Assembly (NCBI RefSeq): GCF_002927635.1
Contig: NZ_PRDS01000004.1
Span: 62,001 to 126,000 of the forward strand
Direction: 5' to 3'
Length of the DNA stretch: 64,000 nucleotides
Source: Albidovulum inexpectatum
GTDB taxonomy: Bacteria; Pseudomonadota; Alphaproteobacteria; Rhodobacterales; Rhodobacteraceae
Every line of letters begins with the position of its first letter. Position 1 is the stretch's first letter. A model generated the notes under the pieces. The model made no database searches, had not been told where the DNA came from, and was given only the letters and a program-made list of their open reading frames with translations. Position numbers and translations under genes: made by a program. Of this stretch, positions 1 through 64,000 are shown in pieces.

Positions 1-1295
<1,295 letters not shown>

Positions 1296-1323
1296 CGTTT
1301 CCACCACCACTCACGCAGGCGCC

Positions 1324-1356
1324 GGGCCGGTCCCCAGACGGGGGCCGGCCCTTTTT
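1324..1356 (+). terminator. Rho-independent terminator of katG
   Basis: A 12-bp stem (arms 1324-1335 and 1340-1351, one G-T wobble) closes a 4-base loop AGAC and is followed by five T at 1352-1356. The T-run is on the plus strand only, so it stops katG transcription. It touches the stop codon of the convergent aldehyde dehydrogenase gene. Confidence 0.85.
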
Positions 1357-2762
1357 CACCGCATCCGCAGCAGGCGATAGGCCGCCATGGCCATCCGCCC
1401 GAAACGCGGGCCCATGCGTTCAAACGCGTTGACGGGGCCGGGGTCGAAGACGGGCATCATGTGCGAGAAACGTTCGAATCCCGCGCTGCCGTGATAGGCG
1501 CCCATGCCCGAGGCGCCGACCCCGCCGAAGGGCAGTTCGTCCTGTGCCAGATGCAGGATCGTGCCGCCGATCGTGACCCCGCCCGCGACCAGCGGCGCCA
1601 GATGCGCCCGCGCCGCGCGGGACGATCGGGCAAAGACATAGGCCGCCAGCGGCCGGTCTCGCCCGGCGACGAAGTCCAGCGCCTGCGCGATGTCGTCCAC
1701 CGGCAGGACGGGCAGGATCGGGCCGAAGATCTCTTCGCGCATCAGGGCGCTGTCGGGGGCTGGGTCGATCACCAGCCGCAGCGCCATGCGCCGTGTCGCG
1801 GGATCGTCGCGGCCGATCGTCTGGACCCGCGTGCCGGGCGGCAGGTCGTCCAGCAGTCCCATCAGCCGCGCGTGGTGGCGGTCGCTGATGATCGCGGTGG
1901 GGCAGGGGCCGTCGCCCAGGATGTCCCGGGCGCGGCCGTGCAGGGCGTCGGTTAGGGCGGGCAGCATGTCGCGGGGCGCCAGCACATAGTCGGGCGCGAC
2001 GCAGGTCTGGCCCGCATTGATGATCTTGCCGAACAGGATCGACCGCGCCGCCCGGGCGGGATCGGCATCGGGGGCCAGGATCGCGGGCGACTTGCCGCCC
2101 AGCTCCAGCGTCACGGGCGTCAGGTTGGGCGCGGCGGCCTGCGCGACCTTGCGGCCCACGGCGGTCGATCCGGTAAAGACCAGGTGATCGAAGGGCAGCG
2201 CGCAGAATCGCGCGGCGAGATCCGGCCCGCCGGTGACGACGGCCAGCTCGTCGGGGGCAAAGCTGTCGGCCACGATGCGCGCCAGAAGGTCCGAAAAGGC
2301 CGGGCAGAGTTCCGAGGGCTTGATCAGAACCCGGTTGCCCGCGGCCAGCGCATCCACCGCCGGCCCCAGTGCCAGATACAGCGGATAGTTCCACGGCGCG
2401 ACCACGCCGACCACGCCCAGCGGGCGCGGCTCGATCCAGGCGCGGGCGGGCTGGAACAGCCACGAAACCGGCCGCCGGCGCGGGCGCATCCAGGATTTCA
2501 GCCGGCGCCGCGCGTGGTGGATGGCGTTGAGCAGCGGCGCGATGTCCAGGATGCGCGTGTCGGCCGCCGGGCGGTGCCCGAAATCGCGCCCGATCGCATC
2601 GACCAGCGCCTGTTCATGCGTCAGCACCATCGCGCGCAGCCGCGTCAATCGGTCCAGCCGCGTGGCCAGGTCGACGACCGGCCGGGCGCGCGCGGCGGTT
2701 CTCATGGCATCGAACAGGCCCTGCAGGCGCACGGAATCGGGCGGTGTCGAGAGATCGTCCAT
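1356..2762 (-). CDS. NAD(P)-dependent aldehyde dehydrogenase, coniferyl-aldehyde dehydrogenase-like
   Basis: Oxidises an aldehyde to the acid with NAD(P)+ in the cytoplasm. From the chosen start the protein has 468 residues. The motif VVAPWNYPLYL marks the cofactor domain. The general base is Glu220 in TLELGGKSP and the nucleophile is Cys254 in NAGQTCVAP. The C-terminal FGGVGASGMG and FERFSHMMPV elements fit the short CalB-type class (coniferyl aldehyde dehydrogenase) better than betaine aldehyde dehydrogenases. Two adjacent ATG codons (2765 and 2762) follow a GGAAAG; the second has the better spacing. The open frame runs on to 2852, but that would overlap the upstream EamA gene. The two genes may be co-transcribed. 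The physiological substrate is not evident. Confidence 0.85.
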   Translation of the reverse strand: MDDLSTPPDSVRLQGLFDAMRTAARARPVVDLATRLDRLTRLRAMVLTHEQALVDAIGRDFGHRPAADTRILDIAPLLNAIHHARRRLKSWMRPRRRPVSWLFQPARAWIEPRPLGVVGVVAPWNYPLYLALGPAVDALAAGNRVLIKPSELCPAFSDLLARIVADSFAPDELAVVTGGPDLAARFCALPFDHLVFTGSTAVGRKVAQAAAPNLTPVTLELGGKSPAILAPDADPARAARSILFGKIINAGQTCVAPDYVLAPRDMLPALTDALHGRARDILGDGPCPTAIISDRHHARLMGLLDDLPPGTRVQTIGRDDPATRRMALRLVIDPAPDSALMREEIFGPILPVLPVDDIAQALDFVAGRDRPLAAYVFARSSRAARAHLAPLVAGGVTIGGTILHLAQDELPFGGVGASGMGAYHGSAGFERFSHMMPVFDPGPVNAFERMGPRFGRMAMAAYRLLRMR

Positions 2763-2835
2763 CATGTCTTTCCAGTCCGTGGCGTCAGCATGCCAATGTG
2801 ACGACCGCCCAGACATACCGTCAAGCGGCGACGGC

Positions 2836-3687
2836 TCATGCCGTGGGGGCAAGGCGCGTCAGGATGACCCCGGTCACGATCAGCGCCGCGGCCAGTGCCT
2901 TGGTCCGGTCCATCCGTTCGCCAAAGGCCAGCCAGCCGATCAGGACGGCAAACAGGATCGAGGTTTCGCGCAGCGCGCCCACCAGCGCGATCGGCGCGCG
3001 GGTCATGGCCCAGACCGCGATCGCGTAGGCCCCGAACGACCCCGCCGCGGCCAGCAGTCCCACCGCCCAGCCGCGCCGCCCCGTACGCAGCACCCCGCGC
3101 CCCTTCAGCGCCACGATGGCGGGGGTGAAGAAGACGGCCGACAGCACCATCAGCCAGCCGACATAGGCCACCGGCGCGCCCGAGACGCGCGCGCCCAGCC
3201 CGTCGGTCAGGGTATAGCCCGCCGTGGCCGCAGCAGCCCCCAGCGCATGGGGCAGCATCCGGCGCGATTCGCCCAGGCGCAGCGCGCCCCGCGCCATGAT
3301 CGCGATGCCCGCGCCCAGGGTGACGATCCCCGCCACCGACAGGGGCGCCACCCGGTCGGGCAGCAGCGCCAGGCTGACCGCCAGCACGATCAGCGGCGCG
3401 GTGCCGCGCGCGATCGGATAGACACGGCTGAGATCGCCCTGTTCCAGCGCATGGGCCAGGAACAGCTGATAGGCCGTATGGATCAGCGCCGAGCCCAGAA
3501 GCCACGGCCAGACCTGCGGCGCGGGCAGGGGATGCAGCGCCGCCACGGCCAGCCCGATCGCGGCATGGCCCGTCGTCAGGACGAACATCGCCGTCTGCTT
3601 GCTGGGGCCGGCCTTGATCAGCGCGTTCCAGCCGGCATGCAGGAAGGCCGCGGCCAGCACGGCCAGGAATACGGTCAGGGTCATCAT
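2836..3687 (-). CDS. EamA/DMT-family drug/metabolite transporter
   Basis: Inner-membrane permease of the EamA (DUF6) superfamily, 283 residues and about ten hydrophobic segments in two EamA halves. The N-terminus (VFLAVLAAAFLHAGWNALIK) is typical of this subgroup. The second half ends with a FGERMDR-type loop and a last helix rich in Ala, Leu and Ile. The open frame begins at 3816, but the stretch before residue 44 is Arg/Pro-rich and unlike a membrane protein, so the ATG pair at 3687/3684 is taken as the start; no strong ribosome site separates the two. Substrate unknown: family members export amino acids, nucleotide-sugar precursors or drugs. It is probably the first gene of a pair with the aldehyde dehydrogenase. 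Confidence 0.8.
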   Translation of the reverse strand: MMTLTVFLAVLAAAFLHAGWNALIKAGPSKQTAMFVLTTGHAAIGLAVAALHPLPAPQVWPWLLGSALIHTAYQLFLAHALEQGDLSRVYPIARGTAPLIVLAVSLALLPDRVAPLSVAGIVTLGAGIAIMARGALRLGESRRMLPHALGAAAATAGYTLTDGLGARVSGAPVAYVGWLMVLSAVFFTPAIVALKGRGVLRTGRRGWAVGLLAAAGSFGAYAIAVWAMTRAPIALVGALRETSILFAVLIGWLAFGERMDRTKALAAALIVTGVILTRLAPTA

Positions 3688-3845
3688 CGCGGCGCGTGTC
3701 CCGGGGCGGTTGCGTTTCCCATGTCTGGCCCGGATCGCGGCCGGGGAAAAGGGGCGCGAAATGTCAGCATTGACAAGAATGGCCCCCTTGGCGCTGGCCG
3801 CGCGCGGCGGTATCACGGCCTTCCCAAGACCGCAGGAGGCCCGCA

Positions 3846-6239
3846 GTGACCACGACCCTTCCCCAGATCGACCCGGCCCGGACAGAGGCGCGCATCGCCC
3901 GCAGCATCGCCGAGGAAATCGGCGCGCGCCCCGAACAGGTCGTGGCGGCGGCGGGGCTTCTGGACGGCGGGGCGACGGTGCCCTTCGTCGCGCGCTATCG
4001 CAAGGAGGTGACGGGCGGGCTGGACGACACGCAGCTGCGCCGTCTGGCCGAAAGGCTGGCCTATCTGCGCGAGCTGGAAGCGCGCCGCGCCGCGATCCTC
4101 AAATCGGTCGCCGAGCAGGGCAAGCTGACCGACGAGCTGGCCCGCGCCATCGCCGCGGCCCCGTCCAAGGCCGAGCTCGAGGACCTGTATCTGCCCTTCC
4201 GGCCCAAGCGACGCACGCGCGCGATGATCGCCCGCGAAAACGGGCTGGAGCCGCTGTTGCGCGCGATCCTGGACGACCGCGCCGCACGGCCCGAGGATCT
4301 GGCCCAGGCCTATCTGACCGAGGCCGTCCCGACGGTGCGCGAGGCGCTGTCGGGCGCGCGCGACATCCTGGCCGAGGAGCTGGCCGAGAACGCCGCGCTG
4401 CTGGGCGCGATGCGTGATTTCATGCGCCACAACGCCGTGGTCCGCGCCCGCGTGATCGCGGGCAAGGAAGAGGCCGGGGCCAAGTTCTCGGACTATTTCG
4501 ACCATGCCGAGAAATGGGCGACGATCCCTTCGCACCGGGCGCTGGCCATCCTGCGCGCGGCCAAGGAAGAGATCGTCAGCCTGGAAATCGCCCCCGACGG
4601 GGACGAGGGGCTGGCCCGCGCCATCGGCCTGATCGCGGCGCAGATCGGCATTGCGGGCGAGGCGCCCGGCGATCTGTGGCTGCGCGAGGCCGCCGGCTGG
4701 ACCTGGCGGGTCAAGCTGTCGCTGTCGATGTACATGGACCTGTTGTCCGAGATGCGCGCCCGCGCCCATGAAGAGGCGATCGAGGTCTTTGCCCGCAACC
4801 TGCGCGGCGTGCTGCTGGCCGCGCCCGCCGGGCCGCGCCCGGTTCTGGGGCTGGACCCCGGCATCCGCACCGGCGTCAAGGCCGCGGTGGTCGATGCGAC
4901 GGGCAAGCTGCTGGAAACCGCGACGCTGTATCCGTTCCAGCCGCGCAACGATACGCGCGGCGCGGCGGCCGAGATCGCGCGCATGGTCCGCGCGCACGGG
5001 GTCGAGCTGATCGCCATCGGTAACGGCACCGCCAGCCGCGAGACCGAGCGTTTCGTGGCGCAGGTCCTGCGCGACCTGCCCGAGGGTGTGGCGCGGCCGC
5101 GCGCCGTGGTCGTGTCCGAGGCCGGGGCGTCCGTCTATTCGGCCTCGGAACTGGCGGCGCAGGAATTCCCCGACCTGGACGTGTCGCTGCGCGGGGCGGT
5201 GTCGATCGCCCGCCGCCTGCAGGACCCGCTGGCCGAGCTGGTGAAGATCGAGCCGCGATCCATCGGTGTGGGCCAGTATCAGCACGACGTGGACCAGCGC
5301 CGGCTGGCGCAGGCACTGGACGCGGTGGTCGAGGATGCCGTGAACGCCGTGGGCGTGGATCTCAACACCGCCTCGGCACCGCTTCTGGCGCGTGTCTCGG
5401 GCGTGGGGCCGTCGCTGGCGCGCGCCATCGTCGCCCATCGCGACGCACACGGCGCCTTCCGGTCGCGCGCGCAGCTGATGGATGTGCCGGGGCTGGGGCC
5501 GCGGGCCTTCGAGCAATGCGCGGGCTTTCTGCGCATCCGCGAGGGCGACGAGCCGCTGGACGCCTCGGCCGTCCACCCCGAGGCCTATGAGGTCGCGCGA
5601 CGCATCGTGGCCGCCTGTGGCCGCGACATCCGCGAAATCATGGGCAATCCGGCCGCGCTGAAGGGTATCCGGGCCGAGGATTTCGTCACCGACCGGTTCG
5701 GCCTGCCCACGATCCGCGACATCCTGGCCGAGCTGGAGAAACCCGGCCGCGACCCGCGCCCCAGTTTCCGCACCGCCACCTTTGCCGACGGGGTCGAGGA
5801 GATCCGCGACCTGCGCCCGGGCATGGTGCTGGAAGGCACCGTGACCAATGTCGCCGCCTTCGGCGCCTTCGTCGATATCGGCGTGCACCAGGACGGGCTG
5901 GTCCATGTCAGCCAGCTGGCCGACCGCTTTGTCCGCGACCCGCACGAGGTGGTCAAGCCGGGCGACATCGTCCGCGTCCGCGTGCTGGAGGTCGATCTGA
6001 AGCGCAACCGCATCAGCCTGACGATGCGCAAGGATGGCGGCGCGCAGGATGCGAATCAGCAGAACAGGGGCCAGCCACAGAAGGGCCAGCCGCAGAAGGG
6101 CCGACCGGACCGGGGTGGACCGGACAGGGGCGGGCCGGCGAAGGCGGCCCCTCGTGGGTCCCGTCCACAGGCCAGTGACACTCTGTCCAATGGCGCGCTG
6201 GCCGATGCGCTGCGCGCGGCGATGCGCAAGGACGGCTGA
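3846..6239 (+). CDS. tex: Tex-family S1 RNA-binding transcription accessory protein
   Basis: Cytoplasmic nucleic-acid-binding protein of the Tex family, 797 residues, related to eukaryotic Spt6. In order it shows the N-terminal Tex helical domain ([18 protein letters not shown] and on), a YqgF/RNase H-like domain beginning near [17 protein letters not shown], a helix-hairpin-helix segment ([16 protein letters not shown] ... [20 protein letters not shown]) and a C-terminal S1 domain ([20 protein letters not shown]). A tail rich in Gln, Gly, Lys and Arg contains short GQPQKG and RGGP repeats. The start is GTG with AGGAGG at 3834-3839. Transcribed away from the EamA gene. Members affect transcription and expression of stress and virulence genes, but the molecular role is not settled. 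Confidence 0.95.
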
Positions 6240-6454
6240 GCAGGGACACGCCCCTTTGCGCCCCCCGTGGCGGGGCGCGGGTGCAACACGATCCCGGCGG
6301 GTATCGGCCCGGCCGGGAATTTCCCTTGCGTCAATCGGCCAACGGGGTGATCCTGTCCGCTTGGATCCCGACGGACTGACCACACCGCGTATTGGTCGAT
6401 GGCCCTTTTCGCTGGCCTGGACCCTTGCGCCGAAACAGGAAAGGGACAGCGGGA

Positions 6455-6889
6455 ATGAAGGATATCCTTGTTGCGGCCTATGACGGCAGCGCGGCCAGTC
6501 GCCGGGCGGTCGATTTCGCGATCCGGCAGGCCGGGCTGATCGACGCTTCGGTCGTGATTGCCCATGTCCTGGAATGGTCGCCCTATTCCTTTCTGACGCC
6601 GCAAGAAATCGCCGAGCGCCACAAGCGCCGCGCCGAGGAGCTGGCGCGCGCGCAGAACGCGCTGATCGACCCGCTGCTGAAGGAACTGGGCGATGCGGGC
6701 GTTCCGGTTTCGGCCGAGGTCCGCTATGGCCATGTCGCCGAGACGATCTGTCAGATCGCCAAGGAGGCCCGCGCCGGGCAGGTCTTTGTCGGGCGCACGG
6801 GGGAATCGCGTCTGGCGCAGCGGCTGTTCGGCTCGGTCGCCGTGACGCTTGCCCAGATCTCGCCGGTCGCCTGCACGATCGTGCCGTAA
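6455..6889 (+). CDS. Universal stress protein, single UspA domain
   Basis: Cytoplasmic universal stress protein of 144 residues with one UspA fold. It starts MKDILVAAYDGS, the usual first strand and Asp. Near the C-terminus FVGRTGESRLAQRLFGSVA keeps the G-x2-G-x9-GS spacing of ATP-binding members. The ATG at 6455 is preceded by AGGAAAGGGA at 6438-6447; the open frame extends upstream to 6392 without support. The AGCS symporter gene begins 23 bp downstream, so the two may form one transcript, with the Usp perhaps regulating the transporter (inference). A TGATCC at 6348-6353 has no matching -10 at 18 bp, so RpoE control is not supported here. Confidence 0.9.
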   Translation: MKDILVAAYDGSAASRRAVDFAIRQAGLIDASVVIAHVLEWSPYSFLTPQEIAERHKRRAEELARAQNALIDPLLKELGDAGVPVSAEVRYGHVAETICQIAKEARAGQVFVGRTGESRLAQRLFGSVAVTLAQISPVACTIVP

Positions 6890-6912
6890 CGGAACATACA
6901 GGGAAGTAAGAC

Positions 6913-8472
6913 ATGCAACATTCATTCGGGTCCCGTGCCTTGTCCCGTGCCCTGGCCCTTGCCTTTGCGCTGTGTGCCGCCGCCCCGGCCTGGGCCCAGG
7001 TCGAGACGCTGGACGACACGATCAACCGGATCTTTGCCGATTCCACCGGCTGGTTCGTCAGCCTGATCTTCTCGAACTTCCCGGGCACGTCCTTTCCGTG
7101 GATCGTGGGCTGGCTGGTGGTCGCGGCGACGGTCTTCACGCTGTATTTCGGCTTCATCCAGTTCCGCGTGCTGGGCCATTCGATCGCGCTGGTGCGCGGC
7201 GATTATTCGGACCCGCGGGATGCGGGCGAGGTCAGCCATTTCCAGGCACTGGCGACCGCGCTGTCGGGCACGGTGGGCCTCGGCAACATTGCCGGCGTGG
7301 CGGTTGCCGTGGGCATCGGGGGGCCGGGCGCGACCTTCTGGATGATCCTGGCGGGTCTTCTGGGCATGGCCTCGAAATTCACCGAATGCACGCTGGGCGT
7401 GAAATACCGCAACGAATACGAGGACGGCACGGTTTCGGGCGGGCCGATGTATTACCTGACCAAGGGCTTTGCCGAACGCGGCGTGCCCGGCGGGCGGGTC
7501 CTTGCGGTGCTGTTCTCGATCTTCTGCATCTTCGGCGCCTTTGGCGGCGGCAACATGTTCCAGGCCAACCAGGCGCATCAGCAGCTGGCGGGCGTGTTCG
7601 GCGATTATCCCGGCTGGATCACGGGGGTCGTCTTTGCCTTCATCGTCTTCATCGTGATCGTGGGCGGCATCAAGTCGATCGCGCGCGTGACCGAAAAGGT
7701 CGTGCCCTTCATGGCCATCCTCTATGTCGGCACGGCGCTGGTCATCATCGGAATGAACATCGGCAATATCGGCTGGGCCTTCACCCAGATCTTCCGGGGC
7801 GCGTTCACCGACATGGGGATCGCGGGCGGCGCGGTGGGCGCGCTGATCCAGGGCTTCAAGCGGGCCGCGTTTTCGAACGAGGCCGGCGTGGGATCGGCCG
7901 CGATCGCCCATTCGGCCGTGCGCACCAAGGAGCCCGTGACCGAAGGCTTCGTGTCGCTGCTGGAGCCCTTCATCGACACGGTGGTAATCTGCACCATGAC
8001 GGCGCTGGTCATCATCTTTACCGGCCAGCTGGTGATCGACCCCGAAACCGGGCGCTATGTCGTCGATCAGGGCGGCCACATCGTCACGGCGACCGGCGCG
8101 ACCGGCGTGGGCCTGACCTCGGCGGCCTTTGCCTCGGCCTTTTCGTGGTTCCCGTATCTTCTGGTCGTGGCGGTGGTGCTGTTCGCGTTTTCGACGATGA
8201 TCTCGTGGTCCTATTACGGGTTGAAGGCCTGGACCTACCTGTTTGGCGAGGGCAAGCAGCAGGAGCTGATCTTCAAGATCCTGTTCTGCCTGTTTGTCAT
8301 CGTCGGCGCGGCGGCCAATCTGGGGCCGGTGATCGACTTTTCGGACGCGGCGATCTTTGCCATGGCGGTGGTCAACATCATCGGGCTGTATGTCCTGATG
8401 CCGATCGTCAAGCGCGAGGTGAACGGCTATCTGTCCCGCCTGCGTTCGGGCGAGATCCGCAAGTTCACCTGA
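6913..8472 (+). CDS. AGCS-family sodium:alanine/glycine symporter
   Basis: Inner-membrane Na+-coupled amino-acid importer of the alanine/glycine:cation symporter family (AlsT/AgcS type), 519 residues. Residues 1-29 look like a cleavable signal peptide ending APAWAQ, a feature of many proteobacterial members. The hallmark region [22 protein letters not shown]... and the following [13 protein letters not shown] and [11 protein letters not shown] segments are present, as is [22 protein letters not shown]. About eleven hydrophobic spans are visible. It lies 23 bp behind a UspA gene and is followed by a hairpin at 8506. Alanine, glycine or serine is the likely substrate; this cannot be narrowed from sequence alone. 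Confidence 0.93.
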
Positions 8473-8505
8473 CGCGGCAGAGACGCGCGACCCGATCGCG
8501 CGACC

Positions 8506-8531
8506 CGGGCGGGGCCAGTCCCCGCCCGATT
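8506..8531 (+). terminator. Hairpin after the AGCS gene, probable terminator
   Basis: A perfect 9-bp GC stem (8506-8514 with 8520-8528) around a CCAGT loop lies 33 bp behind the symporter stop and is followed by ATTTCG. The tail is short of T residues, so it is a weak or factor-assisted terminator. The other sequence between 8473 and 8705 shows no gene. Confidence 0.55.
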
Positions 8532-8705
8532 TCGTGCCGTGTTTCGTGCCGTGCGCGCGACACGCGCGGGCGGAAAAGCCGCGTCGCGGCCCCGTTTCGC
8601 CCTTGACGCCGGCGCGGTTGCCATGCTTCTGACCCGGCCTTGTCCGCCGACCGGGGATGCGCCCTGTCGGCCGGTGCCGCAAGTGATGAAAAGGGGAAGT
8701 TCGGG

Positions 8706-10196
8706 ATGATCTCGATTGATGTCTATCGCGACCAATGGTTCGGCAATCTGCGCGCCGACCTGTTGGCGGGTCTGGTCGTGGCGCTGGCCCTGATCCCCGA
8801 GGCGATCGCCTTTTCGATCATCGCGGGCGTGGACCCGAAGGTGGGGCTGTATGCCAGCTTTTCCATCGCGGTCATCACGGCCTTTGTCGGCGGGCGGCCG
8901 GGCATGATCTCGGCCGCGACGGCGGCGACGGCGGTGCTGATGGTGTCGCTGGTGCGCGATCACGGGCTGGAATACCTGCTGGCCGCGACGATCCTGGCAG
9001 GCATCCTGCAGGTGGGCGCGGGGCTTTTGCGGCTGGGCTTCGTGATGCGCTATGTCTCGCGCTCGGTCATGACGGGTTTCGTGAACGCGCTGGCGATCCT
9101 GATCTTCATCGCCCAGCTGCCCGAGCTGGACCCCACGCGCGTGCCGCCGCTGACCTATGCGCTGGTCGCGCTGGGGCTGGCGATCATCTATCTGTTCCCG
9201 CGCCTGACACGCGCGGTGCCGTCGCCGCTGGTGACGATCATCGTGCTGACCGCGCTGACCCAGCTGACCGGCTGGGAGGTGCGCACCGTCGCCGACATGG
9301 GCGCGCTGCCCGATACGCTGCCGGTCTTCCTGTTGCCGGACGTGCCGCTGAACTTCCAGACGCTGGCGATCATCTTCCCCTATTCGGTGGCGGTGGCGGT
9401 GGTGGGCCTGCTGGAAAGCCTGATGACCCAGAACATCGTCGATGAACTGACCGACACGCGCAGCGACCGCAACCAGGAATGCGTGGGCCAGGGGGTTGCC
9501 AATTTCGCCACCGGCTTCATCGGCGGCATGGCGGGCTGTGCGATGATCGGCCAGTCGATCATCAACGTCAAATCCGGCGGGCGGGGGCGGATGTCCACCT
9601 TTGTCGCGGGGGTGGGGCTGCTGGTGCTGGTGGTCTTCCTGGGCGACTGGGTCGGGCGCATCCCGATGCCCGCGCTGGTGGCGATCATGATCATGGTGTC
9701 GATCGGCACGTTCTCGTGGTCGTCGATCAAGGCGCTGCGGACCCATCCGCGGTCGTCCTCGATCGTGATGCTGGCCACGGTGGCGGTGGTGGTCTGGAGC
9801 CACAACCTGGCGATCGGCGTGCTGGTGGGCGTGCTTCTGTCGGGCATCTTCTTTGCCGCCAAGATCGCCCAGCTGTTCCGCGTGCGCTCGACCGTCTCGG
9901 CCGACGGGCGGGTGCGGCACTACGTCGTCGAGGGCCAGCTTTTCTATGCCTCGGTCGAGGATTTCATGAACGCGCTGGACTTCCGCGAAGTGCCCGAACG
10001 CGTCATCATCGATGTCAGCAATGCGCATATCTGGGACATCTCCTCGGTCCAGGCGCTGGACATGGCGGTGCTGAAATTCCGCCGCGAGGGCGCCGAGGTC
10101 GAGCTGCGCGGCATGAACGAGGCCTCGGCCACACTGGTGGACCGGCTGGCCGTGCATGACAAGCCGGGCGCGATGGATCGCCTGATGGCGCATTGA
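8706..10196 (+). CDS. SulP-family inorganic anion transporter with STAS domain
   Basis: Inner-membrane anion transporter of the SulP/SLC26 family, 496 residues. The membrane part (about residues 20-380) carries the family signature around [22 protein letters not shown], followed by VGLYASF and the [18 protein letters not shown] segment. Residues from about 400 to the end form a STAS domain ([19 protein letters not shown] ... [20 protein letters not shown]). ATG 8706 follows AAGGGGAAG at 8691-8699. A tandem UspA gene starts 16 bp after the stop, which suggests translational linkage and stress-linked control of transport. SulP members carry sulfate, bicarbonate, chloride or dicarboxylates; the substrate is not clear here, though bicarbonate is possible. 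Confidence 0.92.
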
Positions 10197-10212
10197 GGCG
10201 AAGGGGCAGGAC

Positions 10213-11088
10213 ATGAACGACACAACCAAACGCATCGTCGCGCTGGTCGATGGATCGATCTATTCGGCCAGCGTCTGCGAACACGCGTCATGGCTGGCCG
10301 GGCGCACCGGTGCGCCGGTCGAGCTGATCCACGTTCTGGGCCGGCGCGAGGCGCCCGAACAGGCCGACCTGTCGGGCGCGATCCGGCTGGGCGCGCGCAG
10401 CGCGCTGATGGAGGAGCTGGCCGAGCTGGACGCGCGCCGCGCGCGGCTGGCGGCCGAACGGGGCCGCGCGATCCTGGACGACGCGCGCGCCATTGTCGAA
10501 CGGGCGGGCGTGCCCGTCACCGCCCGGCTGCTGCATGGCGATCTGCTGGAAGTCCTGCCCGAGCTGGAGGCGCAGGCGCGCGTCCTGATGATCGGCAAGC
10601 GCGGCGAGGCGGCGGATTTCGCGCGGATGCATCTGGGGTCGAACCTGGAACGCATCGTGCGCGCCAGCCACCGCCCCGTTCTGGTGACCGCGCGCGCCTT
10701 CCGCCCGATCGAAAAGGTGCTGATCGCCCATGACGGCGGCGCCTCGGCCCGCATCGCGGTCGAGCATGTCGCCAACAGCCCGGCCTTTCGCGGTCTGAAG
10801 GCGCATGTCGTCACCGTGGGCCAGCCCGCCGAGCGCGCGCGCAACTGGCTGGAGTCCGCCGAGGCCCGGCTGGCCGGCGCGGGGATCGAGGCCAGCGCCT
10901 CGGTCCTGCAGGGCGAGCCCGCGCAGGTTCTGGGCCGTCTGGTCGAGGAGGCGCAGTTCGACATGCTGGTCATGGGGGCCTATGCCCATTCGCGGCTGCG
11001 CAGCCTGTTCATCGGCTCGACCACCACCGAGATGATCCGCACCTGCCGCGTTTCGGTCCTGCTGTTCCGCGAATCCGTCAAAGAGTGA
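10213..11088 (+). CDS. Tandem-domain universal stress protein (UspE-like)
   Basis: Universal stress protein of 291 residues made of two UspA folds, about residues 1-150 and 160-291. The second domain retains a good nucleotide loop, [21 protein letters not shown]. The first ([20 protein letters not shown]) is diverged, the usual asymmetry of UspE-like proteins. Its start has AAGGGGCAGG six to sixteen bases upstream and lies 16 bp behind the SulP gene, so it is read as the second gene of a SulP-usp unit. An RpoE-type promoter for the next gene overlaps its stop codon. Confidence 0.9.
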
Positions 11089-11115
11089 TCCGAACCGCCC
11101 GACGGTCCGTAATCA
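11086..11115 (+). promoter_or_regulatory. Putative RpoE promoter of the fasciclin gene
   Basis: -35 TGATCC at 11086-11091, 18-bp spacer, -10 TAATCA at 11110-11115. The same hexamer and spacer recur upstream of rpoE, of the divergent FAD-oxidoreductase operon and of the GPx-like gene in this window. TGATCC is the known -35 element of the Rhodobacter singlet-oxygen sigma factor RpoE. The element overlaps the stop codon of the preceding usp gene. Confidence 0.75.
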
Positions 11116-11149
11116 CCGCACCAGAACGGATCAACAGGGAGAGATCACC

Positions 11150-11647
11150 ATGCTTCGCAGAACCTTCATTGCCGCCACCACCGCCCTTGGCATCGTCGGC
11201 GCGGCCGGCTGCGTGATGGCCGATGGCCACATGGCGTCCAAGGACATCGTCGATACCGCCGTCGCGGCGGGCAGCTTCAACACGCTGGTTGCCGCCGTTC
11301 AGGCCGCGGGGCTGGTCGATACGCTGAAGGGGCCCGGCCCGTTCACCGTCTTTGCGCCCACCGACGAGGCCTTTGCCAAGCTGCCCGAGGGCACGGTCGA
11401 GAACCTTCTGAAACCCGAGAACAAGGACACGCTGGTGGCGATCCTGACCTACCACGTCGTGCCGGGCAAGGTGATGTCGGGCGATCTGCAGGACGGCATG
11501 AAGGCCGCCACGGTGCAGGGTTCGGACGTCACGATCAGCCTGATGGGCGGCGCCAAGGTGAATGACGCCAACATCGTGCAGGCCGATATCGAGGCCTCGA
11601 ACGGCGTCATCCATGTCATCGACTCGGTGATCATGCCGCCGATGTGA
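11150..11647 (+). CDS. Secreted fasciclin (FAS1) domain protein
   Basis: Exported single-FAS1-domain protein of 165 residues. The N-terminal signal ([20 protein letters not shown]) could be cleaved by signal peptidase I at VMADG; a Cys after AAG also allows a lipoprotein reading. The FAS1 boxes are clear: [17 protein letters not shown] (H1), [11 protein letters not shown] (YH), and [13 protein letters not shown] (H2). AGGGAGAG lies just before the ATG. A TGATCC-N18-TAATCA promoter sits about 35 bp upstream and a strong terminator 70 bp downstream, so it appears monocistronic and part of the singlet-oxygen regulon. FAS1 domains mediate adhesion or protein contacts; the periplasmic role here is unknown. 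Confidence 0.9.
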
Positions 11648-11715
11648 TCGGCGGCGTCGCGGGGCGGACAGGGCCGGGCCGGTGCCGCCACTCACGTTCA
11701 TCGAACCCGGCTGTG

Positions 11716-11748
11716 GGCGGCCCGAGGATGTCTCGGGCCGCCTCTTCC
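11716..11748 (+). terminator. Terminator behind the fasciclin gene
   Basis: A perfect 11-bp stem (11716-11726 with 11732-11742) closes the loop GATGT and is followed by TCTTCC. It lies 69 bp behind the fasciclin stop and is the strongest hairpin of this intergenic stretch. It argues against reading 11682-11840 as a small coding frame. Confidence 0.65.
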
Positions 11749-11836
11749 GCGTCTGGCGCGAAAGCGTGGCCGTGCTGCGCGATGCACCTGGCCGGGCGGA
11801 TGCGCGCCAGATGCCGCTTTTCCCGCCAGAGACGCC

Positions 11837-12025
11837 ATGAAGATGCGCCGCAAGGGCAATCTGCCCGTCAAGACCTGCGCGATCTGCGGGCGCCCCTTTG
11901 CGTGGCGCCGGAAATGGGCCCGGGTCTGGGACGAGGTGCGGTATTGTTCCGAGCGCTGCCGCGCGCAGCGCCGGTCAGCCGCCCACGATGATGGCCACGA
12001 TCAGGCAGGCGATCGCGCCCGATGA
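11837..12025 (+). CDS. Small DUF2256 protein with four conserved cysteines
   Basis: A 62-residue protein of the DUF2256 family. It has the typical Lys/Arg-rich start ([14 protein letters not shown]), Cys14 and Cys17 as CxxC, then [19 protein letters not shown] with Cys37 and Cys41 as CxxxC, which suggests a small zinc-binding module. The last 15 or so residues are Asp/His/Arg-rich and not conserved. Its 3' end overlaps the end of the convergent DUF3429 gene by about 50 bp. DUF2256 genes commonly lie near cryptochrome/photolyase genes in proteobacteria; here cryB is 1.2 kb away. Function unknown. Its own promoter was not found. Confidence 0.85.
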
Positions 12026-12424
12026 CAGGAACAGGCGCAGGCGCGGATACCAAGGGGGCGCTTCGGCCCGCGAGACGGTGGAAAGCTCGAAGACCAGCAG
12101 CCCCGCAAGCGCCACGGCCAGCAGGCCAAGGCCGATGCGCGGTTCCAGCAGCGGGGCGATCAGCCCGATGGTCGGGGGAACGATCCCCACCGCGGCCAGC
12201 CGGCCCAGGGACGGCGCCGCATCGGACAGAAGGATCATCGCCCAGCGGGCCCCGGCCATGAAGCCCAGGATCACCGTTCCCCATGCGACAAGCGCCTGCA
12301 TCGCCAGGAGCCGGTCATAGGACGGGCCCGATACCCACACGATAAGCGTCAGACCGGCAAAGGGCACAAGGCCCAGAAGGCCCAGAAGCGTCGCGGATCG
12401 GCCCGCCTGCATCCGCCGGCTCAT
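11975..12424 (-). CDS. DUF3429 membrane protein
   Basis: A 149-residue inner-membrane protein with about four to five hydrophobic spans, matching DUF3429 in length and in the Gly-rich segment [12 protein letters not shown]. The start ATG at 12424 overlaps the stop of the GPx-like gene (ATGA), so the two are translationally coupled and share the RpoE-type promoter at 13024-13053. The upstream extension of the open frame is Arg-rich and lies inside the GPx-like gene, so it is not used. Its tail overlaps the convergent DUF2256 gene. Function unknown; context points to membrane protection during photo-oxidative stress (inference). Confidence 0.8.
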
Positions 12425-13002
12425 GCCGCACCCTGTGCCAGCGCCCGTTCGATCAGGGCGCGGGCGCGTTCGTCGGTGGGTTTCAGACGACTTGGCATCC
12501 AGGCGATCACGCGCCCGTCCCGGCCGATCAGGTACTTGTTGAAGTTCCAGCGCACGGATTCGCCCGTTTCGGCGCGCGCCCATTGAAAGAACGGATGCGC
12601 CCGCGTGCCGCGCACATGGACCGGCGCGGTCATCGGGAAATCGACGCCATAGGTCAGTTCGCAGAATTCCTTGATCTTGCCGGCCTCGTCATATTCCTGC
12701 GCGAAATCGTCCGAGGGCACGCCAAGCACCACCAGCCCCCGGGCGCGGTAATCGGTCCAGACCTGGACCAGATCGCGATATTGCGGGGTGAAGCCGCAGA
12801 ACGACGCGGTGTTGACGACCAGAACCACCTTGCCGCGGAACTGCTCCATCGGCAGGGGGCCGCCCTCGAGCGCCTCGAAGCCGAAATCCCAGGCGGTTTC
12901 GGCCCGCGCGGGCATCGCGGTCAGCGCACAGGCCGAGACGATCAACACGATCGTTCCCCGGCGGGTGGTTGCGGCGATTTCGGGCCTGGACATTCGTGGC
13001 AT
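12421..13002 (-). CDS. Exported glutathione peroxidase-like protein
   Basis: Thiol peroxidase of the GPx family, 193 residues, with a signal peptide ending MPARAE near residue 35, so it acts in the periplasm. The peroxidatic cysteine is Cys69 in VNTASFCGFTPQY, and WNFNKYLIGRDG near the C-terminus holds the conserved Trp and Asn. The second box reads VLGVPSDDFAQEY where classical enzymes have PCNQFGxQEP, so the tetrad Gln is replaced; this is a variant subgroup. An RpoE-type promoter (TGATCC-N18-TAAATC) lies about 20 bp upstream. It overlaps the DUF3429 gene by ATGA. Likely reduces lipid or other hydroperoxides formed by singlet oxygen; the reductant may not be glutathione. Confidence 0.88.
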   Translation of the reverse strand: MPRMSRPEIAATTRRGTIVLIVSACALTAMPARAETAWDFGFEALEGGPLPMEQFRGKVVLVVNTASFCGFTPQYRDLVQVWTDYRARGLVVLGVPSDDFAQEYDEAGKIKEFCELTYGVDFPMTAPVHVRGTRAHPFFQWARAETGESVRWNFNKYLIGRDGRVIAWMPSRLKPTDERARALIERALAQGAA

Positions 13003-13023
13003 GGCGTTTGCTCCCCTTTGTCC

Positions 13024-13053
13024 GATTTACGCATGGACCGCGCCCGCGGATCA
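13024..13053 (-). promoter_or_regulatory. Putative RpoE promoter of the GPx-DUF3429 operon
   Basis: Read on the minus strand: -35 TGATCC at 13053-13048, 18-bp spacer, -10 TAAATC at 13029-13024, then 21 bp to the GPx start at 13002. Hexamer and spacing equal those of the other three RpoE-type sites here. Confidence 0.75.
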
Positions 13054-13064
13054 ATGCCCCGCCC

Positions 13065-14591
13065 CTAGACGGTGCGCCCGTCCTGCAGGTCGCGCGACAG
13101 CGCATCGGCCTGATCCAGGATCTCGGCCCGGGTCGCGGCATCGGTGCGCGCCCAGTTGGCCATGACCGGCCCCATCCTGCGGTTGTGCGACAGAAGGTCG
13201 GCGTGCCGGTCCAGGAAATGCCAGTAAAGCAGGTTGAAGGGGCAGGCGCGCGGCCCGGTGCGCCGGTCCACGCGGTAATGGCAGCCCGCGCAGTAATCCG
13301 ACATCCGGTCGATATAGCGCCCCGAAGAGATATAGGGTTTGGACGCCACCAGCCCGCCATCGGCGAATTGGCTCATCCCGATCGTGTTCGGGGCCTCGAC
13401 CCATTCGAAGGCATCGAAATAGACCGACAGGTACCATTCATGCACCTGTGCGGGGTCGATCCCGGCCAGCAGCGCGAAATTGCCCGTCACCATCAGCCGC
13501 TGGATATGATGGGCATAGGCCAGGTCGCGGGTCTGGCCGACGACATGGGCCATGCAGTTCATGCGTGTTTCCGCCCCCCAATACAGCGGCGGTAGGTCGC
13601 GGTCATGCCCCAGCGCATTGCGGGTGACATAGTCCGGCCCTTCGCGCCACCAGATGCCGCGCACATATTCCCGCCAGCCCAGGATCTGGCGGATGAACCC
13701 TTCGGCCGCGTTCAGGGCCACGCGGCCCGCCCGCCATTCGGACTCGGCCCGGCGGCAGACCTCCAGCGGGTCCAGAAGGCCCAGGTTCAGGCAGGGCGAC
13801 AGAAGCGAATGATACATGAACGGGTTGTCCGCCAGCATCGCGTCCTGAAAGTCGCCGAAATGCGGCAGCGCATGGGTCATGAAATGGTCAAGCAGGATCT
13901 GCGCCTGATCCGCGTCGGTGGGCAGGCCAAAGGGCCGCAGGCGCCCGAAATGGTCGCCAAAGCGTGCCTCGACCAGATCCAGTACCTCGTTCACCACCTG
14001 ATCGGGCGGAAAGTCCGGGGGGCGCGGCGCGAACAGATCGGCGCGCGGGGGCTTGCGGTTTTCGGAATCATAGTTCCAGCGGCCGCCTTCGGGCCGGTCG
14101 CCCTGCATCAGGATGCCGGTCTTGCGCCGCATCAGCCGATAGAACCATTCCATCCGCAATTCGCGCCGCCCCGTGGCCCAGGCGTCGAATTCGGCCGGGG
14201 TCGCGATGAAGCGGTCGTCCTCGTGCCAGTCCAGCGCCAGCGGCAGATCGTCGATCGCGGCAAACAGGCGCCAGTCGCCAGGTCGCGTGGCAAGGACGGT
14301 TTCGGCCCCGTGCTGGCCCGCGCGGCGCATCAGCTCTGCGGGGATCGAGCCTGCATTGTCGGGATCGTCCAGCCGCGTGTAATCGACCCGCCAGCCGGCC
14401 GCGCGCAGGCGGGCGGCGAACTTGCGCATCGCGGCAAGGATCAGGGCGATCTTGCGGGGATGGTGGCGAACATGGGTCGCCTCTGCCATGACCTCGGCCA
14501 TCACGACGCGGTCATGGGCGGGGTCGGCCGCGCGCAGGGCGGCCATGTCGGGGGTCAGCTGATCGCCAAGGACCAGGACCAGCCTTACCAC
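13065..14591 (-). CDS. cryB: Iron-sulfur bacterial cryptochrome/(6-4) photolyase (FeS-BCP, CryB/PhrB type)
   Basis: Flavoprotein of the FeS-BCP family, 508 residues; members repair (6-4) photoproducts with light and/or act as light sensors. The N-terminal Rossmann-like domain starts VRLVLVLGDQL, which holds the antenna chromophore in relatives. The C-terminal FAD domain includes GWREYVRGIWW and EWYLSVYFDAFEWVE. Four cysteines, Cys346, Cys434, Cys437 and Cys450, have the spacing of the [4Fe-4S] ligands of Agrobacterium PhrB. The 5' end overlaps the stop of the SDR gene by 7 bp, making it the fourth gene of rpoE-chrR-SDR-cryB. The same order of sigma factor, anti-sigma factor and photolyase is known from Rhodobacter. 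Confidence 0.93.
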   Translation of the reverse strand: MVRLVLVLGDQLTPDMAALRAADPAHDRVVMAEVMAEATHVRHHPRKIALILAAMRKFAARLRAAGWRVDYTRLDDPDNAGSIPAELMRRAGQHGAETVLATRPGDWRLFAAIDDLPLALDWHEDDRFIATPAEFDAWATGRRELRMEWFYRLMRRKTGILMQGDRPEGGRWNYDSENRKPPRADLFAPRPPDFPPDQVVNEVLDLVEARFGDHFGRLRPFGLPTDADQAQILLDHFMTHALPHFGDFQDAMLADNPFMYHSLLSPCLNLGLLDPLEVCRRAESEWRAGRVALNAAEGFIRQILGWREYVRGIWWREGPDYVTRNALGHDRDLPPLYWGAETRMNCMAHVVGQTRDLAYAHHIQRLMVTGNFALLAGIDPAQVHEWYLSVYFDAFEWVEAPNTIGMSQFADGGLVASKPYISSGRYIDRMSDYCAGCHYRVDRRTGPRACPFNLLYWHFLDRHADLLSHNRRMGPVMANWARTDAATRAEILDQADALSRDLQDGRTV

Positions 14592-15247
14592 GGGATCTCC
14601 TTGCCGGCCCAGTCCAGGAACCGCCCGCTATCGCCCGGGCCAAGCCCGTCCATCACGTCCAGCAGGTTGCGCGCGGCCTGGTCGGGCGTGACCCTGCGGT
14701 GGCCGGTGTAATCCGCCGTAAAGGGGGTGGCGACCGTGCCGGGATGCAGCGCGACCAGGCAGGCCTGCCGGTGCGTGCGTGCGATCTCGATCGCGGCGGT
14801 GTGGACGATCTGGTTCGCCGCGGCCTTCGAGGCCCGATAGGAATACCACCCGCCCAGCCGGTTGTCGCCGATCGAGCCCACGCGCGCCGTCAGCACGCCC
14901 AGGACCGAGCGCGCATCGCGCGGCAGAAGCCGGGGTGCGTGGCGCAAGATCAGCGCCGGGCCGATCGCGTTGACGGCCATGACTTGTGCCATCGCCGGGG
15001 CCGAGATCTGCGACAGGGACTTTTCCGGCCGCCCGCCCGGCGGGGCAAGGATGCCGGTGGCGACGATGACGCGCGAGAACGGCCCCGACAGGGCCGACAG
15101 GCAGGGATCGACCGTCTCGGGGCGGGTCAGGTCCAGCCCGTCGCGGCGGCGCGACAGGCCGGTCACCTGATAGCCGCGATCGACCAGGGCGCCGGTCAGC
15201 GCCGCGCCGATCCCGCCGGAAGCGCCGATGATCAGCGCCCGCGCCAT
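14585..15247 (-). CDS. Short-chain dehydrogenase (C-factor-like SDR) in the rpoE operon
   Basis: NAD(P)-dependent SDR of 220 residues. The cofactor loop is IIGASGGIGAAL at the N-terminus and the active-site YxxxK is YSYRASKAA. The short length and the HPGTVATPFT segment after the active site match the C-factor/carbonyl-reductase-like SDR group often found beside cryB and DUF2256. It starts 4 bp after the chrR stop and overlaps the cryB start, so it is co-transcribed from the rpoE promoter. Substrate unknown; detoxification of carbonyls from oxidised lipids is a reasonable guess. Confidence 0.87.
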   Translation of the reverse strand: MARALIIGASGGIGAALTGALVDRGYQVTGLSRRRDGLDLTRPETVDPCLSALSGPFSRVIVATGILAPPGGRPEKSLSQISAPAMAQVMAVNAIGPALILRHAPRLLPRDARSVLGVLTARVGSIGDNRLGGWYSYRASKAAANQIVHTAAIEIARTHRQACLVALHPGTVATPFTADYTGHRRVTPDQAARNLLDVMDGLGPGDSGRFLDWAGKEIPW

Positions 15248-15251
15248 GACC

Positions 15252-15893
15252 TCAGATCCGCAGGAAGGGCTGGGCCAGCCGCGGGATCAGGCCCGAGAAT
15301 TTCAGTGGCGCGTCCGTCGCGGCCAGGCAGATACAGGGCTCGTCCGGCCCGGCAACAGGCACATGAGTCAGGTTCTCGTCCGCGACCTCGACATCGCCAA
15401 CGCCGAAATGGTCCGTCTCGTCCCGGAAGCTGCCCTGCAGGACCAGCGTGGCCTCGAGGCCGCGATGGCTGTGTTCGGGCATGGCCTGGCCGGGCGGGAT
15501 GAACAGCAGCCGCGCCGAGCCGTCCGGGCCGTCATGGAGGATGCTTTGCCGCACGCCCATTCCCAGCGACCGCCAGCGCGGCTCGGGCGCGCCGATCGCC
15601 TCGGCCAGCGGACCGGGATAGATGCCCTGCCGGCGCGGCGCGGGGCGGACATGGTCGGGCGGGGCGTCGTCGAGACGGGCGAACAGCCGTTCGCGCAGGT
15701 CGGCCGACAGGGGGGCCGCGTCCACATCCTCGAGCGCGGCACCGGCCAGCACCTCGTGCGTGCCCATCAGGGCGCGGCATTCGTCGCACATCGAGACATG
15801 TGTCGCCACGACCAGGGCAAAGGGATGGGCAAGCGCCCCTGCGACATAGTCGCGCATCATCCAGTCGGGGATGTGGTGGCGGATGTCGCTCAT
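15252..15893 (-). CDS. chrR: Zinc-dependent anti-sigma factor ChrR
   Basis: Cytoplasmic anti-sigma factor (213 residues) that holds RpoE inactive until singlet oxygen appears. The N-terminal ZAS domain has His6, His32, Cys36 and Cys39, the His-x3-Cys-x2-Cys zinc signature. The C-terminal cupin-like domain has His140, His142, Glu146 and His176, one position off the Rhodobacter sphaeroides ChrR metal ligands, so both zinc sites appear intact. Its ATG overlaps the rpoE stop (ATGA), which couples the dose of sigma and anti-sigma factor. Confidence 0.95.
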   Translation of the reverse strand: MSDIRHHIPDWMMRDYVAGALAHPFALVVATHVSMCDECRALMGTHEVLAGAALEDVDAAPLSADLRERLFARLDDAPPDHVRPAPRRQGIYPGPLAEAIGAPEPRWRSLGMGVRQSILHDGPDGSARLLFIPPGQAMPEHSHRGLEATLVLQGSFRDETDHFGVGDVEVADENLTHVPVAGPDEPCICLAATDAPLKFSGLIPRLAQPFLRI

Positions 15894-16459
15894 GCTTTTC
15901 GTAGCTCCTTCAGCTCGTGCCGCAGCCGTTGCAGGCCAAGACGCAGGCGTGACTTGATCGTCCCAAGCGGCAGGCCGGTCTCTTCCTGGATTTCGACATG
16001 GGTCATTTCGCCCAGGTAAGCCTTTTCGATCATGTGCCGCTGATCGAGGTTCAGGCGGGCAAGGGCGGCGCGCAGCCGCGCGGCCTCCTGATCCAGCGCC
16101 ACCGCTTCGGCGGCGTCGTCGGCGTTGCGCTCTTCGCCGACGATCTCTTCGGGTTCGGGACGCGCGCGGCGCCGGAACAGGTCTATCTGGCGGTTGCGCG
16201 CAATGCGATAGATCCAGGCCGAGACCTGCGCCCGGCCGGGATCGAAATGGTGCGCCTTGTGCCAGATCGTCAACATCACGTCCTGCACGATATCCTCGGC
16301 TTCGGCCGCCGAGGCGCCGCCCCGCATGGCGACGGCCTTCAGCCGCGGACCGTAATGGTCGAACAGCCTTGCAAAGGCCGTGCGGTCCCGGCGATCGCGC
16401 ACCGCGATCATCCATTCGGTCTGGGGGCAGGGTTTTTCCGTGCCCGAGGTGTCGTCCAT
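15890..16459 (-). CDS. rpoE: Singlet-oxygen-responsive ECF sigma factor RpoE
   Basis: Group IV (ECF) sigma factor of 189 residues that directs the singlet-oxygen response. Region 2 covers ARLFDHYGPRLKAVAMRGG to WIYRIARNRQIDLFRR; region 4 has EMTHVEIQEETGLPLGTIKSRLR, the -35-binding helix-turn-helix. The start is the ATG at 16459 behind GGGAA. The open frame continues upstream to 16720, but that stretch contains the promoters and is low in family features. A TGATCC-N18-TATTCG site on the minus strand at 16575-16604 suggests autoregulation. Followed by chrR with an ATGA overlap. Confidence 0.95.
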   Translation of the reverse strand: MDDTSGTEKPCPQTEWMIAVRDRRDRTAFARLFDHYGPRLKAVAMRGGASAAEAEDIVQDVMLTIWHKAHHFDPGRAQVSAWIYRIARNRQIDLFRRRARPEPEEIVGEERNADDAAEAVALDQEAARLRAALARLNLDQRHMIEKAYLGEMTHVEIQEETGLPLGTIKSRLRLGLQRLRHELKELRKA

Positions 16460-16574
16460 GTCGTTCCCATCTGCCTGTGGCTTGCGCCAGGGCGAATGCC
16501 CGGGCCGGCCGGCACGCCTTTCGACGCGGTTCGGAAACACTGTGTCAGGCTGGGCGATCTGGTTCAACATGCCA

Positions 16575-16604
16575 CGAATACGCGGCCGCGATCCGGGCGG
16601 ATCA
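16575..16604 (-). promoter_or_regulatory. Putative autoregulated RpoE promoter of rpoE-chrR-SDR-cryB
   Basis: Minus strand: -35 TGATCC at 16604-16599, 18-bp spacer, -10 TATTCG at 16580-16575. The predicted start lies about 110 bp upstream of the rpoE ATG. It forms a divergent pair with the plus-strand site 16670-16699. Confidence 0.7.
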
Positions 16605-16669
16605 CCTTTGGGCGAAAAAACCTGTCGGGGAAGTTTCGCGCACGGGATCCGCGGAATGATTGCGCGGAA

Positions 16670-16699
16670 TGATCCGGCCGGCATCGTCCGGCGTATCCC
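16670..16699 (+). promoter_or_regulatory. Putative RpoE promoter of the FAD-oxidoreductase operon
   Basis: -35 TGATCC at 16670-16675, 18-bp spacer, -10 TATCCC at 16694-16699, 35 bp before the start at 16734. The -10 is the weakest of the four sites found, but hexamer and spacing are identical. Confidence 0.65.
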
Positions 16700-16733
16700 T
16701 GTGACAAGAACAAGGGACAAGGGAACGGATCAC

Positions 16734-18026
16734 ATGTCATTCGATGCAGCTTTCGTTCAACGCAGGCGCGTGGCCGTCATCGGCGCGGGCGTATCGGGCC
16801 TGGCGGCGGCCTATCATCTGGCCGACGACCATGACGTAACGCTGTTCGAGGCCGAACCGCGCCTGGGCGGCCATGCACGCACGGTGATGGCGGGGCGCCG
16901 GGGCGATCAGCCGGTCGATACCGGGTTCATCGTCTTCAACCACGCCAATTACCCCAATCTGACGGCGATGTTCGATGCGCTCTCGGTGCCCGTGCAGGAA
17001 AGCTGCATGAGCTTTGGCGCCACGATCGACGATGGCAAGGTCGAGTATCGCCTGCACGATCTGGCCGGGCTGGTGGCGCAGAAACGCAACCTGATGCGCC
17101 CCGGCTATCTGCGGATGCTGCGCGACATCATGCGGTTCCACGCCCATGCCGAGCGCGCGGCGCGGGACGATACCATGACGCTGGCCGACCTGGTCGAGAC
17201 GCTGCGGCTGGGCCGGTGGTTCCGCGACTATTACATGCTGCCGATCTGCGGGGCGATCTGGTCCACGCCGCCGGGCCAGGTCGGGCGCTTTCCGGCGCGG
17301 GCGTTGGTCGATTTCTTTCGCAATCATGGCCTGCTGGGCATCACGGGCCAGCATCAATGGTACACGGTCCGGGGCGGCAGCCGCGAATATGTCCGCCGGG
17401 TCGAGGCCCATCTGGCCGCGCGGGGCGCGACCATCCGCGCGGGCTGTCCGGTGGACGCGATCGTGCGGGACGAAGCCGGCGTGACCATCCATGCCCAGGG
17501 GGCCGAGGCGCGTTTCGACGCGGTGATCCTGGCCGTTCACAGCGACGTGGCTTTGCGGATGCTGCATTCGCCCAGCCCCGAGGAACGCGCGATCCTTTCG
17601 GCCGTGCGCTATCAGGACAACCGCGTGGTGCTGCATTCCGACACCGACCAGATGCCGCGGCGTCGGCGCGCCTGGGCCTCGTGGGTCTATCGCGCAAAAA
17701 CCGGAGAGGACGCGCCCCATATCAATGTCACCTACTGGATGAACCGGTTGCAGAACATTCCCGACGATGACCCGCTGTTCGTCTCGCTGAACCCCGAGCG
17801 CGAGATCCCCGAACACCTGGTCCACGACGACACGGTCTTTCGCCACCCGGTCTTTGACCAGGCGGCATTCGCGGCGCAGGCGCGGATCGGCGGGATCCAG
17901 GGCCGCAACCGCACATGGTTCGCGGGCGCCTGGACCGGCTATGGCTTTCACGAGGACGGGTTCACCAGCGGCCTGAACGCCGCCCGCGCGATCCGGGACC
18001 AACGGTCGGAGGCCGTCGCGGCATGA
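16734..18026 (+). CDS. FAD/NAD(P)-binding oxidoreductase of the RpoE-ChrR cluster
   Basis: Flavoprotein of the amine oxidase/phytoene desaturase-like fold, 430 residues. It has a dinucleotide loop VIGAGVSGLAAAYHL (Gly17, Gly19, Gly22), an FEAEPRLGGHARTV segment after strand 2, and a C-terminal FAD box (TWFAGAWTGYGFHEDGFTSG). The operon FAD protein-DUF1365-MFS-DUF3833-SDR is typical of loci that modify unsaturated membrane fatty acids; in Rhodobacter, the homologues of this protein and the next were reported to influence singlet-oxygen signalling and unusual fatty acid formation (recalled, not checked). ATG 16734 follows AAGGGA. The reaction is not known from sequence. Confidence 0.9.
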   Translation: MSFDAAFVQRRRVAVIGAGVSGLAAAYHLADDHDVTLFEAEPRLGGHARTVMAGRRGDQPVDTGFIVFNHANYPNLTAMFDALSVPVQESCMSFGATIDDGKVEYRLHDLAGLVAQKRNLMRPGYLRMLRDIMRFHAHAERAARDDTMTLADLVETLRLGRWFRDYYMLPICGAIWSTPPGQVGRFPARALVDFFRNHGLLGITGQHQWYTVRGGSREYVRRVEAHLAARGATIRAGCPVDAIVRDEAGVTIHAQGAEARFDAVILAVHSDVALRMLHSPSPEERAILSAVRYQDNRVVLHSDTDQMPRRRRAWASWVYRAKTGEDAPHINVTYWMNRLQNIPDDDPLFVSLNPEREIPEHLVHDDTVFRHPVFDQAAFAAQARIGGIQGRNRTWFAGAWTGYGFHEDGFTSGLNAARAIRDQRSEAVAA

Positions 18027-18775
18027 CCAACTGGCCCGAAATCGTCGCCGGCCAGACCACCCATGCGCGGCGCGGGGCGATCGCCCATGCCTTTCGCCAC
18101 CGGGTCGATTACGTGCTGATCGATCCCGACGCGACGGCGGGGCCCGCGCTGTTCTCGCGCAACCGGTTCAATCTGGCGACGGTGCGGGACCGCGATCACG
18201 GCGGGCCAAAGGATCCTCGGCGCGGCGCCGAATGGGCGCGCGCGGTGCTGGAGGCGCGCGGCGTCAGGGTCGCGCCGGGCGATCTGCGCCTGCTGACGCA
18301 GCCGCGTTTCCTGAACCTTGTCTTCAACCCCGTCAGCTTCTGGCTGGCCTTTCGGGACGGCGCGCTGATCGCCGCGATCGCCGAGGTCAACAACACCTTC
18401 GGCGACCGCCACAGCTATTTCATCGCCCGTCCCGATCTGCGGCCGATCCGGCCCACCGACCGGCTGCGGGCCGAAAAGGTCCTGCATGTCTCGCCGTTCC
18501 AGCGCGTGGCGGGCGGCTACGAATTCGCCTTTGACATCCGCGACGACCGGATCGGCATCCGCATCCTGTTTGCCGATGGCAGGGACGGGCTGATCGCGAC
18601 GCTGTCCGGCCCGCGCCGTCCGATGACGAATGCGCGCCTGTTGCGCGCGGCGCTGGCCCGGCCCGGCGGCGGCTGGCGGACGCTGGCGCTGATCCATTGG
18701 CAGGCGCTGTTCCTGTTTCTCAAGCGCGCGCCCTTCCGGTCGCGCCCGCCCGCGCCCGAAGGGGACGTGTCGTGA
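18023..18775 (+). CDS. DUF1365 protein
   Basis: DUF1365 family protein of 250 residues. The start (EIVAGQTTHARRG) and core elements HAFRHRVDYVLID, PRFLNLVFNPVSFWLAF, AEVNNTFGDRHSYF and AEKVLHVSPFQ are the family's conserved blocks. The NPVSFWLA and HVSPF motifs with their His and Asn residues suggest a metal or substrate site, but the activity is unproven. The start overlaps the previous stop (ATGA) and the end overlaps the MFS start (GTGA), so it is translated as part of one tightly coupled operon. Linked in many genomes to cyclopropane or other fatty-acid modification. Confidence 0.9.
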   Translation: MTNWPEIVAGQTTHARRGAIAHAFRHRVDYVLIDPDATAGPALFSRNRFNLATVRDRDHGGPKDPRRGAEWARAVLEARGVRVAPGDLRLLTQPRFLNLVFNPVSFWLAFRDGALIAAIAEVNNTFGDRHSYFIARPDLRPIRPTDRLRAEKVLHVSPFQRVAGGYEFAFDIRDDRIGIRILFADGRDGLIATLSGPRRPMTNARLLRAALARPGGGWRTLALIHWQALFLFLKRAPFRSRPPAPEGDVS

Positions 18776-20049
18776 CCGCGCCCGCGACATCGCCCGCGGA
18801 ATCGCCTGTCGCGCGTGGCGGGGCGGTCGATCCGGCCACGGGCGCGCGGGTCGCGGTCTTTGGCGCGATGCTGGCCACGGCCGGGTTGCCGCTTTACATC
18901 CATCTGCCGGTTTATGCCGGGCAGGTCCTGGGCCTGCCCCTGGCGACCCTGGGTGTCGTGCTGATGGCGATGCGGCTGTTCGATCTGGCGCAGGACCCGT
19001 TTCTGGGCCGGCTCACCGATCGGCTTGCCCTGTCGGGGGCGACATTGGCGCGGCTTTCCGCGCTGGGACTGGCGGCGGGGTTCCTGATGCTGTTTGTGGC
19101 GCCGATGCCCGGCCTTGCCTGGCTGGTTGCCGCGCTGATGCTGCTGTTCACGGCCTTCAGCCTTGCGACGATCCTGCTGTATGGCCGGGGCGTGGCGATC
19201 GGAGGCGGGCGGCACGGGCAGCTTGCGCTGGCCGGCTGGCGCGAGGCCGGGATCATCGCGGGCATCGTTCTGGCCGCGGCGCTGCCCGATCTTCTGGGCC
19301 GCGCCGTGCCGGGGGCAGGCGCCTGGCGCGTCTTCGGGGTGGTGCTGGCGGCTCTGTGCCTGGTCGCGCTGGCCGTATCGCGTGGGCTGTGGTCGGGGCC
19401 GGTCGCACCAGCCGCGCCGCTGACGCGCGCGGCGCTGAGCCGATCGGGCGCGGGCGGGCTGATCGCGCTGGCCTTCGTCAACGCGCTGCCGGTGGCCTTT
19501 ACCTCGACGCTGTTCCTGTTCTTCGTGGGCGATTATCTGCGCCTGCCCGGCATGGCGGGGGTCTTCCTGATCCTGTTCTTCGTGGCCGCGGGCCTGTCGG
19601 CGCCGCTGTGGTCGCGGCTGGCCCGCCGGGCCGGCGCGCGGCCGACGCTGATCGCGGGGATGGCGCTGGCCGTGGCGGCCTTTGTCTTTGCGGGCGTCCT
19701 GCAGCCCGGCGACGCTGTGGCCTTTGCGGCGATCTCGGCGGCGTCGGGTGCGGCACTGGGGGCGGATATGGTGATCCTGCCGGCGCTGTTCTCGGCCGCG
19801 CTGGCCCGCGCGGGGCTTGCGCCGGGATTGGCCTTTGGCCTGTGGAGCCTTGCGGGCAAGGCGGCGCTGGGGCTGGCGGCGGGCGTCGCGCTGCCCCTGC
19901 TGCAGATCGCGGGATTCGAGCCGGGCGGAGACAGCCCGGCCCGGGCGATGGGTGCCCTGCTGATCCTGTATGCCGGACTGCCCTGCATCCTGAAACTTGG
20001 CGTGATCCTGTGGGTCGCGCGTCACCCCCTGGACGGAGAAAGCGCATGA
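18772..20049 (+). CDS. MFS transporter of the RpoE-ChrR-linked operon
   Basis: Major facilitator protein of 425 residues, about twelve hydrophobic spans; the second half ends with the strongly hydrophobic ALLILYAGLPCILKLGVIL. The segment FDLAQDPFLGRLTDRL after helix 2 is the usual MFS loop A (D/N-x-DP-x-x-GxxxD-R) and resembles the glycoside-pentoside-hexuronide branch. It starts with GTG, overlapping the DUF1365 stop (GTGA), and its stop overlaps the DUF3833 start. Genes of this type are found in DUF1365/DUF3833 operons; the cargo may be a lipid or lipid precursor (inference). Confidence 0.87.
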   Translation: MTAPATSPAESPVARGGAVDPATGARVAVFGAMLATAGLPLYIHLPVYAGQVLGLPLATLGVVLMAMRLFDLAQDPFLGRLTDRLALSGATLARLSALGLAAGFLMLFVAPMPGLAWLVAALMLLFTAFSLATILLYGRGVAIGGGRHGQLALAGWREAGIIAGIVLAAALPDLLGRAVPGAGAWRVFGVVLAALCLVALAVSRGLWSGPVAPAAPLTRAALSRSGAGGLIALAFVNALPVAFTSTLFLFFVGDYLRLPGMAGVFLILFFVAAGLSAPLWSRLARRAGARPTLIAGMALAVAAFVFAGVLQPGDAVAFAAISAASGAALGADMVILPALFSAALARAGLAPGLAFGLWSLAGKAALGLAAGVALPLLQIAGFEPGGDSPARAMGALLILYAGLPCILKLGVILWVARHPLDGESA

Positions 20050-20648
20050 AAACGCTGCTTGTTCTGGCCCTTCTTGCACTGGCGCTGATCGCCGTGCAGC
20101 GGGGCTTTCTTTCCTTCTCGGCGCAAAGCGTCACGGATTATGCAGATACCGGGCCGCCGATGGACATCCGGCGCGTGCTTTCGGGGCCGATGATCTCCGA
20201 AGGCGTGATCTTTGGCCCCACGGGGCGGGTGACCACCCGCTTCGTCGCCCGGATGGAGGGCAGCTGGACCGGCAATTCCGGCACGCTGAGCGAACATTTC
20301 ATCTATGACAACGGCACCGACCAGCGCCGCCTGTGGCATCTGAAGGTGAACGGCGATGGCAGTTTCGTCGCCACGGCCGATGACATCATCGGCACGGGCC
20401 GGGGCGAACAGGCGGGCGCCGTGGCCCATCTGACCTATCGCATCCGCCTGCCCGAAAGCGCGGGCGGGCATGTTCTGGACGTCACCGATTGGCTGTACCT
20501 GATGGACAACGGCACGGTGATGAACCGGTCCGAGATGCGCAAGTTCGGCATCAGGGTCGCCGAGCTGATCGCCACGATGCGCCCCGATACCGAGGCGCGC
20601 ATGTCCCCGGCCCCTGTCGGGACCGAGGCGATGGAGCCCGCGCAATGA
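20046..20648 (+). CDS. DUF3833 protein, membrane-anchored or exported
   Basis: A 200-residue DUF3833 protein. Residues 1-20 form one hydrophobic helix (signal or anchor), then a lipocalin-like beta-rich domain. Conserved-looking blocks are SEGVIFGPTGRVTTRF, LSEHFIYDNGTDQRRLWHL and DVTDWLYLMDNGTVMNRSEM. ATGA overlaps join it to the MFS gene in front and to the SDR behind. The family is consistently linked to DUF1365 genes, and lipid carriage in the periplasm is plausible but untested. Confidence 0.85.
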   Translation: MKTLLVLALLALALIAVQRGFLSFSAQSVTDYADTGPPMDIRRVLSGPMISEGVIFGPTGRVTTRFVARMEGSWTGNSGTLSEHFIYDNGTDQRRLWHLKVNGDGSFVATADDIIGTGRGEQAGAVAHLTYRIRLPESAGGHVLDVTDWLYLMDNGTVMNRSEMRKFGIRVAELIATMRPDTEARMSPAPVGTEAMEPAQ

Positions 20649-21391
20649 GCCGCATCGCCGGGCGGGAATTCTGGATCATCGGCGCCAGCGAGGGCCTTGG
20701 CCGGGCGCTGGCGCGCGGGATCGTGGCGCGGGGCGGGCGGGTCGTCCTGTCGGCGCGCAGTGCCGGGCGCCTTCAGGATCTGGCCGCCGAGCTGGCCCCG
20801 CGGGCGCGGGTCGTGACGCTGGACGTGACCGACGACGATTCGGCCGATCGGGCCGTGCGCGAGGCCGGCAGCACGGACGGCGTGATCTATTCCGCCGGCC
20901 GCTATGAGCCGATGCGCGCGCGGGACTGGGACGCGGCCGAATCCGTCGCCATGGCCCAGGTCAACTTCGTCGGCGCGCTGCGCGTCCTGGGCCGGGTCGT
21001 GCCCGAAATGGCGCGGCGCGGGCGGGGGCAGGTGATGATCGTCGGGTCGCTTTCGGCCCATCGCGGCCTGCCCGGGGCGATCGGCTATGGCGCGTCGAAG
21101 GCGGCGCTGCTGTCGCTGGCCCAGACGATGCGGGCCGATCTGGCGGGAACGGGTGTGACCGTGCAGATCGCCAATCCCGGCTTCATCCGCACCCGCCTGA
21201 CCGAAAAGAACGATTTCGACATGCCCAGCCTGATGGACCCCGAAGACGCCGCCGCGCGCATCCTGGACCAGATCGAAAGCGGCCGGTTCGAGACGAACTT
21301 CCCCAGGCCCTTTGCGCTGCTTTTCACGCTGGGCCGGTTCCTGCCGCTGTCCTGGTTCCACCGGATATTCCGGCGCGCTCAGAAGGATTGA
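20645..21391 (+). CDS. Short-chain dehydrogenase, last gene of the RpoE-linked operon
   Basis: NAD(P)-dependent SDR of 248 residues: cofactor loop IIGASEGLGRALARG, catalytic Ser in VGSLSAHRGLPGAIGYGASKAA with the YxxxK Tyr/Lys, and NPGFIRTRLT after it. The C-terminus LFTLGRFLPLSWFHRIFRR is hydrophobic and basic and may touch the membrane. It closes the five-gene operon with an ATGA overlap to DUF3833. Its 3' end overlaps the convergent beta-galactosidase gene by 13 bp. Substrate unknown; a lipid carbonyl is likely given the operon. Confidence 0.87.
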   Translation: MSRIAGREFWIIGASEGLGRALARGIVARGGRVVLSARSAGRLQDLAAELAPRARVVTLDVTDDDSADRAVREAGSTDGVIYSAGRYEPMRARDWDAAESVAMAQVNFVGALRVLGRVVPEMARRGRGQVMIVGSLSAHRGLPGAIGYGASKAALLSLAQTMRADLAGTGVTVQIANPGFIRTRLTEKNDFDMPSLMDPEDAAARILDQIESGRFETNFPRPFALLFTLGRFLPLSWFHRIFRRAQKD

Positions 21392-23280
21392 CGCAGGACC
21401 CCGGCCGGGTCCAGCCGCCCGACCGGCGTGTCCACCGCGTAGGGGTTGTAGTTGAACCAGAACCGTTCGGCGCCCGTGTCGCGGATGCGCACGCCTTCGG
21501 GCAGGGGCAGGCGGGTCAGCCCGGCCTGATCCGCCAGCATCGTCACCAGCCGGTCCAGCGCCGCGCCATCGCCCCAGCCGGCCATGTAGGTGACATTGCC
21601 CGCGCGCATCGCGGCGGGCGCGCCATCGGCCAGCGTCAGGACCGGCGTCGCGCCGCCCTCGATTTCCTCGCGGTAGAGCCGGATCTGGCCGCCGCCCTGC
21701 AGCGGCATCTCCATCCCCGGCGCAAGGCTTTCCACGCGCGAGACGGTGACATCCAGCCCCGGAAAGGCCGGCGGCAGCGGCACGGGAATGCGCATGGACG
21801 CATCCCGCGCCCCGCTGCGCGGCCCGATCAGCACCTGCGCGCCACTTTCGGCCAGCGCGGTCTTCAGATCGTCGGGCATGTGCATCAGGCCCGGCGCCAC
21901 GACCAGCCTGCGGCCCGAGAAGTCGCGGCAATCCGGCCCCACGATGTCGATCGACAGGCCCGCCCGGCGCAGCGCCCGGTAATGGTCGAAGACCAGCGCG
22001 AAATAGCTGGCCCCGCGGGCATGGGGCTGGATCGCCCAGGCCCAGTCGGCGTCATAGTCGAAGATCAGCGCGACCGGGGCGGGGGCGGCATGGACCCGGG
22101 GCGCGTCGGCCAGCTCGGCCGCGACGCGGGCGGCCTCGTCCAGCGCGGGGGCCGGGGCGCTGTCGGGGCGCAAAAGGCCCGCATGCATCTGTTCCTGCGC
22201 GAAGGGCGCCTGGCGCCAGCGGAAATAGCACACGGCCTCGGCCCCGTGGGCGAAGGCCTCCCATGTCCACAGCCGGACCATGCCGGGCAGGGGAGCGGGG
22301 TTGTAGGGGGCCCAGTTCACCGGCCCGGGCTGCTGTTCCATGATCCACCACCGGCCGCGGCCGACGGCGCGGTACAGGTCGTGGTGAAAGGCCTGGAAGT
22401 CGGGATCGCCCTGCCGGGCAAAGCGGCGCTTCCAGTCGGCATCGACCTCGAGCCGGTCCTCGAGAAAGCCCAGCGGGTAGCTGTCCCAGCTGGCGATGTC
22501 CAGATCGGCGCCGACCCTGAAATGGTCGAAATCGGTCACCCGGCCCATGTAGTTGTGCGCGATGGGGCGGTCCGAGAAGGCGCGGATGATTTCGGCCTGG
22601 GCGCGGTTGAAGGCCACGACCTGGTCCGAGGAGAAGCGCCGGAAATCCAGCACATGCGAAGGGTTGGGTTCGGTCACGGTCAGGTTCGGCAGGCCGATCT
22701 GGTCGAAATCGTGATACTCCATCGACCAGAAGACATTGCCCCAGGCCGCGTTCAGAGCGGCGATCGTGCCGTAGCGCGCGCGCAGCCAGTCGCGGAAGGC
22801 ATGGCGCGCGGCATCGGAATAGCTGACCACCGTGTCGTGGCAGCCATATTCGTTGTCGGTCTGCCAGGCGGCGACATGCGGATGCTGGCCATAGCGCTGT
22901 GCAAGCAGCCGCACGATGCGGCGGCATTCGTGCAGATAGCCGCGATGGCTGAAGCAGTAATGGCGGCGCGAGCCGAAGCCGCGCGGGCGGCCCTGGGCGT
23001 CCAGCGCCAGCATGTCGGGGTGACGTTCCAGCATCCAGCGCGGCGGCGTGGCAGTGGGAGTGCCCAGCACGACCTTCAGCCCGTGGCGGCCAAGCGTGGC
23101 GATGGCCCGGTCCAGCCAGTCCCAGTTCAGCCGTCCTGGCTCGGGCTCTATGCGGCTCCAGGCGAATTCGCCGATGCGCACCCAGGTCAGGCCCGCCTGC
23201 GCCATGCGCGCGGCGTCCTCCTCCCAGGTCTCCTCGGGCCAATGTTCGGGGTAATAGCAGACGCCAAGCGTGCGTTTCAT
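21379..23280 (-). CDS. Beta-galactosidase, glycoside hydrolase family 42
   Basis: Cytoplasmic retaining beta-galactosidase of GH42, 633 residues. After MKRTLGVCYYPEHWPEETW, the usual family start, the acid/base is Glu144 in WQTDNEYG and the nucleophile is Glu315 in WWIMEQQPGPVNW. The middle trimerisation domain (residues about 390-580) and a small C-terminal beta domain follow. The ATG at 23280 lies 7 bp before the stop of the SMP-30 gene read upstream, so it is the last gene of the galactoside operon. It releases galactose from lactose or plant galactosides, feeding the oxidative galactose pathway encoded next to it. No signal peptide, so the substrate is taken up first. Confidence 0.93.
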   Translation of the reverse strand: MKRTLGVCYYPEHWPEETWEEDAARMAQAGLTWVRIGEFAWSRIEPEPGRLNWDWLDRAIATLGRHGLKVVLGTPTATPPRWMLERHPDMLALDAQGRPRGFGSRRHYCFSHRGYLHECRRIVRLLAQRYGQHPHVAAWQTDNEYGCHDTVVSYSDAARHAFRDWLRARYGTIAALNAAWGNVFWSMEYHDFDQIGLPNLTVTEPNPSHVLDFRRFSSDQVVAFNRAQAEIIRAFSDRPIAHNYMGRVTDFDHFRVGADLDIASWDSYPLGFLEDRLEVDADWKRRFARQGDPDFQAFHHDLYRAVGRGRWWIMEQQPGPVNWAPYNPAPLPGMVRLWTWEAFAHGAEAVCYFRWRQAPFAQEQMHAGLLRPDSAPAPALDEAARVAAELADAPRVHAAPAPVALIFDYDADWAWAIQPHARGASYFALVFDHYRALRRAGLSIDIVGPDCRDFSGRRLVVAPGLMHMPDDLKTALAESGAQVLIGPRSGARDASMRIPVPLPPAFPGLDVTVSRVESLAPGMEMPLQGGGQIRLYREEIEGGATPVLTLADGAPAAMRAGNVTYMAGWGDGAALDRLVTMLADQAGLTRLPLPEGVRIRDTGAERFWFNYNPYAVDTPVGRLDPAGVLRQSF

Positions 23281-23287
23281 TGCAGCC

Positions 23288-24136
23288 TCACAGGATGACG
23301 CGATGTTCGGGCAGGCCGGCGACGGGCGCGGGCAGGGCATAGGTGCGGCCCGAGGCCGGGTCGGACAGGCCCTGCGCCGCGGTGGTCACGAACAGGGTGC
23401 GCAGGTCCGGGCCGCCGAAGGCAGGGCACGAGGCCTGCGCGCCGGGCACGGCAAGGGTCGTGACCAGCCGCCCGTCGGGGGCGTAGGCGGCCACCCGGCC
23501 CGCGCCCCATTGCGCGTTCCACAGGTTGCCCGCGCTGTCGGTCACCGACCCATCCGGGCCGAAGCTTTCGTCCGAGAGATCGGCGAAGAGTTCGCGATTG
23601 CCCCGCGGCCAGCCGGTTTCGGGGTCGAGCGGCTGGCGCCAGATGCGCCCGTCGGCGGTGTCGGTCCAGTAGGCGCAGGACCCGTCGGGCGCAAAGCAGA
23701 TCGAGTTCGAGATCGTGACCTCGGGCACCAGCCGGCGCAGCTCGCCGCGCCAGTAGCGCCAGATCGATCCCGCGCGCGGCTCGGCGCGCTTGCCCATCGT
23801 GCCGATCCAGAACCCGCCCCATGGATCGGCCCGGCCGTCGTTCGATCGCGTCACGGGATTGTCGGCTTCCAGCGGCACGACGCGCGCGCGCGTGCCCGTT
23901 TCCATGTCGAAGCGCCACAGCGCGGTTTCCGAGGCGATCAGCAGCTCGCCTTCGCTGACCCAGCCGGCGGCCGAGACATGTTCATCGAAATCCCAGTGCC
24001 GTTCGGGACCGCCGGGCGCGCGGGCGAACATCCGTTTGCCGAGGATGTCGAACCAGATCAGCTCGCCCCGTTCGGGATGCCACAGCGGGCCTTCGCCCAG
24101 TTCGCAGATCGTGTCGGAAAAGACCGTGGCGGTCAT
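23288..24136 (-). CDS. SMP-30/gluconolactonase-family sugar lactonase
   Basis: Beta-propeller lactonase of 282 residues that hydrolyses a sugar-1,5- or 1,4-lactone to the acid with a divalent metal. The likely ligands are the Glu in ELGEGPLWHPE near residue 15, the Asn in DNPVTRSNDGRADPWG and TISNSICFAPDG, and the Asp of the GPDGSVTDSAGNLW loop. In this operon the substrate should be D-galactono-lactone made by the SDR at 25660-26430. The start ATG overlaps the stop of the aldolase gene (ATGA). Confidence 0.88.
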   Translation of the reverse strand: MTATVFSDTICELGEGPLWHPERGELIWFDILGKRMFARAPGGPERHWDFDEHVSAAGWVSEGELLIASETALWRFDMETGTRARVVPLEADNPVTRSNDGRADPWGGFWIGTMGKRAEPRAGSIWRYWRGELRRLVPEVTISNSICFAPDGSCAYWTDTADGRIWRQPLDPETGWPRGNRELFADLSDESFGPDGSVTDSAGNLWNAQWGAGRVAAYAPDGRLVTTLAVPGAQASCPAFGGPDLRTLFVTTAAQGLSDPASGRTYALPAPVAGLPEHRVIL

Positions 24137-24738
24137 GGTTCGGAACGCTCCCACGCCTGAACCAGTTCGCGCGCGCGTTCGGCGACCTGCTCGACGGTCA
24201 GGCCGGGCTTGTAAAGCGCGCTGCCGATGCCAAAGCCATCGGCCCCCGCCGCGCGCCACTGGGCGAAATTGTCGGCTCCGACGCCGCCCACGGCATAGAC
24301 GCGGGCGCCTTCGGGCAGCACGGCGCGCATGGCGCGCAGGCCCTCGGGCCCGATCAGCGAGGCGGGGAACAGCTTCAGCGCGTCCGCCCCCGCGCGCAGG
24401 GCGGCAAAGCATTCCGTGGGCGTCATCACGCCGGGGCAGGTGACCATGCCGGCCTCGCGCGCGGCGGCGATGACCTGCGGGTTGCAATCGGGCGACACGA
24501 CCAGCCCCGCGCCCAGGCCACGCAGGCGGGCGACCTGTTCGGGCGACAGAACCGTGCCGGCGCCCACCAGCGCGCGGTCGCCGACCGCCGCGATCATCCG
24601 CGAGATGGAATCGAACGGGCGGGGCGAGTTCAGCGGCACCTCGATGCGGGTGATGCCGGCTTCGACCAGGGCATGGGCAACGGGGCTGGCCTCTTCGGGC
24701 GTGATGCCCCGCAGGATGGCGATGATCTCGCAGCTCAT
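24133..24738 (-). CDS. dgoA: 2-dehydro-3-deoxy-6-phosphogalactonate aldolase
   Basis: Class I aldolase of the KDPG/KDPGal family, 201 residues. It cleaves 2-dehydro-3-deoxy-6-phosphogalactonate to pyruvate and D-glyceraldehyde-3-phosphate. Glu33 in TRIEVPLNS and Lys122 in ALKLFPAS, the Schiff-base lysine, are in place, and GAGTVLSPEQV and GVMTPTE are typical. The IEVPLNSP form points to DgoA rather than the Entner-Doudoroff enzyme Eda, as does the kinase next door. ATGA overlaps join it to dgoK in front and to the lactonase behind. Confidence 0.93.
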   Translation of the reverse strand: MSCEIIAILRGITPEEASPVAHALVEAGITRIEVPLNSPRPFDSISRMIAAVGDRALVGAGTVLSPEQVARLRGLGAGLVVSPDCNPQVIAAAREAGMVTCPGVMTPTECFAALRAGADALKLFPASLIGPEGLRAMRAVLPEGARVYAVGGVGADNFAQWRAAGADGFGIGSALYKPGLTVEQVAERARELVQAWERSEP

Positions 24739-25646
24739 GCGGCGTTCTCCCTTTGCGCGCGGCGCGCGGCGATCAGGCCGCGCAGGGTCATGTCCTCGGA
24801 ATCGGCAAGGCGGGCTGGCACGCCCTGGCCGCTCAGGGCGGCCTGATAGGCGGCAGCGATCTTCGGCGCGCCGATGATGGCAACGTCCTGGCCCAGCCAC
24901 CAGGGCCGGGCGCCGCCCAGCTCAAGCCCGATCAAGAGGCCCGAGAGGCGCGCGCGGGCCACCGCCGGGTCGAGCCCGGCCAGCAGCGACTGGGCGCGGA
25001 TCGTGAACAGGTCGGCCGCGACCGAGCCCGGGTTCGACATCGCCTGGGCGACGGCCTGTGCAAAGGCGTCATCGTCCCAGCCCTCGTCCGAAAGGGAATG
25101 GCGCAGCACCGACTGGCGCGACAACAGGGCGAACAGCTCGCCGGTCATGAAGGTGCGGAAACTGACGACCTCGCCCGCGCTGATATGGGCCCACTTGCAA
25201 TGGGTGCCGGGCAGGCACAGAACGCCGTCAAAGCCCGGATGGGCGGCCAGCCAGCCCTTGATCTGGGTTTCCTCGCCGCGCATCACGTCGGCAGGCCGCT
25301 CTTGCGCGATGCCGGGCAGGATGCGCACCTCCAGCCGCGGATCGGTCGTGGGCGCGGCGGCCGCCTGCGCCAGCGAAGGCGGTGGACAGGGCGTGCGGGC
25401 ATAGGGGGCCTCGGCCCAGCCCTGGCGCGACCCGGCCATGCCGCAGCAGATGACGGGCGTGACGCGGCCCGGGGCCAGGCGGTCGCCGACGTGCCGCAGC
25501 AGGGCAGGTTCGAACCCGTCGCGCGCAAGGCTGCCCATGCCGCAATCGGCCGCGATGCGGTGCAGCACGCGGTCGGATTCGTCCATCAGCCACAGGCGCA
25601 GATGCGATGTGCCCCAATCCGCCGCGATCCAGTCGGGTGAGGTCAT
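24735..25646 (-). CDS. dgoK: 2-dehydro-3-deoxygalactonokinase
   Basis: ATP-dependent kinase that phosphorylates 2-dehydro-3-deoxygalactonate at C6; DgoK family. The N-terminus has IAADWGTSHLRLWLMD, the phosphate-1 loop of this fold, followed by CGMAGSRQGW, EETQIKGWLA and CLPGTHCKWAHI, which are family blocks. Two in-frame ATG codons, 25652 and 25646, follow AAGGG; the second gives normal spacing and 303 residues. The stop overlaps the dgoA start (ATGA). It lies 13 bp downstream of the SDR gene. Confidence 0.92.
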   Translation of the reverse strand: MTSPDWIAADWGTSHLRLWLMDESDRVLHRIAADCGMGSLARDGFEPALLRHVGDRLAPGRVTPVICCGMAGSRQGWAEAPYARTPCPPPSLAQAAAAPTTDPRLEVRILPGIAQERPADVMRGEETQIKGWLAAHPGFDGVLCLPGTHCKWAHISAGEVVSFRTFMTGELFALLSRQSVLRHSLSDEGWDDDAFAQAVAQAMSNPGSVAADLFTIRAQSLLAGLDPAVARARLSGLLIGLELGGARPWWLGQDVAIIGAPKIAAAYQAALSGQGVPARLADSEDMTLRGLIAARRAQRENAA

Positions 25647-25659
25647 GTCCATGTTCCCT

Positions 25660-26430
25660 TCAGCCCGTGACCACGACGCCGCCATCCACCACCATGGCCT
25701 GACCGGTCATCATGCGGCTGGCATTCGATGCCAGGAACAGCGTTGCATCCACGATGTCCTGCGGCTTCAGATGTTCCTTCAGGCATTGGCGGGCCAGATG
25801 GGCGGCCAGATCCTCGGGCGTGGCCCAGAGTTCCAGCTGACGATCGGTCAGTACCCAGCCGGGCATCAGCGCGTTGACGCGGATCCGGTCGGGGCCCAGC
25901 TCGCGCGCCAGCGCGCGGGTCAGACCGGTGATGCCCGCCTTGGCCGTGGCATAGGCCGGATAGCCCGCATTGCCCATCATGTAGCTGATCGACGAGAAGT
26001 TGATGATCGATCCCCCGCCCGCGCGCCGCATCATCGGCGCCGCGGCCTGGGCGGTGAAGAAATGCGGCCGCAGGTTGACCGCGATCGAACGGTCCCAGTC
26101 CTCGACGCCCAGGTCTTCAAGCCGGTGGCGGGCGTCGTTTGCCGCATTGTTGACCAGCACCGTGATGTCGCCATGCGCGGCCGCGGCCTGGGCCATCGCG
26201 TCCTGAAGCGCGGCGATGTCGGTGATGTCGCAGGGGATGAACAGGGGGCGGATGCCGTGGCGCTGTTCGATCTGGTCGCAGAAGGCGGTCGCGTCCGAAC
26301 GCTGGACAAAGGCCACGCGCGCGCCCTGGGCGACGAAGCCTTCCGTCAGCGCGGCGCCGATGCCCGACCCGCCCCCGGTGATGAAGACCGAGGCGCCCTT
26401 CAGGTCATGGAAGGTGACATGCTGCGTCAT
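25660..26430 (-). CDS. SDR-family sugar dehydrogenase, probable D-galactose 1-dehydrogenase
   Basis: Classical SDR of 256 residues: cofactor loop FITGGGSGIGAALTEGF, NNAANDARH, catalytic Ser and Tyr/Lys in FSSISYMMGNAGYPAYATAKAG, and a VVDGG-type C-terminus. It would oxidise the sugar at C1 to a lactone with NAD(P)+, opening the De Ley-Doudoroff route. The call as galactose dehydrogenase rests on position: the locus has both galactosidases, dgoK and dgoA but no other dehydrogenase. Rhizobial galactose dehydrogenases are SDRs of this length. Activity on L-arabinose or fucose cannot be excluded. Confidence 0.82.
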   Translation of the reverse strand: MTQHVTFHDLKGASVFITGGGSGIGAALTEGFVAQGARVAFVQRSDATAFCDQIEQRHGIRPLFIPCDITDIAALQDAMAQAAAAHGDITVLVNNAANDARHRLEDLGVEDWDRSIAVNLRPHFFTAQAAAPMMRRAGGGSIINFSSISYMMGNAGYPAYATAKAGITGLTRALARELGPDRIRVNALMPGWVLTDRQLELWATPEDLAAHLARQCLKEHLKPQDIVDATLFLASNASRMMTGQAMVVDGGVVVTG

Positions 26431-26440
26431 GCGCTCTCTC

Positions 26441-28156
26441 CTAATGGCTTTCGCGGGTCACGGGGCGGGTGTCCTTGCCGACGAGGAAGTCCAGATCGGC
26501 GCCCCGGTCGGCCTGCAGGACGTGGTCGATATACAGTTTCGCATAGCCGCGGGTGTAATGCGGCGGCTCGGGCCGCCATTCGGCGCGGCGGCGGGAGAGC
26601 TCGGCCTCGTCCACCAGCAGTTCCAGGCGCCCCTCGCGTGCCGACAGGCGGATGCGGTCGCCGGTGCGCACCAGCGCCAGCGGGCCGCCGGCCTGGGCCT
26701 CGGGGCTGACATGCAGCACCACGGTGCCAAAGGCGGTGCCCGACATCCGCGCGTCCGAGATGCGCACCATGTCGCGCACGCCCTGCTGGACCAGCCGCTT
26801 GGGGATCGGCATGTTGCCGACCTCGGGCATGCCGGGATAGCCCTTCGGCCCGCAGCCCTTCAGCACCAGGATCGTGTCGTGCGTCACCGGCAGGTCGTCG
26901 CGGTCGATATTGGCCTTCAGGTCCTCGATGCTTTCAAAGACAAAGGCCGGGCCTTCGTGTTCCAGAAGCTCGGGCGTCGCGGCCGAGGGTTTCACGATCG
27001 CGCCGTTCGGGGCCAGGTTGCCCTTCAGCACCCGGATGCCCGCGGCGGGTTTCAGCGGGTCGTCGAAGGGGCGGATGACGTCGCGGTTGTAACATTCCGC
27101 GCCCTCGGCATAGGCCGAGATGTCGCCGCCCATCACCGTGCGGTTGGCGCGCAGAAGCCCCGCGCCCGCCAGTTCCGACAGCACCACCGGCATGCCGCCG
27201 GCATAGCAGAAATCCTCCATCAGGTATTTGCCCGACGGCATGCAATTGACCAGAAGCGGCACATCCGCGCCGATCTCGAAATCCTCGAGCCGCAGGTCGA
27301 CGCCCACGCGCCCCGCGATCGCCAGAAGATGGACGACCGCGTTGGTGGACCCGCCCACCGCGGCATTGGCGAGGATCGCGTTCTCGAAGGCCGCGCGCGT
27401 CAGGATGTCGGAGGGCTTCAGATCCTCCTCGACCATCTCGACGATGCGGCGGCCGGTCATGTGGGCCAGCGCGGTGCGACGGGCATCGACCGCCGGCAGG
27501 GCGGCGTTCAGCGGCAGGCTCATGCCCATCGCCTCGACAAGGCTGGCCATGGTGCTGGCCGTGCCCATCGTCATGCAGACCCCGCGCGAGCGGCTCATGC
27601 CGGATTCGGCGGCCATGAAGTCCTTCAGGCTCATCTGGCCGGCGCGGACGGCTTCCGAGAACTTCCACACATCGGTGCCCGAGCCTATATCCTTGCCCTT
27701 CCACTTGCCGTTCAGCATCGGCCCGGCGCTGACCACGATGGCGGGCAGATCGACCGAACAGGCGCCCATCAGCTGGCCCGGCGTGGTCTTGTCGCAGCCG
27801 CCCAAGAGCACCACGCCGTCGATCCCATAGGCGCGGATCGATTCCTCGACATCCATCGCCAGCAGGTTGCGAAACAGCATCGCGGTGGGCTTCATCTGGG
27901 TTTCGCCCAGCGACATGACCGGGAATTCGACCGGGAAGCCGCCGGCCTCCCACACGCCGCGCTTGACGGCCTCGGCCAGTTCGCGCAGGCCCGAATTGCA
28001 AGGCGTGAGTTCCGACCAGGTGTTGCAGATGCCGATGATCGGGCGGCCGTCGAAGACATGGTCGGGAAAGCCCTGGTTCTTCATCCAGCTGCGATGGATG
28101 AAGCCGTCCTTGTCCAGCTTGCCATACCAGTTGCGGCTGCGTCTGTTGGCGCTCAT
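26441..28156 (-). CDS. IlvD/Edd-family sugar-acid dehydratase, probable D-galactonate dehydratase
   Basis: Iron-sulfur dehydratase of 571 residues. Cys53 (TPCN), Cys121 (GGCDKTTPGQ) and Cys194 (GVCMTMGTAST) have the 68/73 spacing of the [2Fe-2S] ligands in sugar-acid dehydratases of this family, and Lys123 matches the Mg-binding lysine. HDTILVLKGCGPKGYPGMPE and ARMSGTAFGTVVLH lie in the C-terminal part. In context it converts galactonate to 2-dehydro-3-deoxygalactonate; textbook enterobacterial DgoD is an unrelated enolase-superfamily enzyme. The start overlaps the alpha-galactosidase stop (ATGA). The open frame extends upstream but lies inside that gene. Confidence 0.88.
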   Translation of the reverse strand: MSANRRSRNWYGKLDKDGFIHRSWMKNQGFPDHVFDGRPIIGICNTWSELTPCNSGLRELAEAVKRGVWEAGGFPVEFPVMSLGETQMKPTAMLFRNLLAMDVEESIRAYGIDGVVLLGGCDKTTPGQLMGACSVDLPAIVVSAGPMLNGKWKGKDIGSGTDVWKFSEAVRAGQMSLKDFMAAESGMSRSRGVCMTMGTASTMASLVEAMGMSLPLNAALPAVDARRTALAHMTGRRIVEMVEEDLKPSDILTRAAFENAILANAAVGGSTNAVVHLLAIAGRVGVDLRLEDFEIGADVPLLVNCMPSGKYLMEDFCYAGGMPVVLSELAGAGLLRANRTVMGGDISAYAEGAECYNRDVIRPFDDPLKPAAGIRVLKGNLAPNGAIVKPSAATPELLEHEGPAFVFESIEDLKANIDRDDLPVTHDTILVLKGCGPKGYPGMPEVGNMPIPKRLVQQGVRDMVRISDARMSGTAFGTVVLHVSPEAQAGGPLALVRTGDRIRLSAREGRLELLVDEAELSRRRAEWRPEPPHYTRGYAKLYIDHVLQADRGADLDFLVGKDTRPVTRESH

Positions 28157-30234
28157 TCCTTGTGTCCTTCGATGACCCACATGGTTTGCGGAAAGGCCCA
28201 GGGCAGGGTCAGGCCCCGGTTCATCAGGTATTGGCCCGAAAGTGTCAATTCGCCCGATTTCAGCGCGGGGGCGCCGCGCGACAGGCCGGGCGCCTGGTCG
28301 CGGTTCAGAAGCCGCAGCCGATAGCGCGCCTGCGGGTCCAGCCCGGCAAGCTGCAGCGGGCGGGGCAGGATCTGGGCCGAGCTTTCGGCCAGCGCCGCGA
28401 ACAGAACGAAGCGGTCCTGCGCGCGCGCGACCCGGATTTCCGCCGTGACCGCCGGGTCGGGGCTGTCCAGCCGCAGGATGTCGGCGGCCATCAGCCAGTC
28501 GCGATTGGCCTTCCACCAGGCGGTGACCTCGCGCAGAACGGTGGCTTCGTGCGGGGTCAGCTCGCGCGGGTCCATCTCGAAGCCCATGTGGCGCTGCGCG
28601 GCCACCCAGGCGCGGAAGGCGATGTCGATCTCGCGCCCCGATGTGTGGCAGTGGCGCGGGCCGACATGGCTGCCGGTCACGGCGGCGGGCAGGAACAGGG
28701 CCGCGTCATGCTGGATGCGCAGCCGCTCGAGCGCGTCGTTCGAATCCGACAGCCAGACCCGGTGCGTGCGCGACAGGATGCCGAAATCGATCCGCCCCCC
28801 GCCCGAGGCGCAGCTTTCGAACTCGACCCCGGGAAAGGCCGCGCGCAGGCGGTCAAGCAGGGCATAGGTGCCCCGCGTCTGGTCCGCATCGGGCAGGGGC
28901 AGGACGCGGTTGTGGTCCCATTTGACATAGTCGATGGGATGGGCCGACAGGATCGCGGCGATGGCCTGGAACAGGTGGTCGCGTACCTGTGGCAGGGCCA
29001 TGTTCAGCACGCGCTGCTGGCGGCCCTCGATCTGGTCCGCCGGGCCGAGCACCCAATCGGGATGGGCGCGCGCGAGGTCCGAGTCGAGATTGACCATCTC
29101 GGGTTCGAACCAGATGCCGAAGGACATCCCCAGTTCGCGGACATGGTCGATCAGCGGCCCCAGCCCATTGGGATACTTGCGCGGATCGACCCGCCAGTCG
29201 CCCAGGCTGGAGGTGTCGTCGTCGCGCCGCCCGAACCAGCCGTCATCCAGAACGAAGCGTTCGGCCCCCAGATCGGCGGCAATCGCGGCGATTTCCTTCA
29301 GGCGCGGCAGGTCGTGGTCGAAATAGATGGCTTCCCAGCAATTGTAGTGGACCGGGCGGGGGCGGGCGCGGTCGGGCCAGGGCACCAGATGGTCGCGCAC
29401 ATGGCGCTGGAAGGCGACCGCGCAGCCGTTCAGCCCGCAATCGGACACGGCCATGAACAGGGGCGCGGTGGCAAAGCGCGTGCCGGAGCGGGTCTCGGTT
29501 CCCGCGGCATGGCCGAACTGGATCTGCCGGCGGCCATCGGGCAATTCCTCGGCGATCATGCGATGGCCGCCCGACCAGCCGTAATGCAGCGCGTGAACCG
29601 GCCCGCGCGTATTCGTGGCGCCCCGCCCGGGCAGGTAGAGGCCGGGGAAATGTTCATGCCCGGTGCGCCCCGTGCGGCTTTCGCGCAGGCGGATGCCGGG
29701 GCTCCAGCGCGTGGTCACGGGCTGGAACTCGCCGCACCAGCGGCCGGCGAAGTCGATCATCGTCTCGGCCCATTGCGGCGCGGGCAGCACGGGCGCGGCC
29801 AGCCAGTCCAGCCAGACGGGCGCGTCCGATGCAAGCTCGGTCGTGGCCTCGATCAGGCCGGTTTGGGGATGGGCGACGAAGCGCGCGGTCAGCGTCAGGC
29901 CAAGGGTTTCGTCCCGGTGGTGCAGGGCAAGGCCATCGGGGGTCTGTTCGGTCCGCAGGAAGCGGAAATCGGGTTGGATCTGGCGCCCGTCCGCGCCGCG
30001 CAGGCTGATCCCCGGCTGGCCCGGAAAGCTGCGCGCGGCCAGCGGACAGACCGAGAGGGGCGGGTTTTCGTCCAGCATGCCCCCCGTGACGTCGGCCACC
30101 GGCGCCGCCGCGACCTGCGCGAGGTCCTCTTCCCGCGGCAGGGGCGCGCCCCAGTAGAGCACCGCCGCCATCCGATCGTCGGCAAGTCCCAGGATCAGCG
30201 TCTGTGTCGGTGTGTCCAGCCGCCATTGCGTCAT
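28153..30234 (-). CDS. Alpha-galactosidase, glycoside hydrolase family 36
   Basis: Cytoplasmic retaining alpha-galactosidase, 693 residues. Residues about 1-290 form the beta supersandwich; the barrel begins at PVHYNCWEAIYFDHD, with FVLDDGWFGRRDDD and MSFGIWFEPEMVN. The nucleophile is Asp440 in YVKWDHNR and the acid/base is Asp497 in VWLSDSNDALER, the GH36 pair. It releases galactose from melibiose, raffinose or galactomannan fragments, giving the same product as the GH42 enzyme in this operon. ATGA overlaps connect it to the permease gene in front and to the dehydratase behind. No signal peptide. Confidence 0.93.
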   Translation of the reverse strand: MTQWRLDTPTQTLILGLADDRMAAVLYWGAPLPREEDLAQVAAAPVADVTGGMLDENPPLSVCPLAARSFPGQPGISLRGADGRQIQPDFRFLRTEQTPDGLALHHRDETLGLTLTARFVAHPQTGLIEATTELASDAPVWLDWLAAPVLPAPQWAETMIDFAGRWCGEFQPVTTRWSPGIRLRESRTGRTGHEHFPGLYLPGRGATNTRGPVHALHYGWSGGHRMIAEELPDGRRQIQFGHAAGTETRSGTRFATAPLFMAVSDCGLNGCAVAFQRHVRDHLVPWPDRARPRPVHYNCWEAIYFDHDLPRLKEIAAIAADLGAERFVLDDGWFGRRDDDTSSLGDWRVDPRKYPNGLGPLIDHVRELGMSFGIWFEPEMVNLDSDLARAHPDWVLGPADQIEGRQQRVLNMALPQVRDHLFQAIAAILSAHPIDYVKWDHNRVLPLPDADQTRGTYALLDRLRAAFPGVEFESCASGGGRIDFGILSRTHRVWLSDSNDALERLRIQHDAALFLPAAVTGSHVGPRHCHTSGREIDIAFRAWVAAQRHMGFEMDPRELTPHEATVLREVTAWWKANRDWLMAADILRLDSPDPAVTAEIRVARAQDRFVLFAALAESSAQILPRPLQLAGLDPQARYRLRLLNRDQAPGLSRGAPALKSGELTLSGQYLMNRGLTLPWAFPQTMWVIEGHKE

Positions 30235-31076
30235 TTCACGGCCCCCAGCGTCAGGCCCGCGATGAAATGGCGCTGCATCAGGAAGAACATGGCCACCGGC
30301 GGCAGGGCGGCCAGGATCGAACCCGCGCTGACCAGGTGCCATTGCGCGACCCACTGACCGTTCAGCGACGACAGGCCGGCCGTGATCGGCTGGCTGTCCT
30401 GGCTGTTGGTCAGCACCGTGGCCCAGAAGAAGTCGTTCCAGATGAAGGTGAAGACCAGCACCGCCAGCGCGGCGATCGCCGGGCGCATCAGCGGCAGGAC
30501 GATATGCCAGAAGATGCGGATCTCGCTGACGCCCTCGACGCGGGCGGCCTCGATCAGCTCGACGGGCAGGGCGCGGATGAAGTTGCGCATGAACAGCGTG
30601 CAGAAGCCGGTCTGAAAGGCGATGTGAAAGGCCGCAAGGCCATACCAGGTGTTGTAGACCCCCATCTTCAGCGTCAGGTCACGCACCGGAACCATCAGGA
30701 TCTGGAACGGCACGAAGTTGCCCGCGACGAAGAGAAAGAAGATCAGCAGGTTCGACCGAAAGCGATAGATCCCCAGCGCAAAGCCCGTCATGCAGGACAG
30801 GGCCACCGCGCCGATCACCGTCGGGATCGTCACGATCAGCGAATTCAGCAGATAGCGCCCGATCGGCGTGTTGCGGAAGATCTCGAGGTAATTGTCGAAG
30901 GCCAGATACGACGGCATGCCGAAATAGTTGCCCTGGGCCAGGTCGGATGCCGGACGGACCGAGGTCAGCGCCACGCCCAGAAGCGGCAGCAGCCAGATGA
31001 ACAGCGCGATCGGCACCGCGACCTGATAGGAAATGCGGATGGCCGGGCCGGTTTTTTCGATCGGGGTTGGAAACAT
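30231..31076 (-). CDS. Sugar ABC transporter permease, MalG-like
   Basis: Inner-membrane permease of a carbohydrate-uptake-1 ABC importer, 281 residues with six hydrophobic spans. The EAA loop that docks on the ATPase is at ELIEAARVEGVSEIRIFWHIVLP. The C-terminus HFIAGLTLGAVK is the usual MalG-type end. It is 3 bp behind the partner permease and overlaps the alpha-galactosidase start. Likely imports galactosides. Confidence 0.92.
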   Translation of the reverse strand: MFPTPIEKTGPAIRISYQVAVPIALFIWLLPLLGVALTSVRPASDLAQGNYFGMPSYLAFDNYLEIFRNTPIGRYLLNSLIVTIPTVIGAVALSCMTGFALGIYRFRSNLLIFFLFVAGNFVPFQILMVPVRDLTLKMGVYNTWYGLAAFHIAFQTGFCTLFMRNFIRALPVELIEAARVEGVSEIRIFWHIVLPLMRPAIAALAVLVFTFIWNDFFWATVLTNSQDSQPITAGLSSLNGQWVAQWHLVSAGSILAALPPVAMFFLMQRHFIAGLTLGAVK

Positions 31077-31079
31077 CGC

Positions 31080-32009
31080 TTATCGCTCCGCCTCGTCGCG
31101 CCACATCTTCCAGATGAAGCCCGAGATGAAGACCATCATGATCGCGAACAGGACGACCGCGATCGCCGCGCCATAGCCCATGCGATAGCCGTATTCCGAC
31201 AGCGCCTGTTCGTACATGTAGAAGGACAGGACCCGGCTGGACCCGTAGGGGCCGCCATCGGTCATGATCGAGACAAGGTCGAAGCTGCGCAGCGCGCCGA
31301 TCACGGTCACGACCACGGCGATGAAGGTCGCCGGGCGCAGTTGCGGCAGGATGACATACCACAGCATCCGCCAGCCGCGCGCGCCGTCCAGCCGCGCGGC
31401 CTCGACCTGGTCGGGGGCCACGTTGTTCAGGCCGGTCAGGTACAGGATCATCACATAGGCGATCTGGGGCCACAGGCCGGCCGCGATGATGCCATAGGTG
31501 ACATAGCGTTCGTCGGCCAGCACCGCGATGCCCTGTCCGGTCAGAAGCTCGATCAGGCGGTAGAACAGGCCAAAATCGGGGGCATAGAACCACGAGAACA
31601 TCAGGCCCACCACGACCTGGCTGATGACGAAGGGGAAGAAGAACAGCGACTTGTAAAGCCGCATCCCCCAGACGTTCTGGTTCAGGAAGATCGCGATCAT
31701 CAGTCCGGCGGGAATGGCCAGAAGATACAGCACCAGCCAGATGACGTTGTTCTTCAGCGAGGTATAGAAGGCGTCGTCGTCGAGCAGTTCGCGGTAATTG
31801 TCGAGCCCGATCCAGATCTTTTCGCCCAGGCCGTCCCAGTCATAGAAGCTGATCCACATGCTCTGGAAGATCGGGATGATGACGTAGACGGCGAACATGA
31901 TCATGCCGGGCGCCAGGAACAGCCATGGCGCAAGGCGGCGCTGGTTGCTGCGCCACCAGCTGCGGCTGACGCGCTCGGCGCTGGATGCGGGCAGGGCGGG
32001 ACGGGTCAT
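31080..32009 (-). CDS. Sugar ABC transporter permease, MalF-like
   Basis: Partner permease, 309 residues with six hydrophobic spans. The N-terminal stretch up to RLAPWLFLAPGMIMF is cytoplasmic and basic. The EAA loop reads QVEAARLDGARGWRMLWYVILPQ. It lies 130 bp downstream of the binding-protein gene, a gap with no gene or clear terminator, and 3 bp ahead of the second permease. Together they form the channel served by the ATPase at 34298-35359. Confidence 0.92.
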   Translation of the reverse strand: MTRPALPASSAERVSRSWWRSNQRRLAPWLFLAPGMIMFAVYVIIPIFQSMWISFYDWDGLGEKIWIGLDNYRELLDDDAFYTSLKNNVIWLVLYLLAIPAGLMIAIFLNQNVWGMRLYKSLFFFPFVISQVVVGLMFSWFYAPDFGLFYRLIELLTGQGIAVLADERYVTYGIIAAGLWPQIAYVMILYLTGLNNVAPDQVEAARLDGARGWRMLWYVILPQLRPATFIAVVVTVIGALRSFDLVSIMTDGGPYGSSRVLSFYMYEQALSEYGYRMGYGAAIAVVLFAIMMVFISGFIWKMWRDEAER

Positions 32010-32139
32010 CGTGGCGGCTCCGTCGGTTGCGCGAAAGGGAAGGGGGCTGGCCCCGAAGCCGGTGCGGCCGGAAAGCCCGACCGCGCCGCGTCATCGAAGG
32101 GGTCCCGCGAGGACCTGCCCCGCGGGACGGATCGTCAGA

Positions 32140-33399
32140 TCATTTCTTGTAGATGCGCTGGCGCGCCTTCTCGAGCCGGTCGAGGATGCGGTCCAGGTTT
32201 TCGGGCTTGACCATGAATTCCTGGAAGCCCTCCATCGCGACCTTGGCCATTTCGGCCGGCGCGTCGCGGTCGAAGAACTGGGCCAGGGCCGAGGCGGTCG
32301 AGAGCGATTCGAAACCCGCCTTGATGAACGGATCGTCGCCCACCGTCGAATACTTGTTCGTCGGCAGCTGGCCGATCTTGGCGTTCAGCTTGGTCTGCGC
32401 ATCGGCCGAAGCCACGAAGGCCAGGAACTTCTTGGCGTCTTCGACATTCTTGGCGCCCGAGGGGATGTGGATCGTGTCGGTCGGGGCCTCTTCGGCGCGC
32501 GGGATGCCCGGCGTGATCTCGGGGAAGACCATGAAGCCCAGGTTTTCGTTCGTCATGCCGCCTTCCTTGAAGACGCCGACGGCGAAATTGCCCATGACGT
32601 AATGCGCGGCCTTGCCCTGAACCAGCAGCGACGCGGCATCCTGCCAGTCAAGCGCGGCGTGGTCCTTGGTGATGTAGGGCTGGATCTTGGCCCATTCGGC
32701 AAAGACCTTGCGCACCGATTCGTCGGTCCAGGGGATCTCGCCCCCGGTCAGCTTCATGTGCCAGTCATAGCCGTTGGTGCGCAGCGACAGATAGTCGAAG
32801 ATACCGGCCCCCGGCCACAGCGCCTTGGTCCCGGTGGTGAGGCAGTCGATGCCCGCGGCCTGGAACTTCTTGCAGTTCTCGACGAACTGGTCCCAGCTGA
32901 CGCCATCGGGGCCGGGCAGCTCGACGCCCGCGGCCTTGTAGGCATCGCGGTTATAGTAGATGCCCCACTGGTAATAGGTATAGGGAATGCCCCACTGCTT
33001 GTCGTCGATCGTCATCGAGGCGACCGAGGACGAAAGCGCGTCATACAGGTTGTTTTCCTGCCAGACATCCGAAACGTCCATGAACTGGCCGGCCTCGACG
33101 AAGGGGCGCATGCGGTTCGCGGCATACCAGTTGGCCAAGTCCGGGGCATCCGCCGACAGGAAGTTGCGGATCGCAGTCTTGTAGCCTTCGTGGTCGAAAT
33201 TGTTCAGCTGCACGTCGATGTCGGGGTTCGCGGCCTCGAAATCGGCGATCAGCTCTTCCATCGCCGCCAGCGGAATCGGGTCATAGTCGGCATAGTAACG
33301 CAGCACGCGCTTTTCCTGCGCCATGGCCGTGCCCGCCAGCGCAAGCGCGGTTCCAAGCGCCAGCGCGCCGATTGTCCGGCCTGTCCGTTTCATTGACAT
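32140..33399 (-). CDS. Sugar ABC transporter periplasmic substrate-binding protein
   Basis: Family 1 extracellular solute-binding protein, 419 residues, with a signal peptide ending AGTAMAQE (about residue 26). The mature part begins with VLRYYADYDPIPLAAMEELIADFEAANPDI in pieces typical of the family, and WGIPYTYYQWGIYYNRDAYK is the hinge region. The ATG at 33399 sits 5 bp behind GGGAGG; a second ATG is two codons on. First gene of the minus-strand operon, divergent from the IclR regulator, with two operator-like palindromes in between. Specificity is inferred as galactosides from the two galactosidases downstream. Confidence 0.92.
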   Translation of the reverse strand: MSMKRTGRTIGALALGTALALAGTAMAQEKRVLRYYADYDPIPLAAMEELIADFEAANPDIDVQLNNFDHEGYKTAIRNFLSADAPDLANWYAANRMRPFVEAGQFMDVSDVWQENNLYDALSSSVASMTIDDKQWGIPYTYYQWGIYYNRDAYKAAGVELPGPDGVSWDQFVENCKKFQAAGIDCLTTGTKALWPGAGIFDYLSLRTNGYDWHMKLTGGEIPWTDESVRKVFAEWAKIQPYITKDHAALDWQDAASLLVQGKAAHYVMGNFAVGVFKEGGMTNENLGFMVFPEITPGIPRAEEAPTDTIHIPSGAKNVEDAKKFLAFVASADAQTKLNAKIGQLPTNKYSTVGDDPFIKAGFESLSTASALAQFFDRDAPAEMAKVAMEGFQEFMVKPENLDRILDRLEKARQRIYKK

Positions 33400-33413
33400 G
33401 TGGTCCTCCCTAG

Positions 33414-33450
33414 GTTTCGTATAGTGAAACACGATTTTGAATATTGAAAC
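33414..33450. promoter_or_regulatory. Twin IclR-type operator between the transport operon and the IclR gene
   Basis: Operator 1 at 33414-33430 is a perfect inverted repeat GTTTC-N7-GAAAC. Operator 2 at 33434-33450 matches it at 13 of 17 positions (ATTTT-N7-GAAAC). Their centres are 20 bp apart, close to two helical turns, so two dimers could sit on one DNA face. A further GAAAC follows at 33454-33458. The sites lie just upstream of the binding-protein ribosome site, as expected for repression relieved by a sugar acid or galactose. Confidence 0.7.
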
Positions 33451-33471
33451 TATGAAACGACTCGCTATGCT
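33444..33471 (+). promoter_or_regulatory. Possible sigma-70 promoter of the IclR gene
   Basis: TTGAAA at 33444-33449 and TATGCT at 33466-33471 are separated by 16 bp, upstream of the ATG at 33498. The -35 overlaps operator 2, which would allow autorepression. On the other strand TTGACA at 33476-33471 could serve the transport operon, but its -10 (CATAGT) is poor. Confidence 0.4.
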
Positions 33472-33497
33472 TGTCAACAAGCGAGGAGGAGGATGTG

Positions 33498-34289
33498 ATG
33501 GCCGAACGCGGTCATGCCGACGGAACGGTGGGCAAGGCGCTGGACGTGCTGGAGGCGGTAGCCGCCTACGGCCGGCCCGTGCGCTTTACCGAACTGCTGG
33601 ATCGGTCATCCTATCCCAAGGCAACGCTGTATCGTCTGCTGCAGACGCTGGTCAGCCAGGAGATGGTGGCGCATGACGAAGAGGCCGGCACCTATGCCGT
33701 GGGGCTGCGGCTGGTGCGGCTGGCCCATGCGGCCTGGGCGCAGTCCTCTCTGGCGCCGATTGCGCGGCCGCATGTGGACGAACTGGCCGCGATGACGGGC
33801 GAGACGGTGCACCTGGCGCAGCTGGATGGCGGGCAGGTGCTGTATGTGGACAAGCGCAATGCCCGCAACCCGGTCGAGATGTTCTCGCAGGCGGGCAAGG
33901 TCGGGCCGGCCTATTGCACCGGGGTGGGCAAGGCGATCCTGGCCTATCTGCCGCCCGATGCGCTGCGCGACGCGCTGGCGCGGCAAAGCTTCCTGCGCCA
34001 CACGCCCAACACGATCACCACGGTCGAGGCCCTGATGGACGAGCTGGCGCGTATTCGCGCCGCGGGCCATGCCTTCGACCGAGAGGAGCACGAGCCCGGC
34101 ATCATCTGTTGCGCGGTGCCGATTCTCGGCCGCTCGGGCCGGCCGCTTGGGGCGCTGTCGCTGACATCGACCACGGCGCGCAGCAGCCTGAGCCAACTGG
34201 AAGCACAGGCCGATCTGCTGAAGCAGGTCGCCGGACGTATCGCAACCGAGGCGGAAAGCTGGCGCTTTCCCGAAATCGTCGAAGGATGA
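33498..34289 (+). CDS. IclR-family transcriptional regulator of the galactoside locus
   Basis: DNA-binding regulator of 263 residues. The N-terminal winged helix-turn-helix runs GKALDVLEAVAAYGRPVRFTELLDRSSYPKATLYRLLQTL in the usual IclR layout, and the effector domain has GPAYCTGVGKAILAYL, FDREEHEPGIICCAVPI and GALSLTST. ATG 33498 follows GGAGGAGG at 33485-33492. It is divergent from the importer and catabolic operon and 8 bp ahead of the ATPase gene, which it probably is co-transcribed with. Effector not known; galactonate or 2-dehydro-3-deoxygalactonate would be likely. Confidence 0.9.
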   Translation: MAERGHADGTVGKALDVLEAVAAYGRPVRFTELLDRSSYPKATLYRLLQTLVSQEMVAHDEEAGTYAVGLRLVRLAHAAWAQSSLAPIARPHVDELAAMTGETVHLAQLDGGQVLYVDKRNARNPVEMFSQAGKVGPAYCTGVGKAILAYLPPDALRDALARQSFLRHTPNTITTVEALMDELARIRAAGHAFDREEHEPGIICCAVPILGRSGRPLGALSLTSTTARSSLSQLEAQADLLKQVAGRIATEAESWRFPEIVEG

Positions 34290-34297
34290 ACTGACAG

Positions 34298-35359
34298 ATG
34301 GGCGTCACCCTAAGACAGGTGAAGAAGAGCTTTGGCGACGTGGACGTGATCCATGGCGTCGACCTGGATGTGGCCGAGGGCGAGTTCTGCGTCTTCGTGG
34401 GGCCTTCGGGCTGCGGCAAGTCCACCCTGCTGCGCATGATCGCGGGGCTGGAACAGACCAGCGCGGGCCGGATCGAGATCAACGGCCGCGACGTGACCGA
34501 CCTGGATCCGGCCGAGCGCGGCGTGGCGATGGTCTTCCAGACCTATGCGCTGTATCCGCACATGACGGTGGCCGAGAACATGGGCTTTGGCCTGAAGATG
34601 AACGGCGTGCCGCGCGAGGAAATCGCCGCCAAGGTGGCCGAGGCCGCGCGCATCCTGAAGCTGGAACAGCTGCTGGACCGCAAGCCCAAGGCCCTGTCGG
34701 GCGGCCAGCGCCAGCGCGTGGCGATCGGCCGGGCGATCGTGCGCGGACCCGAGGTCTTTCTGTTCGACGAGCCGCTGTCGAACCTGGATGCCGAGCTGCG
34801 CGTCGAGATGCGGGTCGAGATCGCGCGTCTGCACAAGGAGATCGGCGCGACGATGATCTATGTCACGCATGACCAGGTCGAGGCGATGACGCTGGCCGAC
34901 AAGATCGTCGTGCTGCGCGCGGGCCGGATCGAGCAGGTGGGCAGCCCGATGGACCTGTATCGCGACCCCGACAACCGCTTTGTCGCGGGCTTCATCGGGT
35001 CGCCTTCGATGAATTTCGTCGAGGCCGAGGTGCGCGGCGGCGCGGTCGTGGCGCCGGTGCTGTCGGGTCGCCCGATCCCGACATCGGTCCGGCTGCCCTC
35101 GGAAGGCTCGAAGGTGCTGGTCGGGCTGCGGCCCCAGCATCTGAGCGTGCAGGAAGACCCCGACGGCTCGCTGGTTCTGGACATCCGCGAGCGTCTGGGC
35201 GGCGTGGCCTATGACTATCTGATGGGGCCGTCGGGCGAGAAGCTGATCGTGGAAACCCGCAGCGACGAAGCCGCCCCCGAAGGCGCGCGCGTCCGCGTGG
35301 ACTTTGACCCCGCCGACGCGCTGTTCTTCGACGCGCAGACCGAGAAGCGGCTGCGGTAG
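34298..35359 (+). CDS. Sugar ABC transporter ATPase, MalK/UgpC-like
   Basis: ATPase of a carbohydrate-uptake-1 importer, 353 residues. Walker A is GPSGCGKST, the Q-loop is VFQTYALYPHMTV, the signature is LSGGQRQRVAIGRAIV, Walker B is VFLFDEPLSNLD and the H-loop is YVTHDQVEAMT. The C-terminal part (about residues 240-353) is the OB-fold regulatory domain (VLVGLRPQHLSV). It energises the two permeases read from the opposite strand. It lies directly behind the IclR gene and ends at a hairpin shared with the convergent sulfotransferase gene. Confidence 0.93.
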   Translation: MGVTLRQVKKSFGDVDVIHGVDLDVAEGEFCVFVGPSGCGKSTLLRMIAGLEQTSAGRIEINGRDVTDLDPAERGVAMVFQTYALYPHMTVAENMGFGLKMNGVPREEIAAKVAEAARILKLEQLLDRKPKALSGGQRQRVAIGRAIVRGPEVFLFDEPLSNLDAELRVEMRVEIARLHKEIGATMIYVTHDQVEAMTLADKIVVLRAGRIEQVGSPMDLYRDPDNRFVAGFIGSPSMNFVEAEVRGGAVVAPVLSGRPIPTSVRLPSEGSKVLVGLRPQHLSVQEDPDGSLVLDIRERLGGVAYDYLMGPSGEKLIVETRSDEAAPEGARVRVDFDPADALFFDAQTEKRLR

Positions 35360-35394
35360 GGAAGACCTCCGACGGATGAGAGGATGCGTTGGAT

Positions 35395-35420
35395 CAGGCC
35401 GGTAACGACATGCCGGCCTG
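35395..35420. terminator. Hairpin between two convergent genes
   Basis: An 8-bp stem, CAGGCCGG at 35395-35402 with CCGGCCTG at 35413-35420, and a 10-base loop lie between the ABC ATPase stop and the end of the sulfotransferase-like gene. There is no T-run on either side, so it may act in both directions only weakly. Confidence 0.4.
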
Positions 35421-35425
35421 ACGGT

Positions 35426-36574
35426 CTAGACGACGCGCCGACCCTTTTCAAAGCCGTGTTTGACGAAGTGAACGAATGGATCGACGCCCGCGCGACGAAC
35501 GTCCGGATTGAGATCCAGGTATCTGCCCGGTGAGAAGTCTGCTGCTCTTTGGTCCCGGTCACGCAGGAAGGTCATGAAATAGCGCGCAACGAGCCCGACC
35601 CGGTCATCGGTATCGTTCCAGTCGGAAGCGATGCCCTGAACGTGATCGCGCAATTTCGTCGTCATTTCATCGGTGAACGCATTCAGGAATGCCAGGTATT
35701 CCTTGTTGTCGAACGGCCCGGGCCTGGGACCGACCGGGGTGAAATCGATACCGGAATTGTGCTTTAGCCATTCGACGTCCTCGATATCGATCAGACTGCG
35801 AGAAATACTTTCCGGGAACTGGAACTTGCCCGGGAAGACGGTGCGCAGATGGTCGATCAACGACGTGCGGGCGATCTTGATTGCCTTGTCCGGCGTAAAC
35901 CTGGGCACAAGAGAATTCAGCGCCCACAGGATGCGCACGGCCTCGGTCGACAATGACGTGTTCTCGGTCGCCGTCTTGCGTGGTTTTCTGACACCGATAA
36001 CTTCGGAAAAGTCGGAAACCACATCGCCATCGACAAGCTTCGATCTGTCGTAGTGCCGGAAAGTGACATGATCGGCGCCAAAGATCGTTAGGAATTTCTC
36101 GATTCGGTTGCGATAATTCATATATGGCGGTCGCGCCAGAACTGAACCACTCTTGATTGTTTCTTGAAAGTCACTTTGGGTAAACGATACCGGGTCGCGC
36201 ACATAGACGATGACATCGACTTTTCTGTTTGCCTTGCTGCACAGATCGGCGATGGCTTCTATTCCCTTGTGATCGATCAAAGAAATATCTTCTCCTGATA
36301 CAATCAGATGGCGCGTATCCGACCCGATTTCCGATTCGATCAGGCGATGGAGTTGCTGTTTCTTTTTCTCAATTTCCGCAGGCGTCAGATTCGCGGAACG
36401 CCATATGTGATAATCCTGATGCTTGCCGGAAAAGACCGTGTAAAAGGGTATCGAATGGTTCCTGAATTCAAGGCTCGCATAACGTGCATCGCCCCATGAA
36501 TAGCCATCGAATGCCGCCTGTATCGCGGTTGATCCGGTCTTGTGCGTTCCGATATGCAGGCTGAGTCTACGCAT
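35426..36574 (-). CDS. Sulfotransferase-like protein with C-terminal YLxxNPDV motif
   Basis: Probable sulfotransferase of 382 residues acting on cell-surface carbohydrate. The N-terminus LSLHIGTHKTGSTAIQ has a 5'-phosphosulfate loop (residues 9-16), and VDVIVYVRDPVSFTQSDFQ is the usual 3'-phosphate region, the two PAPS-binding elements. After a helical middle the last 35 residues read RYLDLNPDVRRAGVDPF and HFVKHGFEKGR, a motif also seen at the end of the next protein. Base composition is clearly more AT-rich than the neighbours. The start is ATG 36574; a TTG four codons upstream is possible. No clear ribosome site. Specific acceptor unknown. Confidence 0.75.
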   Translation of the reverse strand: MRRLSLHIGTHKTGSTAIQAAFDGYSWGDARYASLEFRNHSIPFYTVFSGKHQDYHIWRSANLTPAEIEKKKQQLHRLIESEIGSDTRHLIVSGEDISLIDHKGIEAIADLCSKANRKVDVIVYVRDPVSFTQSDFQETIKSGSVLARPPYMNYRNRIEKFLTIFGADHVTFRHYDRSKLVDGDVVSDFSEVIGVRKPRKTATENTSLSTEAVRILWALNSLVPRFTPDKAIKIARTSLIDHLRTVFPGKFQFPESISRSLIDIEDVEWLKHNSGIDFTPVGPRPGPFDNKEYLAFLNAFTDEMTTKLRDHVQGIASDWNDTDDRVGLVARYFMTFLRDRDQRAADFSPGRYLDLNPDVRRAGVDPFVHFVKHGFEKGRRVV

Positions 36575-36667
36575 GTCTTGTGCCAAAGGTTTTTTGAGTA
36601 TCGCCGGAATGTTACGGTCAATTCTTCATGGACGGTCAGCCGCTCTTCCTGTTCCTCTACGTCACCG

Positions 36668-37642
36668 TCAAGCGGGAATGCGTTTCTCGCGAATTCCACG
36701 GTTGCGATAATGGTTGACAGGATTGACGCCGGATTTGAGGATGTCGGGATAACGGATGAGGTAGGTCAATGGCTCGAAGTAATTTCCCTCGACCACCATG
36801 CCCACTGCAGGCAAGTCGAATTGCTTGAGTCGCCGTTTGGCTTTGTCAATAGTTTCCTCCCAGAGGTCGCCGAACCTTGCACGCTCGACCGGGCTGGCGA
36901 AGAAAGGTGCAGCAAGGCGGGTCGCGTCTAGGATACGCTCTTGCATCTTCCTGGATAGGACTTCGTCGAACTCAACGATTTTCGACAGATCCATTTTCGA
37001 TGAGGTCACGTTGACGAAGCGTGGTGGTTTTTGCCGTGGCTGAAATGGTTTGCCGATCGCGAACATTCCCAACGTCTTCAGCCACGCATCTTCCCTGCTC
37101 ACAAGCTCCTCGAAGGGTACGAAGAGGACATTGGGTTGCGACAAGTGGGCGATGGACCCGATAAAGTAGGAAAGATAATGGTCTGCAAGGTGCTTGAAGT
37201 TGACATCCACGCCTTCTTCGGGGGCAACATTCGGGGCAAGTCGCTTGGCGGCAGAAACGAAGAAAGCGCGCGGATCGCGGTGAATGATTACTGCGCCCTT
37301 GAGAAACGGGGCCCTGTTTAGGCACAAGCCCAAGTGTTCCATATACTTGGGAGTCTTGTCAAAGAATGGACCGGAATGGTTGGGGAAAGCCGCCCGCGTA
37401 AGTACGCGGTAAAAGTGATCGAAGTCACCCCTGATCGCTTCTTTCCGGGTGACATCGTCAATCTTCCAACCGTTCAGGAGCATGTCCCAGTAGGGCTGGA
37501 TCCTGGGCATTTCGGAGGGATGGCGTCCCAGAAGAACGCCACATTCGAAGCCGGATTCATATCCGTTTGCCCGAAAGATCTCGGACAGAAGCGTTGTGCC
37601 GCCCCTCTCGTACCCGCCGAGGATGAATTCAACCTGAGACAT
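36668..37642 (-). CDS. Sulfotransferase-family protein
   Basis: A 324-residue sulfotransferase-like protein. The loop GGYERGGTTLLSEIF (residues 9-17) binds phosphosulfate in this family, and FFDKTPKYMEHLGL and GAVIIHRDPRAFFVSAAKRL are the acceptor-side and 3'-phosphate segments. It ends YLIRYPDILKSGVNPVNHY and NRGIREKR, similar to the end of the first sulfotransferase. Its ATG shares one base with the stop of the RgpF-like gene (TGATG), so they are coupled. It probably decorates the same surface polymer. Lower GC than the flanks supports horizontal origin. Confidence 0.75.
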   Translation of the reverse strand: MSQVEFILGGYERGGTTLLSEIFRANGYESGFECGVLLGRHPSEMPRIQPYWDMLLNGWKIDDVTRKEAIRGDFDHFYRVLTRAAFPNHSGPFFDKTPKYMEHLGLCLNRAPFLKGAVIIHRDPRAFFVSAAKRLAPNVAPEEGVDVNFKHLADHYLSYFIGSIAHLSQPNVLFVPFEELVSREDAWLKTLGMFAIGKPFQPRQKPPRFVNVTSSKMDLSKIVEFDEVLSRKMQERILDATRLAAPFFASPVERARFGDLWEETIDKAKRRLKQFDLPAVGMVVEGNYFEPLTYLIRYPDILKSGVNPVNHYRNRGIREKRIPA

Positions 37643-38910
37643 CAGATCAACCCCTTCATGAATGCCGCGCGTTTCCAGCCGTAAAGCATCTGTCCGCCGT
37701 ACGGACGCTCAAGCAGGATCGCGCTTAGCTCGCGTGCTTCGTCCGCGGGTAGTTTCGATTGGATGCGCATGACGTCATATGTGTTGAACATTCCGCGATA
37801 CATGCCGTCCAGTTTGATGATGGGCAAGCCGATCTCCAGAAGGATCGCTGCGTTCTGGTGTATCTGGCTGCCAAGCATGAACACTTCAGAGGCAACAGCC
37901 GACAAGGCATCGTTAAGGAGCGGATCAAATTTCTGAAGGTCGGCATCGGATACGTGGCGAAGCAAGTATCGCTTCAGATCTTCGCGGCCCGTGATCAAGG
38001 TTTCCTTGCTCAGATCCTTGATTGGAGTGTCGACACTCACCTCCAGCTTGTCGCTGATCGCATATTCTCGGGCAATGAATCTGCCGGACAGCAATTTGGT
38101 TACAGCCTCGACGCTGAAGCGCGGTGCCGGGGTGTACGACCCGGTCCTGGCATCCTTTATCACCAGATCCTGCAACTCGGGGCTGCGGCGGACCTCGTTC
38201 AGGAATCGGTCGCTGCTGTAGAGCGCGCGGAACTGGTTCGGAACGGATACGCAGCGCTTCAGCGTCTTGGACAGCTTCATTTCGCCGCGCTTGATGACGA
38301 TCGGGCGCACGTCGGTAAGGGGATATTTGCGCCAGTATTTGCGCAATCTTTCATGCGTCAGCACCGATTGCGACATCGCGATGCAGAATGACCCAAGGTG
38401 GTACTCGATCTCGTAGTTCTCGGTCGCGCCCAGTACCTCGACATCCGAAGTCGTCATGTCGGTCAGGAACTTGTCCAGACCGCGGGTCGAGTAATAGACG
38501 GAATCGTTGATCATCAGCAGGCGCGGGCAGGTCTTTTCCCAACCCCGTGCATAAAGATGCAGAAAGCCCGTCTTGTAGCTGCCGAAATCCCGGCCGAAAT
38601 TGGGGCGTTCGATATAGCAGTCGATCAGATCGCGCACGCTTTCGGGGTCGCGCAGGCGAAGCGTGTTCACGCCCAGCACATAAAGGCCCTGTGCCTTGGC
38701 GGCTTTCAGCAGGCGCACCAGATCCGGGCGAAGCTCTCCCTTCTGGTAGAGTGCCAGCAGGACGATTCGCTGCCCTTCAAAGGGGCGTTCGAAATGAACC
38801 CGCGGCTTCTTTGTGAGGGTCCGCAGCCTTTGAGCTTCGGATTGCGCGCCGACGATGGCGCGGGCCATCGGATACAGCATGGCCGTGTGAATGCGCGAAA
38901 TGATCTTCAT
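37642..38910 (-). CDS. RgpF-like (rhamnan synthesis F) surface polysaccharide protein
   Basis: A 422-residue protein resembling the rhamnan synthesis protein F family, which takes part in building rhamnose-rich polysaccharides. The tell-tale blocks are YIERPNFGRDFGSYKTGFLHL, PRLLMINDSVYYS and YHLGSFCIAMSQSVL, the N-x-GxDFG, NDS and L-S/Q-SFF-type motifs of RgpF. The C-terminal 170 residues are helical and not recognised. First gene of the three-gene patch. It has no nearby rhamnose synthesis genes. Assignment to the family is by motif only. Confidence 0.65.
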   Translation of the reverse strand: MKIISRIHTAMLYPMARAIVGAQSEAQRLRTLTKKPRVHFERPFEGQRIVLLALYQKGELRPDLVRLLKAAKAQGLYVLGVNTLRLRDPESVRDLIDCYIERPNFGRDFGSYKTGFLHLYARGWEKTCPRLLMINDSVYYSTRGLDKFLTDMTTSDVEVLGATENYEIEYHLGSFCIAMSQSVLTHERLRKYWRKYPLTDVRPIVIKRGEMKLSKTLKRCVSVPNQFRALYSSDRFLNEVRRSPELQDLVIKDARTGSYTPAPRFSVEAVTKLLSGRFIAREYAISDKLEVSVDTPIKDLSKETLITGREDLKRYLLRHVSDADLQKFDPLLNDALSAVASEVFMLGSQIHQNAAILLEIGLPIIKLDGMYRGMFNTYDVMRIQSKLPADEARELSAILLERPYGGQMLYGWKRAAFMKGLI

Positions 38911-39664
38911 CGTTACCCCTTACCAAGTCGCCCTCGGTCAGGGCGGTATCTAGAAGAGACGCGGTGCAAGCACAACTGGCAATCAACCGCGAAATGATCC
39001 GGCGCCGCCTGCCCGCCCCTTGCCTTGCAGTGCGTCCTGGCAGGTCGCGCCGTGTATCTTGTTGGACAGAAACGATTTCCGGCCGGGACGTGGATCAGGC
39101 GTCTGTGTTCCAGCCAGTCCTTGAACTTGGGCAGGTGATGCCGTGTGCCATGAGGCACAATCGACGATTGAGTCGGTTCAGCGTCTTTGGTGCCGTGTCG
39201 TCCACCGCGTTCACCGGCGGCATCTGCGCGAGACACCGGTCGAGACGATCCCCCATGCCGAGGCCTTTGGGTCGTTCACGCTGCTGCCGGACCGGGTTGC
39301 CAGATAGTGCGGCGAGGTCTGAGCCCACGCTTGCGCGTCGCGGTGCGCGGGGGCAGGGACACGGATCGCGCAAGCGGTGCAGATGCCGCACCCGCCGCCT
39401 GATGGCCGATTAGCGATGGTATGTAACTAATGGCGCAACGCCCCCGGGAAGATTCCGATGATGCGCGTCCGGCGTCGCCCGGATTTTCCACCAAGGGACG
39501 CCCATGCCGGAAAAGAACAACGAGGCCATTCCCGAGGGCGGCACAAGAACGGGACAGGTCCATCGGCGATGATTTCCATTCCAGACACAAGCACGTGCTC
39601 GGGCACATGCCCAGCTATCCGGTTAAACCGGCGCCGGTTCATCCCCCCGGACAAGACCCTTGGG
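38911..39664. other. 754-bp intergenic stretch with a decayed IS256 fragment
   Basis: No intact gene is supported: all frames are short, Arg/Pro-rich and lack ribosome sites. The only recognisable content is the transposase fragment at 39405-39498. The promoter of the RgpF-sulfotransferase patch should lie near 38911-39000, but no clear -35/-10 pair is visible. Confidence 0.6.
39405..39498 (-). pseudogene. Remnant of an IS256/mutator-family transposase, internal part
   Basis: On the minus strand GKSGRRRTRIIGIFP matches the conserved ...EVKRRTRVVGIFPN segment that precedes the C-terminus of IS256-family transposases. Right after it the frame breaks; RCAISYIPSLIG in the next frame resembles the following NEAAIxRLVGA. 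No further transposase and no terminal repeats were seen. It reads away from the module at 39.7-44.9 kb. Confidence 0.55.
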
Positions 39665-42600
39665 TCAGTTTCCGCCGCGGCGCAGGACCACGCGACGGTT
39701 CAACGCCTTGCCAGCGGCGGTTGCATTGCTTGCGACCGGGCGCGTTTCGCCAAGGCCCACAGAGGTGATCCGATCCGTCGCGACGCCGTTCTCAGCAAGC
39801 CACCGCAGCACCGAGGCGGCGCGCCGCTCGGACAGATCCTGGTTATAGGCTTCCGCCCCGTCGGAATCGGTGTGTCCCTCGAGAACGAAAGCCTGTTCGG
39901 GATTGGCGTCAAGGAAAGCCTTGAGCGCGCGCAGGGTCGGCAGCGAGGCCGGTGTGAACTGGTCGTCGTTGACGTCGAAATATATGCCGTAAAGGTCAAT
40001 GGCACCATCCTGCGACAGGGCGCTGTCGATCTCATCGGCCGTCTCCTGACGCACCGACAGGACGATGTCCTGTTTCCCTGTCCCGCCCGGCGGCACCTCG
40101 CCGGCAGCCGCCGTGGCCCGATAGCCAGGATATTGCACCCTGATCTCGGCCGTGCCCGCATCCACGCCTTCGATGCGGTAGACGCCGTTCGCGTCGGTTT
40201 CGCTCACCCTGCCGCCGACCGAGACAAGAGCGCCCGCAATTGGCTCGCCGGTCTCGGCATCGACCACGCGGCCGGAAATGATGCCAGTCCGGATCGGTTC
40301 AAGCTCGACGATCACGTCCAGGGTCGCGCCGGGCGCAAGCCGGACGCTCTTCGTTCCGGGCACATACCCCGAAAACTGCGCCATCAGCGTCATCTCGCCC
40401 GCGGGGACCCGGTCAAGGACGAAGCTTCCGGTGGTCTCGCTTTCGGCTGCCAGATCGCCCACCGTGACGCGAGCCCCCGGCAGGGCACGGCCGGTGTCGG
40501 CGTCGATCACCCGCCCCGCGATCCTGCCATGGGTGATCGGTGTCATCTCGAGGCGCAGCTCGACGGTCTCGTTCCGGCCAAGTCGCAGGGCAAGTTGCGC
40601 CGGTTCGAACAAGTCTGCCGTCGCGTTCAGCGTGATCGGCCCCGCGGCAAGGCCGGCAAGCCGGAAATGACCGTCCGTGTCGGTCTTGGCCGAGGCGCCG
40701 GGCGCGCGGATCGTGGCCCCCTGGACGGGGCTACCGTCGCTGGCGTTCACCACGCGGCCAACGATGTCGCCCGTTGTGACCGGTGCCAGCCGCAATTCCG
40801 CAGTCACCGCAGATGCCCGCGGCAATTCGACCTCGATCGTGCCCCCGAAATAGCCCTCGCGTTCGGCCGAAACCACGATGTGACCGGCCTCGATACCGGC
40901 GAAGCTGACCTCGCCCGCGGCATCGGTCCGCGCGACACGATCACGAAGTCGCACGGTGGCGTCTTCGATTGGTGCGCCCGTTTCGTCGTCGCGCACCCGC
41001 ACACGCAAGTCGCCGGTCGTGATCGGCGCAAGCGCGATCACGACCTCGACGGTCTCCGCCGGCACCACCTCGGCGCCGTGGGATACCGGGTGATAGCTGT
41101 CGTGCCGGGCCAGCAGCGTGATCGGTCCGCGCGGCAGGTCGGGCGTTTCGAACCGGCCCATCGAGTCGGTCGCCAGCGCAAGCGCGCCGATTTCAACCGT
41201 GACCCCTGCCAGCGCGCGACCGGACTCGGCATCGCGCACTTCTCCGGCAATCCTGCCCGTCGTGACGGGCTCCAGCACGATCCTTTTCTGCAGGGTTTCA
41301 CCCTCGGCGACCACGATCGCGGTCGTGGCCGGCAGATAACGTTCCTTCGACACCGTGGCCGCCATGTCACCCGCCGACAGGGCAAGCAGACGGAAGACAC
41401 CGTCCATGTCGGTCTCGGTCTCGCGGTCGCCGACCACGACCCGCGCGCCGGCCACCGGCCGCCCGGTGTCGGCGGCCACGACTTCGCCTTCAAGATTGCC
41501 TGTCCCGGCGGGCTGCATCAGGATCGGCTCGATTTCGTGGATTCCGGGCGTCAGCGCGCCAAGATCGCGCCGATACTCCAGATAGTCTGGATGTTCGGCG
41601 ATCAGCTTGCGGCTGCCCGTCTCGATCTGCCGTACGCGAAAGCTGCCATCGGCCGCGCTTTGGTCGCTGCTGCGCCCGATGAATACGCTGACACCGGGGA
41701 TCGGCGCGCCGCTCGCCAAATCGAGGACATGCCCCGTGACGGTTGCCGTGCGCCTGACCGGCTTGGCACCGGCAACGGCCACGACGATCTCGGGCGTGGC
41801 GGTTTCGCCCGCGGCAAGCTCGATGTCGACTTGCGTCCTGCTGAACAGCTTGTAGCCATTCGCGGCGTAGAAATCCGCAGTTTGCGCAAACGGGTCCAGG
41901 ACCAGCCGGGCGGGCCCGGCGGGCACCTGATCGAAGACGAATTCACCCGCGGCATCGGTACGGGCCACGCGAGGCCCAAGCCCGATGTTCTCGCCGCCGG
42001 CAACGGACATCAGCACCGTGGCGCTTGCCAAGGGCGCGCCGCTTTCGGCATCGCGGACGCTCCCCACGATCCGACCGATCTGGGCGCCCTCGGCCGCCTG
42101 CAGCCTTGGGTTCAGCTCGACCGGTTCGTGCGGTGGCAGGAAAAGCTCTTCCTCGAACGGGTCATAGCCCGCCGGAAGCGTCACCGTGAACCTGCGCAGA
42201 CCCGGCGGAAGCCCCTCGAGGCGGAAACTGCCGTCTGACCCCGACAGGGCATGATAGCCCGCCGAGGCGATGCGCGCCCCGGCCAGGGGAACGCCTGTCC
42301 CGGCATCGGTGACGACACCGAAGACCGCGGCAGAGGGTTCCGATCCGGCCCGGGCCGCGGCCTCGCGAATTGCCCTGGTGTTGAGGAAGGAAAGGAAAAG
42401 GTCGAGCGCACGATAGGCCCGATCGTCACCCTGCGCATCCGCCGCGTCCAGACGCTGTTCGATGGCATCAAGAGCGATCCCCTTCTCGAAGGCCGAAAGC
42501 TCCGCGAAAGTATTGGGCAGGGCGGTGATGTCCAGCTCCTCGAGCTGCTGGCGAAAGGCGTCAAGCCCCGAAGTCTGTGCATGCGACGGCGCAACCCACA

Positions 42601-42682
42601 TGAAGGCCAGAAGACAGGCCACCCAAAGCGATGCGACAATCGCGGCGGCGCGGGGCCGTGTGGTGCGCAACAGGTGTTTCAT
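39665..42682 (-). CDS. Secreted protein with nine carboxypeptidase-regulatory-like repeats and C-terminal OmpA domain
   Basis: A 1005-residue exported protein. Residues 1-35 are a signal peptide (ending PSHAQ), 36-115 a helical region, then nine carboxypeptidase-D regulatory-like beta-sandwich repeats: three diverged ones (about 118-393) and six of exactly 81 residues (394-879), each with a start like TGRIAGxVxDAxTG and GARVxVG. Residues about 890-1005 are an OmpA/MotB-type domain (YGIYFDVNDDQFTP, VLEGHTDSDGAEAYN, LSERRAASVLRWL, GxGETRPVASN), which binds peptidoglycan in relatives. The predicted product is a long periplasmic or outer-membrane rod tethered to the cell wall. The start shares one base with the preceding stop (TGATG). 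Function not known. Confidence 0.85.
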   Translation of the reverse strand: MKHLLRTTRPRAAAIVASLWVACLLAFMWVAPSHAQTSGLDAFRQQLEELDITALPNTFAELSAFEKGIALDAIEQRLDAADAQGDDRAYRALDLFLSFLNTRAIREAAARAGSEPSAAVFGVVTDAGTGVPLAGARIASAGYHALSGSDGSFRLEGLPPGLRRFTVTLPAGYDPFEEELFLPPHEPVELNPRLQAAEGAQIGRIVGSVRDAESGAPLASATVLMSVAGGENIGLGPRVARTDAAGEFVFDQVPAGPARLVLDPFAQTADFYAANGYKLFSRTQVDIELAAGETATPEIVVAVAGAKPVRRTATVTGHVLDLASGAPIPGVSVFIGRSSDQSAADGSFRVRQIETGSRKLIAEHPDYLEYRRDLGALTPGIHEIEPILMQPAGTGNLEGEVVAADTGRPVAGARVVVGDRETETDMDGVFRLLALSAGDMAATVSKERYLPATTAIVVAEGETLQKRIVLEPVTTGRIAGEVRDAESGRALAGVTVEIGALALATDSMGRFETPDLPRGPITLLARHDSYHPVSHGAEVVPAETVEVVIALAPITTGDLRVRVRDDETGAPIEDATVRLRDRVARTDAAGEVSFAGIEAGHIVVSAEREGYFGGTIEVELPRASAVTAELRLAPVTTGDIVGRVVNASDGSPVQGATIRAPGASAKTDTDGHFRLAGLAAGPITLNATADLFEPAQLALRLGRNETVELRLEMTPITHGRIAGRVIDADTGRALPGARVTVGDLAAESETTGSFVLDRVPAGEMTLMAQFSGYVPGTKSVRLAPGATLDVIVELEPIRTGIISGRVVDAETGEPIAGALVSVGGRVSETDANGVYRIEGVDAGTAEIRVQYPGYRATAAAGEVPPGGTGKQDIVLSVRQETADEIDSALSQDGAIDLYGIYFDVNDDQFTPASLPTLRALKAFLDANPEQAFVLEGHTDSDGAEAYNQDLSERRAASVLRWLAENGVATDRITSVGLGETRPVASNATAAGKALNRRVVLRRGGN
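40046..41503 (-). repeat. Six tandem 243-bp coding repeats (81 residues each)
   Basis: Within the repeat/OmpA gene, residues 394-474, 475-555, 556-636, 637-717, 718-798 and 799-879 are six units of identical length without any insertion or deletion. Each carries G-x-V-x-(D/N)-A-x-(T/S/D)-G, a TDxxGxF strand and an aliphatic end (ELxLEPIT-like). Protein identity between units is moderate, so the array is old but its length has been held constant. Confidence 0.85.
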
Positions 42683-43551
42683 CAGTCCTTCCGCTTGTAG
42701 GCGATCGCCAGCATGTTCAGGCGCGTGCGCGCGGCAATCGAGGTCGAGATCGGTGGCGCGCCGGGCGGCAGGCAGGCATCTGCCGCCTTCAACAGTTCGA
42801 TCTCCTTTGCCATGAATTCGTCGTACTTGTCGTCATAGGCGGATTGAAGCTGTTTCAGCCCTTTCAACAGGCCGATCTTGACACTGTTCCAGGCCAGCCC
42901 CGATGCGCCGTGGAAACCGGATGCGGCATCGCCAAAGGCGACGGCGTAATCATACGTGTCCTTGTAGCGGCTGTAGATCAGCTGGAGCTTCTCGAACAGC
43001 AAAGCCAGTTCGTCCATCTCGTCCTGAACATCCATCAGGCAGTAGACGCAGGACATGTCGCCCTTGCAATCGGCGTCCAATGGCACGAGATCCTCGTTCG
43101 GCTTTGGCTCGGCATCGCGGTCGCTTTCCAGCAACATGCGCAATTCCTGTATCGCGCGCGCATTCGCGGCGACCTGATCGCGCAAAGACCGGATGTCGGA
43201 CCTCGCGACTTCAAGGCGTTGCTCGACATCCTTGATGTCCGTTCCGCCATCGCCCTTGTCGTCACCGGCCGGTTCGGCGCCATCCTTGGGCGCCTCAGCG
43301 TCGGCTTCCGCACCGGGCTCGGGTTTGGGATCGGACTTGGGATCGGACTTGGGGTCCGATTTGGGGTCCGGTTTCGGCTCGGGCTTGTAGTCGTCCCCGG
43401 GGACGGACGAGCTTTCGCCGCCGGGCACGAAGATCCCGGAGTCGCCGGCGGCACCCAAGCCATCCGACTGCGCTTCGACTGACGCGGCGGCCAGAAGCGG
43501 AACGGCCAAGGCAGCCAGCCATGCGACAACGGGGGATGCAGCGCGCGACAT
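42682..43551 (-). CDS. Secreted hypothetical protein with Pro/Lys/Asp repeat, coiled coil and four cysteines
   Basis: A 289-residue protein I do not recognise. Residues 1-28 are a signal peptide (ending SVEAQ). Residues 56-80 are a low-complexity linker of KPEPKPDPKSDPK type encoded by a short tandem repeat at about 43318-43377. Residues 105-145 should form a coiled coil. Cys162, Cys168, Cys171 and Cys260 could make disulfides, and the C-terminal 100 residues are helical (ELALLFEKLQLIYSRYKDTYDY region). It lies 3 bp behind the 168-residue secreted protein and shares one base with the repeat/OmpA gene, so the three are one operon and probably one envelope assembly. Confidence 0.7.
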   Translation of the reverse strand: MSRAASPVVAWLAALAVPLLAAASVEAQSDGLGAAGDSGIFVPGGESSSVPGDDYKPEPKPDPKSDPKSDPKSDPKPEPGAEADAEAPKDGAEPAGDDKGDGGTDIKDVEQRLEVARSDIRSLRDQVAANARAIQELRMLLESDRDAEPKPNEDLVPLDADCKGDMSCVYCLMDVQDEMDELALLFEKLQLIYSRYKDTYDYAVAFGDAASGFHGASGLAWNSVKIGLLKGLKQLQSAYDDKYDEFMAKEIELLKAADACLPPGAPPISTSIAARTRLNMLAIAYKRKD

Positions 43552-43554
43552 GGG

Positions 43555-44061
43555 TCAATTCTCCTTCGGAGCCGCGATGGGCTGGCCGTCAATATAGAAG
43601 GTCGGCGGCACCTCGACGGGCACCGGATCGCCAATCCAGACCAACAGGTGATAGGCCGACGGCTCGTCCGCCCTGAGCCAGATTCCGAACTCGTCGTCGA
43701 TGCGGCCGGTAAAGTCGAAGATGCCGTCCGGGCCGGTCGTGCCGGCGGCATCTGCGGACTGCCAGATCACGCGGTGCAGGCTGACCTCGATGGGCTTTTC
43801 GATGTCATCGGCCAGAACCTTGACGACGATGGGGCTCATCACATCGACCTTGGAGACATGATAGCGTTGCCCGGTCGGGTCTGCCGCTCCCGTCACCAGA
43901 ACCGAACGGCCGCCAAGCTCGGCATCCGAAGCGAGTTCCAGCCTTTGCATGGGGGCAGCAGTCTCGGCGGCCTCAAGCAGATCCGCCTGCGCCTGTCCGG
44001 CCATCAGCAGCATCGCAAGAAGACCCCCGAAAAGCCCGCTTGGGCGCGTGGCAAGGATCAT
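43555..44061 (-). CDS. Secreted hypothetical protein
   Basis: A 168-residue exported protein without a family I recognise. It has a signal peptide (residues 1-26, ending AGQAQAD) and a beta-rich mature part with SVLVTGAADPTGQRYHVSKV, IVVKVLADDIEKPIEVSLH and YHLLVWIGDPVPVEVPPTFY. The start ATG 44061 has AAGGAGGG about 9 bp upstream, which rejects the longer open frame to 44394. First gene of the operon that ends with the repeat/OmpA protein. Confidence 0.7.
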   Translation of the reverse strand: MILATRPSGLFGGLLAMLLMAGQAQADLLEAAETAAPMQRLELASDAELGGRSVLVTGAADPTGQRYHVSKVDVMSPIVVKVLADDIEKPIEVSLHRVIWQSADAAGTTGPDGIFDFTGRIDDEFGIWLRADEPSAYHLLVWIGDPVPVEVPPTFYIDGQPIAAPKEN

Positions 44062-44423
44062 GCCTGGAACCCTCCTTCTGAACTGGTGCATGGATCCGGA
44101 CGGGCGCATAGGCACAGGATCCGCGGGACGCGGCGTATGGCGATGGCCGCGCAAGCACGCGCCGCCCCCGCCAAGGCGCGTCTTACATGCCCTGACGCGC
44201 CCGGCCGCACCGCCGGCGGCCACCCTGTCTGCAAAATCCACGCGCGGTCGCCGCGCAGCTTCGTGATCCGGCCAAGGGACAAAATGTTGTTCCTTGAGAA
44301 TTGCTCTTGAAAATCCTTCGAAGTTTAGCAAAGCCCGCGCCGCGCCGACAACCCGTTGCATCGCTTCAGGGTTGTACCGGGAAGGATCCCCCACTGCGCG
44401 GGTCGCGCGGTTCCGCCCGCCTG
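44062..44423. other. Intergenic region of 362 bp, presumed promoter of the envelope operon
   Basis: No gene is supported. An AT-rich patch at about 44280-44335 stands out and includes an imperfect palindrome GGGACA-N6-TGTTCC at 44276-44293. A TGATCC at 44264-44269 has no matching -10 on its strand. The patch is a reasonable place for the promoter of the minus-strand operon. Confidence 0.3.
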
Positions 44424-44876
44424 TCAGTGGGCGCCCCGAATGCGCATGCCAAGCCCCATTCCGGCAAGAACAAACACCAGCCCGACCATTATCGGGCCAA
44501 TCGGCAAGCCCCGGTTCACGCCGGTCAGGATCCGGCTTTCATGCCCGCGTCCGTCCTCGTCGACCCTGTATACGATCTCGATACTGTCCCCGACGTCCAG
44601 CGCGTTGAAGGTCCGCCGCGTCGTCGTCCAGGTTCTGGTATCGGTGACGGTGCGTCCGTCAATCGTGTAACGGTAGGTCAGGCGGAAGCGATCCGAGCGA
44701 CTGGGATTGGGGTGCCGGATCCTGTCCTTGTCGATGACGGTCGCCGTCGTCCGCACTGCCGTGGCGAGAAACGCATCCTCGGCATGATGGAAGATCAGGG
44801 ACGCGACGATCGCGGCGATGCCGATGACGATGGCCGCGATCGCAGCAAGAAGAGAATTGCCTCCCCGAGCTTCCAA
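44424..44876 (-). CDS. DUF3592 domain protein, two membrane helices
   Basis: A 150-residue protein matching the DUF3592 layout: an N-terminal helix (LLAAIAAIVIGIAAIVASLIF), an extracytoplasmic beta domain (TATVIDKDRIRH ... FRLTYRYTIDGRTVTDTRTW ... LDVGDSIEIVYRVDEDGR) and a C-terminal helix (PIMVGLVFVLAGMGLGM). It is separated by 362 bp from the envelope operon and may be independent. Function of the family is unknown. Confidence 0.75.
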   Translation of the reverse strand: MEARGGNSLLAAIAAIVIGIAAIVASLIFHHAEDAFLATAVRTTATVIDKDRIRHPNPSRSDRFRLTYRYTIDGRTVTDTRTWTTTRRTFNALDVGDSIEIVYRVDEDGRGHESRILTGVNRGLPIGPIMVGLVFVLAGMGLGMRIRGAH

Positions 44877-45684
44877 GACCTGTCTCCGTTCCTCGCCCGT
44901 CCCGATGAAACTTGAACCGCCCGCCGGAAGGCGAATGGCCCTGCCTGTGGCGCGGCGCCACCGACATCAAGGTGCGGCGTCGTGGCGTTCGGGGCAGCCT
45001 TCGAACCAGTGGCCGTCGCGCGCCTCATCGCCAGCATCGTGGCCATAGTGGCCGTCGCGGTCAACCTGGATGGCGCATCAATGGCTCACCGCTGGAACAA
45101 GACGACGATTGGGCAATCACGCGGCGCTACATGACACTGGAAACCGTCGCCCCTTTTGCGACACTGACCCCATGGGCGCGGCGAACATCTCTGCCCTGCA
45201 ACTGCGGCCAAGCCAATGCCGAAGAACAAGGGCACGCCAATTCCCGGGACACTATCGGAACCGAGGGTCCGCGAAGCGAGATCCTCCGTCGCGAACCCCG
45301 AAACTTGTTCGGTGGGTCCGGACGTCAGACAGACGAGGCGGCACAATTCCGCGCCTGTCCAATCGGCGCCGACCCTCGCTGATGAATACCGACCGGGTCG
45401 CGCGATCTTGGGGAAACGTGTTCGTCGTCGTGCCGATGATGCGCGATCCTGCCTGGCAGACGGAGATCCGGCAAACCCGTACCGATTCAGACCCTTCTTT
45501 CCCGGCCATGGCCGACATGGGTCACGACATGCCCTGCCGGATGCGCGCGGGCTCATGGTCCGGCGCGGTCTGCGGTCGTGAAACCGTGTCAGCGGGCAAC
45601 GCTCATGACGAAAAAAAATGCGACGGAAAGCGGCCGGCGATCCGTTGAAGCGAGGCATTATCCTGGCTGCCGCCACAACCCCGG
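44877..45684. other. 808-bp intergenic stretch with a decayed IS256 fragment
   Basis: Frames here are Arg/Pro-rich with no family features, apart from the transposase fragment at 45071-45157. The region upstream of 45685 should hold the RND promoter; no clear -35/-10 pair was found. Confidence 0.55.
45071..45157 (+). pseudogene. Remnant of an IS256/mutator-family transposase, C-terminal part
   Basis: The plus strand encodes LEQDDDWAITRRYMTLETVA, a close match to the LEQNDEWAVxRRYMTLETIA end of IS256-family transposases. The residues before it (WRINGSP) align poorly with RLVGALL, and the frame upstream is lost. No terminal repeat was recognised. It reads rightward, away from the 39.7-44.9 kb module, opposite to the fragment at 39.4 kb. 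Confidence 0.65.
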
Positions 45685-46851
45685 GTGAAATTCGTGAAAA
45701 ACACAGTCATTCTTGTCGTCTCTCTCGGCATTATCGCGGGGGCCTATGGCATGACCTTTGGCATGCCTGGTCCGGTCGCACAATTGTGGCAGGGCAAAAC
45801 GCCCGAAAGCTCGGAAGCCGACGCTGGCACGGCGCAGCAGGCACGCGGCGGACCGCCGGGGGGCGGAATGCGGCGGGGCCAGGCCACGACCGTGGTCATC
45901 TCGCCGCTGGAAGAAACCAGCTATTCCCTTGTGCTGCGCACGGTCGGCACCGCCAGGTCGCTTCGCAAGGCCGACGTCACCGCGCGCGAAACCGGCGAAG
46001 TGGTCGAGAGCGCGTTGAAGGCAAATGCCCATGTCGAAAAGGGTGACGTTCTGTTGCGGCTTGACGACCGGTCGCAGCGGCTGTCGCTGCAGGTCGCCGA
46101 GGCCGAGCGGGATCAGGCGCGCGACACCTATGAGCGCTACAAGAGCCTGCGCGCCAACGGCAACCTGACCGTCACCGACGTCACGCTGAGCGAGGCCGAA
46201 GTTGCGCTGCGGCTGGCCGAAGCGAACGTGGGCATGGCCAGGCTGGCGCTGGAGGAACGCCGCGTCATTGCCCCGATCTCGGGGCGCATGGGGCTGAGCG
46301 ACGTACAGGTGGGCGACGTGGTCAATGTCGGCGACGTGATCGTGACCATCGACGATTCCTCGACCCTGGTGGTCGAATTCGAGATCCCCGAACGCTCCAT
46401 GGGTTTGCTCGAGATCGGCAAAACGGTCCTGCTTGGGACGCCGACCCATGCCGGCCGCGTGTTTCAGGGCCGCGTCACAGCCTTTGACAGCCGTCTTGAC
46501 CCGGTCACGCGCAGCGTGACCGTACAGGCCGAGGTCGACAATACCGAAGGGCTTTTGTGGTCGGGCATGACTTTCACCGTGCGCATGATCGAAGAAACCG
46601 ATCCCCTGCCGACCGTTCCGGCAACGGCCGTGACATGGGACCGCTCGGGGGCGGGCATCTGGGTGGTCGAAGACGGCCGCGCCGCGCGCGTGCCGGTCAC
46701 CATCAGGTACCGCGACGGCGAACGAGTCTGGCTGGATACCACCGTGCCGGTCGGCGCCAGCGTCGTCATCGAAGGCGCCGCCAAGCTGCGCGAGGGCTCA
46801 ATGGTGCAGGACGTCGAAGCGTTGCGTTCCGCCAAGGAGTCGAACACATGA
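45685..46851 (+). CDS. RND efflux periplasmic adaptor (membrane fusion protein)
   Basis: Periplasmic adaptor of a tripartite RND pump, 388 residues. An N-terminal helix (VILVVSLGIIAGAYG) anchors it or acts as a signal. The lipoyl halves are around TARETGEVVESALKANAHVEKGDVLLRLDD and RRVIAPISGRMGL; a short helical hairpin, residues about 135-185, lies between them; beta-barrel and membrane-proximal domains follow. A Gly/Pro-rich linker with GGPPGGGMRRG precedes the first lipoyl part. The GTG at 45685 is the ORF limit; GTG 45694 is equally possible. It overlaps the pump gene by ATGA. No outer-membrane factor gene is adjacent, so a TolC-type protein elsewhere must serve. Confidence 0.9.
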   Translation: MKFVKNTVILVVSLGIIAGAYGMTFGMPGPVAQLWQGKTPESSEADAGTAQQARGGPPGGGMRRGQATTVVISPLEETSYSLVLRTVGTARSLRKADVTARETGEVVESALKANAHVEKGDVLLRLDDRSQRLSLQVAEAERDQARDTYERYKSLRANGNLTVTDVTLSEAEVALRLAEANVGMARLALEERRVIAPISGRMGLSDVQVGDVVNVGDVIVTIDDSSTLVVEFEIPERSMGLLEIGKTVLLGTPTHAGRVFQGRVTAFDSRLDPVTRSVTVQAEVDNTEGLLWSGMTFTVRMIEETDPLPTVPATAVTWDRSGAGIWVVEDGRAARVPVTIRYRDGERVWLDTTVPVGASVVIEGAAKLREGSMVQDVEALRSAKESNT

Positions 46852-49800
46852 GCCTGGAGAAGGTGCTGCACAGGACGGGACTTGCCGATCTCTTTGTCGC
46901 CCGGCCCATCTTCGGGCTTGTCATCAACCTGCTGGTCATCATTGCCGGCCTGGCCGCGCTGAGCGGCGTGGACGTGCGCGAGATGCCGGACGTGGATCGG
47001 CCGGTGCTGTCGATCCGCACAACCTATGAAGGCGCGACCCCGGCGACGGTCGACACCGAGGTGACCCAGGTTCTCGAGGATGCTCTGAGCGCGCTTGACG
47101 GCCTGTCCTACATGGAATCCGAATCCAGCTCGGGTTCCAGCCGCATCACCATCGACCTTTCGGATGGGATCGACGTGGACACCGCGGCCAACGAGGCGCG
47201 CGAGATCGTGTCCGCAACCATGCGGTCTCTGCCGGATGACGTGGACGACCCTACCGTGTCCAAGAGCGATATGAACGCCAACGCGATCATCCGCCTGGCG
47301 CTGATGGGTGATGCGACGCTGGACGAACTGACCCGCATCGCCGAGGGCCCGGTCTATGACAGGTTGTCGACCATCGATGGCATCGCCGAGGTCACGATCC
47401 GCGGCGACCGGCAGAACGAGTTCCGCGTGACCCTGGACATGCCGTCGCTGCTGGGCCGGGGCCTGACCATTTTCGACGTCAGCGACGCGCTGTCGGCCCT
47501 GCGCGACGATACCCCGCTGGGCGAACTGGATGGCCAGTCGCAGACCCTGACGCTGAGCGTGGGCAACGAGGATGTCACCGTCGACACCATCAAGAATCTG
47601 CGCATCAACGCCACCACTTCGGTGGCGGATGTGGCGCTGGTCCAGCTCGCGCCCGAGGAAGCCAGCATCTATTCCCGGGTCAACGGGCAGACCGCCGTCG
47701 GGCTGGACATCACCCGCCAGTCGGTCGGCAACACGCTGGAGATTTCGCGCGCCGTCAACGATGCGGTCAAGGAACTGCGCGACCAGCTGCCCGATGATGT
47801 GCAGCTGGTCATCACCTCGGACGATGGAATCTTCATCGAGGGGGCGATCTCGGAGGTGGTGAAGTCGATCGCGATGGCAACGGTCATCGTGGTCGCGGTG
47901 ATCTTCCTGTTCCTGCGCTCGCCCCGGGCGACGGTCATTCCGGCAATCACCATTCCGGTCGCGCTGATCGGCACGGTGGCGGCGATCTGGCTTGCCGGGT
48001 TTTCGGTCAACACCATCAGCTTGCTGGCGCTGGTCCTGGCCACCGGCATGGTCGTGGACGACGCCATCGTGGTGATCGAGAACATCGTCCGCAAGCGCCG
48101 GCAGGGTATGGGGGCTTTCGCGGCGGCGGCCGCGGGCACCAACGAAGTGTTCTTCGCCGTCATCTCGACCACCGCGACGCTGGCAGCCGTGTTCATTCCC
48201 ATATCGTTCATGCCCGGCCAGGCTGGTGGCGTCTTTTCCGAATTCGGCTTTGTCCTGGCCTTTTCGGTCACGCTCTCGTCGATGACGGCGCTGACACTTG
48301 CGCCGGTGCTGGCGAGCATTCTCGACCCGGGCAGGGGCGTGACGGCGCCTGTCGCGGCGCCCAGATCGGCCACCCGTCTTGCCCGCGGCTTTGACGCGGT
48401 GATGGACTGGGCGATCCGCAACCCGCTGCCGGTGCTGGCGGTTGCGGTCGGCTTCGTCATCATCGCCATCGGAACCGGCGCGAACCTGCCGTCCACCGTA
48501 ACCCCGTCCGAGGACCGGGGCTTCTTTCTGATACGGGTGCGGGGCGCGCCGGACACGTCGCTTGACTATCTCGACAGCGAGGTGGCCCAGGTCGAGGACA
48601 TCCTGACCGACTATCAACAGAGCGGCCAGATCGAAGCGGTGCAGAGCATCATCGGCGTGGGCGGCGGCACCAGCGCCTTCGCGATCGTGCGGCTGCCCGA
48701 CTGGGAAGCCCGCGACTTCACTCAGCAGGAACTGATGGCGCAGATCAGTCGGCAGCTTGCCTTGATCCCCGGCGTGCAGGTCAACGCGATTTCGACCAAC
48801 AGCCTGAACATACGCGGGGCGGGCAACGGGCTGAGCTTTGCCGTCACCGGTTCCAACCTGGAAGCGATTACCGAGGCCGCGGAAAGCCTTGTCGCCGCGA
48901 TGGCGCAGGATGAAACCTTCCTGAACCCGCAATTGTCAAATGACAGCGTGGATGTGCAGCTGCAGGTCACGGTCGACGACGACGCCGCAAATGACATGGG
49001 GCTGGAACCCTCCGAGGTCACCGCGCTGATCCGCGCGCTGGTACAGGGCGACGTAGCCGTGAGCGTTTTCCAGGACGATACCGAGGTTGACATCAACGTC
49101 GTTCCCGGCGGACCGCCGCTGGACGATCCGTCCGACATTGCCTCGATCTCGGTTCGGCTTGACGATGGCACTTTCGTGCCGCTGTCCTCGCTGGCCACGA
49201 TGGAAACCGTGGTCAGGCCGGCCCAGATCGAACGGCAGGGGGGGGCAATAGCCGTTTCGGCGCAAGCCAATCTGGCAGAAGGCGTGGATCTGTCCATGGC
49301 AATGGATCGGCTGCAGCAGATCGCCGACGAAGTCCTGCCGGACGGGATGGCCATTATCTTCACCGGCGAGGCTGCGACGCTGAACGAAAGCATGTCGTCG
49401 ATCTACCTGGTCTTCGGAGTGGCGTTGGTGGTGGTGCTTCTGGTCCTGTCGGCCCAGTTCGAAAGTTTCGCCAGCGCGGTGGCAATCATGCTGACGGTGC
49501 CCTTCGGGCTTGCGGCTGCGGTTCTGGCCATCGCGGCGACCGGGGGTTCGCTGAACTACTACAGCCAGATCGGGCTGGTGATGCTGATCGGGGTCATGGC
49601 CAAGAACGGCATCCTGATCGTGGAATTCGCCAATCAGCTGCGCGAGGTCGGCGAAGACATCGACAGCGCGATTCGAAATGCCCTGCGCTTGCGCATCAGG
49701 CCGGTCATGATGACGATGGTCTCGACGGTGTTCGGCGGCCTGCCGCTGGTCCTTACCTCGGGCGCCGGGGCCGAGGCCCGCGTCGCGGTGGGCTGGGTCA

Positions 49801-49943
49801 TCGTCGGCGGACTGGGATTCGCAACGGTGTTCACGCTGTTCCTGACGCCGATCTTCTATCGCTGGATCGCGGTCTGGGGCGCAACACCCGGTGCGGCGGC
49901 CAAACGCCTGGCCGCCGAGCGTGGACACTCGGCACCGGCATAG
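46848..49943 (+). CDS. RND efflux pump, HAE1-type inner-membrane transporter
   Basis: Proton-driven RND transporter of 1031 residues with the duplicated 6+6 helix plan and two large periplasmic loops. Helix 4 has LVLATGMVVDDAIVVIENI with the two Asp of the proton relay; helix 10 has the matching LVMLIGVMAKNGILIVEF. The HAE1 rather than metal-pump type is indicated by GMVVDDAIVV without the CusA methionine pattern. Start ATG 46848 overlaps the adaptor stop. Exported compound unknown; hydrophobic antibiotics, bile-like compounds or dyes are usual. Confidence 0.93.
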   Translation: MSLEKVLHRTGLADLFVARPIFGLVINLLVIIAGLAALSGVDVREMPDVDRPVLSIRTTYEGATPATVDTEVTQVLEDALSALDGLSYMESESSSGSSRITIDLSDGIDVDTAANEAREIVSATMRSLPDDVDDPTVSKSDMNANAIIRLALMGDATLDELTRIAEGPVYDRLSTIDGIAEVTIRGDRQNEFRVTLDMPSLLGRGLTIFDVSDALSALRDDTPLGELDGQSQTLTLSVGNEDVTVDTIKNLRINATTSVADVALVQLAPEEASIYSRVNGQTAVGLDITRQSVGNTLEISRAVNDAVKELRDQLPDDVQLVITSDDGIFIEGAISEVVKSIAMATVIVVAVIFLFLRSPRATVIPAITIPVALIGTVAAIWLAGFSVNTISLLALVLATGMVVDDAIVVIENIVRKRRQGMGAFAAAAAGTNEVFFAVISTTATLAAVFIPISFMPGQAGGVFSEFGFVLAFSVTLSSMTALTLAPVLASILDPGRGVTAPVAAPRSATRLARGFDAVMDWAIRNPLPVLAVAVGFVIIAIGTGANLPSTVTPSEDRGFFLIRVRGAPDTSLDYLDSEVAQVEDILTDYQQSGQIEAVQSIIGVGGGTSAFAIVRLPDWEARDFTQQELMAQISRQLALIPGVQVNAISTNSLNIRGAGNGLSFAVTGSNLEAITEAAESLVAAMAQDETFLNPQLSNDSVDVQLQVTVDDDAANDMGLEPSEVTALIRALVQGDVAVSVFQDDTEVDINVVPGGPPLDDPSDIASISVRLDDGTFVPLSSLATMETVVRPAQIERQGGAIAVSAQANLAEGVDLSMAMDRLQQIADEVLPDGMAIIFTGEAATLNESMSSIYLVFGVALVVVLLVLSAQFESFASAVAIMLTVPFGLAAAVLAIAATGGSLNYYSQIGLVMLIGVMAKNGILIVEFANQLREVGEDIDSAIRNALRLRIRPVMMTMVSTVFGGLPLVLTSGAGAEARVAVGWVIVGGLGFATVFTLFLTPIFYRWIAVWGATPGAAAKRLAAERGHSAPA

Positions 49944-50462
49944 GCTGTGCCACGGGGCGCGGGGCGCCGTCCGCACCGTGCCCCGGCGGTTCTGGTCGAT
50001 CTGAAAACAGTATCTGCGGGCGCGTTTCATTCGGTCCTTGGGCCGATTCGCGGCGCGCAGGTGTCACATGCCACTTGATGCCGAGCGTCCCGTCGGCAAC
50101 GTGGTCAGGCACATGGGATTGCCGGGTTGCGCGGACCGCCTTGCCGGCCGATTGGTAAAAATCCTGCCACGGCGTGATCGACTTGACCGCCTGTCCCGGA
50201 CAACCGGGCGGGTTGTCGAACCCGTCCCGCGCCACGCGTTCGATACCGCGAATCTTCCGGATCGTTGTTCGCAAGATGCGCGAAAATCCCGGTCGATCGC
50301 GATGCCATACGTGTTCTGCCGTGCGCCACGATGCTTGGCGGTGGCGTTGTCTGGGCAGAGGCGAGTTTCAGGGACGGGGCCAACCCGGCGCCCGAGATCG
50401 ACCAGTTCCCGGCCCGCCGGAAAACCGGGCGGCCGCATACGGCAAAATTACCAAGTGAAGTT
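49944..50462. other. Intergenic region without recognised genes
   Basis: About 520 bp between the RND pump and the iron locus. Several overlapping frames on both strands exist but none has a ribosome site, family motif or normal composition. The region ends in the AT-rich palindromic zone at 50463-50499. Confidence 0.5.
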
Positions 50463-50499
50463 GTCAACTATTGATTGACATAGTTGACTGTTTCAGTCA
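50463..50499. promoter_or_regulatory. Nested palindromes upstream of the iron locus, candidate iron-responsive operator
   Basis: GTCAACTA at 50463-50470 and TAGTTGAC at 50481-50488 form a perfect inverted repeat with a 10-bp centre. Overlapping its right arm, TGACTG-TTT-CAGTCA at 50485-50499 is a second perfect palindrome. The zone is AT-rich in a GC-rich neighbourhood and lies about 60-90 bp before the first gene of an iron uptake/storage locus. An iron-responsive regulator of the Fur/Irr/RirA/IscR type is the natural candidate; I cannot match a consensus with confidence. Confidence 0.6.
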
Positions 50500-50555
50500 T
50501 TTATCTGCCAGCAGCGCGTACAATCCCAGTTGGATCAGGCAGTAAGGTTATCCGT

Positions 50556-50738
50556 ATGTCCGTCGCGATCAGACTTGTCGAGACACCGTCCGGCGACCGG
50601 CGCGACCGTACCGGCCGCGACGAAGCCTCCGATTGCGCGCTGTGCTGGCAGGAGCTGGTCCATCTGGCCGTCGGAGGGGCATTTCCCGGCGGCCAATGGC
50701 TGGAACATGTCCTTGACCGGATCGAGCGGCAGCCATGA
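50556..50738 (+). CDS. Small hypothetical protein opening the iron locus
   Basis: A 60-residue frame starting MSVAIRLVETPSGD with a CxxC (DCALCW) and a hydrophobic middle (ELVHLAVGGAFPGG). AGTAAGG lies about 9 bp before the ATG. It begins 57 bp after the palindromes and is followed after 130 bp by the 170-residue hypothetical gene. It is not a HemP-type hemin uptake peptide, which often occupies this position. Coding status is moderately supported by position and composition; no function is evident. Confidence 0.4.
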   Translation: MSVAIRLVETPSGDRRDRTGRDEASDCALCWQELVHLAVGGAFPGGQWLEHVLDRIERQP

Positions 50739-50868
50739 TGCCGGTCGTCCCAGCCGCCTGTCGGGGTCAACGTGACGGCCGGGCAGGGCCGGTGGGCCGC
50801 GACTGGTGCCCAGTATCGGGCGGCGCCAGCTTCGGCAGGCAGAGGGTCGGCGTGCGAAGGATCGGAAG

Positions 50869-51381
50869 ATGAAGTTGCGGTTTCGGGACATGGATGGCGC
50901 GCGGCGCGCCTTGCCGCAGCGTGGCGCGGCCCCGGTGGGCCATCTGCGCGAATTGCCGCCACTGGAGATGACGGCGGTCTTCTACTTCCGCGCCTGGTGC
51001 GCGGGCCTGCCCGATCGCGGGTATATCGCAAGGGACTTTCGCCTTGTCATGGGCGAGATTGCCGGCGACGAGGCCGCCGATGAGTTCGATGCGCTGATGA
51101 CTGTCCTGACGCGCCATGCGCGCCGCCCGATCATGCACCATGCGCTGGATTGCGGCTGTCTTGGCGGCGACGAAAGCGCCTTTGCCAACATGATCGCCGC
51201 GGCGGCCGTCGGGGATTGCGACGACGCCCTGCTGTTCGCCGCCGCCCTGACGCGCGGTGATGCCGCATATCCGGTCGTCCGGATGGCACAGCGGATGGGG
51301 CGGGCTTTCCTGCGGGTGGCGCGCGTCGCCGATCACCTGCCCAGGCCGGACGTGACCGGCAAACCAATCCATCGACACTGA
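50869..51381 (+). CDS. Hypothetical helical protein with a HHxxDCGC motif
   Basis: A 170-residue mostly helical protein without signal peptide; no family recognised. A cluster of possible metal ligands, MHHALDCGCLGGDE, stands in the middle, and other Cys residues occur in RAWCAGL and VGDCDDAL. The tail KPIHRH is basic. The ATG 50869 has AAGG 8 bp upstream; the frame is open further up to 50806. It is 14 bp in front of the imelysin gene, so co-transcription with the iron genes is very likely. Possible roles are iron sensing, delivery or maturation of the locus products; all are inference. Confidence 0.65.
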   Translation: MKLRFRDMDGARRALPQRGAAPVGHLRELPPLEMTAVFYFRAWCAGLPDRGYIARDFRLVMGEIAGDEAADEFDALMTVLTRHARRPIMHHALDCGCLGGDESAFANMIAAAAVGDCDDALLFAAALTRGDAAYPVVRMAQRMGRAFLRVARVADHLPRPDVTGKPIHRH

Positions 51382-51395
51382 ATGAGAGGCACAAG

Positions 51396-52652
51396 ATGAA
51401 ACACGCGTTTCTGGCCGCGCTTGCGGCGACCGCCGCGACCGCCTTCCCGGTCTGGGCCGTGGAGCGAGGCGAAGTCCTGGACACCTATGCCGACATTGCC
51501 CATGCGGCCTATTCCGACAGCCTGCAGGCGGCGCGCAAGCTGAAGGAAGCGGTGGATGCGCTGATTGCCACGCCTTCGCCCGAAACGCTTCAGGCCGCGC
51601 GCGAGGCCTGGATCCGCGCGCGTGTGCCCTATCAGCAGACCGAGGTCTTTCGCTTTGGCAACCCGATCGTCGATGACTGGGAAGGGCGGGTCAATGCCTG
51701 GCCCCTGGACGAAGGGCTGATCGACTATGTCGAGATGGGTGGCGAGAGCGACGAGAATCCCTTTGCCGGGCTGAACGTGATTGCCCACCCGGTCTTCACC
51801 CTGTCCGGTCGCGAGGTGGATGCGACGCGGATCACGCCCGAATTGCTGCGCGAGACGCTGCACGAGGCCGACGGGATCGAGGCGAATGTCGCCACGGGCT
51901 ATCATGCGATCGAATTCCTGCTCTGGGGGCAGGATCTGAACGGGCATGCCCCGGGGGCGGGCAGCCGCCCATGGACCGATTACGCCCGGGGTGACGACTG
52001 TACCCATGGCAATTGCGACCGGCGGGCAGCGTATCTTTCGGTCGTGACCGACCTTCTGGTCGAGGACCTGGAATGGATGGCCAGCCAGTGGGAAGAGGGC
52101 GCCGCCGCGCGCGTCGCGGTCACGGCGGACGAATCCGCGGGCCTGCGCGCGATGCTGACGGGCATGGGGTCGCTGTCCTATGGCGAACTGGCAGGCGAGC
52201 GGATGCGGCTTGGCCTGATGCTGAACGACCCCGAGGAAGAGCATGACTGCTTCTCGGACAATACCCACAACAGCCATTACTACGACGGGCTGGGCATCGC
52301 GAACGTGTATCTGGGCGACTATGTCCGCATCGACGGGACGCGGGTATCGGGGCCGTCGCTGGCCGAGCTGGTGGCCAGCCAGGACCCGACGCTGGATATC
52401 GGGATGCGGCAGAGCCTGATGGAAACCATGATGGCGCTTGGGCGGATCAAGTCCGCCGCAGAGGCCGGTCTAGCCTATGACCAGATGCTGGAGCGCGGCA
52501 ATGCCGGCGGGGAAAGGCTTGTCATGGATGGCGTCGAGGCCCTGATCGCCCAGACTCGCTGGATCGAGCGTGTCGTCGCCGCGCTGGATCTGGGCGATGT
52601 GACCATCGAGGGATCCGACAGTCTCGACAACCCGGGCGCGGTCTTTCAGTGA
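51396..52652 (+). CDS. Imelysin-family (peptidase M75) periplasmic iron protein
   Basis: Exported protein of the imelysin/EfeO-like M75 family, 418 residues. Residues 1-21 are a signal peptide (ending FPVWAV). The GxHxxE signature, thought to bind iron, is GYHAIEFLLWGQ with His170 and Glu173. Further blocks, SDNTHNSHYYDGLGIANVYLG and LGRIKSAAEAG, match the long imelysins such as IrpA. It is the first large gene of the iron locus and is followed 57 bp later by bfd. Role: capture of iron in the periplasm. Confidence 0.92.
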   Translation: MKHAFLAALAATAATAFPVWAVERGEVLDTYADIAHAAYSDSLQAARKLKEAVDALIATPSPETLQAAREAWIRARVPYQQTEVFRFGNPIVDDWEGRVNAWPLDEGLIDYVEMGGESDENPFAGLNVIAHPVFTLSGREVDATRITPELLRETLHEADGIEANVATGYHAIEFLLWGQDLNGHAPGAGSRPWTDYARGDDCTHGNCDRRAAYLSVVTDLLVEDLEWMASQWEEGAAARVAVTADESAGLRAMLTGMGSLSYGELAGERMRLGLMLNDPEEEHDCFSDNTHNSHYYDGLGIANVYLGDYVRIDGTRVSGPSLAELVASQDPTLDIGMRQSLMETMMALGRIKSAAEAGLAYDQMLERGNAGGERLVMDGVEALIAQTRWIERVVAALDLGDVTIEGSDSLDNPGAVFQ

Positions 52653-52709
52653 CCGCCCGGATGCGGGGCGCGGGGGGCCGCGCCCGCCACCCCTGACAGG
52701 AAGGCCGCA

Positions 52710-53003
52710 ATGATCGTCTGTCACTGCACCGGGATCACGGACCAGGACATCCACCGTGCCATCGACTGGATGCGCGCGGCCGATCCCACCGCCATCATCA
52801 CCCCGCGAAAGGTCTATCGCGCCCTGGGCAAGAGCGCCGATTGCGGAGGCTGCATGTCGCTTTTCGTCGACACGATGCGGAAATCCCCTAACGTCGAAGT
52901 TCCCATGCAACTGCGCGGGCTGTCCCGCAAGGCAACACAGGAGAAACCCGATGAAAGGCGACCCGAAGGTCATCGACTATCTCAATCGCGCGCTGCGCAG
53001 TGA
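52710..53003 (+). CDS. bfd: Bacterioferritin-associated ferredoxin
   Basis: [2Fe-2S] protein that reduces bacterioferritin to release stored iron. Cys4, Cys6, Cys45 and Cys48 (MIVCHC ... SADCGGCM) fit the Bfd cluster ligands. The conserved domain covers about the first 58 residues. The 97-residue product is longer than the usual 60-75, and the last third (from about residue 68) is polar, unconserved and overlaps the bfr start by 53 bp. Adjacent to its partner bfr, as is usual. The long tail may be a real extension or a consequence of the overlap; no closer stop exists in this frame. Confidence 0.9.
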
Positions 53004-53436
53004 GCTGACCGCGATCAGCCAGTACTGGCTGCACTACAAGCTGCAGCAGGACTGGGGTCTGGGGCGGATGGCCAAGAAGAGCCGCGAGGAATCGATCGAG
53101 GAGATGCATCACGCGGACAAGATCATGGAACGCATCATCTTTCTCGAGGGTCACCCGAACCTGCAGAAGCTTGACCCGATCCGCACGGGCCAGACGCCGC
53201 GCGAATCGCTGGAATGCGATCTGGCGGCCGAACAGGAGGCCCGGGCGCTGTACAAGGAGGCGCGCGAATATTGCGCCTCGGTCGGCGACTGGGTCACCAA
53301 GCAGCTTTTCGAGGAATTGCTTGCCGATGAAGAAGGCCATATCGACTTTCTGGAGACCCAGATCGCGCTGCATGACCGGCTGGGGCCCGAGCGTTACGCG
53401 CAGCTCAACGCCTCGCCCATGGATCAGGCCGAGTAG
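52951..53436 (+). CDS. bfr: Bacterioferritin
   Basis: Haem-containing ferritin of 161 residues that stores iron as ferric mineral in a 24-subunit cytoplasmic shell. The haem-ligand Met is in [10 protein letters not shown]'s helix neighbourhood ([11 protein letters not shown]), and the ferroxidase Glu/His are spread over [37 protein letters not shown] and [13 protein letters not shown]. The ATG lies within the tail of bfd. Its 3' end overlaps the likely start of the di-haem oxidoreductase gene. The pair bfd-bfr inside an uptake locus links capture to storage. Confidence 0.95.
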
Positions 53437-55036
53437 CCTGGCTGCCGGAACGGCGCTTGTCGCCGTTCTGGCCTTTCCGGTCCTGCCCGTCGGCGCCGGG
53501 GATGGCCCCGGGGACGGCCTCGGGCACGGGCCGGTCGCGGTCCGCGGCGGCACGCCGCCCTGGGCCGGGCTCGAGGACGCGCATCTGGACTTCATTTCCC
53601 GGACCGACGACGAGCGCGCGCGCATTGCGCGCGTGACGGCTTGGCCCGGGGACTTTTCCGGCCCCTGGCCGTTCGAGGCCAATCAGGCCGGGGCGCAGAC
53701 GGTGCGGCCACGCGCGAATGCCGATGCGTTTTCCCAGCCCGCCGCCAATCTGACCTTTCAGCAAGAGCTGGATTTCAAGGTCGGCAACGGCCTGTTCCGC
53801 CGCGTGTGGGTGTCCGCGCCGTCCTCGACCATCGCCTCTGACGGGCTGGGCCCGTTGTTCAACGCCCGGTCCTGCCAGAGATGCCACCTGAAGGATGGCC
53901 GCGGACATCCGCCCGAGGGGCCCGGCGACAATGCCGTCTCGATGTTCCTGCGCGTGTCGATCCCCGTGGATCTGGAGACCGCCAAGGCCGAGATCGAGAA
54001 TTATATCGCCGGGACCCATCCGACCGCGCCGGACCCGGTCTATGGCGGACAGCTGCAGGATTTCAGCCTGCCCGGGATCCCGGCGGAATACCGGCTGAGC
54101 GTGGAATACGAAGAAATCGAGGTTCCCCTGTCGGGCGGAGAGGTCGCAACCCTGCGCCGACCGACCTATCGCGCGGCGGATCTGGGCTATGGGCCGCTGC
54201 ATCCCGACGCCATGCTGTCGCCGCGCGTGGCGCCGCAGATGATCGGTATGGGTCTGCTGGAGGCGATTCCGGCCGAAGACATCCTGGCCTGGGCAGACCC
54301 GGACGATGCCGATGGCGACGGAATCTCTGGCAATCCCCAGATCGTCTGGTCGCGCGCCCTTGATCGCCCGATGCTGGGCCGGTTCGGCTGGAAGGCCGGC
54401 CAGGCGACGATCCTGGATCAGACGGCATCCGCCTTTGCGGGCGATATCGGAATCTCGAACCCGGTCTATCCCGAACCCTGGGGCGACTGCACCGAGGCCC
54501 AGACCGCCTGTCGCGACGCGATCCATGGCGGCGATGCCGAACAGGGCGGGTTCGAGATCGACGCCGAGGCGATGGAACTCGTGGCCTTCTACAGCAGGAC
54601 GCTGGGCGTTCCGGCGCGGCGCGACGTGGACGACCCGCAGGTTCTGCGCGGCCGCAGGGTCTTCTACGATACCGGCTGCGCCTCGTGTCACCGGCCAAGT
54701 TACGTCACCCACCGCCTGAAGGGTGACGATCCGGCAAGTTTCCAGCTGATCTGGCCCTATACGGATCTTCTGTTGCACGACATGGGCGAGGGCCTTGCCG
54801 ATCATCGCCCCGAGGGGCGTGCCGATGGGCGCGAATGGCGCACGCCGCCGCTTTGGGGCATCGGCATGACCCGGACCGTTTCCGGCCATACCTATTTCCT
54901 GCATGACGGCCGCGCCCGGTCGCTGCTGGAAGCCATCCTGTGGCATGGCGGAGAAGCCCGCGCCGCGCGCGATGCCGTCGTCGCCATGCCGCCCGAGGAC
55001 CGGGCCGCCCTTGTCAAGTTCCTGGAGAGCCTGTGA
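53372..55036 (+). CDS. Di-haem oxidoreductase (putative peroxidase-like DHOR) of the iron locus
   Basis: Exported c-type cytochrome of the DHOR family, often annotated as di-haem thiol oxidoreductase, about 554 residues. Two haem-attachment sites are seen, CQRCH (in [15 protein letters not shown]) and CASCH ([12 protein letters not shown]), with a further CTEAQTAC pair. The first ATG in frame, 53372, gives a signal segment [22 protein letters not shown] starting about residue 25, and overlaps bfr by 65 bp; a later non-ATG start cannot be excluded. Genes of this family regularly lie between two imelysin genes and DUF1513. Role in iron uptake is probably redox handling of ferric/ferrous iron. 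Confidence 0.85.
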
Positions 55037-56019
55037 AACACCTGATCATTCTTGCCGTGACGATCCTGTGCGCGCTGCCTGCCCGGGCGGGCGTGGATGA
55101 CGTGCTGGAGCGGCACATCCTGCCGGGTCTGTCCCGATTTGCCCAGGCGGCCGAACGGCTGGATGCGGCGGCGCGCGCGGATTGCCGTGCGGCCGCATTG
55201 CGCGAACCGTTCCATGCCGCGTTCGATGCCTGGCTGCCGGTGGGGGACATCCGCCTTGGTCCTTCGGAACAGGCGGCATTGTCGATCGCCTTCTGGCCGG
55301 ATCCGAAGGGTCATGGCCGGCGCGTCCTGGACCGCATGATCGCAGGGCAGGATCCCGTCGTTCATGATCCGACCGCCTACGCGACGGTGTCGATCGCCGG
55401 GCGGGGGCTTTTCGCGCTCGAGCTGCTTCTGTTCGATCCGGCCCTGTCGGATCATGGCGCCGACGACTTTGCCTGTGCGCTGGTCCGGGCGGTCGCGGGC
55501 GACCTGCGCGCTCAGGCCGCCGGCCTGGAGACCGCATGGCGCGTCGAGTTCGCGCCGCTTCTGCGCAATGCCGGCGCGCCGGACAATCCGGTCTATCTGG
55601 ACGAAGCCGAAGCGCTGCGCGCGATCTATACCCAGATCCTGTCCAGCCTGGAATTCACCGCCGATCAAAGGATCGGGCGCCCGCTGGGCAGTTTAGACCG
55701 GCCAAGGTCCGGGCGCGCCGAGGCGTGGCGTTCCGGCCGGTCGCTGCGCAACGTGCTGATCGCGACACGGGGGGCGCATGCGCTTGCAACCGCCCTGGCC
55801 GATGGTCCGCTGCCTGACTCCTACGCGGCCCTGGCGCGTGTGGAGGAAGCTGCATCGCGGATCGTGGATCCCGCCTTTCAGGACATCACCGACCCGCAGG
55901 CATGGCTGCGGCTGGAAATCCTTCAACAGCGCGTGCGCGATCTTCGGGCCGCGATCGAGGCCGGGATCGGATCGCGCCTTGGCCTTTCGGCCGGATTCAA
56001 TTCACAGGACGGAGACTGA
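55033..56019 (+). CDS. Second imelysin-family protein
   Basis: A 328-residue exported imelysin-like (M75) protein. It has a short signal peptide ([20 protein letters not shown]) and the helix pattern of the family, but the GxHxxE site is replaced by a GLFALELLLFD segment, as in the short imelysins next to DHOR genes. The GTG start overlaps the DHOR stop (GTGA), so translation is coupled; the DUF1513 gene starts 2 bp after its stop. Confidence 0.85.
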   Translation: MKHLIILAVTILCALPARAGVDDVLERHILPGLSRFAQAAERLDAAARADCRAAALREPFHAAFDAWLPVGDIRLGPSEQAALSIAFWPDPKGHGRRVLDRMIAGQDPVVHDPTAYATVSIAGRGLFALELLLFDPALSDHGADDFACALVRAVAGDLRAQAAGLETAWRVEFAPLLRNAGAPDNPVYLDEAEALRAIYTQILSSLEFTADQRIGRPLGSLDRPRSGRAEAWRSGRSLRNVLIATRGAHALATALADGPLPDSYAALARVEEAASRIVDPAFQDITDPQAWLRLEILQQRVRDLRAAIEAGIGSRLGLSAGFNSQDGD

Positions 56020-56021
56020 CC

Positions 56022-57092
56022 ATGACCACAAGACGCGGCTTCATCGCGGCCCTTGCCGCGGCGGCCATGGCGCCCCGCATGGGATGGGCGGCCGTCGGAA
56101 ACCCCGCCTATCTTGCCGCGGCCCGGGACCCGGACGGCACATTCGCGCTTTACGGGATCGATCCGGCCGGCGAAACGACCTTTCGCGTCGGCCTGCCGGC
56201 GCGCGCTCATGCCGGGGCCGCGCATCCCGCCCGGGCCGAAGCCGTGGTCTTTGCCCGCAGGCCCGGCCTGTTCGCGCTGGTGCTGGATTGCCGGACAGGC
56301 GCTGTGCTGCACCGGCTGTCGCCGCCTGATGGCAACCATTTCAACGGTCACGGCTGCTTTGCGGGCAGTGGCGATCTGCTTTTCACCAGCGAGCAGCTGG
56401 CCGATACCAGCGAGGGCCGCATCGGCATCTGGGATGTCCGCGCGGGCTATCGCCGCGTGGGCGAGCTGCGCTCGGGCGGGATCGGGCCGCATGAAATCCG
56501 TCTGATGCCGGATGGCGGTGCGCTGATCGTGGCCAATGGCGGGATCGCGACCGACCCGCAGGACCGGCGCAAGCTGAACATCGCGACCATGCGCCCGAAC
56601 CTGACCTGCCTGAACCTTACCGGAGAGCTGCTTGACCAGGTCGAGCTGCCTGCCGAACTGTGGAAGAATTCGATCCGCCACCTGGCGGTCAGGCCGGACG
56701 GGCTGGTCGGCTTTGCCATGCAATGGGAAGGCGACCCGGCCGAGGTGCCGCCGCTGCTGGGGCTGTATCGGCGCGGATCGGCCCCAAGGCTGCTCGAGGC
56801 CCCGTTGGCCGAGGCGCTGGCCATGCAGGGCTATGCCGGCAGCGTCGCCTTTTCGGGCGATGGGCGCGAGATCGCGATCTCATCGCCAAAGGGCGGGCGT
56901 GTCCATCGCTTCGCAGAGGAAGGGGACTTCCAGGGGGCGGTCCGGCGGATGGATGTCTGTGGGCTGGCCCCGCGCGAAGACGGGTTCCTGGCCAGCGACG
57001 GCCTGGGCGGATTGATCGCCATCGTACAGGGCAGGAGCGAACCGCTGGCGCGGCAGGATTGTGCCTGGGACAACCATGTTGTCGTCTTGTGA
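56022..57092 (+). CDS. DUF1513 beta-propeller-like exported protein
   Basis: A 356-residue DUF1513 protein with an N-terminus MTTRRGFIAALAAAAM that looks like a twin-arginine signal (RRGFIAA). The mature part consists of beta-rich units (ARDPDGTFALYGIDPAG, RPGLFALVLDCRTG, GCFAGSGDLLFTSEQL, ISSPKGGRVHRF), consistent with a propeller. It is the last gene of the imelysin-DHOR-imelysin-DUF1513 set and ends 134 bp before the convergent ureG. Cofactor and role unknown. Confidence 0.88.
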   Translation: MTTRRGFIAALAAAAMAPRMGWAAVGNPAYLAAARDPDGTFALYGIDPAGETTFRVGLPARAHAGAAHPARAEAVVFARRPGLFALVLDCRTGAVLHRLSPPDGNHFNGHGCFAGSGDLLFTSEQLADTSEGRIGIWDVRAGYRRVGELRSGGIGPHEIRLMPDGGALIVANGGIATDPQDRRKLNIATMRPNLTCLNLTGELLDQVELPAELWKNSIRHLAVRPDGLVGFAMQWEGDPAEVPPLLGLYRRGSAPRLLEAPLAEALAMQGYAGSVAFSGDGREIAISSPKGGRVHRFAEEGDFQGAVRRMDVCGLAPREDGFLASDGLGGLIAIVQGRSEPLARQDCAWDNHVVVL

Positions 57093-57191
57093 TCGCGGAC
57101 CGCGACGGGCGGCGCGATGCGGGGGTTGCACCGGGTGGTGCGTCCAGTCAGGCCAGGGCGCCGCGCGCCGGTAGTCGTTGGCGGGCGGTCA

Positions 57192-57205
57192 GGGGGTTGG
57201 CCCCC
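57192..57205. terminator. Small GC hairpin between convergent operons
   Basis: GGGGG at 57192-57196 pairs with CCCCC at 57201-57205 around TTGG, between the ends of the iron and urease operons. There is no T-run. It may help to end both transcripts. Confidence 0.3.
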
Positions 57206-57226
57206 GGGGCTTGCAATGGCCGCCTT

Positions 57227-57862
57227 TCAGGCGGCGCCGGTTTCGGGAATCGTCAGTCCGCAGGCACGTTCGAGAAACCGCGTCACGTGATCGACCCCCT
57301 GGCCATGGCGCAAGGCGGCAAGGACATAGGGTCGCCCGCCGCGCATCGCCTCGACATCGTCGCGATACCGGTCCATCGAAACTCCGACATGCGGGGCCAG
57401 GTCTGTCTTGTTGATCACGAGCAGGTCCGAGCGCGTCAATGCCGCGCCGCCCTTGCGCGGAATGTCGCCGCCCGCCGCAACGTCGATGACGTAGATCGTT
57501 GCATCGACCAGTTCGGGACTGAACGTGGCCGCCAGATTGTCGCCTCCGGATTCGATCAGGATCAGCGCCAGATCCTGGAAACGGGCCTGCAGTTCGGCCA
57601 CTGCGGCAAGATTGATCGAAGCGTCCTCGCGAATTGCCGTATGGGGGCATCCGCCGGTCTCGATCGGCCGGATGCGATCCATCGGCAAGGCCTGCACGCG
57701 CATGAGATATTCGCCGTCCTCGCGTGTGTAGATGTCGTTTGTGATTACCGCCATGGACAGTCTGGGGGCCAATGCCCGGCACAGCATTTCGGTAAGGGTC
57801 GTTTTGCCCGCGCCGACGGGGCCGCCAATACCCACGCGCAGCGGGCCGTTGGGAGAGATCAT
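57227..57862 (-). CDS. ureG: Urease accessory GTPase UreG
   Basis: SIMIBI GTPase of 211 residues that powers nickel insertion into urease. The P-loop is GGPVGAGKT (residues 13-21), Cys72-Pro-His74 is the nickel site ([12 protein letters not shown]), and NKTDLAPH is the G4 motif. Its ATG overlaps the ureF stop (ATGA). Last gene of the urease operon. Confidence 0.97.
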
Positions 57863-58509
57863 GACCGGAATATCCTTGTTGGAAGGTTTTCGTGTTCGAG
57901 GCTTGCAAGATCGGCGCCAAGTGTGCAGCCGCCCAAGTCGTCCAGGCCGGACCGGGCGGCTTCGTCGGCAATTTCGATGATGAGCGGCGCGAGATCTGCG
58001 AGAATGGCCTGTCCTTCGCTTTGGCCCAGAGGGATATGACGAACCGCGATGGTGACAAGGTTCATCGCGAAGTTCTGAAGGTGCAGTAGCAGGGTTTCGT
58101 GCAGAGGCAGGCCGGCCGCGCGGGCCGCCGAACCCACTGCAATGGGCAGGGGCAGGGCAGGCAGATCGAGCTCGCCGGCGTTTACCAACGTGGCCGCAAA
58201 TGCGGCGCCTTGCGCACGGGTTTCGGCGTGGCGTTCGCTTCCGGGGGCCAGGGCCGTGGCAAGATCGGCCAGTTCATCCAATGTTGCCGCGTCTTGCGCG
58301 CGCCACGCGCAGGCCAGCAATATGGCGTCGTTGCGACCTGCGCCCTTGGTGATGATTGCGCGCAGCCAGCGCGCGAAACCGGGCCCGTCGGAAACGCGCC
58401 CCGCGGCGATGTCCGTTTCCAGCCCGTGCGACCACGCAAACGCCCCGGTGGGAAATCCAGGCCCAAGCCACCGCGCGAGACGCAGGAGTATCGCCGCTTC
58501 AGTGGGCAT
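57859..58509 (-). CDS. ureF: Urease accessory protein UreF
   Basis: All-helical chaperone subunit of 216 residues that joins UreD and UreG in the nickel-loading complex. [22 protein letters not shown] is the family N-terminus. The tail [15 protein letters not shown] is close to the usual SxxHEtxxxRLFRS end. The ATG 58509 gives MPTEAAILL; an upstream ATG at 58533 is possible but lies deeper inside ureE. It overlaps ureE by 11 bp and ureG by 4 bp. Confidence 0.95.
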
Positions 58510-58939
58510 GACCGTGGGTGCGACCGTGGCCATAGGCGCCTGACTCGGGCTCGAAGGGTTCAGTGACTTCGCGGATCGTTGCGCCAAGATGTGCAAGCAT
58601 GTCGCGCAAAACATGGTCCCGCGCGATCAGCAGCCGCCCGGCTTCGATCTGGCATGGCGTGTGCCGGTTGCCGATATGCCATGCAAGCCGGGCCAGATCC
58701 CCACGCAGCTCCAGCAATGGTTCGCTGGCGGCATGGATGGCAACCACGCGTCCGTCGTCCAGTTGAAGCGCGTCTCCGTCCCGCAGGGACACCGCCTTGG
58801 GCAGGTCGACAAGCACCTGTTCCCCTGCTTCGGTCGTCAGGACCTTGCGGCGCAGGAAACGTTCTTCATGGGTCAGGGTGATGCGGCTTTCGGCGCGGAT
58901 GCCGACCTTGGCGCGAAGGATGGTGTGACATACGTGCAT
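58499..58939 (-). CDS. ureE: Urease nickel metallochaperone UreE
   Basis: Nickel carrier of 146 residues, dimeric in the family. The N-terminal peptide-binding domain starts AKVGIRAESRITLTHEERFLRRKVL; the metal-binding C-terminal domain has AWHIGNRHTPCQIE and ends in a His-rich tail ([11 protein letters not shown]). ATG 58939 is chosen because upstream sequence belongs to ureC, which ends 4 bp before. Confidence 0.95.
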   Translation of the reverse strand: MHVCHTILRAKVGIRAESRITLTHEERFLRRKVLTTEAGEQVLVDLPKAVSLRDGDALQLDDGRVVAIHAASEPLLELRGDLARLAWHIGNRHTPCQIEAGRLLIARDHVLRDMLAHLGATIREVTEPFEPESGAYGHGRTHGHAH

Positions 58940-58943
58940 GGGT

Positions 58944-60653
58944 TCAAAACAGAAAATAGCGTTGCGCCATCGGCAGCTCGCTGGCCGGTTCACAGGTCAG
59001 CAAGTCGCCATCGGCGCGAACTTCGTAGGTTTCGGGGTCGACTTCGATCACGGGCAGCGCATCGTTCAGGCGCATCGCGGACTTGCCTATGTCGCGGGTG
59101 CCGCTTATTGCCGCGGTGCTGCGGGCAAGCCCAAGCCTTGTGCCGATATCCTTTGCCTGCGCGGCCGCGCTGACAAAGGTGACGCAACTTTCGGTCACCG
59201 AACGCCCCAGCGCGCCGAACATGGGGCGCGAATACACGGGCTGCGGCGTCGGGATCGAGGCGTTGGGATCGCCCATCTGGCTCATGGCGATGGCGCCACC
59301 GATCAGCACCATGTCGGGCTTGACGCCGAAGAAGGCCGGGTCCCACAGGACCAGGTCGGCGCGCTTGCCTGTTTCGACCGAGCCGATCTCGTGTCCGATC
59401 CCGTGCGCGATGGCGGGGTTGATGGTGTATTTCGCGATATAGCGGCGGACGCGGAAATTGTCGTTCTCGCCCGTCTCCTGGGGCAGTCGGCCGCGCTGTT
59501 TCTTCATCTTGTCGGCGGTCTGCCACGTGCGGATGATGACCTCGCCCACGCGGCCCATGGCCTGGCTGTCGGACGCGATGATGGAAAATGCGCCCATGTC
59601 GTGCAGGATGTCCTCGGCGGCGATGGTCTCGCGCCGGATCCGGCTTTCGGCAAAGGCCACGTCCTCGGGGATGCTCTTGTCGAGATGGTGACAGACCATC
59701 AGCATGTCGAGATGCTCTTCGAGCGTGTTCACCGTGTAGGGCCGGGTCGGGTTGGTCGAGGCGGGCAGCACATTGGCTTCGCCGGCCAGCCGGATGATGT
59801 CGGGGGCATGGCCGCCGCCCGCGCCCTCGGTGTGAAAGGCATGGATCGTGCGGCCCTTCAGCGCAGCGATGGTGGTTTCGACGAAGCCCGATTCGTTCAG
59901 CGTGTCGGTATGGATCATCACCTGGACGTCGTGATCGTCCGCGACCGAAAGGCAACAGTCGATCGCCGCAGGAGTCGTGCCCCAATCCTCGTGCAGCTTG
60001 AGGCAACAGGCCCCCGCTTCGACCTGCTCGACAAGCGCGGCGGGAAGCGAGGCGTTCCCCTTGCCCGCAAAGCCGAAGTTCATCGGCAGACCATCGACCG
60101 CCTGCAGCATCCGCCCGATATGCCACGGTCCCGGCGTGCAGGTGGTGGCCAGCGTGCCATGCGCCGGACCCGTGCCGCCGCCGAACATGGTCGTCAATCC
60201 CGAATGCAGCGCATCCTCGACCTGCTGCGGACAGATGAAGTGGACATGGCTGTCGAATCCGCCCGCGGTGACGATCCGGCCTTCGGCGGCGATGATCTCG
60301 GTGCCCGGTCCGATGACGATGTCCACGCCCGGTTGGGTGTCGGGATTGCCCGCCTTGCCGATCCAGGCGATGCGCCCGTCGCGCAATCCGATATCGGCCT
60401 TGAAGATCCCCGTCCAGTCGATCACCAGGGCATTGGTGATCACCGTGTCCATTGCGCCCGCCGCGCGGCTGACCTGAGATTGTCCCATGCCGTCGCGGAT
60501 CACCTTGCCGCCTCCGAACTTGACCTCTTCGCCATGAATGGTCAGATCGCGCTCGACCTCGATGATCAGGTCGGTATCGGCCAGGCGCACGCGGTCGCCG
60601 ACGGTCGGACCGTACATGTCGGCATAGGCCGCGCGGCTGATACGCGTGGTCAT
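58944..60653 (-). CDS. ureC: Urease alpha subunit UreC
   Basis: Catalytic subunit of urease, 569 residues, which hydrolyses urea to ammonia and carbamate at a dinuclear nickel centre. His136 and His138 (DSHVHF), the carbamylated Lys219 ([11 protein letters not shown]), His248 ([12 protein letters not shown]) and His274 ([13 protein letters not shown]) are in place, and the mobile flap has Cys321 and His322 (MVCHHLDK). The ATG overlaps the ureB stop (ATGA). Confidence 0.98.
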
Positions 60654-60958
60654 TGCAGTGCCCCCATGACAGATGCGTTGAAACCGAACATCCGGCGCAT
60701 CCCGGCATAGGGGATCAGGCGCACCTGGCGCCGTTGGCCGGGTTCGAAGCGGACGGCAGTGCCGGCAGGAATGTCCAGCCGTCTGCCCCGGGCTTGCACG
60801 CGGTCGAAAGACAATGCCGGGTTCGCTTCAAAGAAATGATAATGCGACCCCACCTGGATTGGCCGGTCGCCGGTATTGACGACCTCGAGGGTGATGGCTT
60901 CCCGGCCATCGTTCAGGACGATTTCGCCATCGGCGGGCAGGACTTCACCGGGTATCAT
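60650..60958 (-). CDS. ureB: Urease beta subunit UreB
   Basis: Small structural subunit of 102 residues: [37 protein letters not shown] and ALSFDR are family blocks. It starts 11 bp behind the UreJ/HupE gene and overlaps ureC. Confidence 0.97.
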
Positions 60959-60969
60959 CGAACTCTCCT

Positions 60970-61548
60970 TCAACCGGCAATGATCAGGCTGCCACCCAGA
61001 ATGCAGACGATGCCGCCTGTTGCGCGCGTGGCCAAGGTCGCACCCGGGCGGGCAAGAACGGCCCCCGCAATCAGCCCGACAAGATGCAGCAGCGCCGTCG
61101 TGACAATGAAACCGACAAGAAAGACGGGCGCGGAACTTCCGCCCAGTTCGTTCGCATGCGCGATCCCGTGCGCAAGGCCCATCGGGGCGACCAGCGCGCA
61201 GGCATATGCGTCGGGCAGCCGCACCGACAGGGCCACAAGCGTACCCAGAACCATCAGCGAGCCCAGGATTGCGGGCTCGACCATGGGCGGGGCCACGCCT
61301 GCCAGGGCCAGGCCGAAGCCCGCCGTCATTGACGCCAGAAAGCTTGCCGGCAGGGCAAGCATTGTACGCCCCCCCGAAATCGCCGCCCAAAGGCCGATCG
61401 CGATCATCGCCAACAGGTGATCGGTGCCGCCAATAGGGTGGAGAAGCCCCGCGACCAGCGAGGATTGATCATGATGTAGCCCTGCATGGGCCCAGGCCGG
61501 ACCCGCCAGCGCGAGCGGGATCACGGAACCAACAGCGCGCAAATTCAT
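60970..61548 (-). CDS. ureJ: HupE/UreJ-family membrane protein, probable nickel or urease accessory permease
   Basis: Membrane protein of 192 residues with a signal peptide (ending GPAWAH) and six hydrophobic spans. [21 protein letters not shown] is the HP-x5-DH motif of HupE/UreJ proteins, and [15 protein letters not shown] carries the second His group; these bind nickel. Inserted between ureA and ureB, a place UreJ has in several proteobacterial urease operons. Role: nickel supply to urease. Confidence 0.9.
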
Positions 61549-61583
61549 GGTGAATTCTCCTTTGTCGATCGTCTCTGCATCGT

Positions 61584-61886
61584 TCACCGGACCGGGTGAT
61601 GTACGGTCACCAGTTTGGTGCCGTCGGGAAATGTTGCCTCGACCTGCACCTCGTGGATCATGTCCGGCACCCCTTCCATGCAATCCTCGCGCGTGACCAC
61701 ATTCGCGGCGGCTTCCATCAGGTCAGCCACGCTGCGCCCGTCACGGGCGCCCTCGACGACGAAATCGGTAATCAGGGCGATGGTCTCGGGGTGGTTCAGT
61801 TTCACGCCCCGTGCCTTGCGCGCGCGCGCAACCATCGCGGCGACGCTGACCAGAAGCTTGTCCCTTTCACGCGGTGTCAGTCGCAT
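61584..61886 (-). CDS. ureA: Urease gamma subunit UreA
   Basis: Structural subunit of 100 residues. [36 protein letters not shown] and [13 protein letters not shown] are classical. It lies 9 bp behind ureD and 35 bp ahead of ureJ. Confidence 0.97.
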
Positions 61887-61895
61887 CCGTCTTCC

Positions 61896-62717
61896 TCAAT
61901 ATTGCCATACCGCCGGTACGGTGGCGCCCAGCACCGGCAAGATGTGCGCCAGCAACCGCTTGACCGGCGCAAGATCGTCGCCCAACACGCGCACCACCAG
62001 CCGGCCGTCCCAGGCCGACGCCGCCGCGCGCGGCGTGGCCTCGCGCAGGGCAGAGCGCACCCGTGACACCATCGCTTCGGCGTTGCGGTCCACCAGCACG
62101 ATCAGCGCGAACGCCTGAGCGCCGGCCAGCAAGGCGGGGTCATGCGTCGTCTCGCCCAGCTCGCCCCCCATTCGCAGCGCCTCGGCGTGACACAGCCGCC
62201 CGCCGCGCCGGATTCGCCAGCGATCCCTCAGCCATGATCTTGTGACCTGTTCGCCCATCGCCTTGCGCCCCAACACCACGGTTTCGACACCCAGAAATCG
62301 AGCATCCTCGGCCATCTCGACGTCAATCGTCCGATCCAGTGCCGCGCCCTGAAACAGGATCGTTTCCTGTGGAAGCCACGAGATCGAGCAGCCATGCCCA
62401 ATTTTCAGGCGCGTCGCGATCGCGGCCGTGCCGCCGATGCTGCGGTAGATCCTTTCGGCGGCCTGTGTCGTTAGCACCTGGGCCGCGCCGTCCGAGGTTT
62501 CGGCCGCAATCAGGAAGCGATCGCCTCCGGTCAGGCCGCCAGCCGTGTTCAGGATGACCCCAAGACTTTGCCCATCATGGGTTCTGGGCAATAGCAGACG
62601 GCCACAGCCCGATTGTTTCAACCGCCCCAGCCGGGTTCCGACCCGGCTGATTGCCACCGCGCCGCGCGCGCGCTGCAAGCGCACCGCGCCCTCAGACGGC
62701 AAGCAATTCACGAACAT
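61896..62717 (-). CDS. ureD: Urease accessory protein UreD
   Basis: Chaperone of 273 residues that docks on apo-urease with UreF and UreG. VILNTAGGLTGGDRFLIAAE, LTTQAAERIYRS and ISWLPQETILFQGAALDR are conserved UreD blocks. The ATG 62717 lies within the end of urtE (26-bp overlap), so the urea transporter and urease genes form one transcript. Confidence 0.95.
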   Translation of the reverse strand: MFVNCLPSEGAVRLQRARGAVAISRVGTRLGRLKQSGCGRLLLPRTHDGQSLGVILNTAGGLTGGDRFLIAAETSDGAAQVLTTQAAERIYRSIGGTAAIATRLKIGHGCSISWLPQETILFQGAALDRTIDVEMAEDARFLGVETVVLGRKAMGEQVTRSWLRDRWRIRRGGRLCHAEALRMGGELGETTHDPALLAGAQAFALIVLVDRNAEAMVSRVRSALREATPRAAASAWDGRLVVRVLGDDLAPVKRLLAHILPVLGATVPAVWQY

Positions 62718-63387
62718 CGCTCTCGACCATTTCTTCGCGCAGGCCCGCCTGGATGACTTCGCCGCGGTCCATCACGACGAAACTGTCGGCCAGATCGCGC
62801 GCGAAGTCGAAATACTGCTCGACCAGTATGATGGCCATGTCCCCGCGATCGCGCAGCCATGCGATCGCGCTGCCAATGTCCTTGATGATCGACGGCTGGA
62901 TGCCCTCGGTCGGTTCGTCCAGCACCAAAAGGCGAGGGCGCGTCACCAATGCACGCGCGATGGCAAGCTGTTGCTGCTGGCCCCCGGACAGATCGCCACC
63001 ACGTCGGTCCATCATTTCCCGCAGGACAGGGAACAGGTCCAGAACCGATTCAGGTATGCGCCTTTCGCTTCGTGGCAGGCATGCAAGGCCGGTTTGCAGG
63101 TTCTCGCGCACCGTAAGTTGCGGGAAGATCTCGCGCCCCTGGGGAACGGTGGCAAAACCGTTCCTTGCGCGCCTGTATGCGGGCCAACGCGCGACATCGG
63201 TCCCGTTCCACAGGATCTGACCGCTCGCGACCGGCAGTCGGCCGCAGATCGCGCGGATCAGCGAGGTCTTGCCCACGCCGTTGCGGCCCATGACGGCTGT
63301 CACCTTGCCGGGCTGTGCCTTCAGCGAGACGGATCTCAGCACCTGGCTGGCGCCGTAGAACAGATCGACATTCCTGACATCCAGCAT
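62692..63387 (-). CDS. urtE: Urea ABC transporter ATPase UrtE
   Basis: LivF-like ATPase of 231 residues, part of the UrtABCDE urea importer. Walker A is MGRNGVGKTS, the signature LSGGQQQQLAIARAL, Walker B LLVLDEPTEGIQ and the H-loop LVEQYFDFA. The QSxx-poor GRNGVGKT and FPQLTVREN loops are typical of UrtE. It starts 2 bp behind urtD and overlaps ureD, which supports the urea call rather than branched-chain amino acids. Confidence 0.95.
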   Translation of the reverse strand: MLDVRNVDLFYGASQVLRSVSLKAQPGKVTAVMGRNGVGKTSLIRAICGRLPVASGQILWNGTDVARWPAYRRARNGFATVPQGREIFPQLTVRENLQTGLACLPRSERRIPESVLDLFPVLREMMDRRGGDLSGGQQQQLAIARALVTRPRLLVLDEPTEGIQPSIIKDIGSAIAWLRDRGDMAIILVEQYFDFARDLADSFVVMDRGEVIQAGLREEMVESDVRELLAV

Positions 63388-63389
63388 TC

Positions 63390-64000
63390 CTAGCGCCCCA
63401 GATAGACTTCGATCACTTCGGGATTGGCGGAAACGAAATCGAGCGGGCCTTCGGCCAGCACGCGCCCCTGGTGCAAGACCGTGACCTTGCACCCAAGCGC
63501 GCGCACGAAGTCCATGTCATGTTCGACGACGATGACCGCCCGGTGGCCGGCGATGCTGCGCAGAAGCTCGGCGGTGCGCATGGTTTCTTCGTCGGTCATG
63601 CCCGCCGCGGGTTCATCGACCAGCATCAGGTCGGGATCCTGCGCCAGCAACATCCCGATCTCCAGCCATTGCTTTTGCCCATGCGACAAAGTGCCGGCAA
63701 GGTCGTTGCGTGACGCGGCCAGCCCGATCCGATCGGCGATCTGCATGATATCGGCATGCATGGTCCGGCTGGAACGGCCGAACAGGCGTGCTGTCAGGCC
63801 CCGCTGACCCTTCAGCGCCAGTTCGAGGTTTTCGGCCACGGTCAGACTGTCGATAACGGTCGGTTTCTGGAATTTCCGACCAATTCCCAGACGCGCTGCG
63901 GCGACTTCGTCAATGCGGCTCAGATCCACCTTTTCCTTCCAGAAGACCTGGCCGCGATCGGGATGGGTCTTGCCCGTGATGATGTCCATCATCGTCGTCT
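63390..64000 (-). CDS. urtD: Urea ABC transporter ATPase UrtD, 5' end outside window
   Basis: LivG-like ATPase of the urea importer, cut by the window end: about 203 C-terminal residues of roughly 250. The last bases complete the Walker A tail (K-T-T before MMDIITGKTHPD). GIGRKFQKPTVID is the Q-loop with the UrtD-type KPTV, LSHGQKQWLEIGMLLAQ the signature with His-Gly-Gln, LMLVDEPAAGMT Walker B and VVEHDMDFVR the H-loop. Confidence 0.95.
   Translation of the reverse strand, partial: TTMMDIITGKTHPDRGQVFWKEKVDLSRIDEVAAARLGIGRKFQKPTVIDSLTVAENLELALKGQRGLTARLFGRSSRTMHADIMQIADRIGLAASRNDLAGTLSHGQKQWLEIGMLLAQDPDLMLVDEPAAGMTDEETMRTAELLRSIAGHRAVIVVEHDMDFVRALGCKVTVLHQGRVLAEGPLDFVSANPEVIEVYLGR

Follow-up and report, generated by a model that had tools for sequence, protein, structure and literature searches.

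RpoE and its anti-sigma factor ChrR form a model singlet-oxygen circuit. The analysed stretch of 64 kb of the Albidovulum inexpectatum genome (the window) encodes such a pair, and raises the question of which genes this sigma factor controls and which protein its own promoter yields. We consider it likely that four sites in the window would act as promoters of the ECF11 RpoE encoded among them, that the feedback mRNA of rpoE would be leaderless or nearly so and yield an extended RpoE, and that an internal start would yield the short form.

The features of the locus are collected in Table 1. RpoE is an ECF sigma factor with regions 2 and 4 (Pfam), its best PDB match has an E value of 3.4e-53, and the best solved relatives of RpoE and ChrR are the R. 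sphaeroides sigmaE-ChrR pair. The zinc ligands of both ChrR domains are present (H7, H32, C36 and C39; H141, H143, E147 and H177), the first four being offset by one from the ligands named in PMC6852236. The pair shows the marks of group ECF11: a sigmaE-like ECF sigma factor, a ChrR-family anti-sigma factor that scores above the TIGR02451 cut-off, and TGATCC-N16-CGTA promoters that include its own.

Table 1. Genes and predicted promoters of the rpoE locus (positions in the window)
Feature	Position	Strand	Evidence
Promoter of fasciclin gene, TGATCC-N16-CGTA	11086..11111	+	motif scan
Fasciclin-domain protein, RSP_1409-like	11150..11647	+	PF02469, 144 bits
DUF3429 protein; start inferred, overlapping GPx stop	11975..12424	-	PF11911, 82 bits
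Glutathione peroxidase (GPx)	12421..13002	-	PF00255, 91 bits
Promoter of GPx-DUF3429, TGATCC-N16-CGTA	13028..13053	-	motif scan; relatives
CryB-type photolyase-related protein	13065..14591	-	PF04244, 264 bits
SDR oxidoreductase	14585..15247	-	PF00106
ChrR anti-sigma factor	15252..15893	-	PF12973; TIGR02451, 188 bits (cut-off 124.5); 2z2s_B
RpoE, short form, 189 aa	15890..16459	-	PF04542, PF08281; best PDB match 2q1z_A
Long RpoE reading frame, 226 aa, from ATG 8 nt after CGTA	15890..16570	-	
Autoregulatory promoter of rpoE-chrR-SDR-cryB, TGATCC-N16-CGTA (predicted)	16579..16604	-	motif scan; relatives
Promoter of ufaD-ufaO-like operon, TGATCC-N16-CGTA (predicted)	16670..16695	+	motif scan; relatives
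FAD amine oxidase, UfaD/RSP_1091-like	16734..18026	+	PF01593
DUF1365 protein, UfaO/RSP_1090-like; start inferred	18023..18775	+	PF07103, 221 bits
MFS transporter ORF; true start probably further downstream	18697..20049	+	PF13347
DUF3833 protein	20046..20648	+	PF12915
SDR oxidoreductase; start inferred	20645..21391	+	PF00106

A sequence-only reading of this DNA had placed RpoE-type promoters of the form TGATCC-N18-TAW ahead of the fasciclin, GPx, rpoE and FAD units. Exactly four matches occur in the window, with position and strand of each confirmed, and the gene identities of all four units were borne out by Pfam; 100 dinucleotide shuffles gave a mean of 0.25 and at most 2. Because TGATCC by itself is found 63 times against 47.9 expected, it is the spacing that carries the signal: TGATCC-Nk-CGTA occurs four times at k=16 and at most once at every other k from 8 to 30. 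A -10 element is present at all four sites as claimed, but the forms given for it began two bases late, and all four read CGTA(A/T). At the 11086 site, the TGA also terminates the Usp gene that lies upstream. The annotated start follows CGTA after 38 nt for fasciclin, 25 for GPx, 38 for the FAD gene, and 119 for rpoE. We regard it as almost certain that RpoE, the ECF11 sigma factor paired with ChrR, uses these sites as promoters. The same consensus has been published for the P. syringae relative (PMC5507510), and Shewanella start sites have been mapped downstream of TGATCC and CGTATT or CGTAAT (PMC4336711). We infer promoter activity in A. inexpectatum itself from these sequence features.

Conservation of the sites in relatives differs between units. 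The motif lies within 250 nt of rpoE at 52 of 57 loci, and upstream of the ufaD operon at 44 of 53. In R. sphaeroides, the ufaD-ufaO products make furan fatty acids, and these products are required for the turnover of ChrR. For the fasciclin gene, the motif is upstream at 5 of 11 loci. It precedes 9 of 45 GPx homologues (45 of 48 loci used; L191, L198, and L199 dropped) and none at 12 other spacings; a narrower upstream stretch gave 4 of 35, with eight skipped. Homologues of SDR, CryB, and PhrA in relatives showed no motif directly upstream (0/3, 0/2, and 0/4), nor did those of CfaS (0/35). Many CfaS homologues sit within the FAD operon.

The main finding concerns the start of rpoE. A search matched 322 of 394 genomes, and 60 loci were fetched among the matches listed. 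The set consists of 109 Rhodobacterales RpoE loci of at least 50% identity that carry the motif, window included; loci below 50%, L084-L095, and L159 (judged by length to share the contig of L017) were left out. At 106 of the 109, CGTA is followed after 8 nt (range 8-11) by an ATG that shares the rpoE reading frame with no stop in between, a feature absent from the sequence-only reading. The gap is 8 nt in 99 loci, 9 in seven, 10 in one, and 11 in one, and one locus has none; where it is 9 nt, the rpoE frame is still maintained. The 106 loci represent 106 different sequences in 86 clusters, and the extensions, of 37 residues in A. inexpectatum and about 22-54 in relatives, take 21 different lengths. 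Across them, no stop falls in frame in 4525 codons, whereas the two alternative frames have 202 and 160 stops among 4419 codons. Among 44 ufaD promoters, which are served by the same sigma factor, an ATG at +8 was found in none, and the distance modulo 3 (12/19/13) keeps no frame.

The three exceptions are L266, L300, and L301; L300 carries the RpoE most similar to that of R. sphaeroides (78%), which is itself outside the set. Within 330 nt, the motif was missing from ten loci of at least 50% identity; in two (L053, L285) this was due to the end of the sequence. The other eight show a stop shortly upstream in four cases and an open frame in four, so loss of the motif and loss of the frame are not always coupled. 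Nine motif-bearing loci below 50% identity were inspected one by one (L076-L081, L083, and L177 fell outside this inspection); the in-frame ATG is present in five of them and missing from four, L061, L062, L175, and L283. Of 28 plasmid matches, seven were fetched and four carry the motif (Qingshengfaniella, Shinella, Phyllobacterium, Aminobacter), all with the in-frame ATG and with a database start 75-146 nt after CGTA. The position of the ATG and the conserved open frame indicate that the feedback mRNA is probably leaderless and encodes an RpoE with an N-terminal extension.

The residues of the extension are hardly conserved. Differences by codon position were 48/49/67 in six disjoint pairs, and purifying selection on the residues was rejected as an interpretation, the third-position excess in these pairs being weak. 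This nearly free drift, with ATG, frame, and openness kept, would suit a functionless extension, in which the upstream ATG only loads ribosomes and translation of the leader aids the internal start. We find such coupling doubtful, as by itself it would tolerate a stop near the internal start, and none of the 106 loci has one. An unlikely alternative is that the upstream ATG is the sole real start and that the annotated starts are wrong, with a single longer RpoE. The maintained frame is compatible with this, as are the database starts of the four plasmid loci, which vary in position and between TTG and ATG, but start-like codons inside the extension are concentrated ahead of the core: the best 5-codon window holds 86, against a mean of 58 and a maximum of 70 in 500 shuffles. 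At least one such codon with an SD-like sequence is present in 74 of the 106 loci and absent from 32, and 57 of 80 of these codons fall 6-13 codons before the core. This clustering suggests that the annotated short RpoE may be produced as well, a situation like that of SigR'/SigR in Streptomyces.

The genome-wide scan for TGATCC-N18-TAW that the sequence-only reading had proposed gave 13 matches: six lie ahead of six units (the window's four, phrA-cfaS, and folE2), and the other seven do not. TGATCC-N16-CGTA occurs eight times in the genome. Four of these are the window sites; others precede phrA-cfaS (C3:279113), folE2 (C3:73320), and a putative S49 peptidase gene (C5:122859). The one at C14:779 was rejected as a promoter, being antisense within an ORF, presumably one resembling a transposition ATPase. 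By-eye inspection of an RpoH-like gene at C7:31870 found no TGATCC upstream. The remaining 20 spacings between 8 and 28 have a mean of 3.2 and a maximum of 7, and by count alone spacing 16 is only modestly enriched (Poisson P 0.017); what makes the case for promoters is their position and conservation. Same-genus genomes with this RpoE, own included, carry 2.09 sites per Mb (n=9), and those without it 0.91 (n=13; P 0.0005); minus the own genome and genomes less than 90% complete, the values are 2.02 (n=7) versus 1.11 (n=10; P 0.005).

That the regulon is local, as had been proposed, is very improbable. Half of the eight exact sites do fall within 5.6 kb, but on another contig phrA-cfaS and folE2 are preceded by the element as well, so the regulon is not local, and both are listed RpoE targets in R. 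sphaeroides (PMC7074977 Table 1). The idea that the four sites are chance matches without promoter function can practically be dismissed: it would fit the modest genome-wide enrichment, but not four sites where 0.25 are expected, nor a spacing and place strictly conserved in relatives.

In the preferred reading of two RpoE forms, RpoE released by ChrR would direct RNA polymerase to rpoE-chrR-SDR-cryB in positive feedback, and would also drive the divergent ufaD-ufaO operon, the fasciclin gene, and GPx-DUF3429, together with phrA-cfaS and folE2 elsewhere. The rpoE transcript would begin at or beside the in-frame ATG, and this (near-)leaderless mRNA would give RpoE with its extension, while the internal start with an SD-like sequence would give the usually annotated short RpoE. 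We infer where transcription starts, that the long form is translated, and what part it plays. A more tentative possibility is that ECF11 RpoE has two forms across Alphaproteobacteria. The leaderless feedback mRNA might yield mainly extended RpoE', whose drifting extension might be a handle for proteolysis or alter ChrR binding. The stress-made sigma factor would then differ from the basal one and the response would limit itself, which would parallel SigR' of Streptomyces, a genus of an unrelated phylum. The regulon is mostly known already; new here would be the conserved in-frame start codon and, with it, a predicted longer, so far unannotated RpoE. If this is true, rpoE start annotations are wrong or incomplete in many Rhodobacterales and a few Hyphomicrobiales plasmids, and RpoE feedback gains a translational layer absent from the excerpts of the papers found. 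A literature search over titles and abstract beginnings returned no leaderless or extended ECF11 RpoE.

Predicted direct RpoE control of GPx and cryB sets the window apart from R. sphaeroides, where we take RSP_2389 to be a glutathione peroxidase. In A. inexpectatum, SDR and cryB come after chrR in what appears to be a single operon, and GPx-DUF3429 has a site to itself, whereas in R. sphaeroides cryB belongs to the RpoHII regulon (PMC7074977) and RpoHII acts on the RSP_2389 promoter (PMC3441632). The A. inexpectatum genome yielded only one strong RpoH; at E 1e-60 there is at most one in it and in each of the 21 further members of the genus that were searched. As a cause of direct control, loss of RpoHII was rejected, since two RpoH occur in seven of nine relatives with an RpoE-type GPx promoter, and also in G154, G187, and G320, which carry close GPx relatives. 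The two species share the sigma/anti-sigma pair, the divergent RSP_1091-1087 operon, and the targets fasciclin RSP_1409, phrA, cfaS, and folE2 (PMC7074977, Table 1), with an RpoE promoter ahead of both operons (PMC3818230). GPx-DUF3429 does not appear in the R. sphaeroides target table (PMC7074977); GPx is a reported target in Shewanella (PMC4336711). R. sphaeroides RpoE is reported to be stable under singlet oxygen (PMC3818230), which counts against the long-form proposal. In R. capsulatus, too, GPx and a cryB operon adjoin rpoE-chrR and are induced under singlet oxygen, but the RSP_1087-1091 operon is lacking (PMC7074977); the window has both. Shewanella oneidensis RpoE2-ChrR shares the TGATCC/CGTAW promoters and, as predicted or tested targets, GPx (pgpD), a photolyase-related protein, and SDR; it differs in that hemH2, not DUF3429, follows pgpD, and the excerpts mention no long RpoE2 (PMC4336711).

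For the extension itself, the feedback transcript of Bradyrhizobium japonicum EcfF also starts at a point overlapping an in-frame ATG, although EcfF belongs to another ECF group and uses another promoter (PMC3420878). The mapped start overlapping the annotated ATG gave the authors a reason to choose a downstream start (PMC3420878), a choice that counts against a long RpoE. A further counterpart is Streptomyces SigR/SigR' with RsrA. SigR' has been shown to be made and to be unstable, whereas long RpoE is predicted from sequence; excerpts on SigR' (PMC5472188, PMC4921905) do not mention a leaderless start, whereas in rpoE 8 nt separate the -10 element from the ATG. Two-form sigma factors of the SigR/SigR' type also have a basal promoter of their own for the short form, and Clp proteases degrade the long one. 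Both systems have a zinc anti-sigma factor, and SigR' carries an N-terminal extension of 55 or 58 residues (PMC5472188, PMC4921905). As in Streptomyces, an upstream in-frame ATG at an autoregulatory sigma-dependent promoter is found in the window and at the other loci that make up the 106 of 109.

The sequence-only reading had placed TGATCC-N18-TAW before the fasciclin gene, GPx-DUF3429, rpoE-chrR-SDR-cryB, and the FAD operon, and this was borne out at all four places, with four copies in the window against 0.25 expected from shuffles. All four sites share the form TGATCC-N16-CGTA(A/T). In the window, TGATCC and CGTA are paired four times at spacing 16, and no other spacing from 8 to 30 yields more than one pair. 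The TGA of the first site is the stop codon of the preceding Usp gene, and the stretch between rpoE and the FAD operon carries two divergently oriented sites. Relatives were scanned for TGATCY-N16-CGTA. The motif was found within 250 nt at 52 of 57 rpoE loci (other spacings from 8 to 24 gave no match) and at 44 of 53 loci of ufaD, the first gene of the FAD operon (one at spacing 15, five at spacing 17). It also precedes 5/11 fasciclin genes and 9/45 GPx genes; for GPx, twelve other spacings gave no match. In same-genus genomes lacking this RpoE, the number of sites per Mb is less than half of that in genomes that have it. The host genome (3.0 Mb, 27 contigs) contains 13 copies of TGATCC-N18-TAW and eight of TGATCC-N16-CGTA, modestly above other spacings (mean 3.2, maximum 7); the comparative evidence is stronger than this raw count. 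The four sites are almost certainly real promoters, of a known kind.

The regulon had also been proposed to be local, a view that must be abandoned, as the same element precedes folE2 and a photolyase gene followed by a CMAS gene (phrA-cfaS) elsewhere in the genome. Since the published R. sphaeroides RpoE table includes phrA-cfaS, folE2, the fasciclin gene RSP_1409, and RSP_1087-1091 (PMC7074977, Table 1), the regulon is the known RpoE regulon and is not local. A further exact TGATCC-N16-CGTA of this genome stands where an iron-containing alcohol dehydrogenase gene ends (contig position C5:122859; fetched locus L011, 1501-1527), and the putative S49 peptidase gene directly after it is a possible target. 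An RpoH-like sigma factor of 286 aa, also encoded in this genome (L097, C7:31870), scores 152 bits, far below the RpoH cut-off of 323.

Pfam confirmed Usp, fasciclin, DUF3429, GPx, a CryB-type photolyase-related protein, SDR, the ChrR cupin, the ECF sigma factor, FAD amine oxidase, and DUF1365, as well as MFS, DUF3833, and SDR from the FAD operon. ChrR passes the TIGR02451 cut-off, and R. sphaeroides ChrR chains are its sole PDB relatives at E 0.001; the best PDB relative of RpoE is R. sphaeroides sigmaE. All eight residues listed as zinc ligands in R. sphaeroides ChrR (PMC6852236) have counterparts here, the first four offset by one. Because adjacent genes overlap or almost touch (some starts being inferred), rpoE-chrR-SDR-cryB, GPx-DUF3429, and the FAD genes are probably three operons.

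In R. capsulatus, GPx and cryB adjoin rpoE-chrR and are reported as singlet-oxygen induced (PMC7074977). In one related genome (G154), a 20 kb stretch brings together fasciclin, GPx, DUF3429, CryB, SDR, rpoE-chrR, the FAD operon, and genes for a photolyase and a cfaS-like product, and in another (G320) rpoE-chrR and the FAD operon are accompanied by GPx and DUF3429; in both, GPx lies downstream of the FAD operon without its own site. A third (G187) groups GPx-DUF3429, CryB-SDR, and fasciclin, and there GPx and fasciclin are each preceded by an RpoE-type site. Locus L231 (2040-14700), from another genus, is a compact stress island of photolyase, chrR-rpoE, the FAD operon, cfaS-like, GPx, DUF3429, CryB, SDR, and fasciclin genes. 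Within the genus, GPx is present only in this genome (0/21 other members searched), and homologues of 67-74% identity occur in four other genera, a distribution that may reflect transfer or repeated loss. Loss of RpoHII as the cause of the GPx/cryB arrangement failed on comparison with relatives.

In relatives, the number of nucleotides between CGTA and the rpoE start nearly always leaves the same remainder on division by three, because an ATG 8 nt after CGTA is in frame with rpoE. From this ATG, the window RpoE would have 226 residues instead of 189.

Features of the window with coordinates
Feature	Position	Strand	Remarks
Upstream ATG of rpoE	16570-16568	-	context CGTATTCGTGGC-ATG; within stretch 16460-16604 (-)
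GPx gene	12421-13002	-	

After 60 more genomes were fetched, 109 loci were judged, the window included. The ATG follows CGTA at offset 8 in 99, 9 in seven, 11 in one, and 10 in one, and is lacking in one; it is in frame in 106/109, with no stops in those. No two of the 106 sequences are identical, and they form 86 clusters with 21 lengths. The extension contains 0 stops in 4525 in-frame codons, against 202/4419 and 160/4419 in the other frames. At ufaD promoters, which use the same sigma factor, ATG stands at +8 in 0/44 and frame is not kept. The motif was present in four of seven plasmid loci, all four with an in-frame ATG and database gene starts 75-146 nt after CGTA. Among eight motif-less loci of at least 50% identity, a stop lies shortly upstream in four, and four are open. 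Among nine loci below 50% identity seen with the motif, five have an in-frame ATG. The compared loci did not include R. sphaeroides, and the one whose RpoE is most similar (78%) belongs to the exceptions. As a conserved reading frame tied to the promoter, the predicted hidden start is strongly supported.

By analogy with another ECF sigma factor, whose mapped start lies 6 bp past the -10 box (PMC3420878), the rpoE transcript should begin near this ATG. The authors of that study, faced with a similar overlap, favoured the downstream start; a leaderless operon is on record in R. sphaeroides (PMC3017554). Internal codons that resemble starts are concentrated ahead of the conserved RpoE core; of the 80 that have SD-like sequences, 57 fall 6-13 codons upstream of it, suggesting that a short form is made as well. 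That the long RpoE is the only form seems unlikely, the more so because 74/106 loci have an SD-like internal start. R. sphaeroides RpoE is reported as stable under singlet oxygen, the form being unspecified there (PMC3818230). The proposed short and long RpoE resemble Streptomyces SigR and the long, unstable SigR', whose anti-sigma factor is, like ChrR, a zinc protein (PMC5472188, PMC4921905).
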